A stretch of 40,852 nt of DNA from Desulfotomaculum sp. (lineage in GTDB: Bacteria > Bacillota > Desulfotomaculia > Desulfotomaculales > Desulfallaceae), in contig JAENYQ010000026.1 in NCBI GenBank assembly GCA_016841675.1, positions 1 through 40,852 of the forward strand, given 5' to 3'. Below, piece by piece: positions 1-40,852 of this stretch. The notes beneath the pieces are model-generated. The model was given only the letters and a program-made list of their open reading frames with translations. It made no database searches and was not told where the DNA came from. The position numbers were made by a program, and so were the translations under genes. Position 1 is the first letter of the stretch, and each line of letters starts with the position of its first letter.

Positions 1-363
1 GTCATTCTGAACGCAGTGAAGAATCTAAAGATCAGATCCTTCGCTACGCTCTTAGCCCAAGTTTCGATTTTCCATCATAAAAATCGCCCTAAAAATATTT
101 TTTCATCACGTTATTACTGGGCTTGCGGCTTCAAAATCGCAAAAAAGTGCAAAAATAGTGACCTAAAAAAATTACCATGGAAATGGGTTCCATTGACCAC
201 AATATCCTTGCTTTGTTAACCTTAAATAGGAAATAAAACACCATTTTTCGAAAGGATTATTACAAATATGACAATAATTTACAAGTAGTGACCGAAAAAA
301 TTATAGAAATCCAGTAAACGCAAGCTTTTTGGGCATTTAAATCGAAACTTGGGTTAGATGACA
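1..363. repeat. R2 dispersed palindromic repeat, interrupted by an insertion
   Basis: The segment opens with an R2 repeat (GTCATTCTGAACGCAGTGAA, then GATCCTTCGCTACGCTCTTA) that stops at 54 and resumes at 354 with TTAGATGACAT. An intact relative at 33456-33508 reads GCTCTTAGATGACA without a break, so 55-353 is an insertion. A short ORF at 16-219 runs across the junction and is not credible as a gene. Confidence 0.75.
55..353. mobile_element. MITE-like element, 299 bp, with terminal inverted repeats
   Basis: The ends are inverted copies of CCCAAGTTTCGATTT (left 56-70, right 339-353). The element is flanked by TTA at 52-54 and 354-356, which fits a 2-3 bp target duplication (TA or TTA). It carries no plausible gene. 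Inside are two direct copies of TAGTGACCNAAAAAATTA (about 167-187 and 286-304) and a small hairpin ATGGAA/TTCCAT. It is probably a non-autonomous derivative of an insertion sequence; I do not recognise the parent family. Confidence 0.65.
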
Positions 364-379
364 TACTTAACTATTACCT

Positions 380-507
380 TGAATACAGCACGGTAAGTCG
401 TATTCGTTTATCGTGGTGCGGGCACGCATGGTAATTCTGAGCGCGGCGAAGAATCTTAGTCTTTAAGCGCTTAAGATTCTTCGTTTAACTTCATTTCATT
501 CAGAATT
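380..507. repeat. Composite R3 + R2 repeat
   Basis: An R3 unit (CGTTTATCGTGGTGCGGG at about 404-421) runs directly into an R2 palindrome (GGTAATTCTGAGCGCGGCGA, then AAGATTCTTCG). The same R3-R2 join recurs at 39410-39509 and, inverted, at 21785-21903 and 40574-40660, so the pair behaves as one larger mobile or recombining unit. Confidence 0.7.
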
Positions 508-581
508 ATGAGTTTTGGGCTTTCAATAGCTTGTTAACTGTAAACTTAAACAAGTTTAGCAAAGAGGGTCTGATTTCAGCT

Positions 582-1331
582 ATGGCATACATAAACGAAA
601 TATTTGTCTTTTTGCTGGGCGCTTGCATCGGCAGTTTTTTAAACGTCTGCATCTACCGCCTACCGCGGGAGGAGTCGGTGGTGTACAAGCCCTCCCATTG
701 CCCGGGTTGCGGCAATAAGCTTGGGGTGCCGGACCTGGTACCCATACTCAGTTATATTTTCCTGCGGGGGCGCTGCCGTCACTGTGGCAGCCCAATCTCT
801 GCCCAGTACCCCTTGGTGGAACTTATAACGGCATTGCTTTTCCTGGCCGCATATACCGCCTGGGGCATTAGCTGGCATACCGCATCCATGTGGGTATTCC
901 TGGCGGTGCTGGTCTCGGTATCGGTGGTGGACATGCACCACCGGATTATCCCGGACGAAATACTGCTGGTAGGTACAATTCTGGGCTTGCCGCTGATTTT
1001 TTTAACCTCGCTTAATCATCTAATCAGCGGGTTAATTGGTTTTATGGCCGCCGGCTTGCTGCTGCTGGCCATAGCCGTTATCTCCAAGGGCGGCATGGGG
1101 GGCGGCGATATCAAGTTAAGCGCGGTGATGGGCCTTTTCCTGGGCTGGCAGAGTGCAGCCGTAGCCCTGTTCTTATCGTTTTTAATCGGCGGCATAGTTG
1201 GCATACTGCTGCTGGTCACCAAAATCAAGGGCCGGAAAGATGCCGTTCCCTTCGGTCCGTATCTGGCCCTGGGCGGTCTGGCCGCCGCCTTTTATGGACC
1301 CCAAATAATAACCTGGTATACAGGGCTATAA
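582..1331 (+). CDS. pilD: Prepilin peptidase / N-methyltransferase (type IV leader peptidase, A24)
   Basis: Integral membrane aspartyl protease that cleaves, and in two-domain forms also N-methylates, type IV prepilin-like leaders. The protein is 249 residues from ATG 582, the usual length. The N-terminal DiS_P_DiS domain holds two cysteine pairs, C40-x2-C43 and C65-x2-C68. The catalytic aspartates are D117 in VDMHHRIIPD and D176 in GGGDIKL. About seven hydrophobic segments follow the cytoplasmic loop. An upstream in-frame TTG (531) would add 17 residues with no Shine-Dalgarno; ATG 582 has a weak AGAGGG 13 nt away. No pilus genes are in view, so its substrates are not in this window. The symbol follows family usage; comC would serve equally. 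Confidence 0.93.
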   Translation: MAYINEIFVFLLGACIGSFLNVCIYRLPREESVVYKPSHCPGCGNKLGVPDLVPILSYIFLRGRCRHCGSPISAQYPLVELITALLFLAAYTAWGISWHTASMWVFLAVLVSVSVVDMHHRIIPDEILLVGTILGLPLIFLTSLNHLISGLIGFMAAGLLLLAIAVISKGGMGGGDIKLSAVMGLFLGWQSAAVALFLSFLIGGIVGILLLVTKIKGRKDAVPFGPYLALGGLAAAFYGPQIITWYTGL

Positions 1332-1339
1332 GTGTGATA

Positions 1340-1410
1340 AGGGGTCAGGCTCTTAACTTATAACTTATTTCAAAAAACGAAATAAGTTATAAGTTAAGAG
1401 CCTGACCCCT
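1340..1410. repeat. R1 perfect hairpin (RAYT-type)
   Basis: Two 32-bp arms (1340-1371 and 1379-1410) are exact inverted copies around a 7-nt loop. The end motif is AGGGGTCAGGCTCTTAACTT. It sits between two convergent genes, ending 8 nt from each, and could act as a bidirectional terminator. The arm differs from those of the transposase unit at 23874 only near the loop (TATAACTT instead of TATTAACTT). Confidence 0.9.
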
Positions 1411-1417
1411 AAGTTTG

Positions 1418-1693
1418 CTAAACGGCGTGCTGCTGGCTTACCACTTTAGTCATCAACCGGGACAAAACCTGCCGTTCGCTTGGGTCCGCCACCATCCATA
1501 GTTCTTTTAAAGCTTGCTGTTCCGGGTTGGCCGGGGGCACGTTCTGGGCCAAAACTTCACCTACTTGATGAGCCATGTTTTGCACCTTTTCCCGGGGAAT
1601 GCCCAGTTCCTCGGCAAATTCCATTGCCTGGCGCAGGTAACTTTTCCAGGTTTGCCAGTCGGTTTTGGCTATGCTTTGAAAATTTAAGTCCAC
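1418..1693 (-). CDS. DUF3243 domain protein
   Basis: A 91-residue soluble protein and the only gene on the minus strand. It starts at GTG 1693 with GAGGTGAT about 6 nt upstream. The central pattern LGIPREKVQNMAHQVGEVLA followed by NPEQQALKELWMVADPSERQ is the signature of DUF3243, a small helical family common in Bacilli and Clostridia and of unknown function. It is convergent with pilD, with the R1 hairpin between the two. There is no neighbour on its strand to suggest a role. Confidence 0.85.
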   Translation of the reverse strand: MDLNFQSIAKTDWQTWKSYLRQAMEFAEELGIPREKVQNMAHQVGEVLAQNVPPANPEQQALKELWMVADPSERQVLSRLMTKVVSQQHAV

Positions 1694-1972
1694 TGCTTCA
1701 TCACCTCGGTATCTTATTTAAATACCAAATTCAATGTAGTTATTAGTTTGGCTCAATGCCTAAAAAATATACATTATGCAGCAATATTTTACTTATTTAG
1801 GTAAATTTTTGTAGAAAATGATTCTGTACAGCTGACAATTATTTGATGACACAACTCCCGGTATCGGGGCATATGCTGTAAATGGAAGCGGAGAAAAGTA
1901 GTTAGATTTAAAAGGCCGGAAAGTCCCAAAACATTTTCCGGTTCACAGCATACTTCCTTCAGGGGGTATTTT

Positions 1973-2188
1973 ATGAAAATCGGTGATATAGTCACCAGGA
2001 AGATTGATGGTGCGGAGGCTAGTTTTTGTATTATTGGGTTTTATACAGACCAACATTCCGGAGAAAAAGTGGCCATACTGGCCATGCTGGATCCCAACTC
2101 GGTGGTGGAGGTTGCGGTGCAGGAATTGGCACCGGTTAAATTAAAAGAAATAATTGCTCTTACCGCCAGCACATGTTTCATGCATTAA
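1973..2188 (+). CDS. Small protein resembling the N-terminus of YabG
   Basis: The product is 71 residues from ATG 1973, preceded by AGGGGG 7 nt upstream and followed at once by a terminator, so it looks like a real monocistronic gene. MKIGDIVTRK and VAILAMLDPNSVVEVAVQEL resemble the first ~60 residues of the sporulation protease YabG, where a similar metal-free beta module precedes the protease. The protease part is absent. I cannot assign a function; a free-standing YabG-N-like domain is the best reading. A 7-bp hairpin (CCGGAAA/TTTCCGG, 1916-1941) lies in its leader. Confidence 0.6.
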   Translation: MKIGDIVTRKIDGAEASFCIIGFYTDQHSGEKVAILAMLDPNSVVEVAVQELAPVKLKEIIALTASTCFMH

Positions 2189-2207
2189 CTGCCGCAAGGC
2201 AGTTTTT
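2187..2207 (+). terminator. Intrinsic terminator
   Basis: The stem AACTGCC/GGCAGTT with a GCAA loop is followed by a run of five T. It overlaps the stop codon of the small gene at 1973. Confidence 0.85.
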
Positions 2208-2302
2208 CTGTTTTATTAACCATTTATCCCTGGCACAAAAAGGAATAGTTTATTTTTCATTGAATTATACTAACGTAACTGAAAGGAGCGAAATATACCG
2301 CT

Positions 2303-3643
2303 ATGGAATCCGGATTCAAAATAACTGCTGAAAACGCAGTACAAAAAGCGTTGCAGATGGGCGCCGGGATGGCCGAGGCGTATCTGAGCAACGGCAAGGA
2401 ACTGGTCATTGAAGTGCGTAACGGTGCAGTGGAAACAATGAAACTGGCCGGTGACCGGGGTTTGGGCATTCGGGTGTTTAACGAAGGCCGCACCGGTTTC
2501 GCCTTTACCACCGACCTTGGTGACACTGCAGTGGACGAGATGGTCAGTCAGGCTTTAGCCAACGCCTGCAGCGCCGAGCCCGACGCCCGGCGTACCCTGC
2601 CCCAACCAGCCTCATTCTACCCCCAAATGGACCTTTATGATCCGTCAATTAAAGCGGCCACCGTCGAGCATAAGATTGAGATGGCCCGGAGCATGGAAAA
2701 GGAAGCTTGCAGCTTTGACCAGCGGGTCAGTGTTATTGAAAGTTCCACCTACCAGGACGGTGAAGCGGAAGTAATTTTGGTCAACTCCCACGGTATTTCA
2801 CTACAGTATTCGGGGGCCTACTGCGGTATGTACATAGCCCTGGTAGCCGGCAGTGGTGAAGACAGTCAGACTGGTTTCGCCCTGGACTACAGTCTGCACT
2901 TTAAAAACCTGGATCCCGTCCGGTTGGGCAAGGAAGCGGCCAATCGCGCGGTGCGTCTGCTGGGCGCCAAACCGGGCAGCACCCAGCAGACTACGGTAGT
3001 GCTGGACCCTTACATTGCCTCCGGGTTTTTGGGGGTTGTTGCTCCGGCACTTTCCGCCGAGGCCGTGCAAAAAGGACGCTCTCTATTTGCCGGTCAGGTA
3101 GGCCGACAGGTGGCCTCGGAGCTGTTCAATGTAGTGGACGACGGTACCCTGGCCAATGGTATTGCCTCAGCGCCCTTTGACGGTGAGGGGGTGCCCACAT
3201 CCAAAACGGTGCTGATACAAAAGGGTGTACTGCAGTGTTTTCTGCACAATACGTATACCGCCGCCAAAGACGGGGTGCAGTCCACTGGCAACGGTGTCCG
3301 GGGTTCTTTTAAAGGGACGCCGGAAGTAGGCACCACCAACTTTTTTCTCCAGCCTGGCAGCGTCAGCCAGGAGCAAATTATTAGCGAAGTAAACAGCGGC
3401 CTTTATATCACCGAAGTGATGGGACTACACACGGCCAACCCCATTTCCGGCGATTTTTCATTCGGCGCCTCGGGTCTGTGGATCGAAAACGGCAAACTGA
3501 GCCATCCGGTGCGGGGTATGGCTGTGGCCGGCAATATTATGGATGTAATTAAAAATATTGATGCCGTAGGCAGTGACCTGCAGTTTTTCGGCGGCAAGGG
3601 CGCGCCCACCCTGCGCATCTCCCGCATGAGCATCAGCGGTTAA
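2303..3643 (+). CDS. tldE: TldE/PmbA family protein (TldD partner)
   Basis: This 446-residue protein belongs to the TldD/TldE (PmbA) family of peptidase complexes known to degrade unfolded or leader peptides. It lacks a HExxxH zinc motif, as TldE does; TldD is the catalytic subunit. Recognisable segments are DRGLGIRVF (about 51), the middle region with VLDPYIASGFLGVVAPALSA, and GVPTSKTVLIQKGVLQCFLH with NTYTAAKDG near residue 320. AAGGAG lies 14 nt before ATG 2303, rather far. No tldD lies next to it, although the pair is usually adjacent. It is followed directly by an R1 hairpin. Confidence 0.9.
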   Translation: MESGFKITAENAVQKALQMGAGMAEAYLSNGKELVIEVRNGAVETMKLAGDRGLGIRVFNEGRTGFAFTTDLGDTAVDEMVSQALANACSAEPDARRTLPQPASFYPQMDLYDPSIKAATVEHKIEMARSMEKEACSFDQRVSVIESSTYQDGEAEVILVNSHGISLQYSGAYCGMYIALVAGSGEDSQTGFALDYSLHFKNLDPVRLGKEAANRAVRLLGAKPGSTQQTTVVLDPYIASGFLGVVAPALSAEAVQKGRSLFAGQVGRQVASELFNVVDDGTLANGIASAPFDGEGVPTSKTVLIQKGVLQCFLHNTYTAAKDGVQSTGNGVRGSFKGTPEVGTTNFFLQPGSVSQEQIISEVNSGLYITEVMGLHTANPISGDFSFGASGLWIENGKLSHPVRGMAVAGNIMDVIKNIDAVGSDLQFFGGKGAPTLRISRMSISG

Positions 3644-3647
3644 CACA

Positions 3648-3735
3648 GGGGGTCAGGCCTGTCCTAACTATACTAACTATAAAAATTAAATATATCGATA
3701 TTATAGTTAGTATAGTTAGGACAGGCCTGACCCCC
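3648..3735. repeat. R1 perfect hairpin with unique core
   Basis: Two 34-bp exact arms (3648-3681 and 3702-3735) flank an AT-rich 20-nt loop. The end is GGGGGTCAGGCCTGTCC, but the rest of the arm (TAACTATACTAACTATA) is unlike the other R1 copies. It lies between tldE and aroQ. Confidence 0.9.
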
Positions 3736-3802
3736 TATTTTGAGCTGGGCAAGGTTCTGCATTTATGTTAAAATATTTCCAGTGTTTTTTGAGGTGGTTA
3801 TG

Positions 3803-4267
3803 ATGAAAATTTTAGTGTTAAATGGACCTAACCTGAATTTGTTGGGACAGCGTGAACCGAGTATTTACGGTTCTGTTTCGCTGGAGGATATTAATGAAAG
3901 CCTTCTTTTCCTGGCCGGTGAGCTGGGGGTGGAGCTGGATTTCTACCAGTCCAATCATGAGGGGGCGCTGCTGGACAAGCTGCATGCCGCTATGGACGAG
4001 TGTTCGGCGGTAATCTTTAATCCCGGCGCCTTCACCCATTACAGCTACGCTCTGCGGGATGCGGTGGCCGCCATCGGCATTCCGGTCATTGAGGTGCACT
4101 TGTCCAACATTCATGCCCGGGAAGAGTTCAGGCATCACTCAGTAATTGCACCAGTGGCCGCCGGGCAAATCGTGGGTCTGGGTCCGCAGGGTTACCTTCT
4201 GGCTGTGCGGGCCGCGGTGGCGCTAGTCCGGGACGCTGTTTTCACCGGCGCTGAGGGTACGGAATGA
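3803..4267 (+). CDS. aroQ: 3-dehydroquinate dehydratase, type II
   Basis: Catalyses dehydration of 3-dehydroquinate to 3-dehydroshikimate in the shikimate pathway, as a dodecameric soluble enzyme. The protein is 154 residues from ATG 3803, the family length. The start MKILVLNGPNLNLLGQREP carries the active-site Arg (R17), followed by Tyr (Y22) on the flexible lid. NPGAFTHYSYALRDA and IEVHLSNIHAREEFR (active-site His about 100) complete the site. GAGGTGG lies 5 nt upstream of 3803; the adjacent ATG 3800 is too close. Its last codons overlap pepP by 4 nt (ATGA), so the two genes are translationally coupled. Confidence 0.96.
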   Translation: MKILVLNGPNLNLLGQREPSIYGSVSLEDINESLLFLAGELGVELDFYQSNHEGALLDKLHAAMDECSAVIFNPGAFTHYSYALRDAVAAIGIPVIEVHLSNIHAREEFRHHSVIAPVAAGQIVGLGPQGYLLAVRAAVALVRDAVFTGAEGTE

Positions 4268-5337
4268 AAAAGCGTGTGGAGCAAATAGGCGGTGTGCTGG
4301 CCGAAAAGGGCATTGACGCCATGCTGGTGATGCAACCCGAAAACCGTTACTATTTAAGCGGTTTCACAGGCAGCACCGGCGCTTTGCTGATTACAACAGG
4401 TGATTCTTATATCTGTACCGATTTTCGGTACACCGAGCAAGCCCGGGAGCAAAGCCCCCATCTGCAGGTCGCCAAGGTGATCAGCACTCTGGCGGAAAAG
4501 CTGGCCCAAATGCAGGCAACTATCGGCTTTCGTACCCTGGCCTTTGAAGCCGACTATGTTGATTACACTCTATACGCCACCCTTCGGGATAAACTGACCG
4601 GTGTTGAATTGGTGCCGCTGGTCGGAACGGTGGAAAAACTGCGCCAGGTCAAGGACCGTGCTGAACTGGCTGCCATTGCCAAATCCATGGCCATGCTGGA
4701 CCGGGGCTTTGAATATATTTGCGGGTTTATTAAGCCCGGTATCTCTGAAATAGCAGTTTCGTTGGAACTGGAAATATTTATGCGCTATCAAGGAGCATCC
4801 GGAACCTCGTTCCCGTTTATTGTTGCTTCGGGCCCCCGGGCGTCCCTGCCGCATGGCGAGGCTTCGGACCGGGTCATCGGGGAAGGCGATATTCTGACCA
4901 TGGATTTTGGGGTTATTATGGAACACTACTGTTCCGACATGACCAGAACGGTATCGGTGGGCACTCCGCCTCCGGAGATGGAAAAGATTTATTACATAGT
5001 GCTGGAGGCCCAACAGGCCGGTTTAAATGCGGTTAAAGCCGGGGCTATGGCCAAAATGGTAGACAAGGCCGCCCGCGATGTTATTGAAGCGCACGGCTAT
5101 GGCGAGTTTTTCGGCCATGGCACCGGTCACGGCGTCGGTCTGGCGGTGCACGAAGCGCCCCGCTTGTCGGTGCGGGATGACACTATTCTTGAAGCAGGCA
5201 TGGTGGTAACCGTAGAGCCGGGTATTTACCTGCCGGGGCGCGGCGGAGTGCGCATTGAAGACAGCGTGGTAGTAGAACAACACGGCTGCCGCCTGCTGAC
5301 CAATGCACCAAAGGATACCCTTTTGGTAATCTTTTAA
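4264..5337 (+). CDS. pepP: Xaa-Pro aminopeptidase / M24 peptidase
   Basis: Cytosolic di-metal aminopeptidase that removes N-terminal residues preceding proline. It is 357 residues: a creatinase-like N-terminal domain (about 1-125) and a pita-bread C-terminal domain. Metal ligands are visible in order: D in LTMDFGVIM, D in CSDMTRTVSVG, H in FGHGTGHGVGL, E in VTVEPGIYLPG and E in GVRIEDSVVV. It overlaps aroQ by 4 nt and precedes efp, the usual Firmicute order aroQ-pepP-efp. The name follows genome convention; substrate preference is not tested. Confidence 0.94.
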   Translation: MKKRVEQIGGVLAEKGIDAMLVMQPENRYYLSGFTGSTGALLITTGDSYICTDFRYTEQAREQSPHLQVAKVISTLAEKLAQMQATIGFRTLAFEADYVDYTLYATLRDKLTGVELVPLVGTVEKLRQVKDRAELAAIAKSMAMLDRGFEYICGFIKPGISEIAVSLELEIFMRYQGASGTSFPFIVASGPRASLPHGEASDRVIGEGDILTMDFGVIMEHYCSDMTRTVSVGTPPPEMEKIYYIVLEAQQAGLNAVKAGAMAKMVDKAARDVIEAHGYGEFFGHGTGHGVGLAVHEAPRLSVRDDTILEAGMVVTVEPGIYLPGRGGVRIEDSVVVEQHGCRLLTNAPKDTLLVIF

Positions 5338-5408
5338 TGAATTCCCATTGTGGAATGATAATGCATAATGAATTTAATTAATTAAAGCGGATTTAAGGAG
5401 GCGGATGT

Positions 5409-5966
5409 ATGGTATCAACCAACGAGTTTCGCACCGGACTGACCATCGAGATTGAAGGCGACGTCTACCAGCTTGTGGATTTTCAGCACGTAAAACCTGG
5501 CAAAGGTGCCGCATTTGTGCGGTCCAAGCTAAGAAACATACGCACTGGCGCTGTAATTGATAAAACCTTTAACGCCGGCGAAAAATTCCCCCGCGCGCGG
5601 GTGGAGCACAAAGAGGCGCAGTATCTATACAATGACGGCAAACAGTATAACTTTATGGATATGGAAACATTTGATCAGTTCAGCATGAGCAGTGATGAGC
5701 TGGGCGATGCCGTCAAGTTCCTTAAAGAGAACATGACCATCAAACTGCTGACCTTCCAGGAGCGCTCCATTGGAGTGGACATGCCCAACTTTGTGGAACT
5801 GGAAGTGGTGGAAACCGCGCCCGGCATCAAAGGCGACACCGCCTCGGGTGGTTCCAAGCCGGCCACGCTGGAAACCGGTTACGTTGTTCAGGTGCCTTTT
5901 TTTATCAACATCGGTGATGTGCTGCAAATAGACACCCGCACCGGTCATTATATCAAGCGGGCATAA
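5409..5966 (+). CDS. efp: Translation elongation factor P
   Basis: EF-P binds ribosomes stalled at polyproline between the P and E sites and promotes peptide bond formation. The protein is 185 residues with three beta domains: a KOW-like N-terminal domain, a central OB domain and a C-terminal OB domain. The tip loop [17 protein letters not shown] carries K32, where modification occurs in homologues; no epmA or epmB is in view. AAGGAGG lies 7 nt before ATG 5409. The 71-nt gap after pepP is AT-rich and could hold a weak promoter. Confidence 0.97.
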
Positions 5967-5970
5967 CCGT

Positions 5971-6045
5971 ATCAGGGGTCAGACCGTGCAAAGTTGCAAA
6001 AAACTAATCGGTTTTTTTACAACTTCGCAAGGCCTGACCCCTGAT
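5971..6045. repeat. Degenerate R1 hairpin
   Basis: Twelve-bp exact ends (ATCAGGGGTCAG at 5971-5982, CTGACCCCTGAT at 6034-6045) enclose a diverged core (GTGCAAAGTTGC against CAACTTCGCAAG). It starts 5 nt after efp and may serve as its terminator. Confidence 0.75.
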
Positions 6046-6071
6046 TTTATAGTAAGGAAATAAATGTTTAG

Positions 6072-6137
6072 AAAACCCCCAAAAGAGAGATACTAAATTT
6101 TGTTACGACTATCTCGCACTAACCAAAAGGGGGTTTT
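6072..6137 (+). promoter_or_regulatory. Leader inverted repeat covering the Shine-Dalgarno
   Basis: AAAACCCCC (6072-6080) is perfectly complementary to GGGGGTTTT (6129-6137), and a second inner stem GAGATA/TATCTC (6087-6092 and 6110-6115) lies inside. The downstream arm contains the ribosome-binding sequence AGGGGG of the next gene and runs into six T, so it could form either a translation block or an attenuator-like structure. Confidence 0.45.
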
Positions 6138-6140
6138 TTC

Positions 6141-6566
6141 ATGTCCGATCTGAAGTCGAAAGTGGCCTACCTGCAAGGGCTGTCAAACGGGATGGAGTTG
6201 GATGGTAACACCAAAGAGGGCAAATTGCTGAACAGCATTATCAACGTATTGGATGATTTCGCAGGAACCGTATCTGAACTGGAGGACGCCCAGGAACAGT
6301 TGGAGGACTACATTGAGACCATTGACGACGACCTATATGCCCTAGAAAGCGACATGAACGATGAAGACAATATGGATGAATACATTGAGGTGGACTGTCC
6401 GCGCTGCGGGGAAACTGTGTTATTCGAACCTGGCATCGTTGAAGACGAAGATGTTATTGAAGTGACCTGCCCCAATTGCGACGAGGTAGTATTTGTCAAC
6501 GACGACACCTTTGAGTCGGCAGACGAGCCGGAAGGCATGGAAAACATGGTGGAAGAAGATCTGTAA
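6141..6566 (+). CDS. CD1247 N-terminal domain protein with zinc-ribbon-like tail
   Basis: The product is 141 residues. The N-terminal half (about 1-65, MSDLKSKVAYLQGLSNGMEL onward) is the helical CD1247 N-terminal domain, found in Clostridia next to efp. An acidic linker follows, and then two CxxC pairs, CPRCG (about 86-90) and CPNCD (about 112-116), form a likely zinc ribbon. Function is unknown. The pI must be very low, since the protein is rich in D and E. It starts at ATG 6141 with AGGGGG 7 nt upstream inside an inverted repeat. It is followed by its own terminator, so it forms a single-gene unit after efp. Confidence 0.85.
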   Translation: MSDLKSKVAYLQGLSNGMELDGNTKEGKLLNSIINVLDDFAGTVSELEDAQEQLEDYIETIDDDLYALESDMNDEDNMDEYIEVDCPRCGETVLFEPGIVEDEDVIEVTCPNCDEVVFVNDDTFESADEPEGMENMVEEDL

Positions 6567-6593
6567 ACAAAATCTGCAAACATAAAAGTCCTG

Positions 6594-6620
6594 CGGCAGC
6601 GAAGACTGCCGTTTTTTTTT
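6594..6620 (+). terminator. Intrinsic terminator
   Basis: The stem CGGCAG/CTGCCG with loop CGAAGA is followed by nine T. It ends the CD1247-type gene. Confidence 0.88.
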
Positions 6621-6639
6621 GTTAAGGATCAGAAATACC

Positions 6640-6669
6640 AAAAAGGGGACAGATGCCTGTCCCCTTTTT
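6640..6669. repeat. Short R1-type hairpin
   Basis: AAAAAGGGGACAG and its exact complement (13 bp) enclose a 4-nt loop. This is the smallest member of the GGGGACAG subgroup. Confidence 0.75.
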
Positions 6670-6737
6670 GTCTTCTCATTTGGGGTTCTATTGCTCAACA
6701 AAAACAATTTTAACATCTGGTACCAATTGTATAAGCC

Positions 6738-6767
6738 TTGACATTATGAGCTATTTACAATTAAAAT
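6738..6767 (+). promoter_or_regulatory. Predicted sigma-A promoter of the CoA-disulfide reductase gene
   Basis: TTGACA (6738-6743), an 18-nt spacer and TAAAAT (6762-6767) match sigma-A consensus at 6/6 and 5/6. Downstream, GTCGGG/CCCGAC (6802-6832, imperfect inner pairing) could be an operator or leader hairpin. Confidence 0.5.
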
Positions 6768-6866
6768 TTATTCAGCTTTTTGAATATCATTATTTACAAC
6801 AGTCGGGCGCTAATTCAAACGCCGCACCCGACATAAATACAACCGAAAAGGTGGGTGTCGTAGAGA

Positions 6867-8552
6867 ATGAGCCAAAAAATTGTTATTATCGGCGGCGTGG
6901 CAGCAGGCCCCAAAGCTGCGGCCAGGGCCCGTCGCGTAGCCCCGGACGCGGAAATCACCATCATTGAAAAGGGCGGCCTAATTTCTTATGCGGGGTGCGG
7001 GATGCCGTTTTACCTGTCCGGCGAGGTGCAGAATTTCAATCTCTTATTTGAGACCACTTACGGAGTCATTAGAAACGAGGAGTATTTCTGGCGTGAAAAA
7101 GGCTGCCGGGTTATAACCCGCACCGAAGCTAAGTCCATTGACCGGGCCAAGAAAGAAGTGCATGTGGAAAACCTGGAGACCGGCGAGAAATACAACGTCC
7201 CCTACGATAAACTGGTGCTGGCCACCGGTGCCTCGCCATTTGTGCCGCCTATCGAGGGACTGGACCTGAAAGGCGTATTCAAATTTAACCACCCGGATGA
7301 TGCCCAGCAAATTAAGCAGTATCTAGGCGATATGGAAGGCGGTGAGGCGGTCATCGTGGGCGCTGGTCTGATTGGCCTGGAAATTGCAGATGCACTGATG
7401 AAGCTGCATATGTTCTGCACAGTAGTGGAACTTCAGAATCAGATTCTGCCCGGTATGCTGGACGATGATATGGCTGGGGTGTTAGCCAAAAAGCTAACTG
7501 ACCAGGGCGTTGAATTTCTTTTGAACACCAAGGTGCTGAAACTGGAAGGGGACGAAGATGGCAACGTTACTTCCGTGGTTACGGATAATGGTAACATTGA
7601 TGCCGAGCTGGTTTTAGTGTCTGTAGGCGTGCGGCCCAACGTGGAATTGGCCCGCCAGGCCGATATCACCATCGGTGCAACCGGAGCGATTGCGGTAAAC
7701 GAATATCTGCAAACCAATGACCCCGACATTTACGCCCTAGGTGACTGCGTCGAAACCACTCACCTGATTAGCGAAAAGAAAATGTTTATTCCCATGGCCA
7801 CTTATGCCAACCGGCAAGGCCGCGTGGTGGGAGACAATTTGGTTGGCGGCAAAACCGTTTTCCGCGGCGTGCTGGGCACCGCGGTGATGCACACCATGGG
7901 TTACAACATCGGTCGCACCGGTCTTAGTGAAAAGCAGGCCCTTGAACTGGGTTACAAGATTGTTAGCGCTGTCAACCACGGCTTTGACCGCACCCACTAC
8001 CATCCAGACAACGGAATGGTGCTAATCAAGTTAATCACAGAAGAAGGCTCGGGCAGGATCCTGGGTGCTCAGGCCCTTGGCCCCGGCGATGCGGTCAAAC
8101 GAATTGATGTGGTGGCCACTGCCATTTCCATGGGTGCCAACGTTGAACAGCTGGCTGAGGTAGACCTGGGTTATGCACCACCTTTCTCCACCCCCATCGA
8201 CCTGACTACCCATACCGCCAATATTGTGCGTAATAAGGTGGCCGGGCTGGCCAAAACCATGACCTTGGCCGAATTAAAGGAAAAAATGGACCGCGGTGAC
8301 GATATGGTGCTGCTAGACGTACGCACTGAAATTCAGTTCCAAATGCGCCGCCTGAAGGATGACCGAGTTAAATTGGTGGTGCTGGGCGACTTGCGGGAGA
8401 AACTGAACGAAGTACCCAGGGATAAGGAAGTCATTGTCTTCTGCGCGCTGGGCGGCAGAAGTTACGAAGCCCAGCGCATTTTAATCGGCGCCGGCTTCAC
8501 CGATGTTAAATTTTTAGAAGGCGGTCTCCTGGCCTACAATTACACCCTGTAA
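6867..8552 (+). CDS. FAD-dependent CoA-disulfide reductase / NADH oxidase with rhodanese domain
   Basis: This 561-residue fusion belongs to the CoADR-RHD group of the pyridine nucleotide-disulfide reductases, which reduce CoA disulfide or persulfide and polysulfide with NAD(P)H. An N-terminal FAD site GGVAAGPKAAARARR and the single redox cysteine C44 in SYAGCGMPF mark the family. A second Rossmann site IVGAGLIGLEIADA (about 163) binds NAD(P)H. ALGDCVETTH binds FAD, and a dimerisation domain follows to about 450. The C-terminal rhodanese domain has the active loop CALGGRS (C526). In a sulfur-active anaerobe a persulfide reductase role is likely, but this is inference. The gene has its own promoter and interrupts the usual efp-spoIIIA order. 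Confidence 0.9.
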   Translation: MSQKIVIIGGVAAGPKAAARARRVAPDAEITIIEKGGLISYAGCGMPFYLSGEVQNFNLLFETTYGVIRNEEYFWREKGCRVITRTEAKSIDRAKKEVHVENLETGEKYNVPYDKLVLATGASPFVPPIEGLDLKGVFKFNHPDDAQQIKQYLGDMEGGEAVIVGAGLIGLEIADALMKLHMFCTVVELQNQILPGMLDDDMAGVLAKKLTDQGVEFLLNTKVLKLEGDEDGNVTSVVTDNGNIDAELVLVSVGVRPNVELARQADITIGATGAIAVNEYLQTNDPDIYALGDCVETTHLISEKKMFIPMATYANRQGRVVGDNLVGGKTVFRGVLGTAVMHTMGYNIGRTGLSEKQALELGYKIVSAVNHGFDRTHYHPDNGMVLIKLITEEGSGRILGAQALGPGDAVKRIDVVATAISMGANVEQLAEVDLGYAPPFSTPIDLTTHTANIVRNKVAGLAKTMTLAELKEKMDRGDDMVLLDVRTEIQFQMRRLKDDRVKLVVLGDLREKLNEVPRDKEVIVFCALGGRSYEAQRILIGAGFTDVKFLEGGLLAYNYTL

Positions 8553-8566
8553 ACCTTTTTTTAGAG

Positions 8567-8639
8567 GGGGTCAGGCTCTTAACTTATTAACTTATTTTCG
8601 TTATTCGAAAATAAGTTAATAAGTTAAGAGCCTGACCCC
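8567..8639. repeat. R1 perfect hairpin, same arm as the transposase unit
   Basis: Two 34-bp exact arms (8567-8600 and 8606-8639) with a 5-nt loop. The outer 30 bases are identical to the ends of the element at 23874-24829, so this is a solo non-autonomous copy. Confidence 0.92.
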
Positions 8640-8672
8640 TTTCTTTGTGCGCTTTTTTATTTCTACATCTTG

Positions 8673-8702
8673 GGCATATTTTTCCATTTCTGTCCATAAA
8701 CA
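8673..8702 (+). promoter_or_regulatory. Candidate sigma-E promoter of the spoIIIA operon
   Basis: GGCATATT (8673-8680), 14 nt, then CATAAACA (8695-8702) resembles the mother-cell sigma-E pattern (GNCATATT and CATACANT, 13-15 apart). spoIIIA is sigma-E dependent in Bacillus subtilis. Two R2 repeats lie between this site and the first gene. Confidence 0.4.
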
Positions 8703-8739
8703 TTTTGATATAGAAAAAAACTATTTGCTGGATATTATT

Positions 8740-8882
8740 ATGTCATTCTAAACGTAGTGAAAAATCTTTAAAAGGCAAGATCCTTCGCTAATGCTCAGGA
8801 TGACATACCTAAAATTTATTTTTGTCATTCTGAACGAAGTGAAGAATCTTTGTTTAAAATCCTTTGCTAACGATTAGGATGA
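8740..8882. repeat. Two R2 repeats in tandem
   Basis: Unit 1 (8740-8806) and unit 2 (8822-8882) both start GTCATTCT(A/G)AACG and end in CTNAGGATGA. They fill the leader between the candidate promoter and spoIIIAA. Confidence 0.75.
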
Positions 8883-8938
8883 AAATCCCTAAGGTTATTC
8901 TGGTAGTTATCAGTTAAACAACTAGGAGGAACAAATTG

Positions 8939-9937
8939 ATGAATGGCGTGGTTCAGGTCAAACCGGGTATGCACAGTCGTGGTTGGGATGAGGTGCTGCC
9001 GGTACTGCCGCCCAACCTGGAGAAAATGATCGCCAGGCTGCCCGACCACATTTTGGCCCGGTTGGAGGAAATCAGGCTGCGGCGGGACAGGCCTCTGGTG
9101 CTGGGGGCGGGAGGACAGGATTTTTTTCTGCGCCGCGACGGACAGCCCGACTCAATACCGGAAAGCGCTTACATAACTAGCGGGGATGACATGGAAAAGG
9201 TGATTCATAATATTAGCGGTGCCTCGATTTATGCTTTGGAGGAAGAGTTAAGGAACGGGTATATTACTCTCCCCGGCGGGCATAGAGTGGGTCTTACGGG
9301 CCGGGCGGTGCTGGAGAACGGGCAGGTTAAAACACTTAAATACCTATCTGGGCTGAACATCCGCATCGGCCGGGAGATTAAAGGAACTGCCGCTGCACTG
9401 CTGCCGCGTTTGCTGGACCAGGCCGCGTCAAACATTCACCATACCGTAATCTTTTCACCTCCTAGGTGCGGTAAAACCACCCTGCTGCGGGATTTGGTAC
9501 GTTTGGCCAGCAGCGGCGTGCCACAGCTGAATTACCCCGGCCGGACAGTGGGCTTGGTGGACGAGCGGTCGGAGATAGCCGGCTGCTACCGGGGCGTGCC
9601 GCAGATGGACGTGGGGGTGCGGACAGATGTGCTGGACGGGTGCCCCAAGGCTCAGGGCATGATGATGCTGTTGCGGTCCATGTCTCCGGATATCATTGTC
9701 ACCGACGAAATTGGGAAAATGGAGGATATCGTAGCACTGGAGGAGGTATTTAACGCCGGCGTACGCATCATCGTCACCATACACGCATCCTCAATGCGCG
9801 AATTGACTAACCGGCCAGCCCTTAAATATCTGCTGCAGCTGAACATTATCCAGCGGTTTGTGCTATTGGGACGTTCCCGGGGAGTGGGGACGGTGGAAAA
9901 GATTCTTTACGGGAACGAAGTACCGCCCCGGAGGTGA
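8939..9937 (+). CDS. spoIIIAA: Stage III sporulation protein AA (ATPase)
   Basis: A 332-residue secretion-type ATPase thought to energise the SpoIIIA-SpoIIQ channel between mother cell and forespore, in the mother-cell cytoplasm. Walker A is SPPRCGKTTLLRD (about 174-186), and Walker B is PDIIVTDEIGKMED. The basic motif LEEIRLRRDRPL lies near residue 40. AGGAGG is 9 nt before ATG 8939; an adjacent TTG at 8936 is the weaker option. It overlaps the ribosome-binding site of spoIIIAB and is the first gene of the operon. Confidence 0.97.
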   Translation: MNGVVQVKPGMHSRGWDEVLPVLPPNLEKMIARLPDHILARLEEIRLRRDRPLVLGAGGQDFFLRRDGQPDSIPESAYITSGDDMEKVIHNISGASIYALEEELRNGYITLPGGHRVGLTGRAVLENGQVKTLKYLSGLNIRIGREIKGTAAALLPRLLDQAASNIHHTVIFSPPRCGKTTLLRDLVRLASSGVPQLNYPGRTVGLVDERSEIAGCYRGVPQMDVGVRTDVLDGCPKAQGMMMLLRSMSPDIIVTDEIGKMEDIVALEEVFNAGVRIIVTIHASSMRELTNRPALKYLLQLNIIQRFVLLGRSRGVGTVEKILYGNEVPPRR

Positions 9938-9942
9938 TCCGT

Positions 9943-10461
9943 ATGTTCAAGTTGATAGGAGCTATTTTACTGATATCGACCTGTGGTTATGTCGGTTGGC
10001 AAGTATCCAGAAGTTACGCCCACCGCCCGGTGGAATTGAGACAGTTTATGTCGGCGCTGCAGATGCTGGAAACGGAAATTATCTACGCGGCCACCCCCCT
10101 GCCCGATGCGCTTTCCGGCATTGCTGAAAGAGTGGATACCCGGGTCTCTTCATTCTTTGCCCAGGCGGCCAAGGAATTGAAAACCACCCGTGGTTCATCG
10201 GCCAGAGAAGCGTGGAGCGCGGCACTGGATAGATATCGCGCCGACAGCACCCTTGATCGAGGGGATCTGGGTATTTTAAACAGCCTGGGCTACAACTTGG
10301 GCATTTCCGACCGGGACGACCAGGCTAAACACCTGCGGCTAACCCTGGAGCAGCTTAAAATGGCCCACGCCCGGGCCGAAGAAACGGCGGTTAAAAACGT
10401 TAAGTTATGGAACTACGTGGGTCTGCTGGGCGGGATGATTATCGTTCTGGCACTGTATTGA
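9943..10461 (+). CDS. spoIIIAB: Stage III sporulation protein AB
   Basis: A 172-residue membrane protein of the SpoIIIA complex that resembles type II secretion GspF. It has an N-terminal membrane segment (FKLIGAILLISTCGYVGWQV), a helical cytoplasmic domain with QFMSALQMLETEIIYAATPL, and a C-terminal membrane segment VGLLGGMIIVLALY. GGAGG lies 8 nt before ATG 9943; GTG 9934 overlaps the end of spoIIIAA but sits inside the Shine-Dalgarno. The gap to spoIIIAC is 317 nt instead of the usual few, because repeats are inserted. Confidence 0.95.
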   Translation: MFKLIGAILLISTCGYVGWQVSRSYAHRPVELRQFMSALQMLETEIIYAATPLPDALSGIAERVDTRVSSFFAQAAKELKTTRGSSAREAWSAALDRYRADSTLDRGDLGILNSLGYNLGISDRDDQAKHLRLTLEQLKMAHARAEETAVKNVKLWNYVGLLGGMIIVLALY

Positions 10462-10778
10462 TAAGGAGTCAGTACTCAGTAGTCAGGAGTCAGGAGTCAG
10501 AATTGGCCTTTGGGATTGTCATCCTGAGCGTAGCGAAGGATCTGGGCTTTAAGATTCTTCGCTGCGCTCAGAATGACAGCTTAATGACAAGGTTTTTCAC
10601 TTAGTTGTATTCATAGCAATGACAGATTCGTTGTATTCGTAGCAATGACATAAAAAAGTTCAACATAGCGCAGTAGATTTCATTAACTGTTGGAGCCGGT
10701 TAGGACGGTTAGGGACATAATTGTTTTGACTACTGACTACTGACTACTGAATACTGAATTTAAAAAGGAGGCGTACCA
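10462..10778. repeat. Composite repeat insertion within spoIIIA (R5-R2-R4-R5)
   Basis: In order: R5 heptamers (AGTCAGTACTCAGTAGTCAG, about 10467-10500), an R2 palindrome (10518-10577), R4 units (TTGTATTCATAGCAATGACA and a near copy, 10583-10650), and inverted R5 (TGACTACTGACTACTGAATA, about 10728-10757). The outer R5 blocks are inverted relative to each other, so the whole looks like an insertion placed exactly between stop codon and next Shine-Dalgarno. Its small ORFs are not genes. Confidence 0.75.
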
Positions 10779-10982
10779 ATGGGCCAAAACATTGACTTAA
10801 TTTTCAAAATTGCCGGCATCGGTATCCTGGTGGCTGTTGCCAGCATGGTCCTGAAAAACTCGGGCAAGGAAGACTACGGCTTAGCAGTCACCCTGACCGG
10901 TATTGCCGTGGTGCTGGTGATGGTAATCCAGATGCTGGGTACCCTTTTTGACGAGGTGAAATCGGTTTTTAAACTCTTTTAG
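10779..10982 (+). CDS. spoIIIAC: Stage III sporulation protein AC
   Basis: The protein is 67 residues with two membrane helices (IDLIFKIAGIGILVAVASMV and YGLAVTLTGIAVVLVMVIQM) joined by KNSGKEDYG, the SpoIIIAC signature. It is part of the integral membrane core of the SpoIIIA channel. AAGGAGG precedes ATG 10779 by 9 nt. It lies 12 nt upstream of spoIIIAD. Confidence 0.96.
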   Translation: MGQNIDLIFKIAGIGILVAVASMVLKNSGKEDYGLAVTLTGIAVVLVMVIQMLGTLFDEVKSVFKLF

Positions 10983-10994
10983 GCGGGTGGTGGC

Positions 10995-11381
10995 ATGGAT
11001 ATATTGCAAATTTCCGGTATCGCGCTGACCGGCGCGGTGCTGGCAATGATCCTGAAATACCAGAAACCGCCCCTGGCCATGCTGCTGAGCATATTCGTCG
11101 GTGTGACTATCTTCCTGCTGGTGTTAACCAAAATAGGGGCTATTGTCGATGTTTTACGCCAGTTGGCGGGACAGGCCAACATCAGCTCAATTTACCTGGG
11201 CACGCTGTTGAAGATTATCGGGATTGCCTACATAGCCGACTTTATCGCCCAGATTTGCCGGGATGCGGATCAGGGGGCCATTGCCATGAAAGTGGAACTG
11301 GCTGCCAAGGTGATGGTGTTGGTGCTGGCGGTGCCCATCGTGGTAGCCGTGCTGCAGGCGCTGCTGCGGCTGATATCGTGA
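10995..11381 (+). CDS. spoIIIAD: Stage III sporulation protein AD
   Basis: The protein is 128 residues and highly hydrophobic. Its N-terminal half resembles SpoIIIAC (MDILQISGIALTGAVLAMIL), followed by an amphipathic stretch and the conserved IIGIAYIADFIAQICRDADQ. It is a membrane component of the SpoIIIA complex. It ends 7 nt before the annotated start of spoIIIAE. Confidence 0.95.
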   Translation: MDILQISGIALTGAVLAMILKYQKPPLAMLLSIFVGVTIFLLVLTKIGAIVDVLRQLAGQANISSIYLGTLLKIIGIAYIADFIAQICRDADQGAIAMKVELAAKVMVLVLAVPIVVAVLQALLRLIS

Positions 11382-11388
11382 TGAAGGG

Positions 11389-12657
11389 GTGATTAACCTG
11401 GCTGCAGCTGTACAAGTAAAAAGGGTACTGGCACTTAAATCAAATAGCGGCCCGGGAACCAATCCCCTTTTTGGAGCTGCCTGTAAAAAAACGCTGCATC
11501 TAACCTTGCTGGTATTATTTATTGTTTTCATCGCAGCGCCGTCCTTGGCCGTGGCGGCGCCGGAATCTGCAGCTGAATTGGACAACCGGGTTAACGACGT
11601 TGATATGGTAGAAATTCAGCGTTTGGTAAACCGGATGGATATGGAGATTAAGGAAGCGCTGCCCGAAAGTGAATTTAAGTCGCTGGTGGCCAAATTGGCC
11701 AGGGGGGAAATTCCCCTGCAGCCCGGAGAAATTTTTAACCAGTCACTGAAGTACATTTTCCGGGAAGTGGTGGCCAACTCCACGCTGCTGGCCAAACTGG
11801 TGGTGCTGGCAATTATTTGCGCGGTACTGCATAACCTGACTGGCGCATTTGAAAAAGGCACCACCGGACAGCTCACCCACATGGTGGCCTACATGGTATT
11901 GGTAACCATGGCGGTGGGTTCCTTCGGACTGGCGGTACAGCTAGGCCGGGATGTGGTGGACAAGATGGTGGTGTTTATGCAGGCGCTGCTGCCGCTTTTA
12001 TTGACCCTCTTAGTGGCGGTGGGCGGTATAACTTCAGCGGCCATATTCCACCCCTTGGTGTTTGTCACCATCACGGCCTTCGGCACCATTATGAAAAATG
12101 TGGTTCTGCCGTTAATATTCTTTGCTGCTGTTCTGGAAATCGTCAGCGGCCTGTCCAAGGAATTTCAGGTATCCAAAATGGCGGGACTGCTAAAAGGGGT
12201 AGCTATGGGGCTGATGGGACTCATGAGCACCATTTTTCTGGGGGTAATGGCGATTCAGGGGGTCGCCGGCGCGGTGGGTGACAGCCTAACTTACCGTACC
12301 GCCAAATTTGCCACCAACACTTTCATTCCCGTAGTGGGCGGGGTGTTTAGTGACGCTTTGGGCGCGATCATTCGCTCGTCACTGCTGATGAAAAACGCCG
12401 TCGGCATTGCCGGGGTGTTAATCATAGCCATTATAGTAGTTGTTCCGCTGGTTAAAATCATCACCATGGCATTCATTTATAAACTGGCCGGAGCCATTAT
12501 CCAGCCCGTGGGTGAAGAAGACATCAGCGACTGTTTGAACAGCTTGGGCAATAACCTGATTACCGTGTTTGCCGCTGTAGCCATGGTGGGACTGCTATTC
12601 TTTTTTACCATCGCCATCGTAGTGGGGATGGGTAACTTTACGGTGATGCTGCATTAA
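11389..12657 (+). CDS. spoIIIAE: Stage III sporulation protein AE
   Basis: This polytopic membrane protein of 422 residues is among the largest SpoIIIA subunits. An N-terminal signal-like segment (LHLTLLVLFIVFIAAPSLAV) ends near an AAPE cleavage-like site. An external domain with VNDVDMVEIQRLVNRMDMEI follows, and then seven or so membrane helices. The start is uncertain: GTG 11389 lies within the likely Shine-Dalgarno AAGGGGTGAT, and an in-frame CTG at 11398 has better spacing. The length fits homologues either way. Confidence 0.95.
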   Translation: MINLAAAVQVKRVLALKSNSGPGTNPLFGAACKKTLHLTLLVLFIVFIAAPSLAVAAPESAAELDNRVNDVDMVEIQRLVNRMDMEIKEALPESEFKSLVAKLARGEIPLQPGEIFNQSLKYIFREVVANSTLLAKLVVLAIICAVLHNLTGAFEKGTTGQLTHMVAYMVLVTMAVGSFGLAVQLGRDVVDKMVVFMQALLPLLLTLLVAVGGITSAAIFHPLVFVTITAFGTIMKNVVLPLIFFAAVLEIVSGLSKEFQVSKMAGLLKGVAMGLMGLMSTIFLGVMAIQGVAGAVGDSLTYRTAKFATNTFIPVVGGVFSDALGAIIRSSLLMKNAVGIAGVLIIAIIVVVPLVKIITMAFIYKLAGAIIQPVGEEDISDCLNSLGNNLITVFAAVAMVGLLFFFTIAIVVGMGNFTVMLH

Positions 12658-12855
12658 TGATTATATCATTCTGAGTAATTAGCTATTTGTAATATGAGCC
12701 CATTTGTCATTACTATGATTACAACCGAATTGAAGAACCTTATCATTAAGCCTGTCATTGTTATGAATACAACGAATCTGTCATTCTGAGCGCAGCGAAG
12801 AATCTTGGTTTTATTCTTTAATGGTTGTCGGTAACATTTTTAGCGGGGGTCTGCT
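12658..12855. repeat. R4 and half-R2 repeats between spoIIIAE and spoIIIAF
   Basis: R4-type sequence is present twice (about 12706-12740 degenerate, then GTCATTGTTATGAATACAAC at about 12754-12773), followed by half an R2 unit (12779-12812). The insertion again stops short of the next Shine-Dalgarno. Confidence 0.65.
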
Positions 12856-13491
12856 ATGGATATACTGCGTCAATTAATTCAAACCATAGTGGTTATAGTG
12901 GTCCTGGCCGTGTTTCTGGAAATGCTGCTGCCCCAGGGAGACATGCGCCGTTACGTAAAAATGGTAATGGGGTTGTTAATAATTGTAGCAGTGCTGCAAA
13001 CCGTTACCGGGATTATGCACAGCGACTTGCTGCGGGATATACCCGATGTCACCGAAGCCCCGTCCGGTTATACGCCGGTGCCCCTGGAGGATATTATGGC
13101 GGCGGGACAATCCCTAACAGATGCCAATCGCCAGGAAGCGGCGCAGCAGTACAGCCGGGGCATAGCCCGGCAGGTGATGTCCCTGGCAGCGCTAAACAAT
13201 GACTTGCAGGTGGTCGACGCCAGCGTCGGGCTGCATGAGAGCACAAATGAAATCAGCAGCATTACTGTCTATTGTTCCAGCGGTGCAGAGCAATCGCCTG
13301 CACCAACCACCGAAGATAATGCTGGTTCGGGCATCCAACCGGTAATCATCAGTACCAATGCCAAAAAAATACCCGACAACACCAATGTACAGCCAACCGC
13401 AGGCGAAATGCAGGCTGCGTCTGATATAACAGGCCTGGTGGCCAATTTCTATAACCTGCAGCGGGAGCAGGTGCAAGTAGAGTTTCAATAA
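12856..13491 (+). CDS. spoIIIAF: Stage III sporulation protein AF
   Basis: The protein is 211 residues. Two N-terminal membrane helices (residues about 5-24 and 35-53, joined by LPQGDMRRYVKMVMG) precede an external domain resembling a ring-building fold. Family-typical elements are QEAAQQYSRGIARQVMSLAA and a central low-complexity linker rich in T, N and S. GCGGGGGTC precedes ATG 12856 by about 7 nt. It is part of the SpoIIIA complex. Confidence 0.93.
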   Translation: MDILRQLIQTIVVIVVLAVFLEMLLPQGDMRRYVKMVMGLLIIVAVLQTVTGIMHSDLLRDIPDVTEAPSGYTPVPLEDIMAAGQSLTDANRQEAAQQYSRGIARQVMSLAALNNDLQVVDASVGLHESTNEISSITVYCSSGAEQSPAPTTEDNAGSGIQPVIISTNAKKIPDNTNVQPTAGEMQAASDITGLVANFYNLQREQVQVEFQ

Positions 13492-13497
13492 CATAAC

Positions 13498-13610
13498 TAC
13501 TTTCGGAGTCAGAAGTCGAAATCAAATGAAAACGTTTATCGTTTAACTACTGACTACTGACTACTGACTACTGACTACTAAATTCTGAATCTGAATACCT
13601 GAATAGTTAA
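13498..13610. repeat. R5 heptamer block between spoIIIAF and spoIIIAG
   Basis: Left part CGGAGTCAGAAGTCGAAATC (about 13504-13523), right part four to five copies of ACTACTG (about 13546-13580), then CTGAATCTGAATACCTGAAT. The blocks are inverted with respect to each other, as at 10462-10778 but without inner R2/R4 units. Confidence 0.7.
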
Positions 13611-13636
13611 ACTTAATAATTTAAGGGGTGATGAAC

Positions 13637-14248
13637 ATGAACCGGGGGGAGTTGCTAAATCCCAAGAACAAAAAATTCTGGCTCTTAATGGGAGCGGCGG
13701 TATTGGGCATTGCGCTGATGCTGTTGGGCGGAACGGGTTCGGGTAACCAGGCGGTGGAAACAGACAGGGCCCCTACGGGCGAACAGATATCGGACCGATA
13801 TGGGGAAAATACGGATTTTCAGGCCGTTAACTCCTTGATGACCACCGAGGAGAGGGAAATAGCCGGTGAACTGCAGCGAATGTTGGCACAGATCGCAGGT
13901 GCCGGACGGGTTGAAGTGACCATCCAACTGGGTACTTCCACTCATAGCGATTTTGCCACCAACAGTGATACCGGGCTGAAGACCACCATGGAGGAAGACC
14001 AGAATGGGGGCACCAGGGAAATAACTGAAAACACCGGTTCCAGCGTCGTGGTGATCACCGGCAGCGGTCAGGGGCTGGAGAAGCCGGTGATCAAGCGGGA
14101 AGTGGCCCCGGAAGTGGCCGGGGTACTGGTAGTGGCCGAGGGGGCCAGTGAGCCTATGGTCAAGGCCGACCTTTTCCGGGCGGTGCAAGTGGCCCTGGGG
14201 ATTCAACCGCACAAGATAGTGATAATGAACATGAAAAGGGGTGATTAA
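13637..14248 (+). CDS. spoIIIAG: Stage III sporulation protein AG
   Basis: The protein is 203 residues: a short cytoplasmic start, one membrane helix (FWLLMGAAVLGIALMLLGG, about 14-32) and an external ring-building domain. In the Bacillus protein this domain forms a large ring in the intermembrane space. The motif LQRMLAQIAGAGRVEVTIQL is conserved. ATG 13637 is spaced best behind AAGGGGTGAT; GTG 13628 and ATG 13631 are also in frame but overlap that sequence. Its stop lies 1 nt before the likely TTG start of spoIIIAH. Confidence 0.94.
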   Translation: MNRGELLNPKNKKFWLLMGAAVLGIALMLLGGTGSGNQAVETDRAPTGEQISDRYGENTDFQAVNSLMTTEEREIAGELQRMLAQIAGAGRVEVTIQLGTSTHSDFATNSDTGLKTTMEEDQNGGTREITENTGSSVVVITGSGQGLEKPVIKREVAPEVAGVLVVAEGASEPMVKADLFRAVQVALGIQPHKIVIMNMKRGD

Positions 14249-14249
14249 T

Positions 14250-14879
14250 TTGATTAGGGTTATTAGAATCAGGCGCACAGACATAGCCCTGGCCCTGCTG
14301 GCGCTGGCCGGTATAGCGTTCTGTTTCCTGGGGTTTGGCGGTCTGACTGAAAGACTGGCCAACTGGCGGGAAAAACCGGCTGCATCCACTACGTTAGGCG
14401 GTGATGCGACCCAGGAGAGCGATAAACCTATAGGCGGCGGCACACCGGTTGGATACACGATGCCGACCGATCTCGAGCCTGTTGAGAATCTTAACACCGG
14501 CCATAACAGCGGTTCTGCGTATTTTGTGGAATACCGTATGGAAAGGGAGCGGGCCCGGGGCATGGAGATGGAAACCATGCGCGAGGTGCTGGCTGCCCCG
14601 AACGCGGATGAAGATATTCGTAAGACCGCCCACGAAAGGCTGCTGCGCCTGAGCAGCAGCATATCCAAAGAAATGGAGCTGGAAAGTCTAATCCGGGCCA
14701 AAGGCTTCAGCGATGCCGCCGTTTTCCTGGACAGCCAGACCGTAACCGTAGTGGTGCAGGAAGGCGAAAGACCGGTCACCGAAGACGATCATATCGGCAT
14801 TGTTGAAATGGTCTCCAAAAACACCGGCGTGGATGGAAAAAACATCATTATCATCACCAGACCGGGTTCAGGCGCCTAA
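14250..14879 (+). CDS. spoIIIAH: Stage III sporulation protein AH
   Basis: The protein is 209 residues with one N-terminal membrane helix (IALALLALAGIAFCFLGFGG), a linker, and a YscJ/FliF-like ring-building domain that in homologues binds SpoIIQ from the forespore. Conserved segments are YRMERERARGMEMETMREVL and SLIRAKGFSDAAVFLDSQTV. TTG 14250 is preferred because AAAAGGGGTGAT ends 3-4 nt before it; GTG 14241 falls inside that sequence. It is the last gene of the operon. Confidence 0.94.
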   Translation: MIRVIRIRRTDIALALLALAGIAFCFLGFGGLTERLANWREKPAASTTLGGDATQESDKPIGGGTPVGYTMPTDLEPVENLNTGHNSGSAYFVEYRMERERARGMEMETMREVLAAPNADEDIRKTAHERLLRLSSSISKEMELESLIRAKGFSDAAVFLDSQTVTVVVQEGERPVTEDDHIGIVEMVSKNTGVDGKNIIIITRPGSGA

Positions 14880-14883
14880 CCAT

Positions 14884-14960
14884 AAAGTGTGTCAAGGGGA
14901 CGGTTCCTCTGACACACTTTTAAAAAATGTGTCAGAGGAACCGTCCCCTTGACACACTTT
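14884..14960. repeat. R1-type perfect hairpin, GGGGACGGTTCC subgroup
   Basis: Two 33-bp exact arms (14884-14916 and 14928-14960). Each arm region is itself nearly self-complementary (AAAGTGTGTCA ... TGACACACTTT at 14884-14894 and 14910-14920), so the DNA can fold either as one long hairpin or as two short ones. It starts 4 nt after spoIIIAH. Confidence 0.9.
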
Positions 14961-14971
14961 CATTTATCACA

Positions 14972-14999
14972 AAATACCGCAGTTAATTGCGGTATTTTT
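14972..14999 (+). terminator. Intrinsic terminator of the spoIIIA operon
   Basis: The 9-bp stem AAATACCGC/GCGGTATTT with an 8-nt loop is followed by T residues. The downstream arm overlaps the -35 element of the next promoter. Confidence 0.8.
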
Positions 15000-15015
15000 C
15001 CTGGTTTGGTATAAT
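14987..15015 (+). promoter_or_regulatory. Sigma-A promoter of the asp23-nusB operon
   Basis: TTGCGG (14987-14992), a 17-nt spacer and a perfect TATAAT (15010-15015). Transcription would start near 15022, leaving a leader of about 23 nt with AAGGAGG. Confidence 0.75.
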
Positions 15016-15044
15016 GTATTAAACCGCTAAAAGGAGGTTCTAGT

Positions 15045-15446
15045 GTGGAACAGCATGATTCGAACGTACGGGAAGAGAAAAACACCCTCGGTTCTATACG
15101 CGTGGCAGATGAAGTGGTACGCATAATTGCCGGGATTGCCGCCACTGAAGTAACCGGTGTTTCAGGTATGAGTGGCGGAGTGGTGGGCGGTATTGCAGAA
15201 CGCCTGGGACGTAAAAGTTTAGCCAAAGGTGTTAAGGTTGAGGTTGGCGAGACTGAAACCGCTATCGACATTTCCATTATAGTTGACTATGGTTCACGCA
15301 TTCCCGACGTAGCAGCCAATATCCAAAGCGCAGTAAAAACCTCCATTGAAAAAATGACCGGCCTTAAGGTAGTCGAAGTAAACGTAAATGTGCAGGGCGT
15401 GGCATTTGCAAACGAAACCAGCGAGGAAGAAACCAGAGTAAAATAA
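15045..15446 (+). CDS. Asp23/Gls24 family envelope stress protein
   Basis: The protein is 133 residues, with the Asp23 fold from about 15 to 120. The signature GSIRVADEVVRIIAGIAATE is followed by GVSGMSGGVVGGIAERLGRK and the C-terminal VKTSIEKMTGLKVVEVNVNV. In Staphylococcus, Asp23 is held at the membrane by AmaP, whose gene lies directly downstream here. GTG 15045 has AAGGAGG 7 nt upstream. It heads the operon asp23-amaP-DUF2273-nusB. Confidence 0.95.
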   Translation: MEQHDSNVREEKNTLGSIRVADEVVRIIAGIAATEVTGVSGMSGGVVGGIAERLGRKSLAKGVKVEVGETETAIDISIIVDYGSRIPDVAANIQSAVKTSIEKMTGLKVVEVNVNVQGVAFANETSEEETRVK

Positions 15447-15465
15447 ACGGGGGGCAAGACTCGTT

Positions 15466-16002
15466 ATGGGGCCGTTAGATCGTGGCATACTATTATTGTA
15501 CACTTTTACACTTACCCTGCTGTTACTGGCTTTGGCGGCTTTTTTAGCCGGTTGGCAGGAGCCGTTTGATGAACTGATGCGAGAGGCGGCCTTACCTGAG
15601 CAACAGGAAATCCTTTGGATTTTGATCGGCCTGTACGTGCTAATTGGTGTCCGGTTGTTTTGGAAAGGATTAGTTGTCGAACGTAAAAAAAAGCAGGCCG
15701 TGGTACAGGACGGTGAACTTGGCGATGTGCGCGTTTCTTTGCCCGCTATCGAGTCACTGGCTGAAAAGGTGGTTTCCACTATCAAAGGGGTTAGGGATGT
15801 CCGGGCCAAGGTTGTTTCCGCTCCCCAGGGAATTAATATGCATATGAATATAACTGTCTCCCCGGATAGTAACGTACCGGCGCTTTCCAAAGACATTCAG
15901 CAGCAGGTCAGGGACAGCGTATTGAACGTGGCCGGCATTGCGGTTCACGAGGTACGGGTGGCTGTGGAAAGTTTCACCAGCCGCAAAAACAGGGTGGAAT
16001 AG
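15466..16002 (+). CDS. amaP: AmaP, alkaline shock response membrane anchor protein
   Basis: The protein is 178 residues. Two N-terminal membrane helices (YTFTLTLLLLALAAFLAG, about 12-29, and EILWILIGLYVLIGVRLFW, about 47-65) precede a soluble Asp23-like domain. In relatives it anchors Asp23 to the membrane. It lies 19 nt after asp23. The Shine-Dalgarno is weak (GGGGGG 13-15 nt from ATG 15466), which may keep it less abundant than Asp23. Confidence 0.88.
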   Translation: MGPLDRGILLLYTFTLTLLLLALAAFLAGWQEPFDELMREAALPEQQEILWILIGLYVLIGVRLFWKGLVVERKKKQAVVQDGELGDVRVSLPAIESLAEKVVSTIKGVRDVRAKVVSAPQGINMHMNITVSPDSNVPALSKDIQQQVRDSVLNVAGIAVHEVRVAVESFTSRKNRVE

Positions 16003-16016
16003 GAAGTGGCCTAAGC

Positions 16017-16235
16017 ATGGACAAACATCTTTTCATAGAATGGATTACGCTGCACCGGGGTAAGATAATTGGTGCAGCGGCCGGTATGGCCATAGGCATT
16101 TCGGTAATTTTATTTGGCGTTTTAAAAACACTTTTTGTAGCTATCTGCGTGGCTTTGGGTTACCTGGCAGGCAAGCAGTTAGACGACCGAGTGGATATCA
16201 GGGATAAAATTTTGCGCTTGCTGGGAGAAAGGTGA
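16017..16235 (+). CDS. DUF2273 small membrane protein
   Basis: The protein is 72 residues with two hydrophobic helices separated by a short turn (GKIIGAAAGMAIGISVILFG and LKTLFVAICVALGYLAGKQL), ending in a charged tail DDRVDIRDKILRLLGER. This is the DUF2273 pattern, always found in asp23-amaP clusters. The precise role is unknown, probably in the same membrane complex. It sits 14 nt after amaP and 13 nt before nusB. Confidence 0.9.
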   Translation: MDKHLFIEWITLHRGKIIGAAAGMAIGISVILFGVLKTLFVAICVALGYLAGKQLDDRVDIRDKILRLLGER

Positions 16236-16248
16236 CGAAAGGTACCAT

Positions 16249-16668
16249 ATGAGCAGAAGAAGAGCCAGAGAATCTGCAATGCAAGTGCTTTACCAGGTTG
16301 ACGTGGGGAAAATGGATGTGGATGATGCATTTAAACACTTGCAGGAAAAATTAAATATCAAAATCGAGGACCGGGATATGGATTTTGCCCGTCACCTGGT
16401 GTCAGGAACCATTGCCAAGCTGCCCGAACTGGACACCGAAATTAGTCGGTTAAGCCATGATTGGAAACTTGAACGTTTAGCTGCGGTGGACCGCAGTATA
16501 CTGCGGATGGCGCTGTATGAAATTTTTCACGAGCAGGGTACCCCTTATAATGTCTCAATTAACGAAGCCGTTGAGATTGCCAAAAAATTCTGCGGCGAAC
16601 AATCCAGTAAATTTATCAACGGCATTTTGGGCAAAGTGGTGCAAGAAAAACAAAAGCTGCCTCAGTAA
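16249..16668 (+). CDS. nusB: Transcription antitermination factor NusB
   Basis: The protein is 139 residues and all-helical. NusB binds boxA RNA with S10 (NusE) and prevents premature termination in rRNA operons. Recognisable are the start SRRRARESAMQVLYQVDVG, the central WKLERLAAVDRSILRMALYE and the end GEQSSKFINGILGKVV. ATG 16249 is preceded by GAAAGGTGACGAAAGG. It closes the asp23 operon. Confidence 0.96.
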   Translation: MSRRRARESAMQVLYQVDVGKMDVDDAFKHLQEKLNIKIEDRDMDFARHLVSGTIAKLPELDTEISRLSHDWKLERLAAVDRSILRMALYEIFHEQGTPYNVSINEAVEIAKKFCGEQSSKFINGILGKVVQEKQKLPQ

Positions 16669-16705
16669 CAATATAGTGTCAGGCGTTGACATGTTAATAA
16701 AGTAT

Positions 16706-16768
16706 ACCCCAAAGGGGACAGGCTGCTTTTTTCAAAAACCGAAAAAAGCAGCCTGTCCCCTTTGGGGT
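16706..16768. repeat. R1-type perfect hairpin, GGGGACAGGCTG subgroup
   Basis: Two 28-bp exact arms (16706-16733 and 16741-16768) beginning ACCCCAAAGGGGACAGGCTG, with a 7-nt loop. It lies between nusB and nfnA. Confidence 0.9.
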
Positions 16769-16887
16769 GTTTATTTTAAAATTTTGTTCATTAAGAACAA
16801 TGGAGAAGGAATCATATGCTTAGCCTAGAAATATATAATTAAGCTTGACTACGCAAAATTTTCATGAGGGAGGGAATAGGTTTAAAT

Positions 16888-17748
16888 ATGTTCAAAATTC
16901 TAGAAAAAAGAGTATTCTCGCCAATTATCAAAGAACTTGTTGTTGATGCACCGAAAGTAGCCAAAAGTTGCAAGGCCGGTCAATTTATCATTCTTCGGAT
17001 CCAAGAAGAGGGCGAGCGGATACCGCTGACCATCGCTGATTACGACCGTGAAAAAGGCACCATTACTATTGTTTTCCAAGAAGTAGGCAAATCAACCACG
17101 CAGCTGGGCCAGATGGAAGTGGGCGACTATCTTAAGGACTTTGTCGGCCCCCTGGGCGAGCCCTCGCATATAGAGAAGTTTGACGGCACCGTAGTGGTTG
17201 TAGGCGGCGGCGTAGGCATTGCTCCGGTACATCCCATCGCGCGTGATCTTAAAGAAGCCGGCAACCATGTTATCGGCATCATCGGTTCCCGGTCCGGCGA
17301 TCTGCTTTTCTGGGAAGACAAAATGCGTGCCGCTTGCTCGGAATTGCTGGTTACCACTGATGATGGCAGTTACGTTCGCAAAGGTTTTGTAACCGATGTG
17401 ATGAAGGAAATAATCGAAGCCAAGGGCAAAGAGAACATCCCCATGGTGCTGGCCATCGGACCTCAGCCCATGATGCGGGCAGTTTGCAACCTGACTAAAG
17501 ACTACGGCATTAAAACCATTGTCAGCCTGAACGCCACCATGGTAGACGGCACTGGCATGTGCGGTTGCTGCCGGGTATCCATTGCCGGCAGCACCAAGTT
17601 TGTCTGCGTGGACGGCCCTGAATTTGACGGCCACGATGTAGATTGGCTTGAACTTGGCCGGCGCGGCGGTATCTTTAGGGACAAAGAACAACAAGCCATG
17701 GAACATCATGAATGCAAATGTGGTTCCGGATGCGGAGGTGCTAAATAA
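16888..17748 (+). CDS. nfnA: NfnA-type flavoprotein, FAD/[2Fe-2S] subunit (sulfide dehydrogenase-like)
   Basis: The protein is 286 residues from ATG 16888, a ferredoxin-NADP reductase fold. It is the small subunit of NADH-dependent ferredoxin:NADP+ oxidoreductase (NfnAB), which bifurcates electrons between NAD and ferredoxin. The FAD region has CKAGQFIILRIQEEGERIPL, the nucleotide region VVVGGGVGIAPVHPIARDL, and a [2Fe-2S] site GTGMCGCCRVSIAG plus a later C in KFVCVDGPEF. The C-terminus bears an extra cysteine-rich tail HECKCGSGCGG. ATG 16864 is a longer option. The stop codon overlaps the start of nfnB by one base. Annotation as a sulfide dehydrogenase or glutamate synthase subunit is equally common. 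Confidence 0.88.
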   Translation: MFKILEKRVFSPIIKELVVDAPKVAKSCKAGQFIILRIQEEGERIPLTIADYDREKGTITIVFQEVGKSTTQLGQMEVGDYLKDFVGPLGEPSHIEKFDGTVVVVGGGVGIAPVHPIARDLKEAGNHVIGIIGSRSGDLLFWEDKMRAACSELLVTTDDGSYVRKGFVTDVMKEIIEAKGKENIPMVLAIGPQPMMRAVCNLTKDYGIKTIVSLNATMVDGTGMCGCCRVSIAGSTKFVCVDGPEFDGHDVDWLELGRRGGIFRDKEQQAMEHHECKCGSGCGGAK

Positions 17749-19160
17749 TGACTGATGCTAAGAAACCCAAAAAAGAAATCAAACCGGTCAAGAACCCCAT
17801 GCCGGCTCAGGACCCCCTTGTAAGGGCTAAGAACTTTAATGAAGTGGCCACTGGTTATACGATGGAAACGGTCATTGACGAAGCTAAGCGCTGTCTGCAG
17901 TGTAAAAAAGAGCCCTGCCGCCAGGGTTGCCCTGTTGAAGTGGACATCCCCGCGTTTATCGGCTTGGTTGCCGAGGGCAATTTTGCCGGCGCCATCTCTA
18001 AAATTAAAGAAAAGAACGCGCTGCCCGCAGTATGCGGCCGGGTTTGCCCCCAGGAAGCCCAGTGTGAGAAATACTGCACCTTGGGCAAAAAGCATGACTC
18101 TGTCGGTATCGGTCGGATCGAGCGTTTTTGCGCCGACTGGGAACTTTCCACCGGCGTGAAGGTGCCTGAAGTGGCCCCCCCCACCGGTAAAAGAGTGGCC
18201 ATTGTCGGTTCCGGCCCTGGCGGTTTGACCTGCGCTGCCGACCTGGCTAAGCTGGGTCACCAAGTGACTATGTTTGAGGCCCTGCATGTGGCGGGCGGTG
18301 TGCTTATGTACGGCATCCCCGAGTTTAGACTGCCCAAGGCTGTGGTGCAGGCTGAAGTTGATAACCTCAGAAAAATTGGTGTGCAAATAGAAGTTAACTC
18401 AGTGGTGGGCAAGTTTACCACCGTTGATGCCCTCATGGAAGAAGAAGGTTTTGATGCCGTATACATTGGTACCGGCGCCGGCCTACCCTACTTTATGAAT
18501 ATCCCCGGCGAAAACGCTTGCGGCGTTTACTCCGCCAATGAATTTTTAACCCGTACCAACCTAATGAAGGCTTACCAGTTCCCCGATTATGATACACCCA
18601 TTAAACTGGGTAAAAAAGTGGCCGTTCTGGGCGGCGGCAACGTGGCTATGGACTCTGCCCGTACCGCACTGCGCTTGGGCGCCGAGGAATCCTGGATTGT
18701 TTACCGCCGTTCGCATGAAGAACTGCCGGCCCGTAAAGAAGAAGCCGAACACGCCGAGGAAGAGGGCGTCAAGTTTGCACTCTTGACCTCCCCGACGGAA
18801 ATCATCCAGAACGAAGATGGTTGGGTCACCGGCATGAAGTGCCTGAAGTATGAGCTTGGCGAGCCCGACGATTCCGGCCGACGCCGTCCTGTGCCCATTG
18901 AAGGCTCTGAGTTTCTCATGGATATCGACACCGTGGTTGTAGCTATCGGCCAGGGTCCCAACCCGCTGGTTCCCAGAACCACCAAGGGTCTGGAATTGAC
19001 CAAACGCGGTAATATTGTGGCCGACGAGAAGGCCGCCACCTCCAAGCCTGGCGTATACGCCGGCGGCGACGTGGTTACCGGCGCGGCTACCGTTATCCTG
19101 GCTATGGGTGCGGGCCGTACCGCTGCCAATTCCATCCACGAGTACCTGAGCAGCAAATAA
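17748..19160 (+). CDS. nfnB: NfnB-type large subunit (GltA-like NADPH oxidoreductase)
   Basis: The protein is 470 residues. An N-terminal double [4Fe-4S] domain has CLQCKKEPCRQGCPVEVDIP (about 45-64) and CGRVCPQEAQCEKYC. A first Rossmann site VAIVGSGPGGLTCAADLAKL binds FAD, and a second VAVLGGGNVAMDSARTALRL binds NADPH. Near the end GVYAGGDVVTGAATVILAMG closes the FAD site. With NfnA it would couple NADPH, NADH and ferredoxin pools. A homotetrameric NADPH glutamate synthase is the alternative, but the paired nfnA favours NfnAB. GGAGGTG lies 8 nt before ATG 17748. Confidence 0.9.
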   Translation: MTDAKKPKKEIKPVKNPMPAQDPLVRAKNFNEVATGYTMETVIDEAKRCLQCKKEPCRQGCPVEVDIPAFIGLVAEGNFAGAISKIKEKNALPAVCGRVCPQEAQCEKYCTLGKKHDSVGIGRIERFCADWELSTGVKVPEVAPPTGKRVAIVGSGPGGLTCAADLAKLGHQVTMFEALHVAGGVLMYGIPEFRLPKAVVQAEVDNLRKIGVQIEVNSVVGKFTTVDALMEEEGFDAVYIGTGAGLPYFMNIPGENACGVYSANEFLTRTNLMKAYQFPDYDTPIKLGKKVAVLGGGNVAMDSARTALRLGAEESWIVYRRSHEELPARKEEAEHAEEEGVKFALLTSPTEIIQNEDGWVTGMKCLKYELGEPDDSGRRRPVPIEGSEFLMDIDTVVVAIGQGPNPLVPRTTKGLELTKRGNIVADEKAATSKPGVYAGGDVVTGAATVILAMGAGRTAANSIHEYLSSK

Positions 19161-19311
19161 ATGTCCCTAGAGCTTTTTACAACGGAGCTATATAGGAAAG
19201 GGGACACACCTTCTAATAAGGTAAGGGGACACACCTTCTTCGAAGGAATGTCCCCAAGGTATGAATGCCCCCAACGTATGAATGTCCCCAGAGCTGTTCA
19301 ACGGAGCGAAT
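19161..19311. repeat. Duplicated xseA leader enclosing GGGGACACACC hairpins
   Basis: ATGTCCCTAGAGCTTTTTAC (19161 on, followed by AACGGAGC) recurs in slightly altered form at 19282-19308 just before the xseA start, with a 121-nt period. Between them lie two copies of AAGGGGACACACCTTCT (19198 and 19224 on), a hairpin GGGGACA/TGTCCCC (19225-19255), and three 17-nt tandem units GAATG(T/C)CCCCA. It looks like an insertion that duplicated the leader. Confidence 0.65.
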
Positions 19312-20514
19312 ATGAGTGTTTTATCAGTAGGTGCTTTAACTAGCTATATCAAGGGATTGCTGGAAGGCGACAGTAAGCTTGCCAACCTGTGGGTCAAGGG
19401 GGAAATTTCCAACTTTAAGCAGGCTGCTTCCGGCCATGTTTACTTTACCTTAAAGGACAGCAATTCCAGTATCCGGACTGTTATGTTCCGATCCCGAGCC
19501 AGGCTGCTGCGCTTTAACCCGGGAAACGGCATGGCCGTGCGGGTACGTGGTTATGTGACGGTCTTCGAAAGAGACGGACAGTACCAGCTTTACGCCGAGG
19601 AAATTGAGCCCGATGGAGCGGGAGCACTTTATGCCGCTTTCGAAAAGCTTAAAGAGAAGCTGGCTGCCGAAGGTCTTTTTGATACCGGGCGCAAGCAAAA
19701 GCTGCCCCGTTTTCCCCGGTGTATTGGCATTGTAACCTCGCCAACTGGCGCCGCAGTACGGGACATATTAAATATTCTGCGCCGCCGCTGGCCCATGGTA
19801 CGGATTTACCTGGCTCCGGTAGCAGTTCAGGGCGACAACGCTTCTGCCGAGGTGGTACGGGCCATAACGCTGTTTAACCGCACCGGGAATGTAGACCTTT
19901 TGATAGTAGGCCGTGGCGGCGGTTCGCTGGAGGAACTGTGGACCTTTAATACCGAGATGGTGGCCCGAAGCATAGCCGCCTCGCGCATACCGATAATATC
20001 TGCCGTAGGGCACGAGACTGATTTCACCATTGCCGACATGGTCGCCGACTTTAGGGCGCCAACCCCGTCGGCGGCGGCGGAAATAGCGGTTCCCGACCGC
20101 ACGGAAATAAAAAGGAACTTAATGATGCTTCGGGTCAGGCTGAACCGAAGCATCAAACACAAAACCGGATTGTACAGGCAGCGCCTGGACCGCTGCATCA
20201 CCAGCAGGGCCATATCTCGGCCGGTGGCAGTTATTTGCGATCAGCGCCGCCAGGTTCTGGACTGGCATGAAAAACAAATGAGACGTACTGCCAATGAAAG
20301 CATACGCACCGTCCAAAGTCGACTGGCTCTGCTGGCTGGCCGGTTAAATGCCCTGAGTCCCTTGGCCACCCTCTCCAGGGGTTACAGTTACACCACCGGA
20401 CCCAACGGCCAAGTGCTACAGAATGCGGCACTGGTTAAACCCGGAGATCAAATTGAGGTGCATCTGCACCAGGGCAGACTGGCATGCCGGGTTGATGAAA
20501 TAGTAAGTACTTAG
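19312..20514 (+). CDS. xseA: Exodeoxyribonuclease VII large subunit
   Basis: The protein is 400 residues. With several XseB subunits it degrades single-stranded DNA from both ends. The N-terminal OB domain (about 1-100) has LWVKGEISNFKQAASGHVYF, and the catalytic domain has GIVTSPTGAAVRDI, LLIVGRGGGSLEELWTFNTE and SAVGHETDFTIADMVADFRA. A C-terminal coiled-coil region then ends with LSRGYSYTTGPNGQ. ATG 19312 follows CGGAGCG by 6 nt; the upstream in-frame ATG 19282 falls in a repeat and is unlikely. Its partner xseB is three genes downstream. Confidence 0.95.
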   Translation: MSVLSVGALTSYIKGLLEGDSKLANLWVKGEISNFKQAASGHVYFTLKDSNSSIRTVMFRSRARLLRFNPGNGMAVRVRGYVTVFERDGQYQLYAEEIEPDGAGALYAAFEKLKEKLAAEGLFDTGRKQKLPRFPRCIGIVTSPTGAAVRDILNILRRRWPMVRIYLAPVAVQGDNASAEVVRAITLFNRTGNVDLLIVGRGGGSLEELWTFNTEMVARSIAASRIPIISAVGHETDFTIADMVADFRAPTPSAAAEIAVPDRTEIKRNLMMLRVRLNRSIKHKTGLYRQRLDRCITSRAISRPVAVICDQRRQVLDWHEKQMRRTANESIRTVQSRLALLAGRLNALSPLATLSRGYSYTTGPNGQVLQNAALVKPGDQIEVHLHQGRLACRVDEIVST

Positions 20515-20809
20515 GAGACAGGAATCAGAAGTCAAAATTAGAAAACTGGGGGAAACAGCATTGAGGACATTCCTTGACCCCAAAGAAATACCTGAAATCT
20601 GAGGTGTGTCCCCTTTCCTGGAAGATTTATTGGTTTGGTTTGGCAGAGGATGATATTTAAGTGACCAAACTCATTTTGCATAAGATTAGTAAATTACTGG
20701 CAGCATAATCATGAGTTATTCTGAATTTTGATTACTGACTACTGAATGCTAAACGCCTGAAAGCTACATGAAAGCTACCTGAAATTTAAGATAAACAGGA
20801 GGATATATA
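20515..20809. repeat. Repeat-filled gap between xseA and folD
   Basis: R5-type AGGAGACAGGAATCAGAAGT is at the left, AGGTGTGTCCCCTTTCCT at 20602-20619, and GATTACTGACTACTGAATGC near 20729. The 18-mer at 20602 is the exact inverted copy of 19194-19211 on the other side of xseA. No gene is visible. Confidence 0.65.
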
Positions 20810-21664
20810 ATGGCTGCAACTCTTATTGACGGCAAGGCGATTGCGGCAACCATCAGAGCGGAAGTTAAGGCAGATGTCGCGGCTTTAAGGGAAAAGGGTC
20901 TCGTTCCCAAGCTTAGCGTTCTGCTGGTGGGTGACGATCCGGCTTCGGTGGTTTACGCCCGGTCCAAGGAAAAATCCTGCAGTAACGTTGGTATCGATTT
21001 TGAGCTGGTAACTTTACCCGGCACCACCCCCGTAGAAGAAGTGCTGGCTACCATTGATGCCTGGAATAAAGACCCCAAAGTGCACGGCATTATGATTGAA
21101 CTGCCGCTGCCCAAGGGGATGGACAAAAAAGTTGTGCTGGAAGCTGTTGACCCCAAGAAAGACGTAGACGGCTCACACCCCATCAACCGGGGTTACATTC
21201 TTAGCGGCGGCGAAGGCCTGTTCCCGGCCACCCCGGAAAGCTGTATTGAAGTGATGCTGCGTTCGGGCTTTGATATTAAGGGTAAAAACGCTGTTATCGT
21301 GGGCCGCGGCGAAACCGTAGGCAAACCGCTGGTTTTCATGATGTTAAATCAAAACGCTACCGTAACTGTGTGCCATACCAAGACTCAGGATTTAGGTTAC
21401 CACACCAGGCAGGCCGATATCATCATCGCCGCTGTGGGTCGGGCCAAAATGGTTACCGCCGATATGATTAAACCTGGCGCCATTGTGGTTGATGCCGGGA
21501 TTAACCCCGCCGAGGGCGGCGGCATTTGCGGAGACGTAGATTTTGAAAACGCCAAGGAAGTGGCCGGTGCCATCAGCCCTGTGCCGGGCGGTGTAGGCAG
21601 CCTGACCACTGTGTTAATTCAGAAAAACGTACTTAAAGCCATCAAGCTGCAAGGACTGGCATAG
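20810..21664 (+). CDS. folD: Methylenetetrahydrofolate dehydrogenase / methenyl-THF cyclohydrolase
   Basis: The 284-residue bifunctional enzyme interconverts 5,10-methylene-, 5,10-methenyl- and 10-formyl-tetrahydrofolate. The catalytic N-terminal part shows the Tyr and Lys site in SVVYARSKEKSC, then IMIELPLPKGMDKK and VDPKKDVDGSHPIN. The nucleotide-binding part has GKNAVIVGRGETVGKPL and ends PVPGGVGSLTTVLI. AGGAGG lies 8 nt before ATG 20810. Together with fchA two features on, it gives two routes for the cyclohydrolase step. Confidence 0.96.
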   Translation: MAATLIDGKAIAATIRAEVKADVAALREKGLVPKLSVLLVGDDPASVVYARSKEKSCSNVGIDFELVTLPGTTPVEEVLATIDAWNKDPKVHGIMIELPLPKGMDKKVVLEAVDPKKDVDGSHPINRGYILSGGEGLFPATPESCIEVMLRSGFDIKGKNAVIVGRGETVGKPLVFMMLNQNATVTVCHTKTQDLGYHTRQADIIIAAVGRAKMVTADMIKPGAIVVDAGINPAEGGGICGDVDFENAKEVAGAISPVPGGVGSLTTVLIQKNVLKAIKLQGLA

Positions 21665-21999
21665 GGAAAAACAGGAGTTAGAATAGGAATGTTTAGGAAT
21701 TTTGACATGAGAAATAGATTTGAGGAAAGTTGTCATTTCGAGCGTAGCGAAGGAGCTTAAGATTCTTCACTTCGTTCAGAATTAACATGCGTACTTGCAT
21801 CACGATAAATGAATACAACCTACCTTTGTTCAGATTAAGCTTGTCATCCTGAGCGATAGCGAAGGATCTAGTCTTTAAGATTCTTCGCTGCGCTCAGAAT
21901 GACAGATTCGTTGTGTTCATAGCAATGACAAAAAACATCCTGAACATTTAACTACTTACTATGGAATCCTGAATTCGAAATAATTACAGAGGTGATATT
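21665..21999. repeat. R2, R3 and R4 repeats between folD and fchA
   Basis: Contents in order: R2 (21731-21787), inverted R3 (GCGTACTTGCATCACGATAA at about 21789-21808), R2 (21841-21903) and an R4 fragment (TTGTGTTCATAGCAATGACA at about 21911-21930). The order R2-R3-R2-R4 is the same as at the right end of the window. No gene is visible. Confidence 0.7.
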
Positions 22000-22632
22000 G
22001 TGAGCGATATTTATGATCTGACGTTTCGTAAGGTAGTAGCTGTATCCGCATCCGATGCGCCCACACCGGGCGGCGGTAGCGTTTCCGCTCTAGTGGGCAC
22101 CCTGGGTGTGGCCATGACTGCCATGGTGGGCAACCTCACCGTCGGCCGGCCCAAGTTCAAGGATGTAGAACCCGAAGTTAAGGAAATTACTGGTGCCGCC
22201 TATTTTATCATTAACAGGCTGGAAAAATTGGTGGATGCCGATATAGCGGCCTTTGGCAAGTTCATGGACGTGTATCGTTTACCTAAGAACACTGATGAAG
22301 AAAAAGCCAAGCGGGAAGAGCAAATGCAAAAAGCGTTGAAGAAGGCCACTGATACCCCGATGGAAATAGCCAGGACGCTGCTAGATGCCTTGGTGATAAC
22401 CGACAAGTTGGCCAAGATTGGCAACACCATGGCTATCAGCGATGCCGGTGTGGCTGCTTACGTATGTGAAGCGTCGCTAAACGGAGTGCTGTTAAGCGTG
22501 GACATTAACATCCCGATGGTCAAAGACGAAGAATACGTTAAAAATATTTTAGCGGAAAAAGAACAGCTGGTGGCAAAGGCCAAAGAACTTAAAGACAAGG
22601 CTGTGGCCGTGGTTCAGGAACGGATGAAATAG
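22000..22632 (+). CDS. fchA: Methenyltetrahydrofolate cyclohydrolase / formimidoyl-THF cyclodeaminase family
   Basis: The protein is 210 residues and helical, of the FTCD_C family. Members hydrolyse methenyl-THF to 10-formyl-THF (FchA of acetogens and purine fermenters) or deaminate 5-formimino-THF. The motif SDAPTPGGGSVSALVGTLGV (about 18-37) is the folate-site signature, followed by MTAMVGNLTVGRPKF. Near the C-terminus the conserved SDAGVAAYVCEASLNGVLLS is present. GTG 22000 follows AGAGGTGAT. The neighbouring folD supports a one-carbon role. Which of the two activities it has cannot be told from sequence. Confidence 0.9.
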   Translation: MSDIYDLTFRKVVAVSASDAPTPGGGSVSALVGTLGVAMTAMVGNLTVGRPKFKDVEPEVKEITGAAYFIINRLEKLVDADIAAFGKFMDVYRLPKNTDEEKAKREEQMQKALKKATDTPMEIARTLLDALVITDKLAKIGNTMAISDAGVAAYVCEASLNGVLLSVDINIPMVKDEEYVKNILAEKEQLVAKAKELKDKAVAVVQERMK

Positions 22633-22641
22633 GTGGCAGAC

Positions 22642-22721
22642 TTAGGGGTCAGGCTCTTAACTTATTAACTTATTGGCAAATTACAGCCAATAAGTTAATA
22701 AGTTAAGAGCCTGACCCCTAA
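22642..22721. repeat. R1 perfect hairpin, same arm as the transposase unit
   Basis: Two 36-bp exact arms (22642-22677 and 22686-22721) with an 8-nt loop. It includes the same 30 bases as the transposase unit ends. It begins 9 nt after fchA and ends 27 nt before xseB. Confidence 0.92.
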
Positions 22722-22748
22722 AAAATCTGAAGGTTGGAGATAATATCT

Positions 22749-22979
22749 ATGAGCGAACAAAAAAACATGGCTTTTGAAGAAGCCTTGGAAAGACTTGAAA
22801 AGCTGGTCAACAAACTGGAAGAGGGTAACCTGCCCCTTGAAGAATCACTGCAGTTGTTTGCCGAGGGCATTCAGCTTACCAGGCAGTGCTCTAAAAAGTT
22901 GGAACAAGCTGAAAAGCATATCAGCATCCTGATGGCAGACAGTGAAGGAAACCCGGTTATCAAGGAAGAGGAGTTCTAA
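22749..22979 (+). CDS. xseB: Exodeoxyribonuclease VII small subunit
   Basis: The protein is 76 residues, a helical hairpin with the conserved [20 protein letters not shown] and [20 protein letters not shown]. Several copies coat the coiled-coil arms of XseA. ATG 22749 is chosen; TTG 22734 would add five residues but overlaps the likely Shine-Dalgarno TTGGAGA. It ends 2 nt before ispA. Confidence 0.95.
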
Positions 22980-22981
22980 CC

Positions 22982-23872
22982 ATGAATTTTAGGGATGAAC
23001 TGGCCGAGCGGGCAAAAATGGTAAACAAAGTGCTGGATCAATTTCTGCCTCCCGCGAACGCCTACCCGCCATCAATTCACAAGGCCGTCCGGTACAGCGT
23101 ATTCGCCGGCGGCAAAAGGCTGCGACCAATCTTGGTGTTGGCCGGGGCAGAAGCGGTAAGGGGCTGCGCAGAAACAGTAATGCCTGCTGCCTGCGCCGTT
23201 GAATTGCTGCATACATACTCTCTGGTGCACGACGATTTACCTGCCATGGACAACGACGACCTGCGCCGGGGCCAACCCACCTGCCACAAAGTCTTTGGTG
23301 AAGCAGCGGCTATTCTGGTGGGAGACGCCCTGCTCACGTCGTCTTTTGCGGTTTTGGCTCAACTATCGCAAAAAGCCGGCGTCCCTCCGGAACGGGTGGT
23401 GCGGGTGATTTCCGAACTGGCCGAGGCGGCCGGGACCCAAGGCCTCATCGGCGGCCAGGTGGCAGACCTGGCTTCGGAAGGCGATACTGTTGACCAAGAT
23501 ATGCTGGAGTACATCCACACCCGAAAAACCGGGGCTTTAATTAGGGTCTCGGTACGCGCCGGAGCCATATTATCCGGTGCATCCGAAGAGCAGCTTAAAA
23601 AACTGACCGGTTACGCCAATAACCTGGGGCTGGCTTTTCAAATTGTAGACGATATTCTAGACGTTGTAGGGGACGAGCAGGTCATCGGCAAGCCGGTGGG
23701 CAGCGACCAGCGGAATCATAAAGCAACCTACCCCGCGTTGTTCGGCCTGGATGCTGCTAAGCAAAAAGCCGCCGCAGCTGCAGAAATGGCACTGGCATCG
23801 CTGAACAGATTTGGTGCAGAAGCTGATTTTCTGCGCGGTCTCGTCCACTTCGTGATTACCCGCAACCAATAA
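22982..23872 (+). CDS. ispA: Farnesyl / geranyl diphosphate synthase (polyprenyl synthetase)
   Basis: The 296-residue trans-prenyltransferase condenses dimethylallyl diphosphate with isopentenyl diphosphate into C10-C20 chains. The first aspartate-rich motif is DDLPAMDNDD with RRG after it (about 82-94), and the second is DDILDV (about 223). The substrate-binding FAGGKRLRPILVLAGAEAV lies near residue 40. It is coupled to xseB by a 2-nt gap. In relatives this gene is followed by the OLE locus and dxs; here a transposase unit has inserted 1 nt after its stop codon. Confidence 0.95.
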   Translation: MNFRDELAERAKMVNKVLDQFLPPANAYPPSIHKAVRYSVFAGGKRLRPILVLAGAEAVRGCAETVMPAACAVELLHTYSLVHDDLPAMDNDDLRRGQPTCHKVFGEAAAILVGDALLTSSFAVLAQLSQKAGVPPERVVRVISELAEAAGTQGLIGGQVADLASEGDTVDQDMLEYIHTRKTGALIRVSVRAGAILSGASEEQLKKLTGYANNLGLAFQIVDDILDVVGDEQVIGKPVGSDQRNHKATYPALFGLDAAKQKAAAAAEMALASLNRFGAEADFLRGLVHFVITRNQ

Positions 23873-23873
23873 G

Positions 23874-24829
23874 GGGGTCAGGCTCTTAACTTATTAACTT
23901 ATTGTTGTGGCTCTGCGCACATCCTGTTAAAATTACAGACGGGGGTGTAATTTTGGCTAGAAAGCAGCGCATTGAATATCCGGGGGCGTTGTACCATGTA
24001 ATACAGCGGGGAAATAACCAAGAACACATATTCGAACGTCCTGAATATAAAGATAAAGTTATTGAACAGTTGCGGAAAATGGTATTGGTGGATGGCATTG
24101 AATTATTTGCCTATGTAATTATGAGCAATCATTATCATCTAGCCCTGCGCACCAACACAGAACCGCTGAGCAGGGTGATGCACCGCATCAATACCGTTTA
24201 CAGTATGTATTATAACCGTACCGGGAAACGGTCGGGCCACGTTTTTCAAGGCAGATATCAGGCCATACCTGTGCATGATGAAAAATACCTCCTATCCCTA
24301 ATTACATATATCCATCGCAACCCGGTCCGGGCGGGTATAGCTGATAATGTAGCAGATTATCCCTGGTCCAGCGATCGACACTACCGGCAGATGGAACCAG
24401 GTTTTGTAGCATTTGAATTTGTTTTAGATCAGTTATCCAACAGCCGGAAAAACTCTTTACGAGAGTATAACCTGCTTATGAAACAGAATGTTGATTTGGA
24501 TTTGGATTTGCCGGATGTAACCGAAGTTATTGCTCCTGCTGCTGATTGGTCTGAAAAACCTGCCCCGGACCGGAGGTCGCTGAAAGATGTTTTAATGGCT
24601 GTTATAAATGACCAGGAAGAATATGAACTGATTAGAAAAGGCTCCAGGATTAGAAAACTGATGTCCAGCAAGGAACAATTTGCCAAAACGGCATTGGAGC
24701 ATGGATATTCGATGCAGGAAATTGCCCGCTATATCGGTGTTTCGCCGGTGGCGGTGTGTAAATATATCAACAAGCAAGATTAGAAAAATTAAATTATCAA
24801 ATAAGTTAATAAGTTAAGAGCCTGACCCC
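23874..24829 (+). mobile_element. RAYT transposase unit bounded by 30-bp R1 arms
   Basis: The 956-bp unit is delimited by GGGGTCAGGCTCTTAACTTA plus ten more bases (23874-23903) and its exact inverted copy (24800-24829). The same arms close into the solo hairpins at 8567-8639 and 22642-22721. Read together, the transposase gene sits where the hairpin loop would be. I see no target duplication, as expected for HUH enzymes. Confidence 0.8.
23953..24783 (+). CDS. REP-associated tyrosine transposase (Y1_Tnp, HUH family)
   Basis: The protein is 276 residues from TTG 23953, which follows GGGGGTG. The Y1 transposase domain covers about residues 1-130: YPGALYHVIQRGNNQEHIF, then the metal-binding HUH pair H60 and H62 in SNHYHLALR. 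The catalytic tyrosine is Y112 or Y119 in DEKYLLSLITYIHRNPVRAG. A C-terminal extension ends in a helix-turn-helix (HGYSMQEIARYIGVSPVAVC, about 250-270). Such enzymes cut single-stranded DNA at hairpins. The matching arms around it suggest that the R1 hairpins are its substrates. The reading frame is intact. Confidence 0.9.
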   Translation: MARKQRIEYPGALYHVIQRGNNQEHIFERPEYKDKVIEQLRKMVLVDGIELFAYVIMSNHYHLALRTNTEPLSRVMHRINTVYSMYYNRTGKRSGHVFQGRYQAIPVHDEKYLLSLITYIHRNPVRAGIADNVADYPWSSDRHYRQMEPGFVAFEFVLDQLSNSRKNSLREYNLLMKQNVDLDLDLPDVTEVIAPAADWSEKPAPDRRSLKDVLMAVINDQEEYELIRKGSRIRKLMSSKEQFAKTALEHGYSMQEIARYIGVSPVAVCKYINKQD

Positions 24830-24914
24830 ATTAGAAAATTGATATAAAACGGTCGCCTGTATTGAAAACAGTCTTTAGGGGTCATAATTGATAATAAGAG
24901 GTCAAAATAGACAT

Positions 24915-24943
24915 TTGCTGTGCATATGGCGGCATGCTATAAT
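24915..24943 (+). promoter_or_regulatory. Sigma-A promoter of OLE RNA
   Basis: TTGCTG (24915-24920), a 17-nt spacer and a perfect TATAAT (24938-24943). Transcription would begin near 24950, about 19 nt before the closing helix of the RNA. Confidence 0.75.
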
Positions 24944-24949
24944 TCTCAC

Positions 24950-25558
24950 TGATGAAATATTTATTTGTACAAGTGACACAGTATCCTAGTCGGGAACCCT
25001 TTTTTGAAGGCGGGCCTAAAAATCCGTTAAGGGCACATCAATGAAGTTCCTGGTGCTGGCTGCTGACGCCCAGTTGGGGGTCGGTACTGGGAGTTAAGGG
25101 GGCGGGGCGACCCGCAATGGCATGTGGGCGTTGACCCTGCCCCCGCGGAGACCCGTGTGCGTGGAAGTATTAGTTATACGACTATGGCTCGGGTATAAAC
25201 CTGCACGTGGGGAAAGCTGCGTGCAGTGTAGCCTGCCTTGAGTGGTGCCGGTGGAGGTCCATTAAGCGGCATACTGGTGTAAGGGCCCTTACCCTATATG
25301 CTTCGGGTTTAAACCGTCATTGCAAAAGAGGCTAAAAAAAGGTACTCCTGTAGAGGAAAACTCCTAGGCTGTACGGTTGAGAAACGGTGACGGTACGGGG
25401 ATTATAGTGTGGACTAAGTGGTAATCCAGCCACGGAATCGGTGACGATCCGGGATTTCGTTTAAAGGGAAACCGCCAGTTTGGTGACAGCTGGTACGGAA
25501 TTGGGAAAACCTGCTGGACCTAAGCCACAACATTTACCCGTATCGTTGTCACTTGTCA
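24950..25558 (+). ncRNA. ole: OLE RNA (ornate, large, extremophilic RNA)
   Basis: A roughly 600-nt gap without a credible ORF lies between ispA and oapA-dxs, the canonical position of OLE RNA. It is GC-rich compared with its flanks. The ends pair perfectly (ACAAGTGACA 24969-24978 with TGTCACTTGT 25547-25556). Inner helices include CTGCACG/CGTGCAG (25201-25226) and CGGAATCG/CGATCCG closed by GTGA (about 25434-25452); GGTGAC occurs three times in the 3' third. From family knowledge, OLE forms a membrane-associated ribonucleoprotein with OapA and is linked to Mg2+, alcohol and cold stress tolerance. Identification rests on context, size and structure, not on an alignment. No terminator follows it, so read-through into oapA is possible. 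Confidence 0.88.
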
Positions 25559-25639
25559 GCAATACATAACCAATACAGTAGCTTCGATATTGAATCATTA
25601 CTATAATCACAAAGGTATATAAACCCTGGAGTGGATCAG

Positions 25640-26206
25640 TTGAAAAGCAATAAGTCTACAGTTTCCGGCAAGTACATAATATTTGTCGGTTTTATTTCTT
25701 TTATCATCGCCGCGCTTTTCTTTCTACTATCTGAATTTTTTGCCCGCGCTTTAAACAGCCCCATATTATCTTTTATTTTCTTAAACGTGATTATTCTTGT
25801 CGGCATTACCTCTGATCTGGTGGGCACATCAGTGGCGGCGGCAGATGAAAAACCTTTCCACGCCAAGGCCTCCAAACGGGTTAAAGGTGCCCGTGAAAGC
25901 GTCCTCTTAATTCGTAACGCCGACCGGGTAGCCAATATTGCCAACGATGTGGTGGGAGACATCGCCGGCACTGTCAGTGGCGCTTTAGGTATTGCCTTAG
26001 TACTGCAGATTATTCAAATGTGGGAGGATTTGCAGCTAACCACATTGAACATGTTGATTACGGCGTTCATTGCCTCTCTTACAGTAGGGGGTAAGGCATT
26101 CGGCAAAAAGATAGCTCTCAGTCGCCCCAACGATGTTATTTTTTTTGTCGGCCGGTTAATAGCAACAATTAGCGGAATAACTGGCATCAGGGTGGTAAAA
26201 AAATAA
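25640..26206 (+). CDS. oapA: OLE-associated membrane protein OapA
   Basis: The protein is 188 residues from TTG 25640, which has TGGAGTGG about 6 nt upstream; GTG 25631 is closer to it and less likely. There are about four hydrophobic segments: YIIFVGFISFIIAALFFLLS, FIFLNVIILVGITSDLVGTS, a region around GTVSGALGIALVLQIIQM, and LNMLITAFIASLTVGG. The loop EKPFHAKASKRVKGARESVL and LIRNADRVANIANDVVGDIA is the most family-like part (DUF21-related). In relatives OapA binds OLE RNA and brings it to the membrane. Its place between the RNA and dxs is the standard arrangement. Confidence 0.9.
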   Translation: MKSNKSTVSGKYIIFVGFISFIIAALFFLLSEFFARALNSPILSFIFLNVIILVGITSDLVGTSVAAADEKPFHAKASKRVKGARESVLLIRNADRVANIANDVVGDIAGTVSGALGIALVLQIIQMWEDLQLTTLNMLITAFIASLTVGGKAFGKKIALSRPNDVIFFVGRLIATISGITGIRVVKK

Positions 26207-26210
26207 TACC

Positions 26211-26282
26211 AGTAGTCAGTAATCAGTAATCAGTAATCAGTAATCAGTAATCAGTAATCAGTAATCAGTAATCAGTAATCAG
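26211..26282. repeat. Tandem heptamer AGTAATC, nine copies
   Basis: AGTAGTC is followed by nine perfect copies of AGTAATC (26218-26280) starting 5 nt after the oapA stop codon. This is an expanded form of the R5 heptamer and a likely slippage hotspot. Confidence 0.9.
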
Positions 26283-26388
26283 AAGGGATATAGTAGGTAT
26301 GACTAGGGTGACACCATTAAGGTTATTTTCAGGGTAAACCACCATGTTGCTGTCGCGGCACCAGCAGAAGGATGAAAAGCTGCTTGGA

Positions 26389-26443
26389 TTGTCATTCCGA
26401 ACGAAGTGAGGAATCTAGATCCTTCGCTATGCTCAGGATGACA
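26389..26443. repeat. R2 repeat upstream of dxs
   Basis: GTCATTCCGAACGAAGTGAG through GATCCTTCGCTATGCTCAGG and ATGACA, an almost complete R2 palindrome in the leader of dxs. Confidence 0.75.
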
Positions 26444-26517
26444 AAACAGGATGACAAAACCTAAAGATTAAACTTTTTTTATATAAATAATCTTTTTGTG
26501 GCAATGAGGGTGATTGA

Positions 26518-28449
26518 TTGGGCGGTTTTTTAGAACATATTAACTCCCCGCAGGACTTACAAAAGCTTAATATGTCCCAACTGAAACAGCTTGCTGCGGA
26601 AATAAGGCAAACTATTATTAATACCGTGGCCGTCAACGGCGGACACTTGGCGCCCAACCTTGGCGTTGTGGAATTGACTCTGGCCTTGCACCGGGTTTTT
26701 CAGACCCCCCGGGACAAAATCATCTGGGATGTCGGTCATCAAAGTTACGTGCACAAGTTAGTTACCGGCAGGCGGGAAGAATTTCATACCCTACGCAGTT
26801 ACGGAGGTTTAAGCGGTTTTCCCCGTCCGGATGAAAGCGAACACGATGCCTTTGCCACCGGCCATAGCAGTACCTCAATATCTGCGGCCCTGGGCTTGGC
26901 TTTGGCCAGGGATCTCAAAGGCGATAAAAACTCCGTAGTGGCGGTAATCGGTGATGGGGCTATGACAGGCGGGATGTCTTTTGAAGCTTTGAATCACGCC
27001 GGCCATCTGAAAACCGACCTAATCGTGGTGCTTAATGACAATGAAATGAGCATTTCCCATAATGTGGGCGCCATGTCAAGATATCTGACCAGGATCAGGA
27101 CCGACCCCAAGTACTCCAAAGGCAAGGACGAATTTGAACAGCTAATGAAGCGCATCCCTTCCATCGGCTCGACCGTGCTCAAGTTTGCCGAGCGGTTTAA
27201 GGATGGCCTAAAATATTTTCTGGTCCCGGGAGTTATTTTCGAGGAACTGGGGTTTACTTACCTGGGTCCGATTAACGGGCATCACATTTCATCGATGATT
27301 AATACTCTTGAACAGGCCAAAACCCTGGGCGGGCCGGTTCTGGTACACGTAATTACCGAAAAGGGTAAAGGATATGCCCCGGCGGTAGAAAAAGCAGACA
27401 TGTTCCATGGCATCGGGCCTTTTGACGTTAAATCCGGTACCTGCATTAAAAAAAGTGACACCAGTACTTACACCGAAGTATTCGGACGCACACTAGTGCG
27501 GCTGGCCGAGCAGGATCACCGGATCGTGGCCATTACCGCGGCGATGTGCAGCGGCACCGGCCTGGCCGAGTTTGCTCATCATTTCCCCGGACGTTTTTAC
27601 GATGTGGGTATTGCTGAACAGCATGCCGTGACGCTGGCGGCAGGGCTGGCCAAAGCCGGCCTTAAACCGGTGGTGGCTGTGTACTCCACGTTTTTACAGC
27701 GGGCTTACGACCAAATTATCCATGACGTATGTTTGCAGAATTTGCCGGTGGTGTTTGCCATTGACCGGGCCGGCATTGTGGGCGATGACGGTCCCACCCA
27801 CCACGGTTTGTTTGATCTGTCGTTCCTCCGTGCAGTACCTAATATAAATATACTGGCCCCCACAAATGAAAAAGAAGTTCAGGATATGCTGTACACCGCT
27901 TTAAATGCCGAAGTACCATGCGCGCTGCGCTACCCGCGGGGAAACGGCCTTGGCGTAGCACTAGGACAGCAGTGGACCCAAATCCCCTGGGGCAAGGCAG
28001 AAGTCATTACCGAGGGCAGGGACATTACTATCCTGGCTGTGGGTAACATGGTACCGTTAGCTGTTCGAGCTGCTGAAATGCTTAAGGACGCCGGTGTATC
28101 GACAACGGTAATTAACGCCAGGTTCGTAAAACCTTTGGATGCCGAATGCATTATCCGCCATGCCAAGCGCACCGGACGGCTGATTACAGTGGAAGAAAAC
28201 GTATTGGCGGGCGGATTTGGTTCTGCGGTTCTGGAGCTTTTGGAAAACAAACCTGCCGATGGAATGTCAAATAATGAAATTAATGTCAAATGCCTGGGTA
28301 TTCCGGATGTTTTTGTGGAGCACGGCAGCCAGCTGCTGCTGCGTGAAAAATACGGTTTGTCCCCGGATTTTATAGCTGATACTGCCCTGGGTATGGTTAA
28401 GATGCACCCAAAACGTGCCAGGATAGTCAAGCTTAGCGGAGGTTCTTAA
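26518..28449 (+). CDS. dxs: 1-deoxy-D-xylulose-5-phosphate synthase
   Basis: The 643-residue thiamine diphosphate enzyme makes DXP from pyruvate and glyceraldehyde 3-phosphate, the first step of the MEP isoprenoid pathway. Visible are the [15 protein letters not shown] region (about 72), the thiamine motif [18 protein letters not shown] to LNDNEMSIS (about 147-180), the central [20 protein letters not shown], and the C-terminal transketolase domain ending [20 protein letters not shown] 26518 follows GAGGGTGAT. It ends 1 nt before tlyA. With ispA it brackets the OLE locus. Confidence 0.96.
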
Positions 28450-28450
28450 T

Positions 28451-29341
28451 TTGGGCAGCAAAACCAGGCTGGATTTATTACTGGTGCAAAAAGGCATTTT
28501 CACCAGCCGAGAAAAGGCCCGGGCGGCTGTTATGGCCGGGGACGTTAAAGTAAACGGCATGGCGGTCACCAAGCCGGGGCATCAGATTGATGACCATAAA
28601 CCGGTTCCAGTCATCGAAGTCAAGGAAAAAATGCCTTACGTAAGTAGGGGCGGTTATAAACTAGCCCGGGCACTGCAATCATTTAATATTAATCTGTTGG
28701 GCAGGGTGATGCTAGACGTGGGTGCTTCCACCGGAGGGTTTACCGATTGCGCTCTGCAGAATGGTGCCGCTAGGGTTTATGCCGTCGATGTTGGATATGG
28801 CCAAATTGCCTGGTCGCTGCGCACCGACCCGCGGGTAGTGGTACTGGAACGCACCAACATTCGGCACCTGGATAAAGAAATATTTACCTTTGGCAGGCCC
28901 GACTTCGTAACGGTGGATGTTTCTTTTATCTCGCTAACTCTGGTGTTGCCCCGGCTGGATTATCTGCTGGAAAACTATGAAGGAGTAACCCTGGTTAAGC
29001 CCCAGTTCGAGGCGGGCCGGGAAAAGGTAGGTAAAAAAGGTGTGGTCAAGGATCCCGCCGTGCACAGACAGGTACTGGACAAGGTGGTCCGCACCATTGC
29101 CGGCTGCGGCGCCGCGGTATTGGGCGTCGACCACTCACCGGTTAAAGGCCCCGAGGGGAATATAGAGTATCTGCTGCATTTTAAGAAAACAGAGGACCGG
29201 GGACACCCTTCAGTTGGAGGCATGTTAGTTGAGGGGACAACTGAAGCGCTAGACGCATTGCTTGACCGGGTGGTTGAAAGAGCCCACCAAATAGACAACT
29301 GGCCGCATAAATTGCTGCCGGGAAGAGATTCCGACACCTAG
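28451..29341 (+). CDS. tlyA: TlyA family rRNA methyltransferase
   Basis: The protein is 296 residues. An S4 RNA-binding domain (about 3-65, SKTRLDLLLVQKGIFTSREK) is followed by a FtsJ/RrmJ-type methyltransferase domain with the SAM motif MLDVGASTGGFTDCALQNGA (about 90-109) and DFVTVDVSFISLTLVLPRL. Characterised TlyA proteins 2'-O-methylate cytidines in 16S and 23S rRNA. Older annotation as haemolysin is not supported. TTG 28451 has GGAGG 10 nt upstream. The dxs-tlyA-nadK order is conserved. Confidence 0.94.
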   Translation: MGSKTRLDLLLVQKGIFTSREKARAAVMAGDVKVNGMAVTKPGHQIDDHKPVPVIEVKEKMPYVSRGGYKLARALQSFNINLLGRVMLDVGASTGGFTDCALQNGAARVYAVDVGYGQIAWSLRTDPRVVVLERTNIRHLDKEIFTFGRPDFVTVDVSFISLTLVLPRLDYLLENYEGVTLVKPQFEAGREKVGKKGVVKDPAVHRQVLDKVVRTIAGCGAAVLGVDHSPVKGPEGNIEYLLHFKKTEDRGHPSVGGMLVEGTTEALDALLDRVVERAHQIDNWPHKLLPGRDSDT

Positions 29342-29390
29342 ATATGGACAAACACAAAAGCGGGATAGCAACACGGGGGAGGGCTCAAAC

Positions 29391-30263
29391 TTGAAGACCA
29401 TTGGACTGATATCCAACCTGAACAAAGATAAAATTACTGGCCTGCTGGAAGATATCCATACCTGGATGGCCGGACGCGATGTGGACATGCTTCTGGACGA
29501 AGAGTGCGCGCAAAGGATTAACTGGTCGCACGGAACATGCCCGCGCAGGGAACTGGTCAGTCGGTCCGACTGCCTGATGATACTGGGCGGTGATGGTACC
29601 CTGCTAAATAGCGCCCGCCTGGCCGCTCCCTCCAGAGTTCCAGTTTTTGGGGTGAACATGGGTCGGCTGGGTTTTCTGACCGAGGTAGATGTGCCTCAAT
29701 TGTTTAAGGCACTTGATTTGCTACTGAACGGGGAGTATTACATAGAGGAAAGAATGATGCTTGAGGCCAGTGTAATTAGAGATAAAAAAGCTTCCCTGCC
29801 ACTAATGGGACTTAACGATGCCGTCATTACCAAAGGGGCTTTTGCCCGACTGATTATTTTGGACACCGTGGTAGACCGGCGGCATTTTAACACTTATTAC
29901 GCTGATGGTGTGATTATTGCCACCCCCACCGGTTCAACGGCTTATTCACTTTCAGCCGGTGGACCGCTGGTAGTACCTGAACTGGATTTGCTTCTTTTTA
30001 CGCCGATCTGTCCTCACGCTCTGTGGGCCAGACCACTGGTGATCCCCCCGGACAGTGAAGTCCAGGTCACCCTACAATCCACTCAGGGGGAAGTAATGCT
30101 GACAGTGGACGGTCAGCTGGGCATGCACCTGCAGTATGGTGATATCGTAAGGGTCAAAAAATCAAATTGTCGGGCCAGGTTTATTAAACTAAATAACCAA
30201 ACATTTTTTGATATATTAAGGGAAAAGTTTAAAGAAGGTGACATTAAAAAGGAGATTGAGTAA
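29391..30263 (+). CDS. nadK: NAD kinase
   Basis: The 290-residue enzyme phosphorylates NAD to NADP. The nucleotide motif is LMILGGDGTLLNSARLA (about 62-78), and the second conserved site is ATPTGSTAYSLSAGGPLVVP (about 182-201). MGRLGFLTEVDV lies between. It starts at TTG 29391, with GGGGGAGGG upstream. It ends 1 nt before mnmM. Confidence 0.95.
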   Translation: MKTIGLISNLNKDKITGLLEDIHTWMAGRDVDMLLDEECAQRINWSHGTCPRRELVSRSDCLMILGGDGTLLNSARLAAPSRVPVFGVNMGRLGFLTEVDVPQLFKALDLLLNGEYYIEERMMLEASVIRDKKASLPLMGLNDAVITKGAFARLIILDTVVDRRHFNTYYADGVIIATPTGSTAYSLSAGGPLVVPELDLLLFTPICPHALWARPLVIPPDSEVQVTLQSTQGEVMLTVDGQLGMHLQYGDIVRVKKSNCRARFIKLNNQTFFDILREKFKEGDIKKEIE

Positions 30264-30264
30264 A

Positions 30265-30894
30265 ATGGGTTATACCCACCCCACTCGATTTGCGGGCGTT
30301 ATGGGGAACGCCGTTTTGCTGGCTCAAAATTTTGTGGCCGAAGTGACGAATGAAGGCTGCCTGGCGGTGGACGCCACCTCAGGCAACGGCAACGACACTC
30401 TTTTCTTAGCCGGCCGAGTAGGTACCAGTGGAAAAGTGTACGCTTTTGACATTCAGCCCGCCGCCTTGGAGGTTACCGCCACCCGGTTAAAAGAAGTGGA
30501 TTTGCAGGACCGGGTAGTGTTAATCCGGGCGGGGCACGAAGCTATGGATGTGCACCTGACCGAACCGGTTGATGCTTTTTTGTTCAACCTTGGTTACCTG
30601 CCCGGCGGCAGCCATGCCGTATACACCAGGCCGGATACAACCGTAACTGCTCTTAGCACCGCTGTTAAGTTACTTAAACCGGGCGGACGAATTGCTGTGG
30701 TTGTATATACAGGTCACAGCGGTGCTTTGGAAGAAAGCCAAGCTGTACAAAACATGGCCGGCAGCCTGGACCCAAGGGTTTTCGGTGTCCTGAAAGTGCA
30801 GTTTGCCAACCGGCCCGAACACGCCCCTTACCTGATTTTAATTGAAAGGGCGATTGCCAAAGATGAAGACCTGGCGCAGCAAACAGATTGTTGA
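30265..30894 (+). CDS. mnmM: tRNA methyltransferase MnmM (YtqB-like)
   Basis: The protein is 209 residues. The class I methyltransferase fold has SAM motif AVDATSGNGNDTLFLAGRVG (about 34-53), acidic turn YAFDIQPAAL, and the signature NLGYLPGGSHAVYTRPDTTV (about 110-129) of the YtqB/MnmM group, which methylates the wobble uridine modification in Bacillus. AAAAAGGAG lies 11 nt before ATG 30265; an in-frame GTG at 30238 would overlap nadK. Its last 32 nt overlap argR. Confidence 0.9.
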   Translation: MGYTHPTRFAGVMGNAVLLAQNFVAEVTNEGCLAVDATSGNGNDTLFLAGRVGTSGKVYAFDIQPAALEVTATRLKEVDLQDRVVLIRAGHEAMDVHLTEPVDAFLFNLGYLPGGSHAVYTRPDTTVTALSTAVKLLKPGGRIAVVVYTGHSGALEESQAVQNMAGSLDPRVFGVLKVQFANRPEHAPYLILIERAIAKDEDLAQQTDC

Positions 30895-31318
30895 AATTAT
30901 CAAGGAAAAAGATATCAGCACCCAAGATGAACTGGTTCAGGAACTGCATAAGGCCGGCTTTAAGGTCACTCAGGCTACAATTTCACGGGATATTAAGGAA
31001 CTGGGCTTGATTAAAGTGCCTGGCGGCGCCGGGGTATCCCGATACGCGCTGCCCGGTGATACAGTAAACCATAAAAATGACGACCGCATCAAACGTTTGT
31101 TCAGGAGTTCGGTGGTTTCCATGGACAGCAGCGAAAACCTGGTGATCATTAAAACTTTACCCGGAGAAGCCCAGGGGGTGGCTTCAGCCATAGACAACGC
31201 CGAGTGGCCCGAAATAATTGGCACCGTTGCCGGCGATGATACTATCTTGGTGATCACCAAACCCAAAAAGATCACCCCCACGGTATTGCGAAAATTTATT
31301 TCTTTGGCCGGGAGGTAA
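30863..31318 (+). CDS. argR: Arginine repressor ArgR
   Basis: The protein is 151 residues. The N-terminal winged helix-turn-helix has DELVQELHKAGFKVTQATIS with RDIKELGLIKVP (about 20-55). The C-terminal oligomerisation and arginine-binding domain has AIDNAEWPEIIGTVAGDDTI. It represses arginine biosynthesis in general; no arg genes are near. ATG 30863 lies inside the end of mnmM, so the two are likely coupled; AAAGGG is about 12 nt upstream. Confidence 0.95.
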   Translation: MKTWRSKQIVEIIKEKDISTQDELVQELHKAGFKVTQATISRDIKELGLIKVPGGAGVSRYALPGDTVNHKNDDRIKRLFRSSVVSMDSSENLVIIKTLPGEAQGVASAIDNAEWPEIIGTVAGDDTILVITKPKKITPTVLRKFISLAGR

Positions 31319-31325
31319 ACTGGCG

Positions 31326-33002
31326 GTGCTGGTTTCTCTGTACATAGAAAACTTTGGTTTGGTAGACAAGCTGGAGCTGGATTTCGGGCCCGGGTTTAAC
31401 GTGCTGACCGGTGAAACCGGGGCAGGCAAAACCATTCTGGTGGAAGCACTTAATGTATCATTGGGCGGACGATGTCAGGCTGATTTAATCAGAACCGGCC
31501 AAGAGCGGGCCCTGGTGCAGTCCAGCTTTGACACCAATAAAAACGAAATGCTGGCCCGAAAATTAAATGAATACGGCTTGGCGGTCGATAATGCCGAAGA
31601 AGAATTATTAATTTTGACCCGTGAACTGAACCGACAGGGCCGCAACATCTGCCGGGTTAACGGGCGCATTGTCAACCTGGGCGTTTTTCGTGAACTTGCC
31701 GGGCTGCTGGTGGATATGCACGGGCAGCACGAGCAGCAGTCTTTATTATTGCCTGAAAAACAACTTTTGCTGCTGGACAGGTACGGCGGGACGGAATTAA
31801 CGGCCCTAGTGGAGCAAACAGGGCAAGCATTTCGCGATTGGCGTTCGACCGTCGTCAAACGCGATGCCATCAACTCGGGCAACCGGGATCGAAGACAGCG
31901 TGTGGATACCCTTAAATTTCAGATTAAAGAGATTGATTCGGCCACACTAGCTGGAGAAGACGAAACCGATCTGTACCTGAAAAGAAACAGGCTGGCTAAT
32001 GCGGAAAGAATCGGCCAACTGGCCGAGTCAGTGTTGCAAAAAATTCATCAGGGCCAAGGCCACAGCCCGGCGGCTGTGGATCTGCTGGGAGAAGCCAAGC
32101 TTGATTTGGATGAATTGTATGGTTATCTTCCCGAGGTAAAGAACTGTCTGGATAATCTGTATTCGGCCCTTTGCCTGGTGGAAGAAACGGCCCGGGACAT
32201 TGCAGTTTACCGTGAAAGCATGGAAATCAGACCGGAAGAGTTAAATTTTGTTGAGGCCCGATTGGCACTAATTGAACGGTTAAAGAGAAAGTATGCCGAT
32301 AGCCTGGTCGGAATTTTAGCGTACCGGGACAGCGCGGCTGCGGAACTGGAAGAATTGCAGGCGGCTGAAACAGATGCCGCCGGAATTCAAGCCAAGGTGC
32401 AGGAGAAAGAAAGAATTTACCACGAACTGGCGGCCCGAACCAGCCTGTTAAGGGAAAAAGCAGCCCGGCAGTTGGAAAGGGAAATTAAACGAGAACTGCA
32501 GCAATTGGCAATGCGGCAGATTAACTTTGCCGTTGAGTTAACCGGCGGTGAACCTTCGTCCACCGGTAGCGATAAAATGCAATTTTTGTTTTCTCCCAAC
32601 CCGGGCGAACCGCTGCGGACACTGGCCAGGACCGCCTCTGGCGGTGAATTGTCCAGGGTCATGCTGGCCCTGAGAACCATACTGGCCATTGCCGACGACA
32701 CTGCAACCCTGGTGTTCGATGAAATTGATGCCGGCATCGGAGGGCGGACCATCCATACCATGGCCGAAAAACTGGACCGTTTAAGTGAGCACAGACAAAT
32801 CATCAGCATTACGCACGCTGCTGTTGTAGCTGCCTGCGCTACAACCCATTACCTGGTGCAAAAATCGACTGCGGTTGACCGCACGGTTACCGGCGTGAAA
32901 AAGCTGGGCGGTGAAGCAAGGATCAGAGAACTAAACCGCATGCTGGGCGGGGACGAAAATTCAGAACTGCTGGCTGGTTATGTACGTAAAATGATTAAGT
33001 AG
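31326..33002 (+). CDS. recN: DNA repair protein RecN
   Basis: The 558-residue SMC-like ATPase acts early in double-strand break repair. Walker A is LTGETGAGKTILVEALNVSL (about 28-47). Two coiled-coil arms (about 150-370) flank a central insert. The ABC signature TASGGELSRVMLALRTI and Walker B TLVFDEIDAGIGG lie near the C-terminus, followed by ISITHAAVVAACATTHYLV. GTG 31326 is 7 nt after argR with GGGAGG upstream. A terminator follows about 100 nt later. Confidence 0.95.
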   Translation: MLVSLYIENFGLVDKLELDFGPGFNVLTGETGAGKTILVEALNVSLGGRCQADLIRTGQERALVQSSFDTNKNEMLARKLNEYGLAVDNAEEELLILTRELNRQGRNICRVNGRIVNLGVFRELAGLLVDMHGQHEQQSLLLPEKQLLLLDRYGGTELTALVEQTGQAFRDWRSTVVKRDAINSGNRDRRQRVDTLKFQIKEIDSATLAGEDETDLYLKRNRLANAERIGQLAESVLQKIHQGQGHSPAAVDLLGEAKLDLDELYGYLPEVKNCLDNLYSALCLVEETARDIAVYRESMEIRPEELNFVEARLALIERLKRKYADSLVGILAYRDSAAAELEELQAAETDAAGIQAKVQEKERIYHELAARTSLLREKAARQLEREIKRELQQLAMRQINFAVELTGGEPSSTGSDKMQFLFSPNPGEPLRTLARTASGGELSRVMLALRTILAIADDTATLVFDEIDAGIGGRTIHTMAEKLDRLSEHRQIISITHAAVVAACATTHYLVQKSTAVDRTVTGVKKLGGEARIRELNRMLGGDENSELLAGYVRKMIK

Positions 33003-33100
33003 TTGGTTAGTTGGTTAGGTGGTTAGGGAAATCTGAATGGATGCCTGAATAGTAACATAAAACTTTAATTGGCAGTTTCTTAGCACTGTTTTTTGTATCA

Positions 33101-33127
33101 AAAACCGCGTTTTAGACGCGGTTTTTC
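33101..33127 (+). terminator. Intrinsic terminator after recN
   Basis: The 10-bp perfect stem AAAACCGCGT/ACGCGGTTTT with loop TTTAG runs into T residues. The 100 nt before it hold only GTTGGTTAG-type short repeats. Confidence 0.88.
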
Positions 33128-33174
33128 TGTTTTTTAAGCACTATTGTTTTTTTATTCTCCGGAGCTTTTTCAAA

Positions 33175-33375
33175 ATGTTACAACGTAGTGCCGGCCTTTA
33201 TAAGCAGTGCACATGCCAATGTACGGTACAACAGGGCGGAATAAATACACTACCGGAAGGCAAATTTAATAACATTAACCCCGCGGGCACCGAATCCTTC
33301 GATTTGAAAAAGGAGTCAGCATTTAAGGAGACAGTAAGCGAGACAGTAAGCGAGACAGTAAGCAAAAAGGCCTAA
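33175..33375 (+). CDS. Doubtful small ORF with tandem 12-nt repeat
   Basis: The predicted product is 66 residues and matches no family I know. GGAG lies 10 nt before ATG 33175, which keeps it possible. The C-terminus KETVSETVSETVSKKA comes from three direct copies of GAGACAGTAAGC (33329-33364), and the region is otherwise intergenic repeat territory, so it may not be translated. Confidence 0.2.
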   Translation: MLQRSAGLYKQCTCQCTVQQGGINTLPEGKFNNINPAGTESFDLKKESAFKETVSETVSETVSKKA

Positions 33376-33410
33376 ATTTTGAATTTCTTTTTGCATTTTT
33401 GAACATGGTG

Positions 33411-33590
33411 ATACCGTTAACTCAGTAAGTGGTACAGCGTCGCGTCATGCCGCGTCATTCTGAACGAAGTGAAGAATCTAGATCCTTCGCTAACGCTCTT
33501 AGATGACAGCTCCCCCCCCCGCGATGCACAATTGTTAATTAAAACTGTTTATCTCACCATGGGGATTACTGAGTAAAGGGAATAATCATG
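33411..33590. repeat. R6 element with a nested R2 repeat
   Basis: The R6 left end is TAACTCAGTAAGTGGTACAG (about 33418-33437), and the right part is GCACAATTGTTAATTAAAAC through TTACTGAGTAAAGGGAATAA. The outer ACTCAGTAA and TTACTGAGT are inverted copies. An R2 palindrome (33456-33508) sits inside; the related copy at 38311-38412 lacks it. A run of nine C follows R2. Confidence 0.65.
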
Positions 33591-33623
33591 ATTTTAAATT
33601 CTTACTGACCTGAATTCTTATTG

Positions 33624-33653
33624 GCATGGCTGAAAGCGCAATTGTTCATGATT
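33624..33653 (+). promoter_or_regulatory. Candidate sigma-G promoter of spoIVB
   Basis: GCATG (33624-33628), 18 nt, then CATGATT (33647-33653) resembles the forespore sigma-G/F pattern. spoIVB is sigma-G dependent in Bacillus. It lies inside the 5' extension of the longest reading frame, which argues for the later start. Confidence 0.4.
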
Positions 33654-33754
33654 GCTATTTATGCCCTATCCATGAATTCCGACTCCTTAACTCCTCAATC
33701 CTGAATTTGCAAGTAAGCGTTTTGACATTAAAAATTCATAGGGAGGTGTGCCCT

Positions 33755-35092
33755 CTGAAATCCTGCAGTGTATCCAGCCGTTTCGGAGCAGTGTTTATTG
33801 TAGTATTTGCGCTAACCATCTCATTCATGTCCATGTATTCAGTATGGCACAATTTTCTACCTTACCAGCAGTTAATTAGTGTAGGCGATGAAATTACCAC
33901 CGGCAGGGAACTGCCCGGGCCGATCAGCAGGAATATAACTTTTCACCTGCGCTCAGCGGGTAATTTTTTTTCAGCCGGCGGCAACAATTACCGGGAACTG
34001 ACCTTTACACCGGGTGAAACAACCCCGGTGGCACTCAAACCAGGTCAGTTGGAAATGAATATGAAGTTGTTTGGTTTGGTGCCCCTGCATCGGATGACAG
34101 TCAACGTGGTAACCCCACCCAAAGTCATCGCGGGGGGACATTCCGTTGGTATACTGATGCAATCCGAAGGGGTGGTTGTAGTTGGTGAAGCCCCGGTGCT
34201 AATGGATGGAAAAAAATACCTCCCCGCCCGCAATGCCGGCATAACCGTAGGGGATGTAATCCTGAAAGCAAATGGAGTTAAGATCCAAAATGAAAGCCAG
34301 CTGCAGGATATAATCGATAAGTGCGGTAACAAAGGTAATGATATTATACTGTTAGTTAAACATGGAGATAAAACCATACAAATGAAAGTCAGCCCTGTAC
34401 TGTGCGACAAAACCGGCCGTTACCGTCTAGGTTTATTTATTAAAGGTACCGCAGCGGGTGTGGGAACGATGACATTCTACGAACCGCAAAGCGGAATTTA
34501 CGGAGCGCTGGGCCACATTATAGCGGATAATACCAGTGGCCAAGCCGTTAATTTAGGAGACGGTAGGATCGTAGATGCAGCAGTAAAAGACCTACACCCG
34601 GGCTACAAGGGGCAGCCGGGCGAAAAAATAGGAGTATTTAAAGGAAACAGCGATATTATTGGCAGCATTGATAAAAATACACAGCACGGTATATTCGGCC
34701 GATTGGATAAAGATATAGCCAATTCATTTTATGCCAGGCCCATTCCTGTAGCTATGAAGTACCAAATTAATGAAGGACCGGCGGAAATATTAACTGTTTT
34801 GCAAGGGAACAAAATCGAAAAGTTTAACATCTATATAGAAAAAGTTATATCAGGCGATGAACAAGGCAAAGATATGATCATCAGAGTAACGGATCCAGCC
34901 TTGCTGAAGCGCTCCGGTGGTATAATTCAGGGCATGAGCGGAAGTCCCATTATTCAAAGTGGCCGGCTTGCCGGGGCCGTTACCCATGTTTTTATCAATG
35001 ACCCCACTCGGGGTTATGGAGTAGCAGCTGAAAATATGTTAATGGAAGTAAATTTAATATATATCAAGAAAGATGAAAATATAGCCAGTTAA
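33755..35092 (+). CDS. spoIVB: SpoIVB serine peptidase (S55)
   Basis: The product is about 445 residues. It is secreted from the forespore, cleaves itself and then SpoIVFA, and so triggers pro-sigma-K processing. An N-terminal membrane anchor (FGAVFIVVFALTISFMSMYS) precedes a PDZ domain (about 125-215, GVVVVGEAPVLMDGKKYLPA to GVKIQNESQLQDI). The S55 protease domain has GALGHIIADNTSGQ (His) and GIIQGMSGSPIIQSGRLAGA (Ser). The start is uncertain: GGGAGG at 33741-33746 best fits a CTG at 33755. GTG 33746 is too close, and the ATG at 33626 has no Shine-Dalgarno and lies across a putative promoter. Confidence 0.92.
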   Translation: MKSCSVSSRFGAVFIVVFALTISFMSMYSVWHNFLPYQQLISVGDEITTGRELPGPISRNITFHLRSAGNFFSAGGNNYRELTFTPGETTPVALKPGQLEMNMKLFGLVPLHRMTVNVVTPPKVIAGGHSVGILMQSEGVVVVGEAPVLMDGKKYLPARNAGITVGDVILKANGVKIQNESQLQDIIDKCGNKGNDIILLVKHGDKTIQMKVSPVLCDKTGRYRLGLFIKGTAAGVGTMTFYEPQSGIYGALGHIIADNTSGQAVNLGDGRIVDAAVKDLHPGYKGQPGEKIGVFKGNSDIIGSIDKNTQHGIFGRLDKDIANSFYARPIPVAMKYQINEGPAEILTVLQGNKIEKFNIYIEKVISGDEQGKDMIIRVTDPALLKRSGGIIQGMSGSPIIQSGRLAGAVTHVFINDPTRGYGVAAENMLMEVNLIYIKKDENIAS

Positions 35093-35160
35093 TTTGTATT
35101 TTTAACGGATAAAAAAGTTAAAATTTAACAAAATTAGTAAAATAACTTAAAGGGATAATT

Positions 35161-35222
35161 CCGCCTCCGTCGAAAGAAAGCATTATAGAGATATATAATA
35201 GAAATATTTAGGAGGCGGGAAT
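35161..35222 (+). promoter_or_regulatory. Inverted repeat sequestering the spo0A Shine-Dalgarno
   Basis: CCGCCTCC (35161-35168) is perfectly complementary to GGAGGCGG (35211-35218), and AATT continues the pairing after a one-base bulge. The downstream arm is the ribosome-binding site of spo0A. The loop is about 42 nt. Confidence 0.5.
35168..35199 (+). promoter_or_regulatory. Possible Spo0A box and -10 upstream of spo0A
   Basis: CGTCGAA (35168-35174) matches the 0A box TGTCGAA at 6 of 7, and TATAAT (35194-35199) lies 19 nt after it, where a Spo0A-activated promoter would place its -10. This suggests positive autoregulation. Confidence 0.4.
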
Positions 35223-35226
35223 TTTA

Positions 35227-35994
35227 ATGAAAACTGTAACAAAGGTTGTAATAGCTGACGATAACAAAGAATTTTGTGAGCTTTTGAAGGATTTTCTTCA
35301 ACAACACGATGAATTAAAAATCATTGGTGTAGCCTATAATGGTCTCGATGCCCTAGAGATTATCAAAGAGCAATCACCAGATGTGGTAATTCTGGATGTG
35401 ATTATGCCGCATCTTGATGGTATTGGTGTTCTCGAGAAATTATATGAAAATTCTACAAATAACCGACCAAAAGTCATTATTTTAACTGCTTTTGGACAAG
35501 AAAGCATTACCCAGAAAGCAGTGGAATTAGGTGCGGATTATTATATTTTGAAACCATTTGACTTTGCTGTGCTGGCAACCAGAATTAAACAACTTACCGT
35601 AGGTTTTAAGCCTTCCCAGTACATTTCAGTGACCAAGCCTAAAAGCCTGGATGTTGCAGTAACCAATATCATTCATGAAATGGGCGTCCCAGCTCATATT
35701 AAAGGATACCACTACCTGCGGGATGCTATCCTGGAAGTAATTGAAGACGTTAACCTTTTAGGCGCGGTAACCAAAGAATTATATCCTTCTATCGCCCAAA
35801 AATATCAGACCACTCCCAGCCGCGTAGAAAGGGCTATCCGGCATGCCATTGAGCTGGCCTGGGATCGCGGTAATGTCGAGATGATGACCAAATTTTTTGG
35901 ATATACAATTAACCTGGAGCGCGGTAAACCAACTAATTCGGAATTTATAGCCATGGTAGCCGACAAATTGAGAATTGAATCTAAAGTAAGTTAA
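35227..35994 (+). CDS. spo0A: Sporulation master regulator Spo0A
   Basis: The 255-residue response regulator commits the cell to sporulation. The receiver domain (about 1-125) has the acidic pair D11-D12, the phosphorylated D57 in [16 protein letters not shown] in ILTAFGQ and K in YILKPFDF. The C-terminal Spo0A domain (about 150-255) has the DNA-recognition region [25 protein letters not shown] lies 11 nt before ATG 35227. The gene follows spoIVB, as in nearly all endospore formers, and is closed by a terminator. Confidence 0.98.
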
Positions 35995-36058
35995 AGAGTT
36001 TATTTGCCATTAGATATATTATATTTTTGTTCTCTTTTGTTGTGCTCTAAATATTATG

Positions 36059-36086
36059 AAAACCTGGCTTAAAAGTCAGGTTTTTT
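36059..36086 (+). terminator. Intrinsic terminator of spo0A
   Basis: AAAACCTG/CAGGTTTT with a partly paired inner part is followed by further T residues. Confidence 0.8.
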
Positions 36087-36131
36087 TACATAAAATTATT
36101 TAGTAAAGACAATAGGATCTTGACGCCAATC

Positions 36132-36160
36132 TTGACGCTTATAAACAAAAATTGTAAAAT
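36132..36160 (+). promoter_or_regulatory. Sigma-A promoter of steA
   Basis: TTGACG (36132-36137), 17 nt, TAAAAT (36155-36160), with a start site expected near 36167. A second TTGACG lies 13 nt upstream. Confidence 0.65.
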
Positions 36161-36188
36161 GTTAGTTAGGTTAAGGTAGGTGATGGAA

Positions 36189-37319
36189 ATGAAAGGCACA
36201 ATTATTAAAGGACCGGTAAAACTGGATAAGCGGACCAAAAATTTGGTTAAAAGAGTTGAACCGGGTGATATAGCTGTGATTGACCATGCCGACCTCGATG
36301 AAGTGGCCGCTAAAGCATTAGTAGAGGCAAGAGTCAAGGCAGTTATTAACGTCTCACCTTCAATGAGTGAAAAATATCCTAATGAAGGTCCATTGTGCCT
36401 GGTTGAATCAGGAGTCAAACTGCTTGATTTTGTGACCGACAAGCTTTTTACGCTGTTGGCTGATGGTCAGATAATCGAAATACGGGGCAGCACGGTTTTC
36501 CTGCACGGACGCGAATTGGAACGCGGGCAAGAGCTTACCGTTGGTTTCATAAAAGAGCACATGAAATCGACAAAGGCTAACCTGGAAGCGGAATTGTCAC
36601 GATTTATTGAAAACACTATGGAATATGCCCGAAATGAAATAGGCCTAATCTGCAATGAATTTGAGATCCCGCAGGTTAAGACCACTTTTAACGGCAGGCA
36701 TGCTTTAATCGTAGTGCGCGGTAAGAACTACAAAGAAGATTTAAAAGCCATTAAATCTTACATTGATGAGATGAAACCAGTGCTCATTGGAGTTGATGGT
36801 GGTGCAGACGCTCTGGTGGAATTCGGTCTGCAGCCGGATATCATCGTGGGGGACATGGACAGTGTCAGCGACAGTGTGCTGATGGGTGGCTCAGAACTGG
36901 TTGTGCATGCCTACCCTAACGGCAGGGCGCCGGGTATGGATCGGCTTGAGCAAATGGATCTGCCGGGAATTGTTTTCGCAGCCCCCGGCACCAGCGAGGA
37001 CATTGCCATGCTAATAGCCTACGAACTGGGTGCCGAGTTAATCGTGGCGGTGGGAACACATTCCAACATGATCGATTTCTTGGAAAAAGGACGCAAAGGT
37101 ATGGCCAGTACATTTCTGGTCCGGGCCAAGGTAGGGCCCATCCTCGTCGACGCCAAAGGGGTAAGTAGGCTATATAAAAGCAAACCGCGGGTAAAGGATC
37201 TGGCACCCATATTTATTGCTGCCCTGCTCCCGGTGGCCGCAGTAATTGTAATATCACCTTCAACACGTGAATTACTGCGCCTGCTGATCATTCAATTTAG
37301 GATATTAACTGGCATTTGA
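36189..37319 (+). CDS. steA: SteA-like protein (thiamine pyrophosphokinase-like fold, membrane-anchored)
   Basis: The protein is 376 residues. The N-terminal part (about 1-120) contains PGDIAVIDHADLDEVAAKAL. The middle is thiamine pyrophosphokinase-like, with LIGVDGGADALVEFGLQPDI and IVGDMDSVSD (about 197-225). Two or so membrane helices at the C-terminus (LAPIFIAALLPVAAVIVISP) anchor it. In Corynebacterium SteA works with SteB at the division septum; in Firmicutes the pair lies after spo0A. ATG 36189 is best spaced behind AAGGTAGG; GTG 36180 and ATG 36183 are alternatives. Thiamine pyrophosphokinase activity is unlikely given the membrane anchor. Confidence 0.85.
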   Translation: MKGTIIKGPVKLDKRTKNLVKRVEPGDIAVIDHADLDEVAAKALVEARVKAVINVSPSMSEKYPNEGPLCLVESGVKLLDFVTDKLFTLLADGQIIEIRGSTVFLHGRELERGQELTVGFIKEHMKSTKANLEAELSRFIENTMEYARNEIGLICNEFEIPQVKTTFNGRHALIVVRGKNYKEDLKAIKSYIDEMKPVLIGVDGGADALVEFGLQPDIIVGDMDSVSDSVLMGGSELVVHAYPNGRAPGMDRLEQMDLPGIVFAAPGTSEDIAMLIAYELGAELIVAVGTHSNMIDFLEKGRKGMASTFLVRAKVGPILVDAKGVSRLYKSKPRVKDLAPIFIAALLPVAAVIVISPSTRELLRLLIIQFRILTGI

Positions 37320-37411
37320 TGACAAGACAGCTGATTTGAATTTTAAAATAGCCAATTTCCATATAAGCAATTATGCCCTGCAAGGGGCGTAGTAGGACCT
37401 AGGTGATAAAA

Positions 37412-38293
37412 ATGATTATTGATTACAAGTACCATATTGCATCTTTGGTGGCTGTTTTTCTAGCCCTGGGCATAGGCATTTTAATTGGCAGCACCATGCT
37501 CAGCAACGACGCTGTAATTGAATACCAGAAACAGGTTACTGACAGACTGGAAAACCAGCTGCAGTCCATGCGTGAGACCAACGAATCGATTCAAGCCAGG
37601 GCTAGTGCTCTGGAGGTGGACTCGGGCATTCATAAACAATTTGAGAAAGAAATACTTCCAGTCCTGGTGGCCGGGCGTTTGGAGAATAAACACTTTGCCC
37701 TGATGGAATTAAATAATTTTGGTTTTCCGCCCGAGATTACACGCATTATTAATGACGCTGGCGGACAGGTTACCTCGGTTACTTCCGTCAATAATTTTTA
37801 TGATCAAAGTAATACACTTAACAATGTTTATACCGTGATGGGCTGGGAAGAGACCGATCCCGAAAAGCAAATTCGTAACCTTGCTGCCGAGGTTGCAGCC
37901 GGCATTAACGACGGTGATAAAGAGGCTTTTTTTGAAACCTTAATCGAACATGACATTCTTAAAAAATCAGGAAATTACGGCATACCGGTGGACGGCCTAA
38001 TCATTGTTGGCGGCGGTTATGGTGATAATAAGCGGAATATGCAATTTGACCTGGATACCATAGATTACTTCAATGACTTGAACATACCGGTGCTTTGTGT
38101 GGAAGAAACAGATGTTAATTTTTCTTATGTTAAAGAATACCAACGTAAACATGTCAGTACCATTGACAACATAGACACCGCACCTGGTCAGCTCGCCATG
38201 GTGCTGGCCTTAAGCGGACAGCCGGGCAATTACGGAGTTAAATCTACTGCCCAGATGCTGCTGCCTGATGTAAGCGGGAATATAAATAATTGA
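37412..38293 (+). CDS. SteB/MctB family membrane protein
   Basis: The protein is 293 residues. One N-terminal membrane helix (HIASLVAVFLALGIGILIGS, about 8-27) is followed by a coiled coil (about 35-72, QKQVTDRLENQLQSMRETNE) and an external alpha-beta domain with GLIIVGGGYGDN. This matches the family of mycobacterial MctB (copper efflux) and corynebacterial SteB. Because it follows steA, a structural septum or envelope role is more likely than copper transport. ATG 37412 lies 5-6 nt after AGGTGAT; GTG 37403 overlaps that sequence. Confidence 0.85.
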   Translation: MIIDYKYHIASLVAVFLALGIGILIGSTMLSNDAVIEYQKQVTDRLENQLQSMRETNESIQARASALEVDSGIHKQFEKEILPVLVAGRLENKHFALMELNNFGFPPEITRIINDAGGQVTSVTSVNNFYDQSNTLNNVYTVMGWEETDPEKQIRNLAAEVAAGINDGDKEAFFETLIEHDILKKSGNYGIPVDGLIIVGGGYGDNKRNMQFDLDTIDYFNDLNIPVLCVEETDVNFSYVKEYQRKHVSTIDNIDTAPGQLAMVLALSGQPGNYGVKSTAQMLLPDVSGNINN

Positions 38294-38310
38294 TATAGAT
38301 GATTATGATT

Positions 38311-38412
38311 ATACCGCTAACTCAGTAAGTGCTACAGCCATTTCACTAACACCCTTTTATGACTAATTCCCTTGGTAGTGCACAATTGTATTAAGTAAAG
38401 GGAACAATTATG
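38311..38412. repeat. R6 element without insert
   Basis: ACCGCTAACTCAGTAAGTGC (about 38313-38332) and GTGCACAATTGTATTAAGTA with AAGGGAACAATTATG correspond to the two ends of the R6 unit at 33411-33590. Downstream, AAGGGACACACC and GGTATGTCCC (38433-38473) form a degenerate R1-like pair just before the next Shine-Dalgarno. Confidence 0.55.
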
Positions 38413-38496
38413 TTGATATATTAAGTAGGGATAAGGGACACACCACCGACTAAGGGTACACAGGTATGTCCCACTAGAATAGAAGGTGAAGGTTAT

Positions 38497-39174
38497 ATGT
38501 CCCACAAAAAGGTGACCGCCATAGTTCCGGCCTATAACGAAGCCGAATTTATTTTCGAAACTGTTATGGCGCTGGTCCGCATACCGGAAATTACCGAAGT
38601 GTTAGTTGTAGATGACGCATCCACAGATAACACAGCTGTATTGGCTGCCCAGGCCGGGGCCAGGGTGATCACAATGGGAAAAAACGCAGGCAAGGGAGCA
38701 GCTTTAAATACCGGCGTACAAGCGACCTCAGCGGACATTTATTTGCTTTTGGACGGTGATCTGGGTAATACAGCATCTGATGCCGAGCTTTTGCTGAAAC
38801 CAGTGCTCATGGGGCAGGCAGACATGACTGTAGCCCAGTTTCCGCCGCCGCGCCGCAAGGGTGGTTTTGGATTGGTTAAAGGTTTGGCCCGCTGGGGGAT
38901 TCTAGTATTTACCGGTCAGGTTATGAAATCACCGCTTTCCGGACAAAGGGCCATGACCCGCCAGGTCTTGGACAGCGTTTACCCTTTTGCTTCGGGATAC
39001 GGTGTCGAGGTAGGCATGACCATAAAGGCGGCTCGTCTGGGATACCGGGTGCAAGAAGTGCCGGTACAGATGACCCATGCCGAAACTGGTCGAGATTTAA
39101 AGGGATTCCGCCACCGGGGCAAACAGTTCTGGCACATCACCAGGACTCTGTTGAGGGTGGCCGTGCTTAAATAA
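38497..39174 (+). CDS. Family 2 glycosyltransferase
   Basis: The 225-residue cytosolic protein has a GT-A fold. TAIVPAYNEAEFIFETVMAL starts the domain, VLVVDDASTDNTAVLAAQAG binds the nucleotide sugar, and YLLLDGDLGNTASDAELLL carries the DxD metal motif. The C-terminal part (GLVKGLARWGILVFTGQVMK, SGQRAMTRQVL) resembles glycosyltransferases related to glucosyl-3-phosphoglycerate synthase and dolichyl-phosphate-type enzymes. No C-terminal membrane helix is obvious. GAAGGTGAAGG precedes ATG 38497. Substrate unknown; the neighbours suggest envelope glycans. Confidence 0.88.
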   Translation: MSHKKVTAIVPAYNEAEFIFETVMALVRIPEITEVLVVDDASTDNTAVLAAQAGARVITMGKNAGKGAALNTGVQATSADIYLLLDGDLGNTASDAELLLKPVLMGQADMTVAQFPPPRRKGGFGLVKGLARWGILVFTGQVMKSPLSGQRAMTRQVLDSVYPFASGYGVEVGMTIKAARLGYRVQEVPVQMTHAETGRDLKGFRHRGKQFWHITRTLLRVAVLK

Positions 39175-39615
39175 CAAGAAGGAGTCAGGAGTCAGGAGTC
39201 TGAATGAAAGAATGCTTCCGCTAACGTAGTAAAGCAAAATGGAAGCGCATACAGCCTCATGTCATTGCTATGAATACAACGAAATGAAGAACCTTGTCAT
39301 TAAGCCTGTCATCCTGAGCGTTAGCGAAGAATCTTAAAACCAGATCCTTCGCTAACGCTCAGGATGACAATCTTAATCTGAACAGAGTAAAGTATTTTTT
39401 GTCAATTATAAATAACGGGAAGTTGTATTTGTTTATCATGGTGCAGATACGCATGGTAATTCTGAACGGAGTGAAGTATCTAGATCCTTCGCTAACGCTC
39501 AGGATGACAGCATGACAGCTGCCCTCTGTGATGCTTATGAAATGCTTCTTCATCAATGACTTCTGTCTTCTGTCTATTGAATTCTGACTCCTGACTACTG
39601 AATACTGCTTTCATA
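39175..39615. repeat. Composite repeats (R5-R4-R2-R3-R2-R5)
   Basis: In order: R5 (AGGAGTCAGGAGTCAGGAGT, 39180-39199), R4 (GTCATTGCTATGAATACAAC at 39261-39280), R2 (39306-39369), R3 (about 39410-39452), R2 (39454-39509) and inverted R5 (CTGACTCCTGACTACTGAAT at about 39585-39604). As at 10462-10778, outer R5 blocks are inverted and the unit lies between stop and next Shine-Dalgarno. The small ORF on the minus strand (39359-39556) is not credible. Confidence 0.7.
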
Positions 39616-39628
39616 CAGAGGTGATTTT

Positions 39629-40483
39629 GTGCAGATGGTACCAGAAACAATATACGCCGCCGCCGGTTTTGGGCTGGCTTTTACCCTGACTCTGCTGATC
39701 CAGGATAAGGTGCTGGCCATGATCGGCAGTGGCGGCTTCACTCGCCCCAATTTTAAAGGTCAGGATATCCCGCTGTCGGCAGGGGTTATTTTTTTTATCT
39801 CCGTGCTGCCCGCTTCGCTGCCCCTGTTTATTTTGGCACCTGCCGGCATAGGAGACGTGCTGCTGCTTTACGTTTTGGGCATAGCTGCGGCAACCTGCCT
39901 GGGATTAATGGATGATTTCTGGGGTGCCAGGGATACATCAGGATTGCTTGGCCACTTTAAGGCACTGCTTAAGGGCAGATTGACCACCGGTGCCGTCAAG
40001 GCACTGGGTGGTGGAGTTTTAGGCCTTTTAATTGGCACCCGACTCTTTCCAGACCAGCCATGGAGAATCATAGACAGCGCACTAATTATTGCCTTGTCTA
40101 TAAATCTTTTAAACCTGTTTGATCTGAGGCCGGGACGGGCGGGAAAGGTTTATGTTCTGCTTTGCCTGGCATTGCTGCCATTCTTTTTCGGGCAGCCTGA
40201 AATGGTTTCCGTTGCCGTGGTTTTAGGCACTTTGCTGGCCTTTTTGCCAGCGGATTTAAAGGCCCGGGCCATGATGGGAGACGCCGGTTCCAACACCTTG
40301 GGTATTGTTATCGGCATTACCGCCGCTGCTGCCCTGGACGGTTATTATCGGGTTGGATACCTGGTGCTGGTGCTGATGGTGCATGTAATTACCGAAAAGT
40401 ACTCTTTAACCAAGCTCATTTTAGCCAATCCGGTGCTTAACTACCTGGATATGCTAGGCCGCGAAAAAGAACCTGGTAAGTAA
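39629..40483 (+). CDS. MraY/WecA-like phosphoglycosyltransferase (GT4)
   Basis: The 284-residue polytopic membrane protein is of the UDP-N-acetylhexosamine:polyprenol phosphate transferase superfamily. The metal and catalytic motifs are LGLMDDFWGARD (DD), SINLLNLFDLRPGRAGK (N and D), and ARAMMGDAGSNTLGIVIGIT (GD-GS). About eight to nine hydrophobic helices are present. It is shorter than MraY (about 320-360) and lacks the usual C-terminal HHHxE-type loop, so a housekeeping MraY role is doubtful. GTG 39629 has GAGGTGAT 3-4 nt upstream (GAGG about 7 nt). It may supply a lipid-linked sugar for the upstream glycosyltransferase. Confidence 0.85.
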   Translation: MQMVPETIYAAAGFGLAFTLTLLIQDKVLAMIGSGGFTRPNFKGQDIPLSAGVIFFISVLPASLPLFILAPAGIGDVLLLYVLGIAAATCLGLMDDFWGARDTSGLLGHFKALLKGRLTTGAVKALGGGVLGLLIGTRLFPDQPWRIIDSALIIALSINLLNLFDLRPGRAGKVYVLLCLALLPFFFGQPEMVSVAVVLGTLLAFLPADLKARAMMGDAGSNTLGIVIGITAAAALDGYYRVGYLVLVLMVHVITEKYSLTKLILANPVLNYLDMLGREKEPGK

Positions 40484-40484
40484 C

Positions 40485-40852
40485 TTGATTATTCCCTTTA
40501 CTCAGTAATCCCCATTAATGAGAAAAACATTTTTATTTTAATAAACAATTGTGCACCGCGAGAGGGGATCTGTCATCTAAATGCGTTAGCGAAGGATCTA
40601 GATTCTTCACTTCGTTCAGAATTATCACGCGTACCCGCACCACGATAAACGAGCACAACTTACCGGTTGTTATTTATAATTTACAAAATTAACTACTTTA
40701 AAGATTAAGCTTGTCATCCTGAGCGCAGCGAAGGATCTGGGCTTTAAGATTCTTCGCTGCGCTCTACAATGACAGGCTTAATGACAAGGTTTTTCACTTC
40801 GTTGTATTCATAGCAATTTTTCACGCGCGCCCGCACCACGATAAACGAATCC
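40485..40852. repeat. Composite repeats to the window end (R6-R2-R3-R2-R4-R3)
   Basis: Inverted R6 (TTCCCTTTACTCAGTAATCC to ACAATTGTGCACCGCG, about 40491-40562), R2 (40574-40625), inverted R3 (CCCGCACCACGATAAACGAG, about 40635-40654), R2 (40710-40772), R4 (TTGTATTCATAGCAAT, about 40802-40817), then R3 again (CCCGCACCACGATAAACGAA). No gene is visible. Confidence 0.7.

Follow-up and report, generated by a model that had tools for sequence, protein, structure and literature searches.

Here, we identify an intergenic interval of Desulfotomaculum sp. as OLE RNA, a known class of large structured RNAs, in an anaerobic bacterium resembling sulfate reducers. Judged by its sequence and at a probability of about 98%, the interval is a full-length OLE RNA with its own conserved promoter of the predicted sigma-A type, is followed by oapA without an obvious terminator, and would, by analogy with Halalkalibacterium halodurans, form part of a ribonucleoprotein particle. 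The features are collected in Table 1; the window is the whole stretch of DNA analysed, 40,852 nt in length.

Table 1. Features of the ole locus and its surroundings, in window coordinates
Feature	Position	Strand	Details
ispA, farnesyl diphosphate synthase	22982..23872	+	NF045485 E 1.7e-116
REP-associated tyrosine transposase element	23870..24833	+	gene 23902-24783, NF047646 E 4.4e-25
ole promoter (putative)	24915..24943	+	-35 TTGCTG 24915-24920, 17-nt spacer, extended -10 TGCTATAAT 24935-24943
OLE RNA (ole)	24957..25568	+	~612 nt; RF01071 511.7 bits, E 2.3e-147, model 1-616 of 616; fold z -6.2
Terminal helix, 5' arm, joins OLE ends	24969..24978	+	ACAAGTGACA; perfect complement of 25547-25556
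P4 hairpin, A-rich loop CCUAAAAA	25009..25028	+	UAAAAAUCCG conserved in 29/30 aligned OLE RNAs
Loop 5, GCCC	25068..25071	+	GCC in 30/30 aligned OLE RNAs
Loop 6, GGC	25119..25121	+	invariant across alignment
GGGCCC palindrome, P9 loop	25283..25288	+	alignment and tree data
GGUGAC (GUGA tetraloop), P13 tip	25482..25487	+	covariance-model match and alignment
Terminal helix, 3' arm	25547..25556	+	TGTCACTTGT; perfect complement of 24969-24978
oapA, OLE-associated protein A	25631..26206	+	GTG start, 191 codons; or TTG 25640, 188 codons
dxs	26518..28449	+	TIGR00204 E 1.2e-259

The identity of the RNA is carried by the covariance-model match. When the window was scanned against all Rfam families, RF01071 was the sole family to reach its cut-off anywhere in the 40.9 kb, and its score is about ten times the gathering score of 50 bits. 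The initial annotation had assigned the interval to OLE RNA and had named a failed match to the OLE model, or a better match to another class, as the result that would speak against it; this test was run, and OLE was matched over its full length with no rival family. The OLE strand is 6.2 standard deviations more stable in fold energy than dinucleotide shuffles, and a scan for open reading frames found none of more than 49 codons within the interval, as the claim of no credible reading frame had it. A search of the genome found one OLE RNA only, the copy in the window.

The fold is supported by covariation. In an alignment of 30 OLE RNAs, i.e., the window copy and 29 from relatives, the consensus fold has 161 predicted pairs, of which 86 show compensatory double changes. 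The perfect 10-bp helix that had been proposed to join the two ends of the RNA holds up on both counts: its arms are fully complementary, and double changes occur in 9 of its 10 pairs across the alignment, with 94.5% of cells paired and a covariation score of 0.59, compared to 0.28 for shuffled sequences and at most 0.24 when the arms are slid. These ends are unpaired in the structure line of RF01071. Because the published OLE model places stems P1 and P2 in the end domain (PMC12265935), the terminal helix presumably corresponds to one of these two. The loops through which OLE RNAs dimerise, loops 4, 5, 6 and 9, are all present and intact in the window copy (CCUAAAAA, GCCC, GGC and GGGCCC, respectively). 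In the published structures, the A-rich loop 4 makes the first RNA–RNA contact of the dimer (PMC12286853, PMC12265935), loops 5 and 6 are kissing partners (PMC12265935), and the GGCC of the P9 loop is a symmetric kissing loop (PMC12286853). The GNRA-type loops seen earlier are two GUGA tetraloops, both closed by a G-C pair, at 25440-25445 and at the tip of P13, where OapB binds in H. halodurans (PMC12054373).

The promoter had been described as near consensus, which is true of the -10 element only, since the -35 element agrees with TTGACA at just 3 of 6 positions. The -10 hexamer TATAAT (24938-24943) is preceded by TG at 24935-24936, giving an extended -10 element, and an exact TATAAT lies upstream of 35 of 41 OLE loci, always within TGNTATAAT; composition-shuffled OLE flanks contain TATAAT in 10.6% of cases. 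This conservation makes the promoter credible. The site is absent from the list returned by a generic, stricter promoter scan. From the position of the promoter, the 5' end of OLE RNA is probably near 24950, upstream of the model start at 24957. A terminator scan found no terminator-like hairpin between OLE RNA and oapA, the start of which lies 62 nt past the end of the RNA, and ole and oapA are therefore probably co-transcribed. The ole cluster of H. halodurans is reported as a polycistronic transcript (PMC12265935), while the window copy has a putative promoter of its own; both may hold.

Because no Pfam or NCBIfam model, PF01595 included, detects the protein encoded downstream of ole, it was identified as OapA by its relatives, motif, position and predicted fold. 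The protein also has no sequence match in the PDB. Its counterpart at the corresponding position in Peptococcaceae bacterium BRH_c8a shares 93% identity with it, and the 23 other relatives in the alignment share 41-76%; both Asp residues of the D106xxxD110 motif (D106-VVG-D110) are invariant in all 25 sequences. This DxxxD motif distinguishes OapA from CNNM domains, which lack it (PMC11332333). The predicted model (pLDDT 78) matches the CNNM protein MtCorB (7m1t) with a Z score of 12.6 and an rmsd of 2.4 Å over 129 residues, where a Z score near 13 calls for care with helical proteins. The four best VIA structure matches are all CNNM proteins (Z 10.7-12.6), and the next row scores 8.2. AlphaFold and DALI likewise assign a CNNM-like fold to OapA of H. 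halodurans (PMC11332333), with which our model agrees. The 188-residue gene that had been claimed as oapA thus stands, at 188 codons from the TTG start, which has a GGAG eight bases upstream. With its ~190 residues, basic loop, motif, predicted fold and position adjoining ole, the protein has no notable difference from known OapA, and the long helices that dominate its model are as expected of a four-helix membrane protein. Compared to the CNNM/MpfA/CorB Mg2+ transporters (PF01595), whose MtCorB its predicted fold overlays, it differs in being undetected by PF01595, in having DxxxD and in being without CBS or CorC_HlyC domains.

OapB and OapC had been placed outside the window, and both were found elsewhere in the same genome. 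OapB (91 aa; L050 13086-13361, minus strand) was recognised as the gene lying between map and infA, an assignment borne out by its match to the solved OapB structure (PDB 7k9b; E 5.8e-12); the KOW model PF00467 misses it and matches only two other proteins of the genome. OapC/YbxF is an 82-aa L7Ae-type protein (L051 845-1093, minus strand) between rpoC and rpsL, and matches Bacillus subtilis YbxF with an E value of 1.1e-15; the neighbours of both genes were named by eye. bS21 is also encoded (E 4.1e-22). Thus, the genes for all four OLE partners, OapA, OapB, OapC and bS21, are in the genome.

The genome also encodes one MpfA-type CNNM-CBS-CorC_HlyC protein (G000:C43:9263-9850, L052 553-1896). 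MpfA has been reported to anticorrelate with OLE, OLE-bearing species as a rule having at most one and exceptions being noted (PMC11332333), and its presence beside the OLE system here is such an exception. Among 41 genomes, a CNNM protein exceeds the cut-off in 14 of the 39 that bear OLE, the window genome included; thus, the anticorrelation is loose in this order.

The gene order in the window is xseA, folD, fchA-like, xseB, ispA, transposase element, ole, oapA, dxs, tlyA, NAD kinase, argR and recN, and a cluster of this ispA/dxs type has been published for OLE (PMC12265935, PMC12054373). The placement of ole between ispA and dxs is correct in its gene assignments; however, ispA is not immediately upstream, because the transposase element intervenes. 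This element is bounded by 34-nt inverted repeats of 97% identity. In the closest relative (L002), the sequences matching the window up to 23871 and from 24812 are only two bases apart, and the element is therefore absent there, leaving a clean empty site. Downstream of oapA, ten copies of the heptamer CAGTAAT lie at 26210-26282, within a segment of ~277 bp before dxs, reaching to about 26497, that is missing from the closest relative. Further 7-bp arrays lie in the window at 10464, 10727 and 13546.

The neighbouring mobile element bears on two other readings of the interval. A large, highly structured, intergenic RNA that adjoins a transposase gene could belong to some other kind, such as a group II intron, a cluster of riboswitches or a new class, and have no more than a likeness to OLE; with OLE matched over its full length at a score tenfold the gathering threshold, and with no other Rfam family reaching its cut-off, we give this reading a vanishingly small probability and reject it. 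It is also highly improbable, if less so, that the RNA is a decayed, non-functional copy disturbed by insertion of the element between ispA and ole. The element stops ~80 nt short of the -35 element; no damage is seen in the promoter, the terminal helix, any of the dimerisation loops or oapA; and the flank, RNA and oapA together are 91% identical to those of the relative without the insertion. Damage to ole by the element was rejected on these grounds, and a full-length, intact OLE RNA remains by far the best reading of the interval.

The window copy closely resembles the OLE RNAs of H. halodurans, Clostridium acetobutylicum and Clostridium botulinum, of which the latter two have been solved by cryo-EM, in its length, its full model match, loops 4, 5, 6 and 9 and the P13 tip. 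It also shares with known OLE loci the downstream oapA, the ispA/dxs/tlyA/argR/recN cluster and the OapB, OapC and bS21 genes in the genome, and differs from them in the transposase element and in the presence of the MpfA-type protein. Work in H. halodurans and clostridia describes a membrane-held OLE dimer with OapA, OapB, OapC and bS21 that functions in stress adaptation (PMC9723947, PMC12054373, PMC10898510, PMC12286853, PMC12265935). Extrapolating from H. halodurans and the cryo-EM structures, we infer that OLE RNA would be transcribed in Desulfotomaculum sp. and that two such RNAs would pair via loops 4, 5, 6 and 9. OapA, expected to bind OLE RNA 2:1, would then as dimers hold the RNA dimer in the cell membrane, while OapC would bind at the P5 kink-turn, OapB in the P13 region and bS21 in the P6 region. 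The resulting particle may aid adaptation to stresses such as cold, alcohols, high Mg2+ and poor carbon sources.

Among 85 genomes of the same order, each at least 90% complete, OLE is found in 80 and OapA in 78, and both are missing in five (G040, G058, G074, G075 and G076). Thus, OLE and OapA are found together and apparently lost together in this order, and the OLE RNA in the window is ordinary for its lineage, given its presence in 80 of the 85 genomes. One of the five genomes, G040, also has no CNNM protein. In Desulfosporosinus metallidurans (L025) and at a second locus (L023), oapA-like genes have no OLE adjacent within the fetched flank; each of these two genomes has one OLE RNA, scoring ~400 bits, elsewhere. 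As the initial annotation stated, the class is known: OLE RNA, its partners and its neighbourhood are all published. A 2024 survey reported 2,822 OLE matches in Bacillota (PMC11332333), and the window copy may be among them.

In two families of the order (f5 and f11), the contig that bears OLE is not the one that bears oapA (G019, G049, G050, G052 and G025). Three OLE RNAs unlinked from oapA were examined, namely L054 4894-5489 (G034:C26), L057 4998-5558 (G019:C90) and L058 4999-5566 (G025:C6), and these form one clade with a support of 1.0 in the OLE tree, in which the rows L042, L043, L063 and L064 are artefacts read on the wrong strand. All three are missing the whole P9 arm with its kissing loop and have a loop 5 that is two bases short. 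Two OLE genes are present in G034: the copy that precedes oapA (L055, 518 bits) and the unlinked copy (L054, 407 bits), which is antisense and flanked by rpmA and by a spo0B-like gene that lies upstream of obg (genes named by eye). Four oapA-linked relatives in the 30-sequence alignment are also without the P9 arm, and a published type of OLE RNA, variant 1, has a shortened P7-P9 (PMC11332333). We tentatively raise the possibility, which we regard as somewhat doubtful, that the order contains a second OLE lineage that is unlinked from oapA, lacks the P9 arm and has a shortened loop 5, with G034 keeping both forms and other genomes having the unlinked form only and a single oapA.

The copy in the window leaves knowledge of OLE RNA unchanged. 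What it contributes is another well-formed member of the class, from a Desulfallas/Desulfotruncus-like lineage and accompanied by every known partner gene, and it shows that ole has a conserved dedicated promoter. If the unlinked lineage is real and expressed, it would provide a natural test of which RNA–RNA contacts the OLE dimer needs, and it could make it easier to tell apart what the individual parts of OLE RNA contribute.
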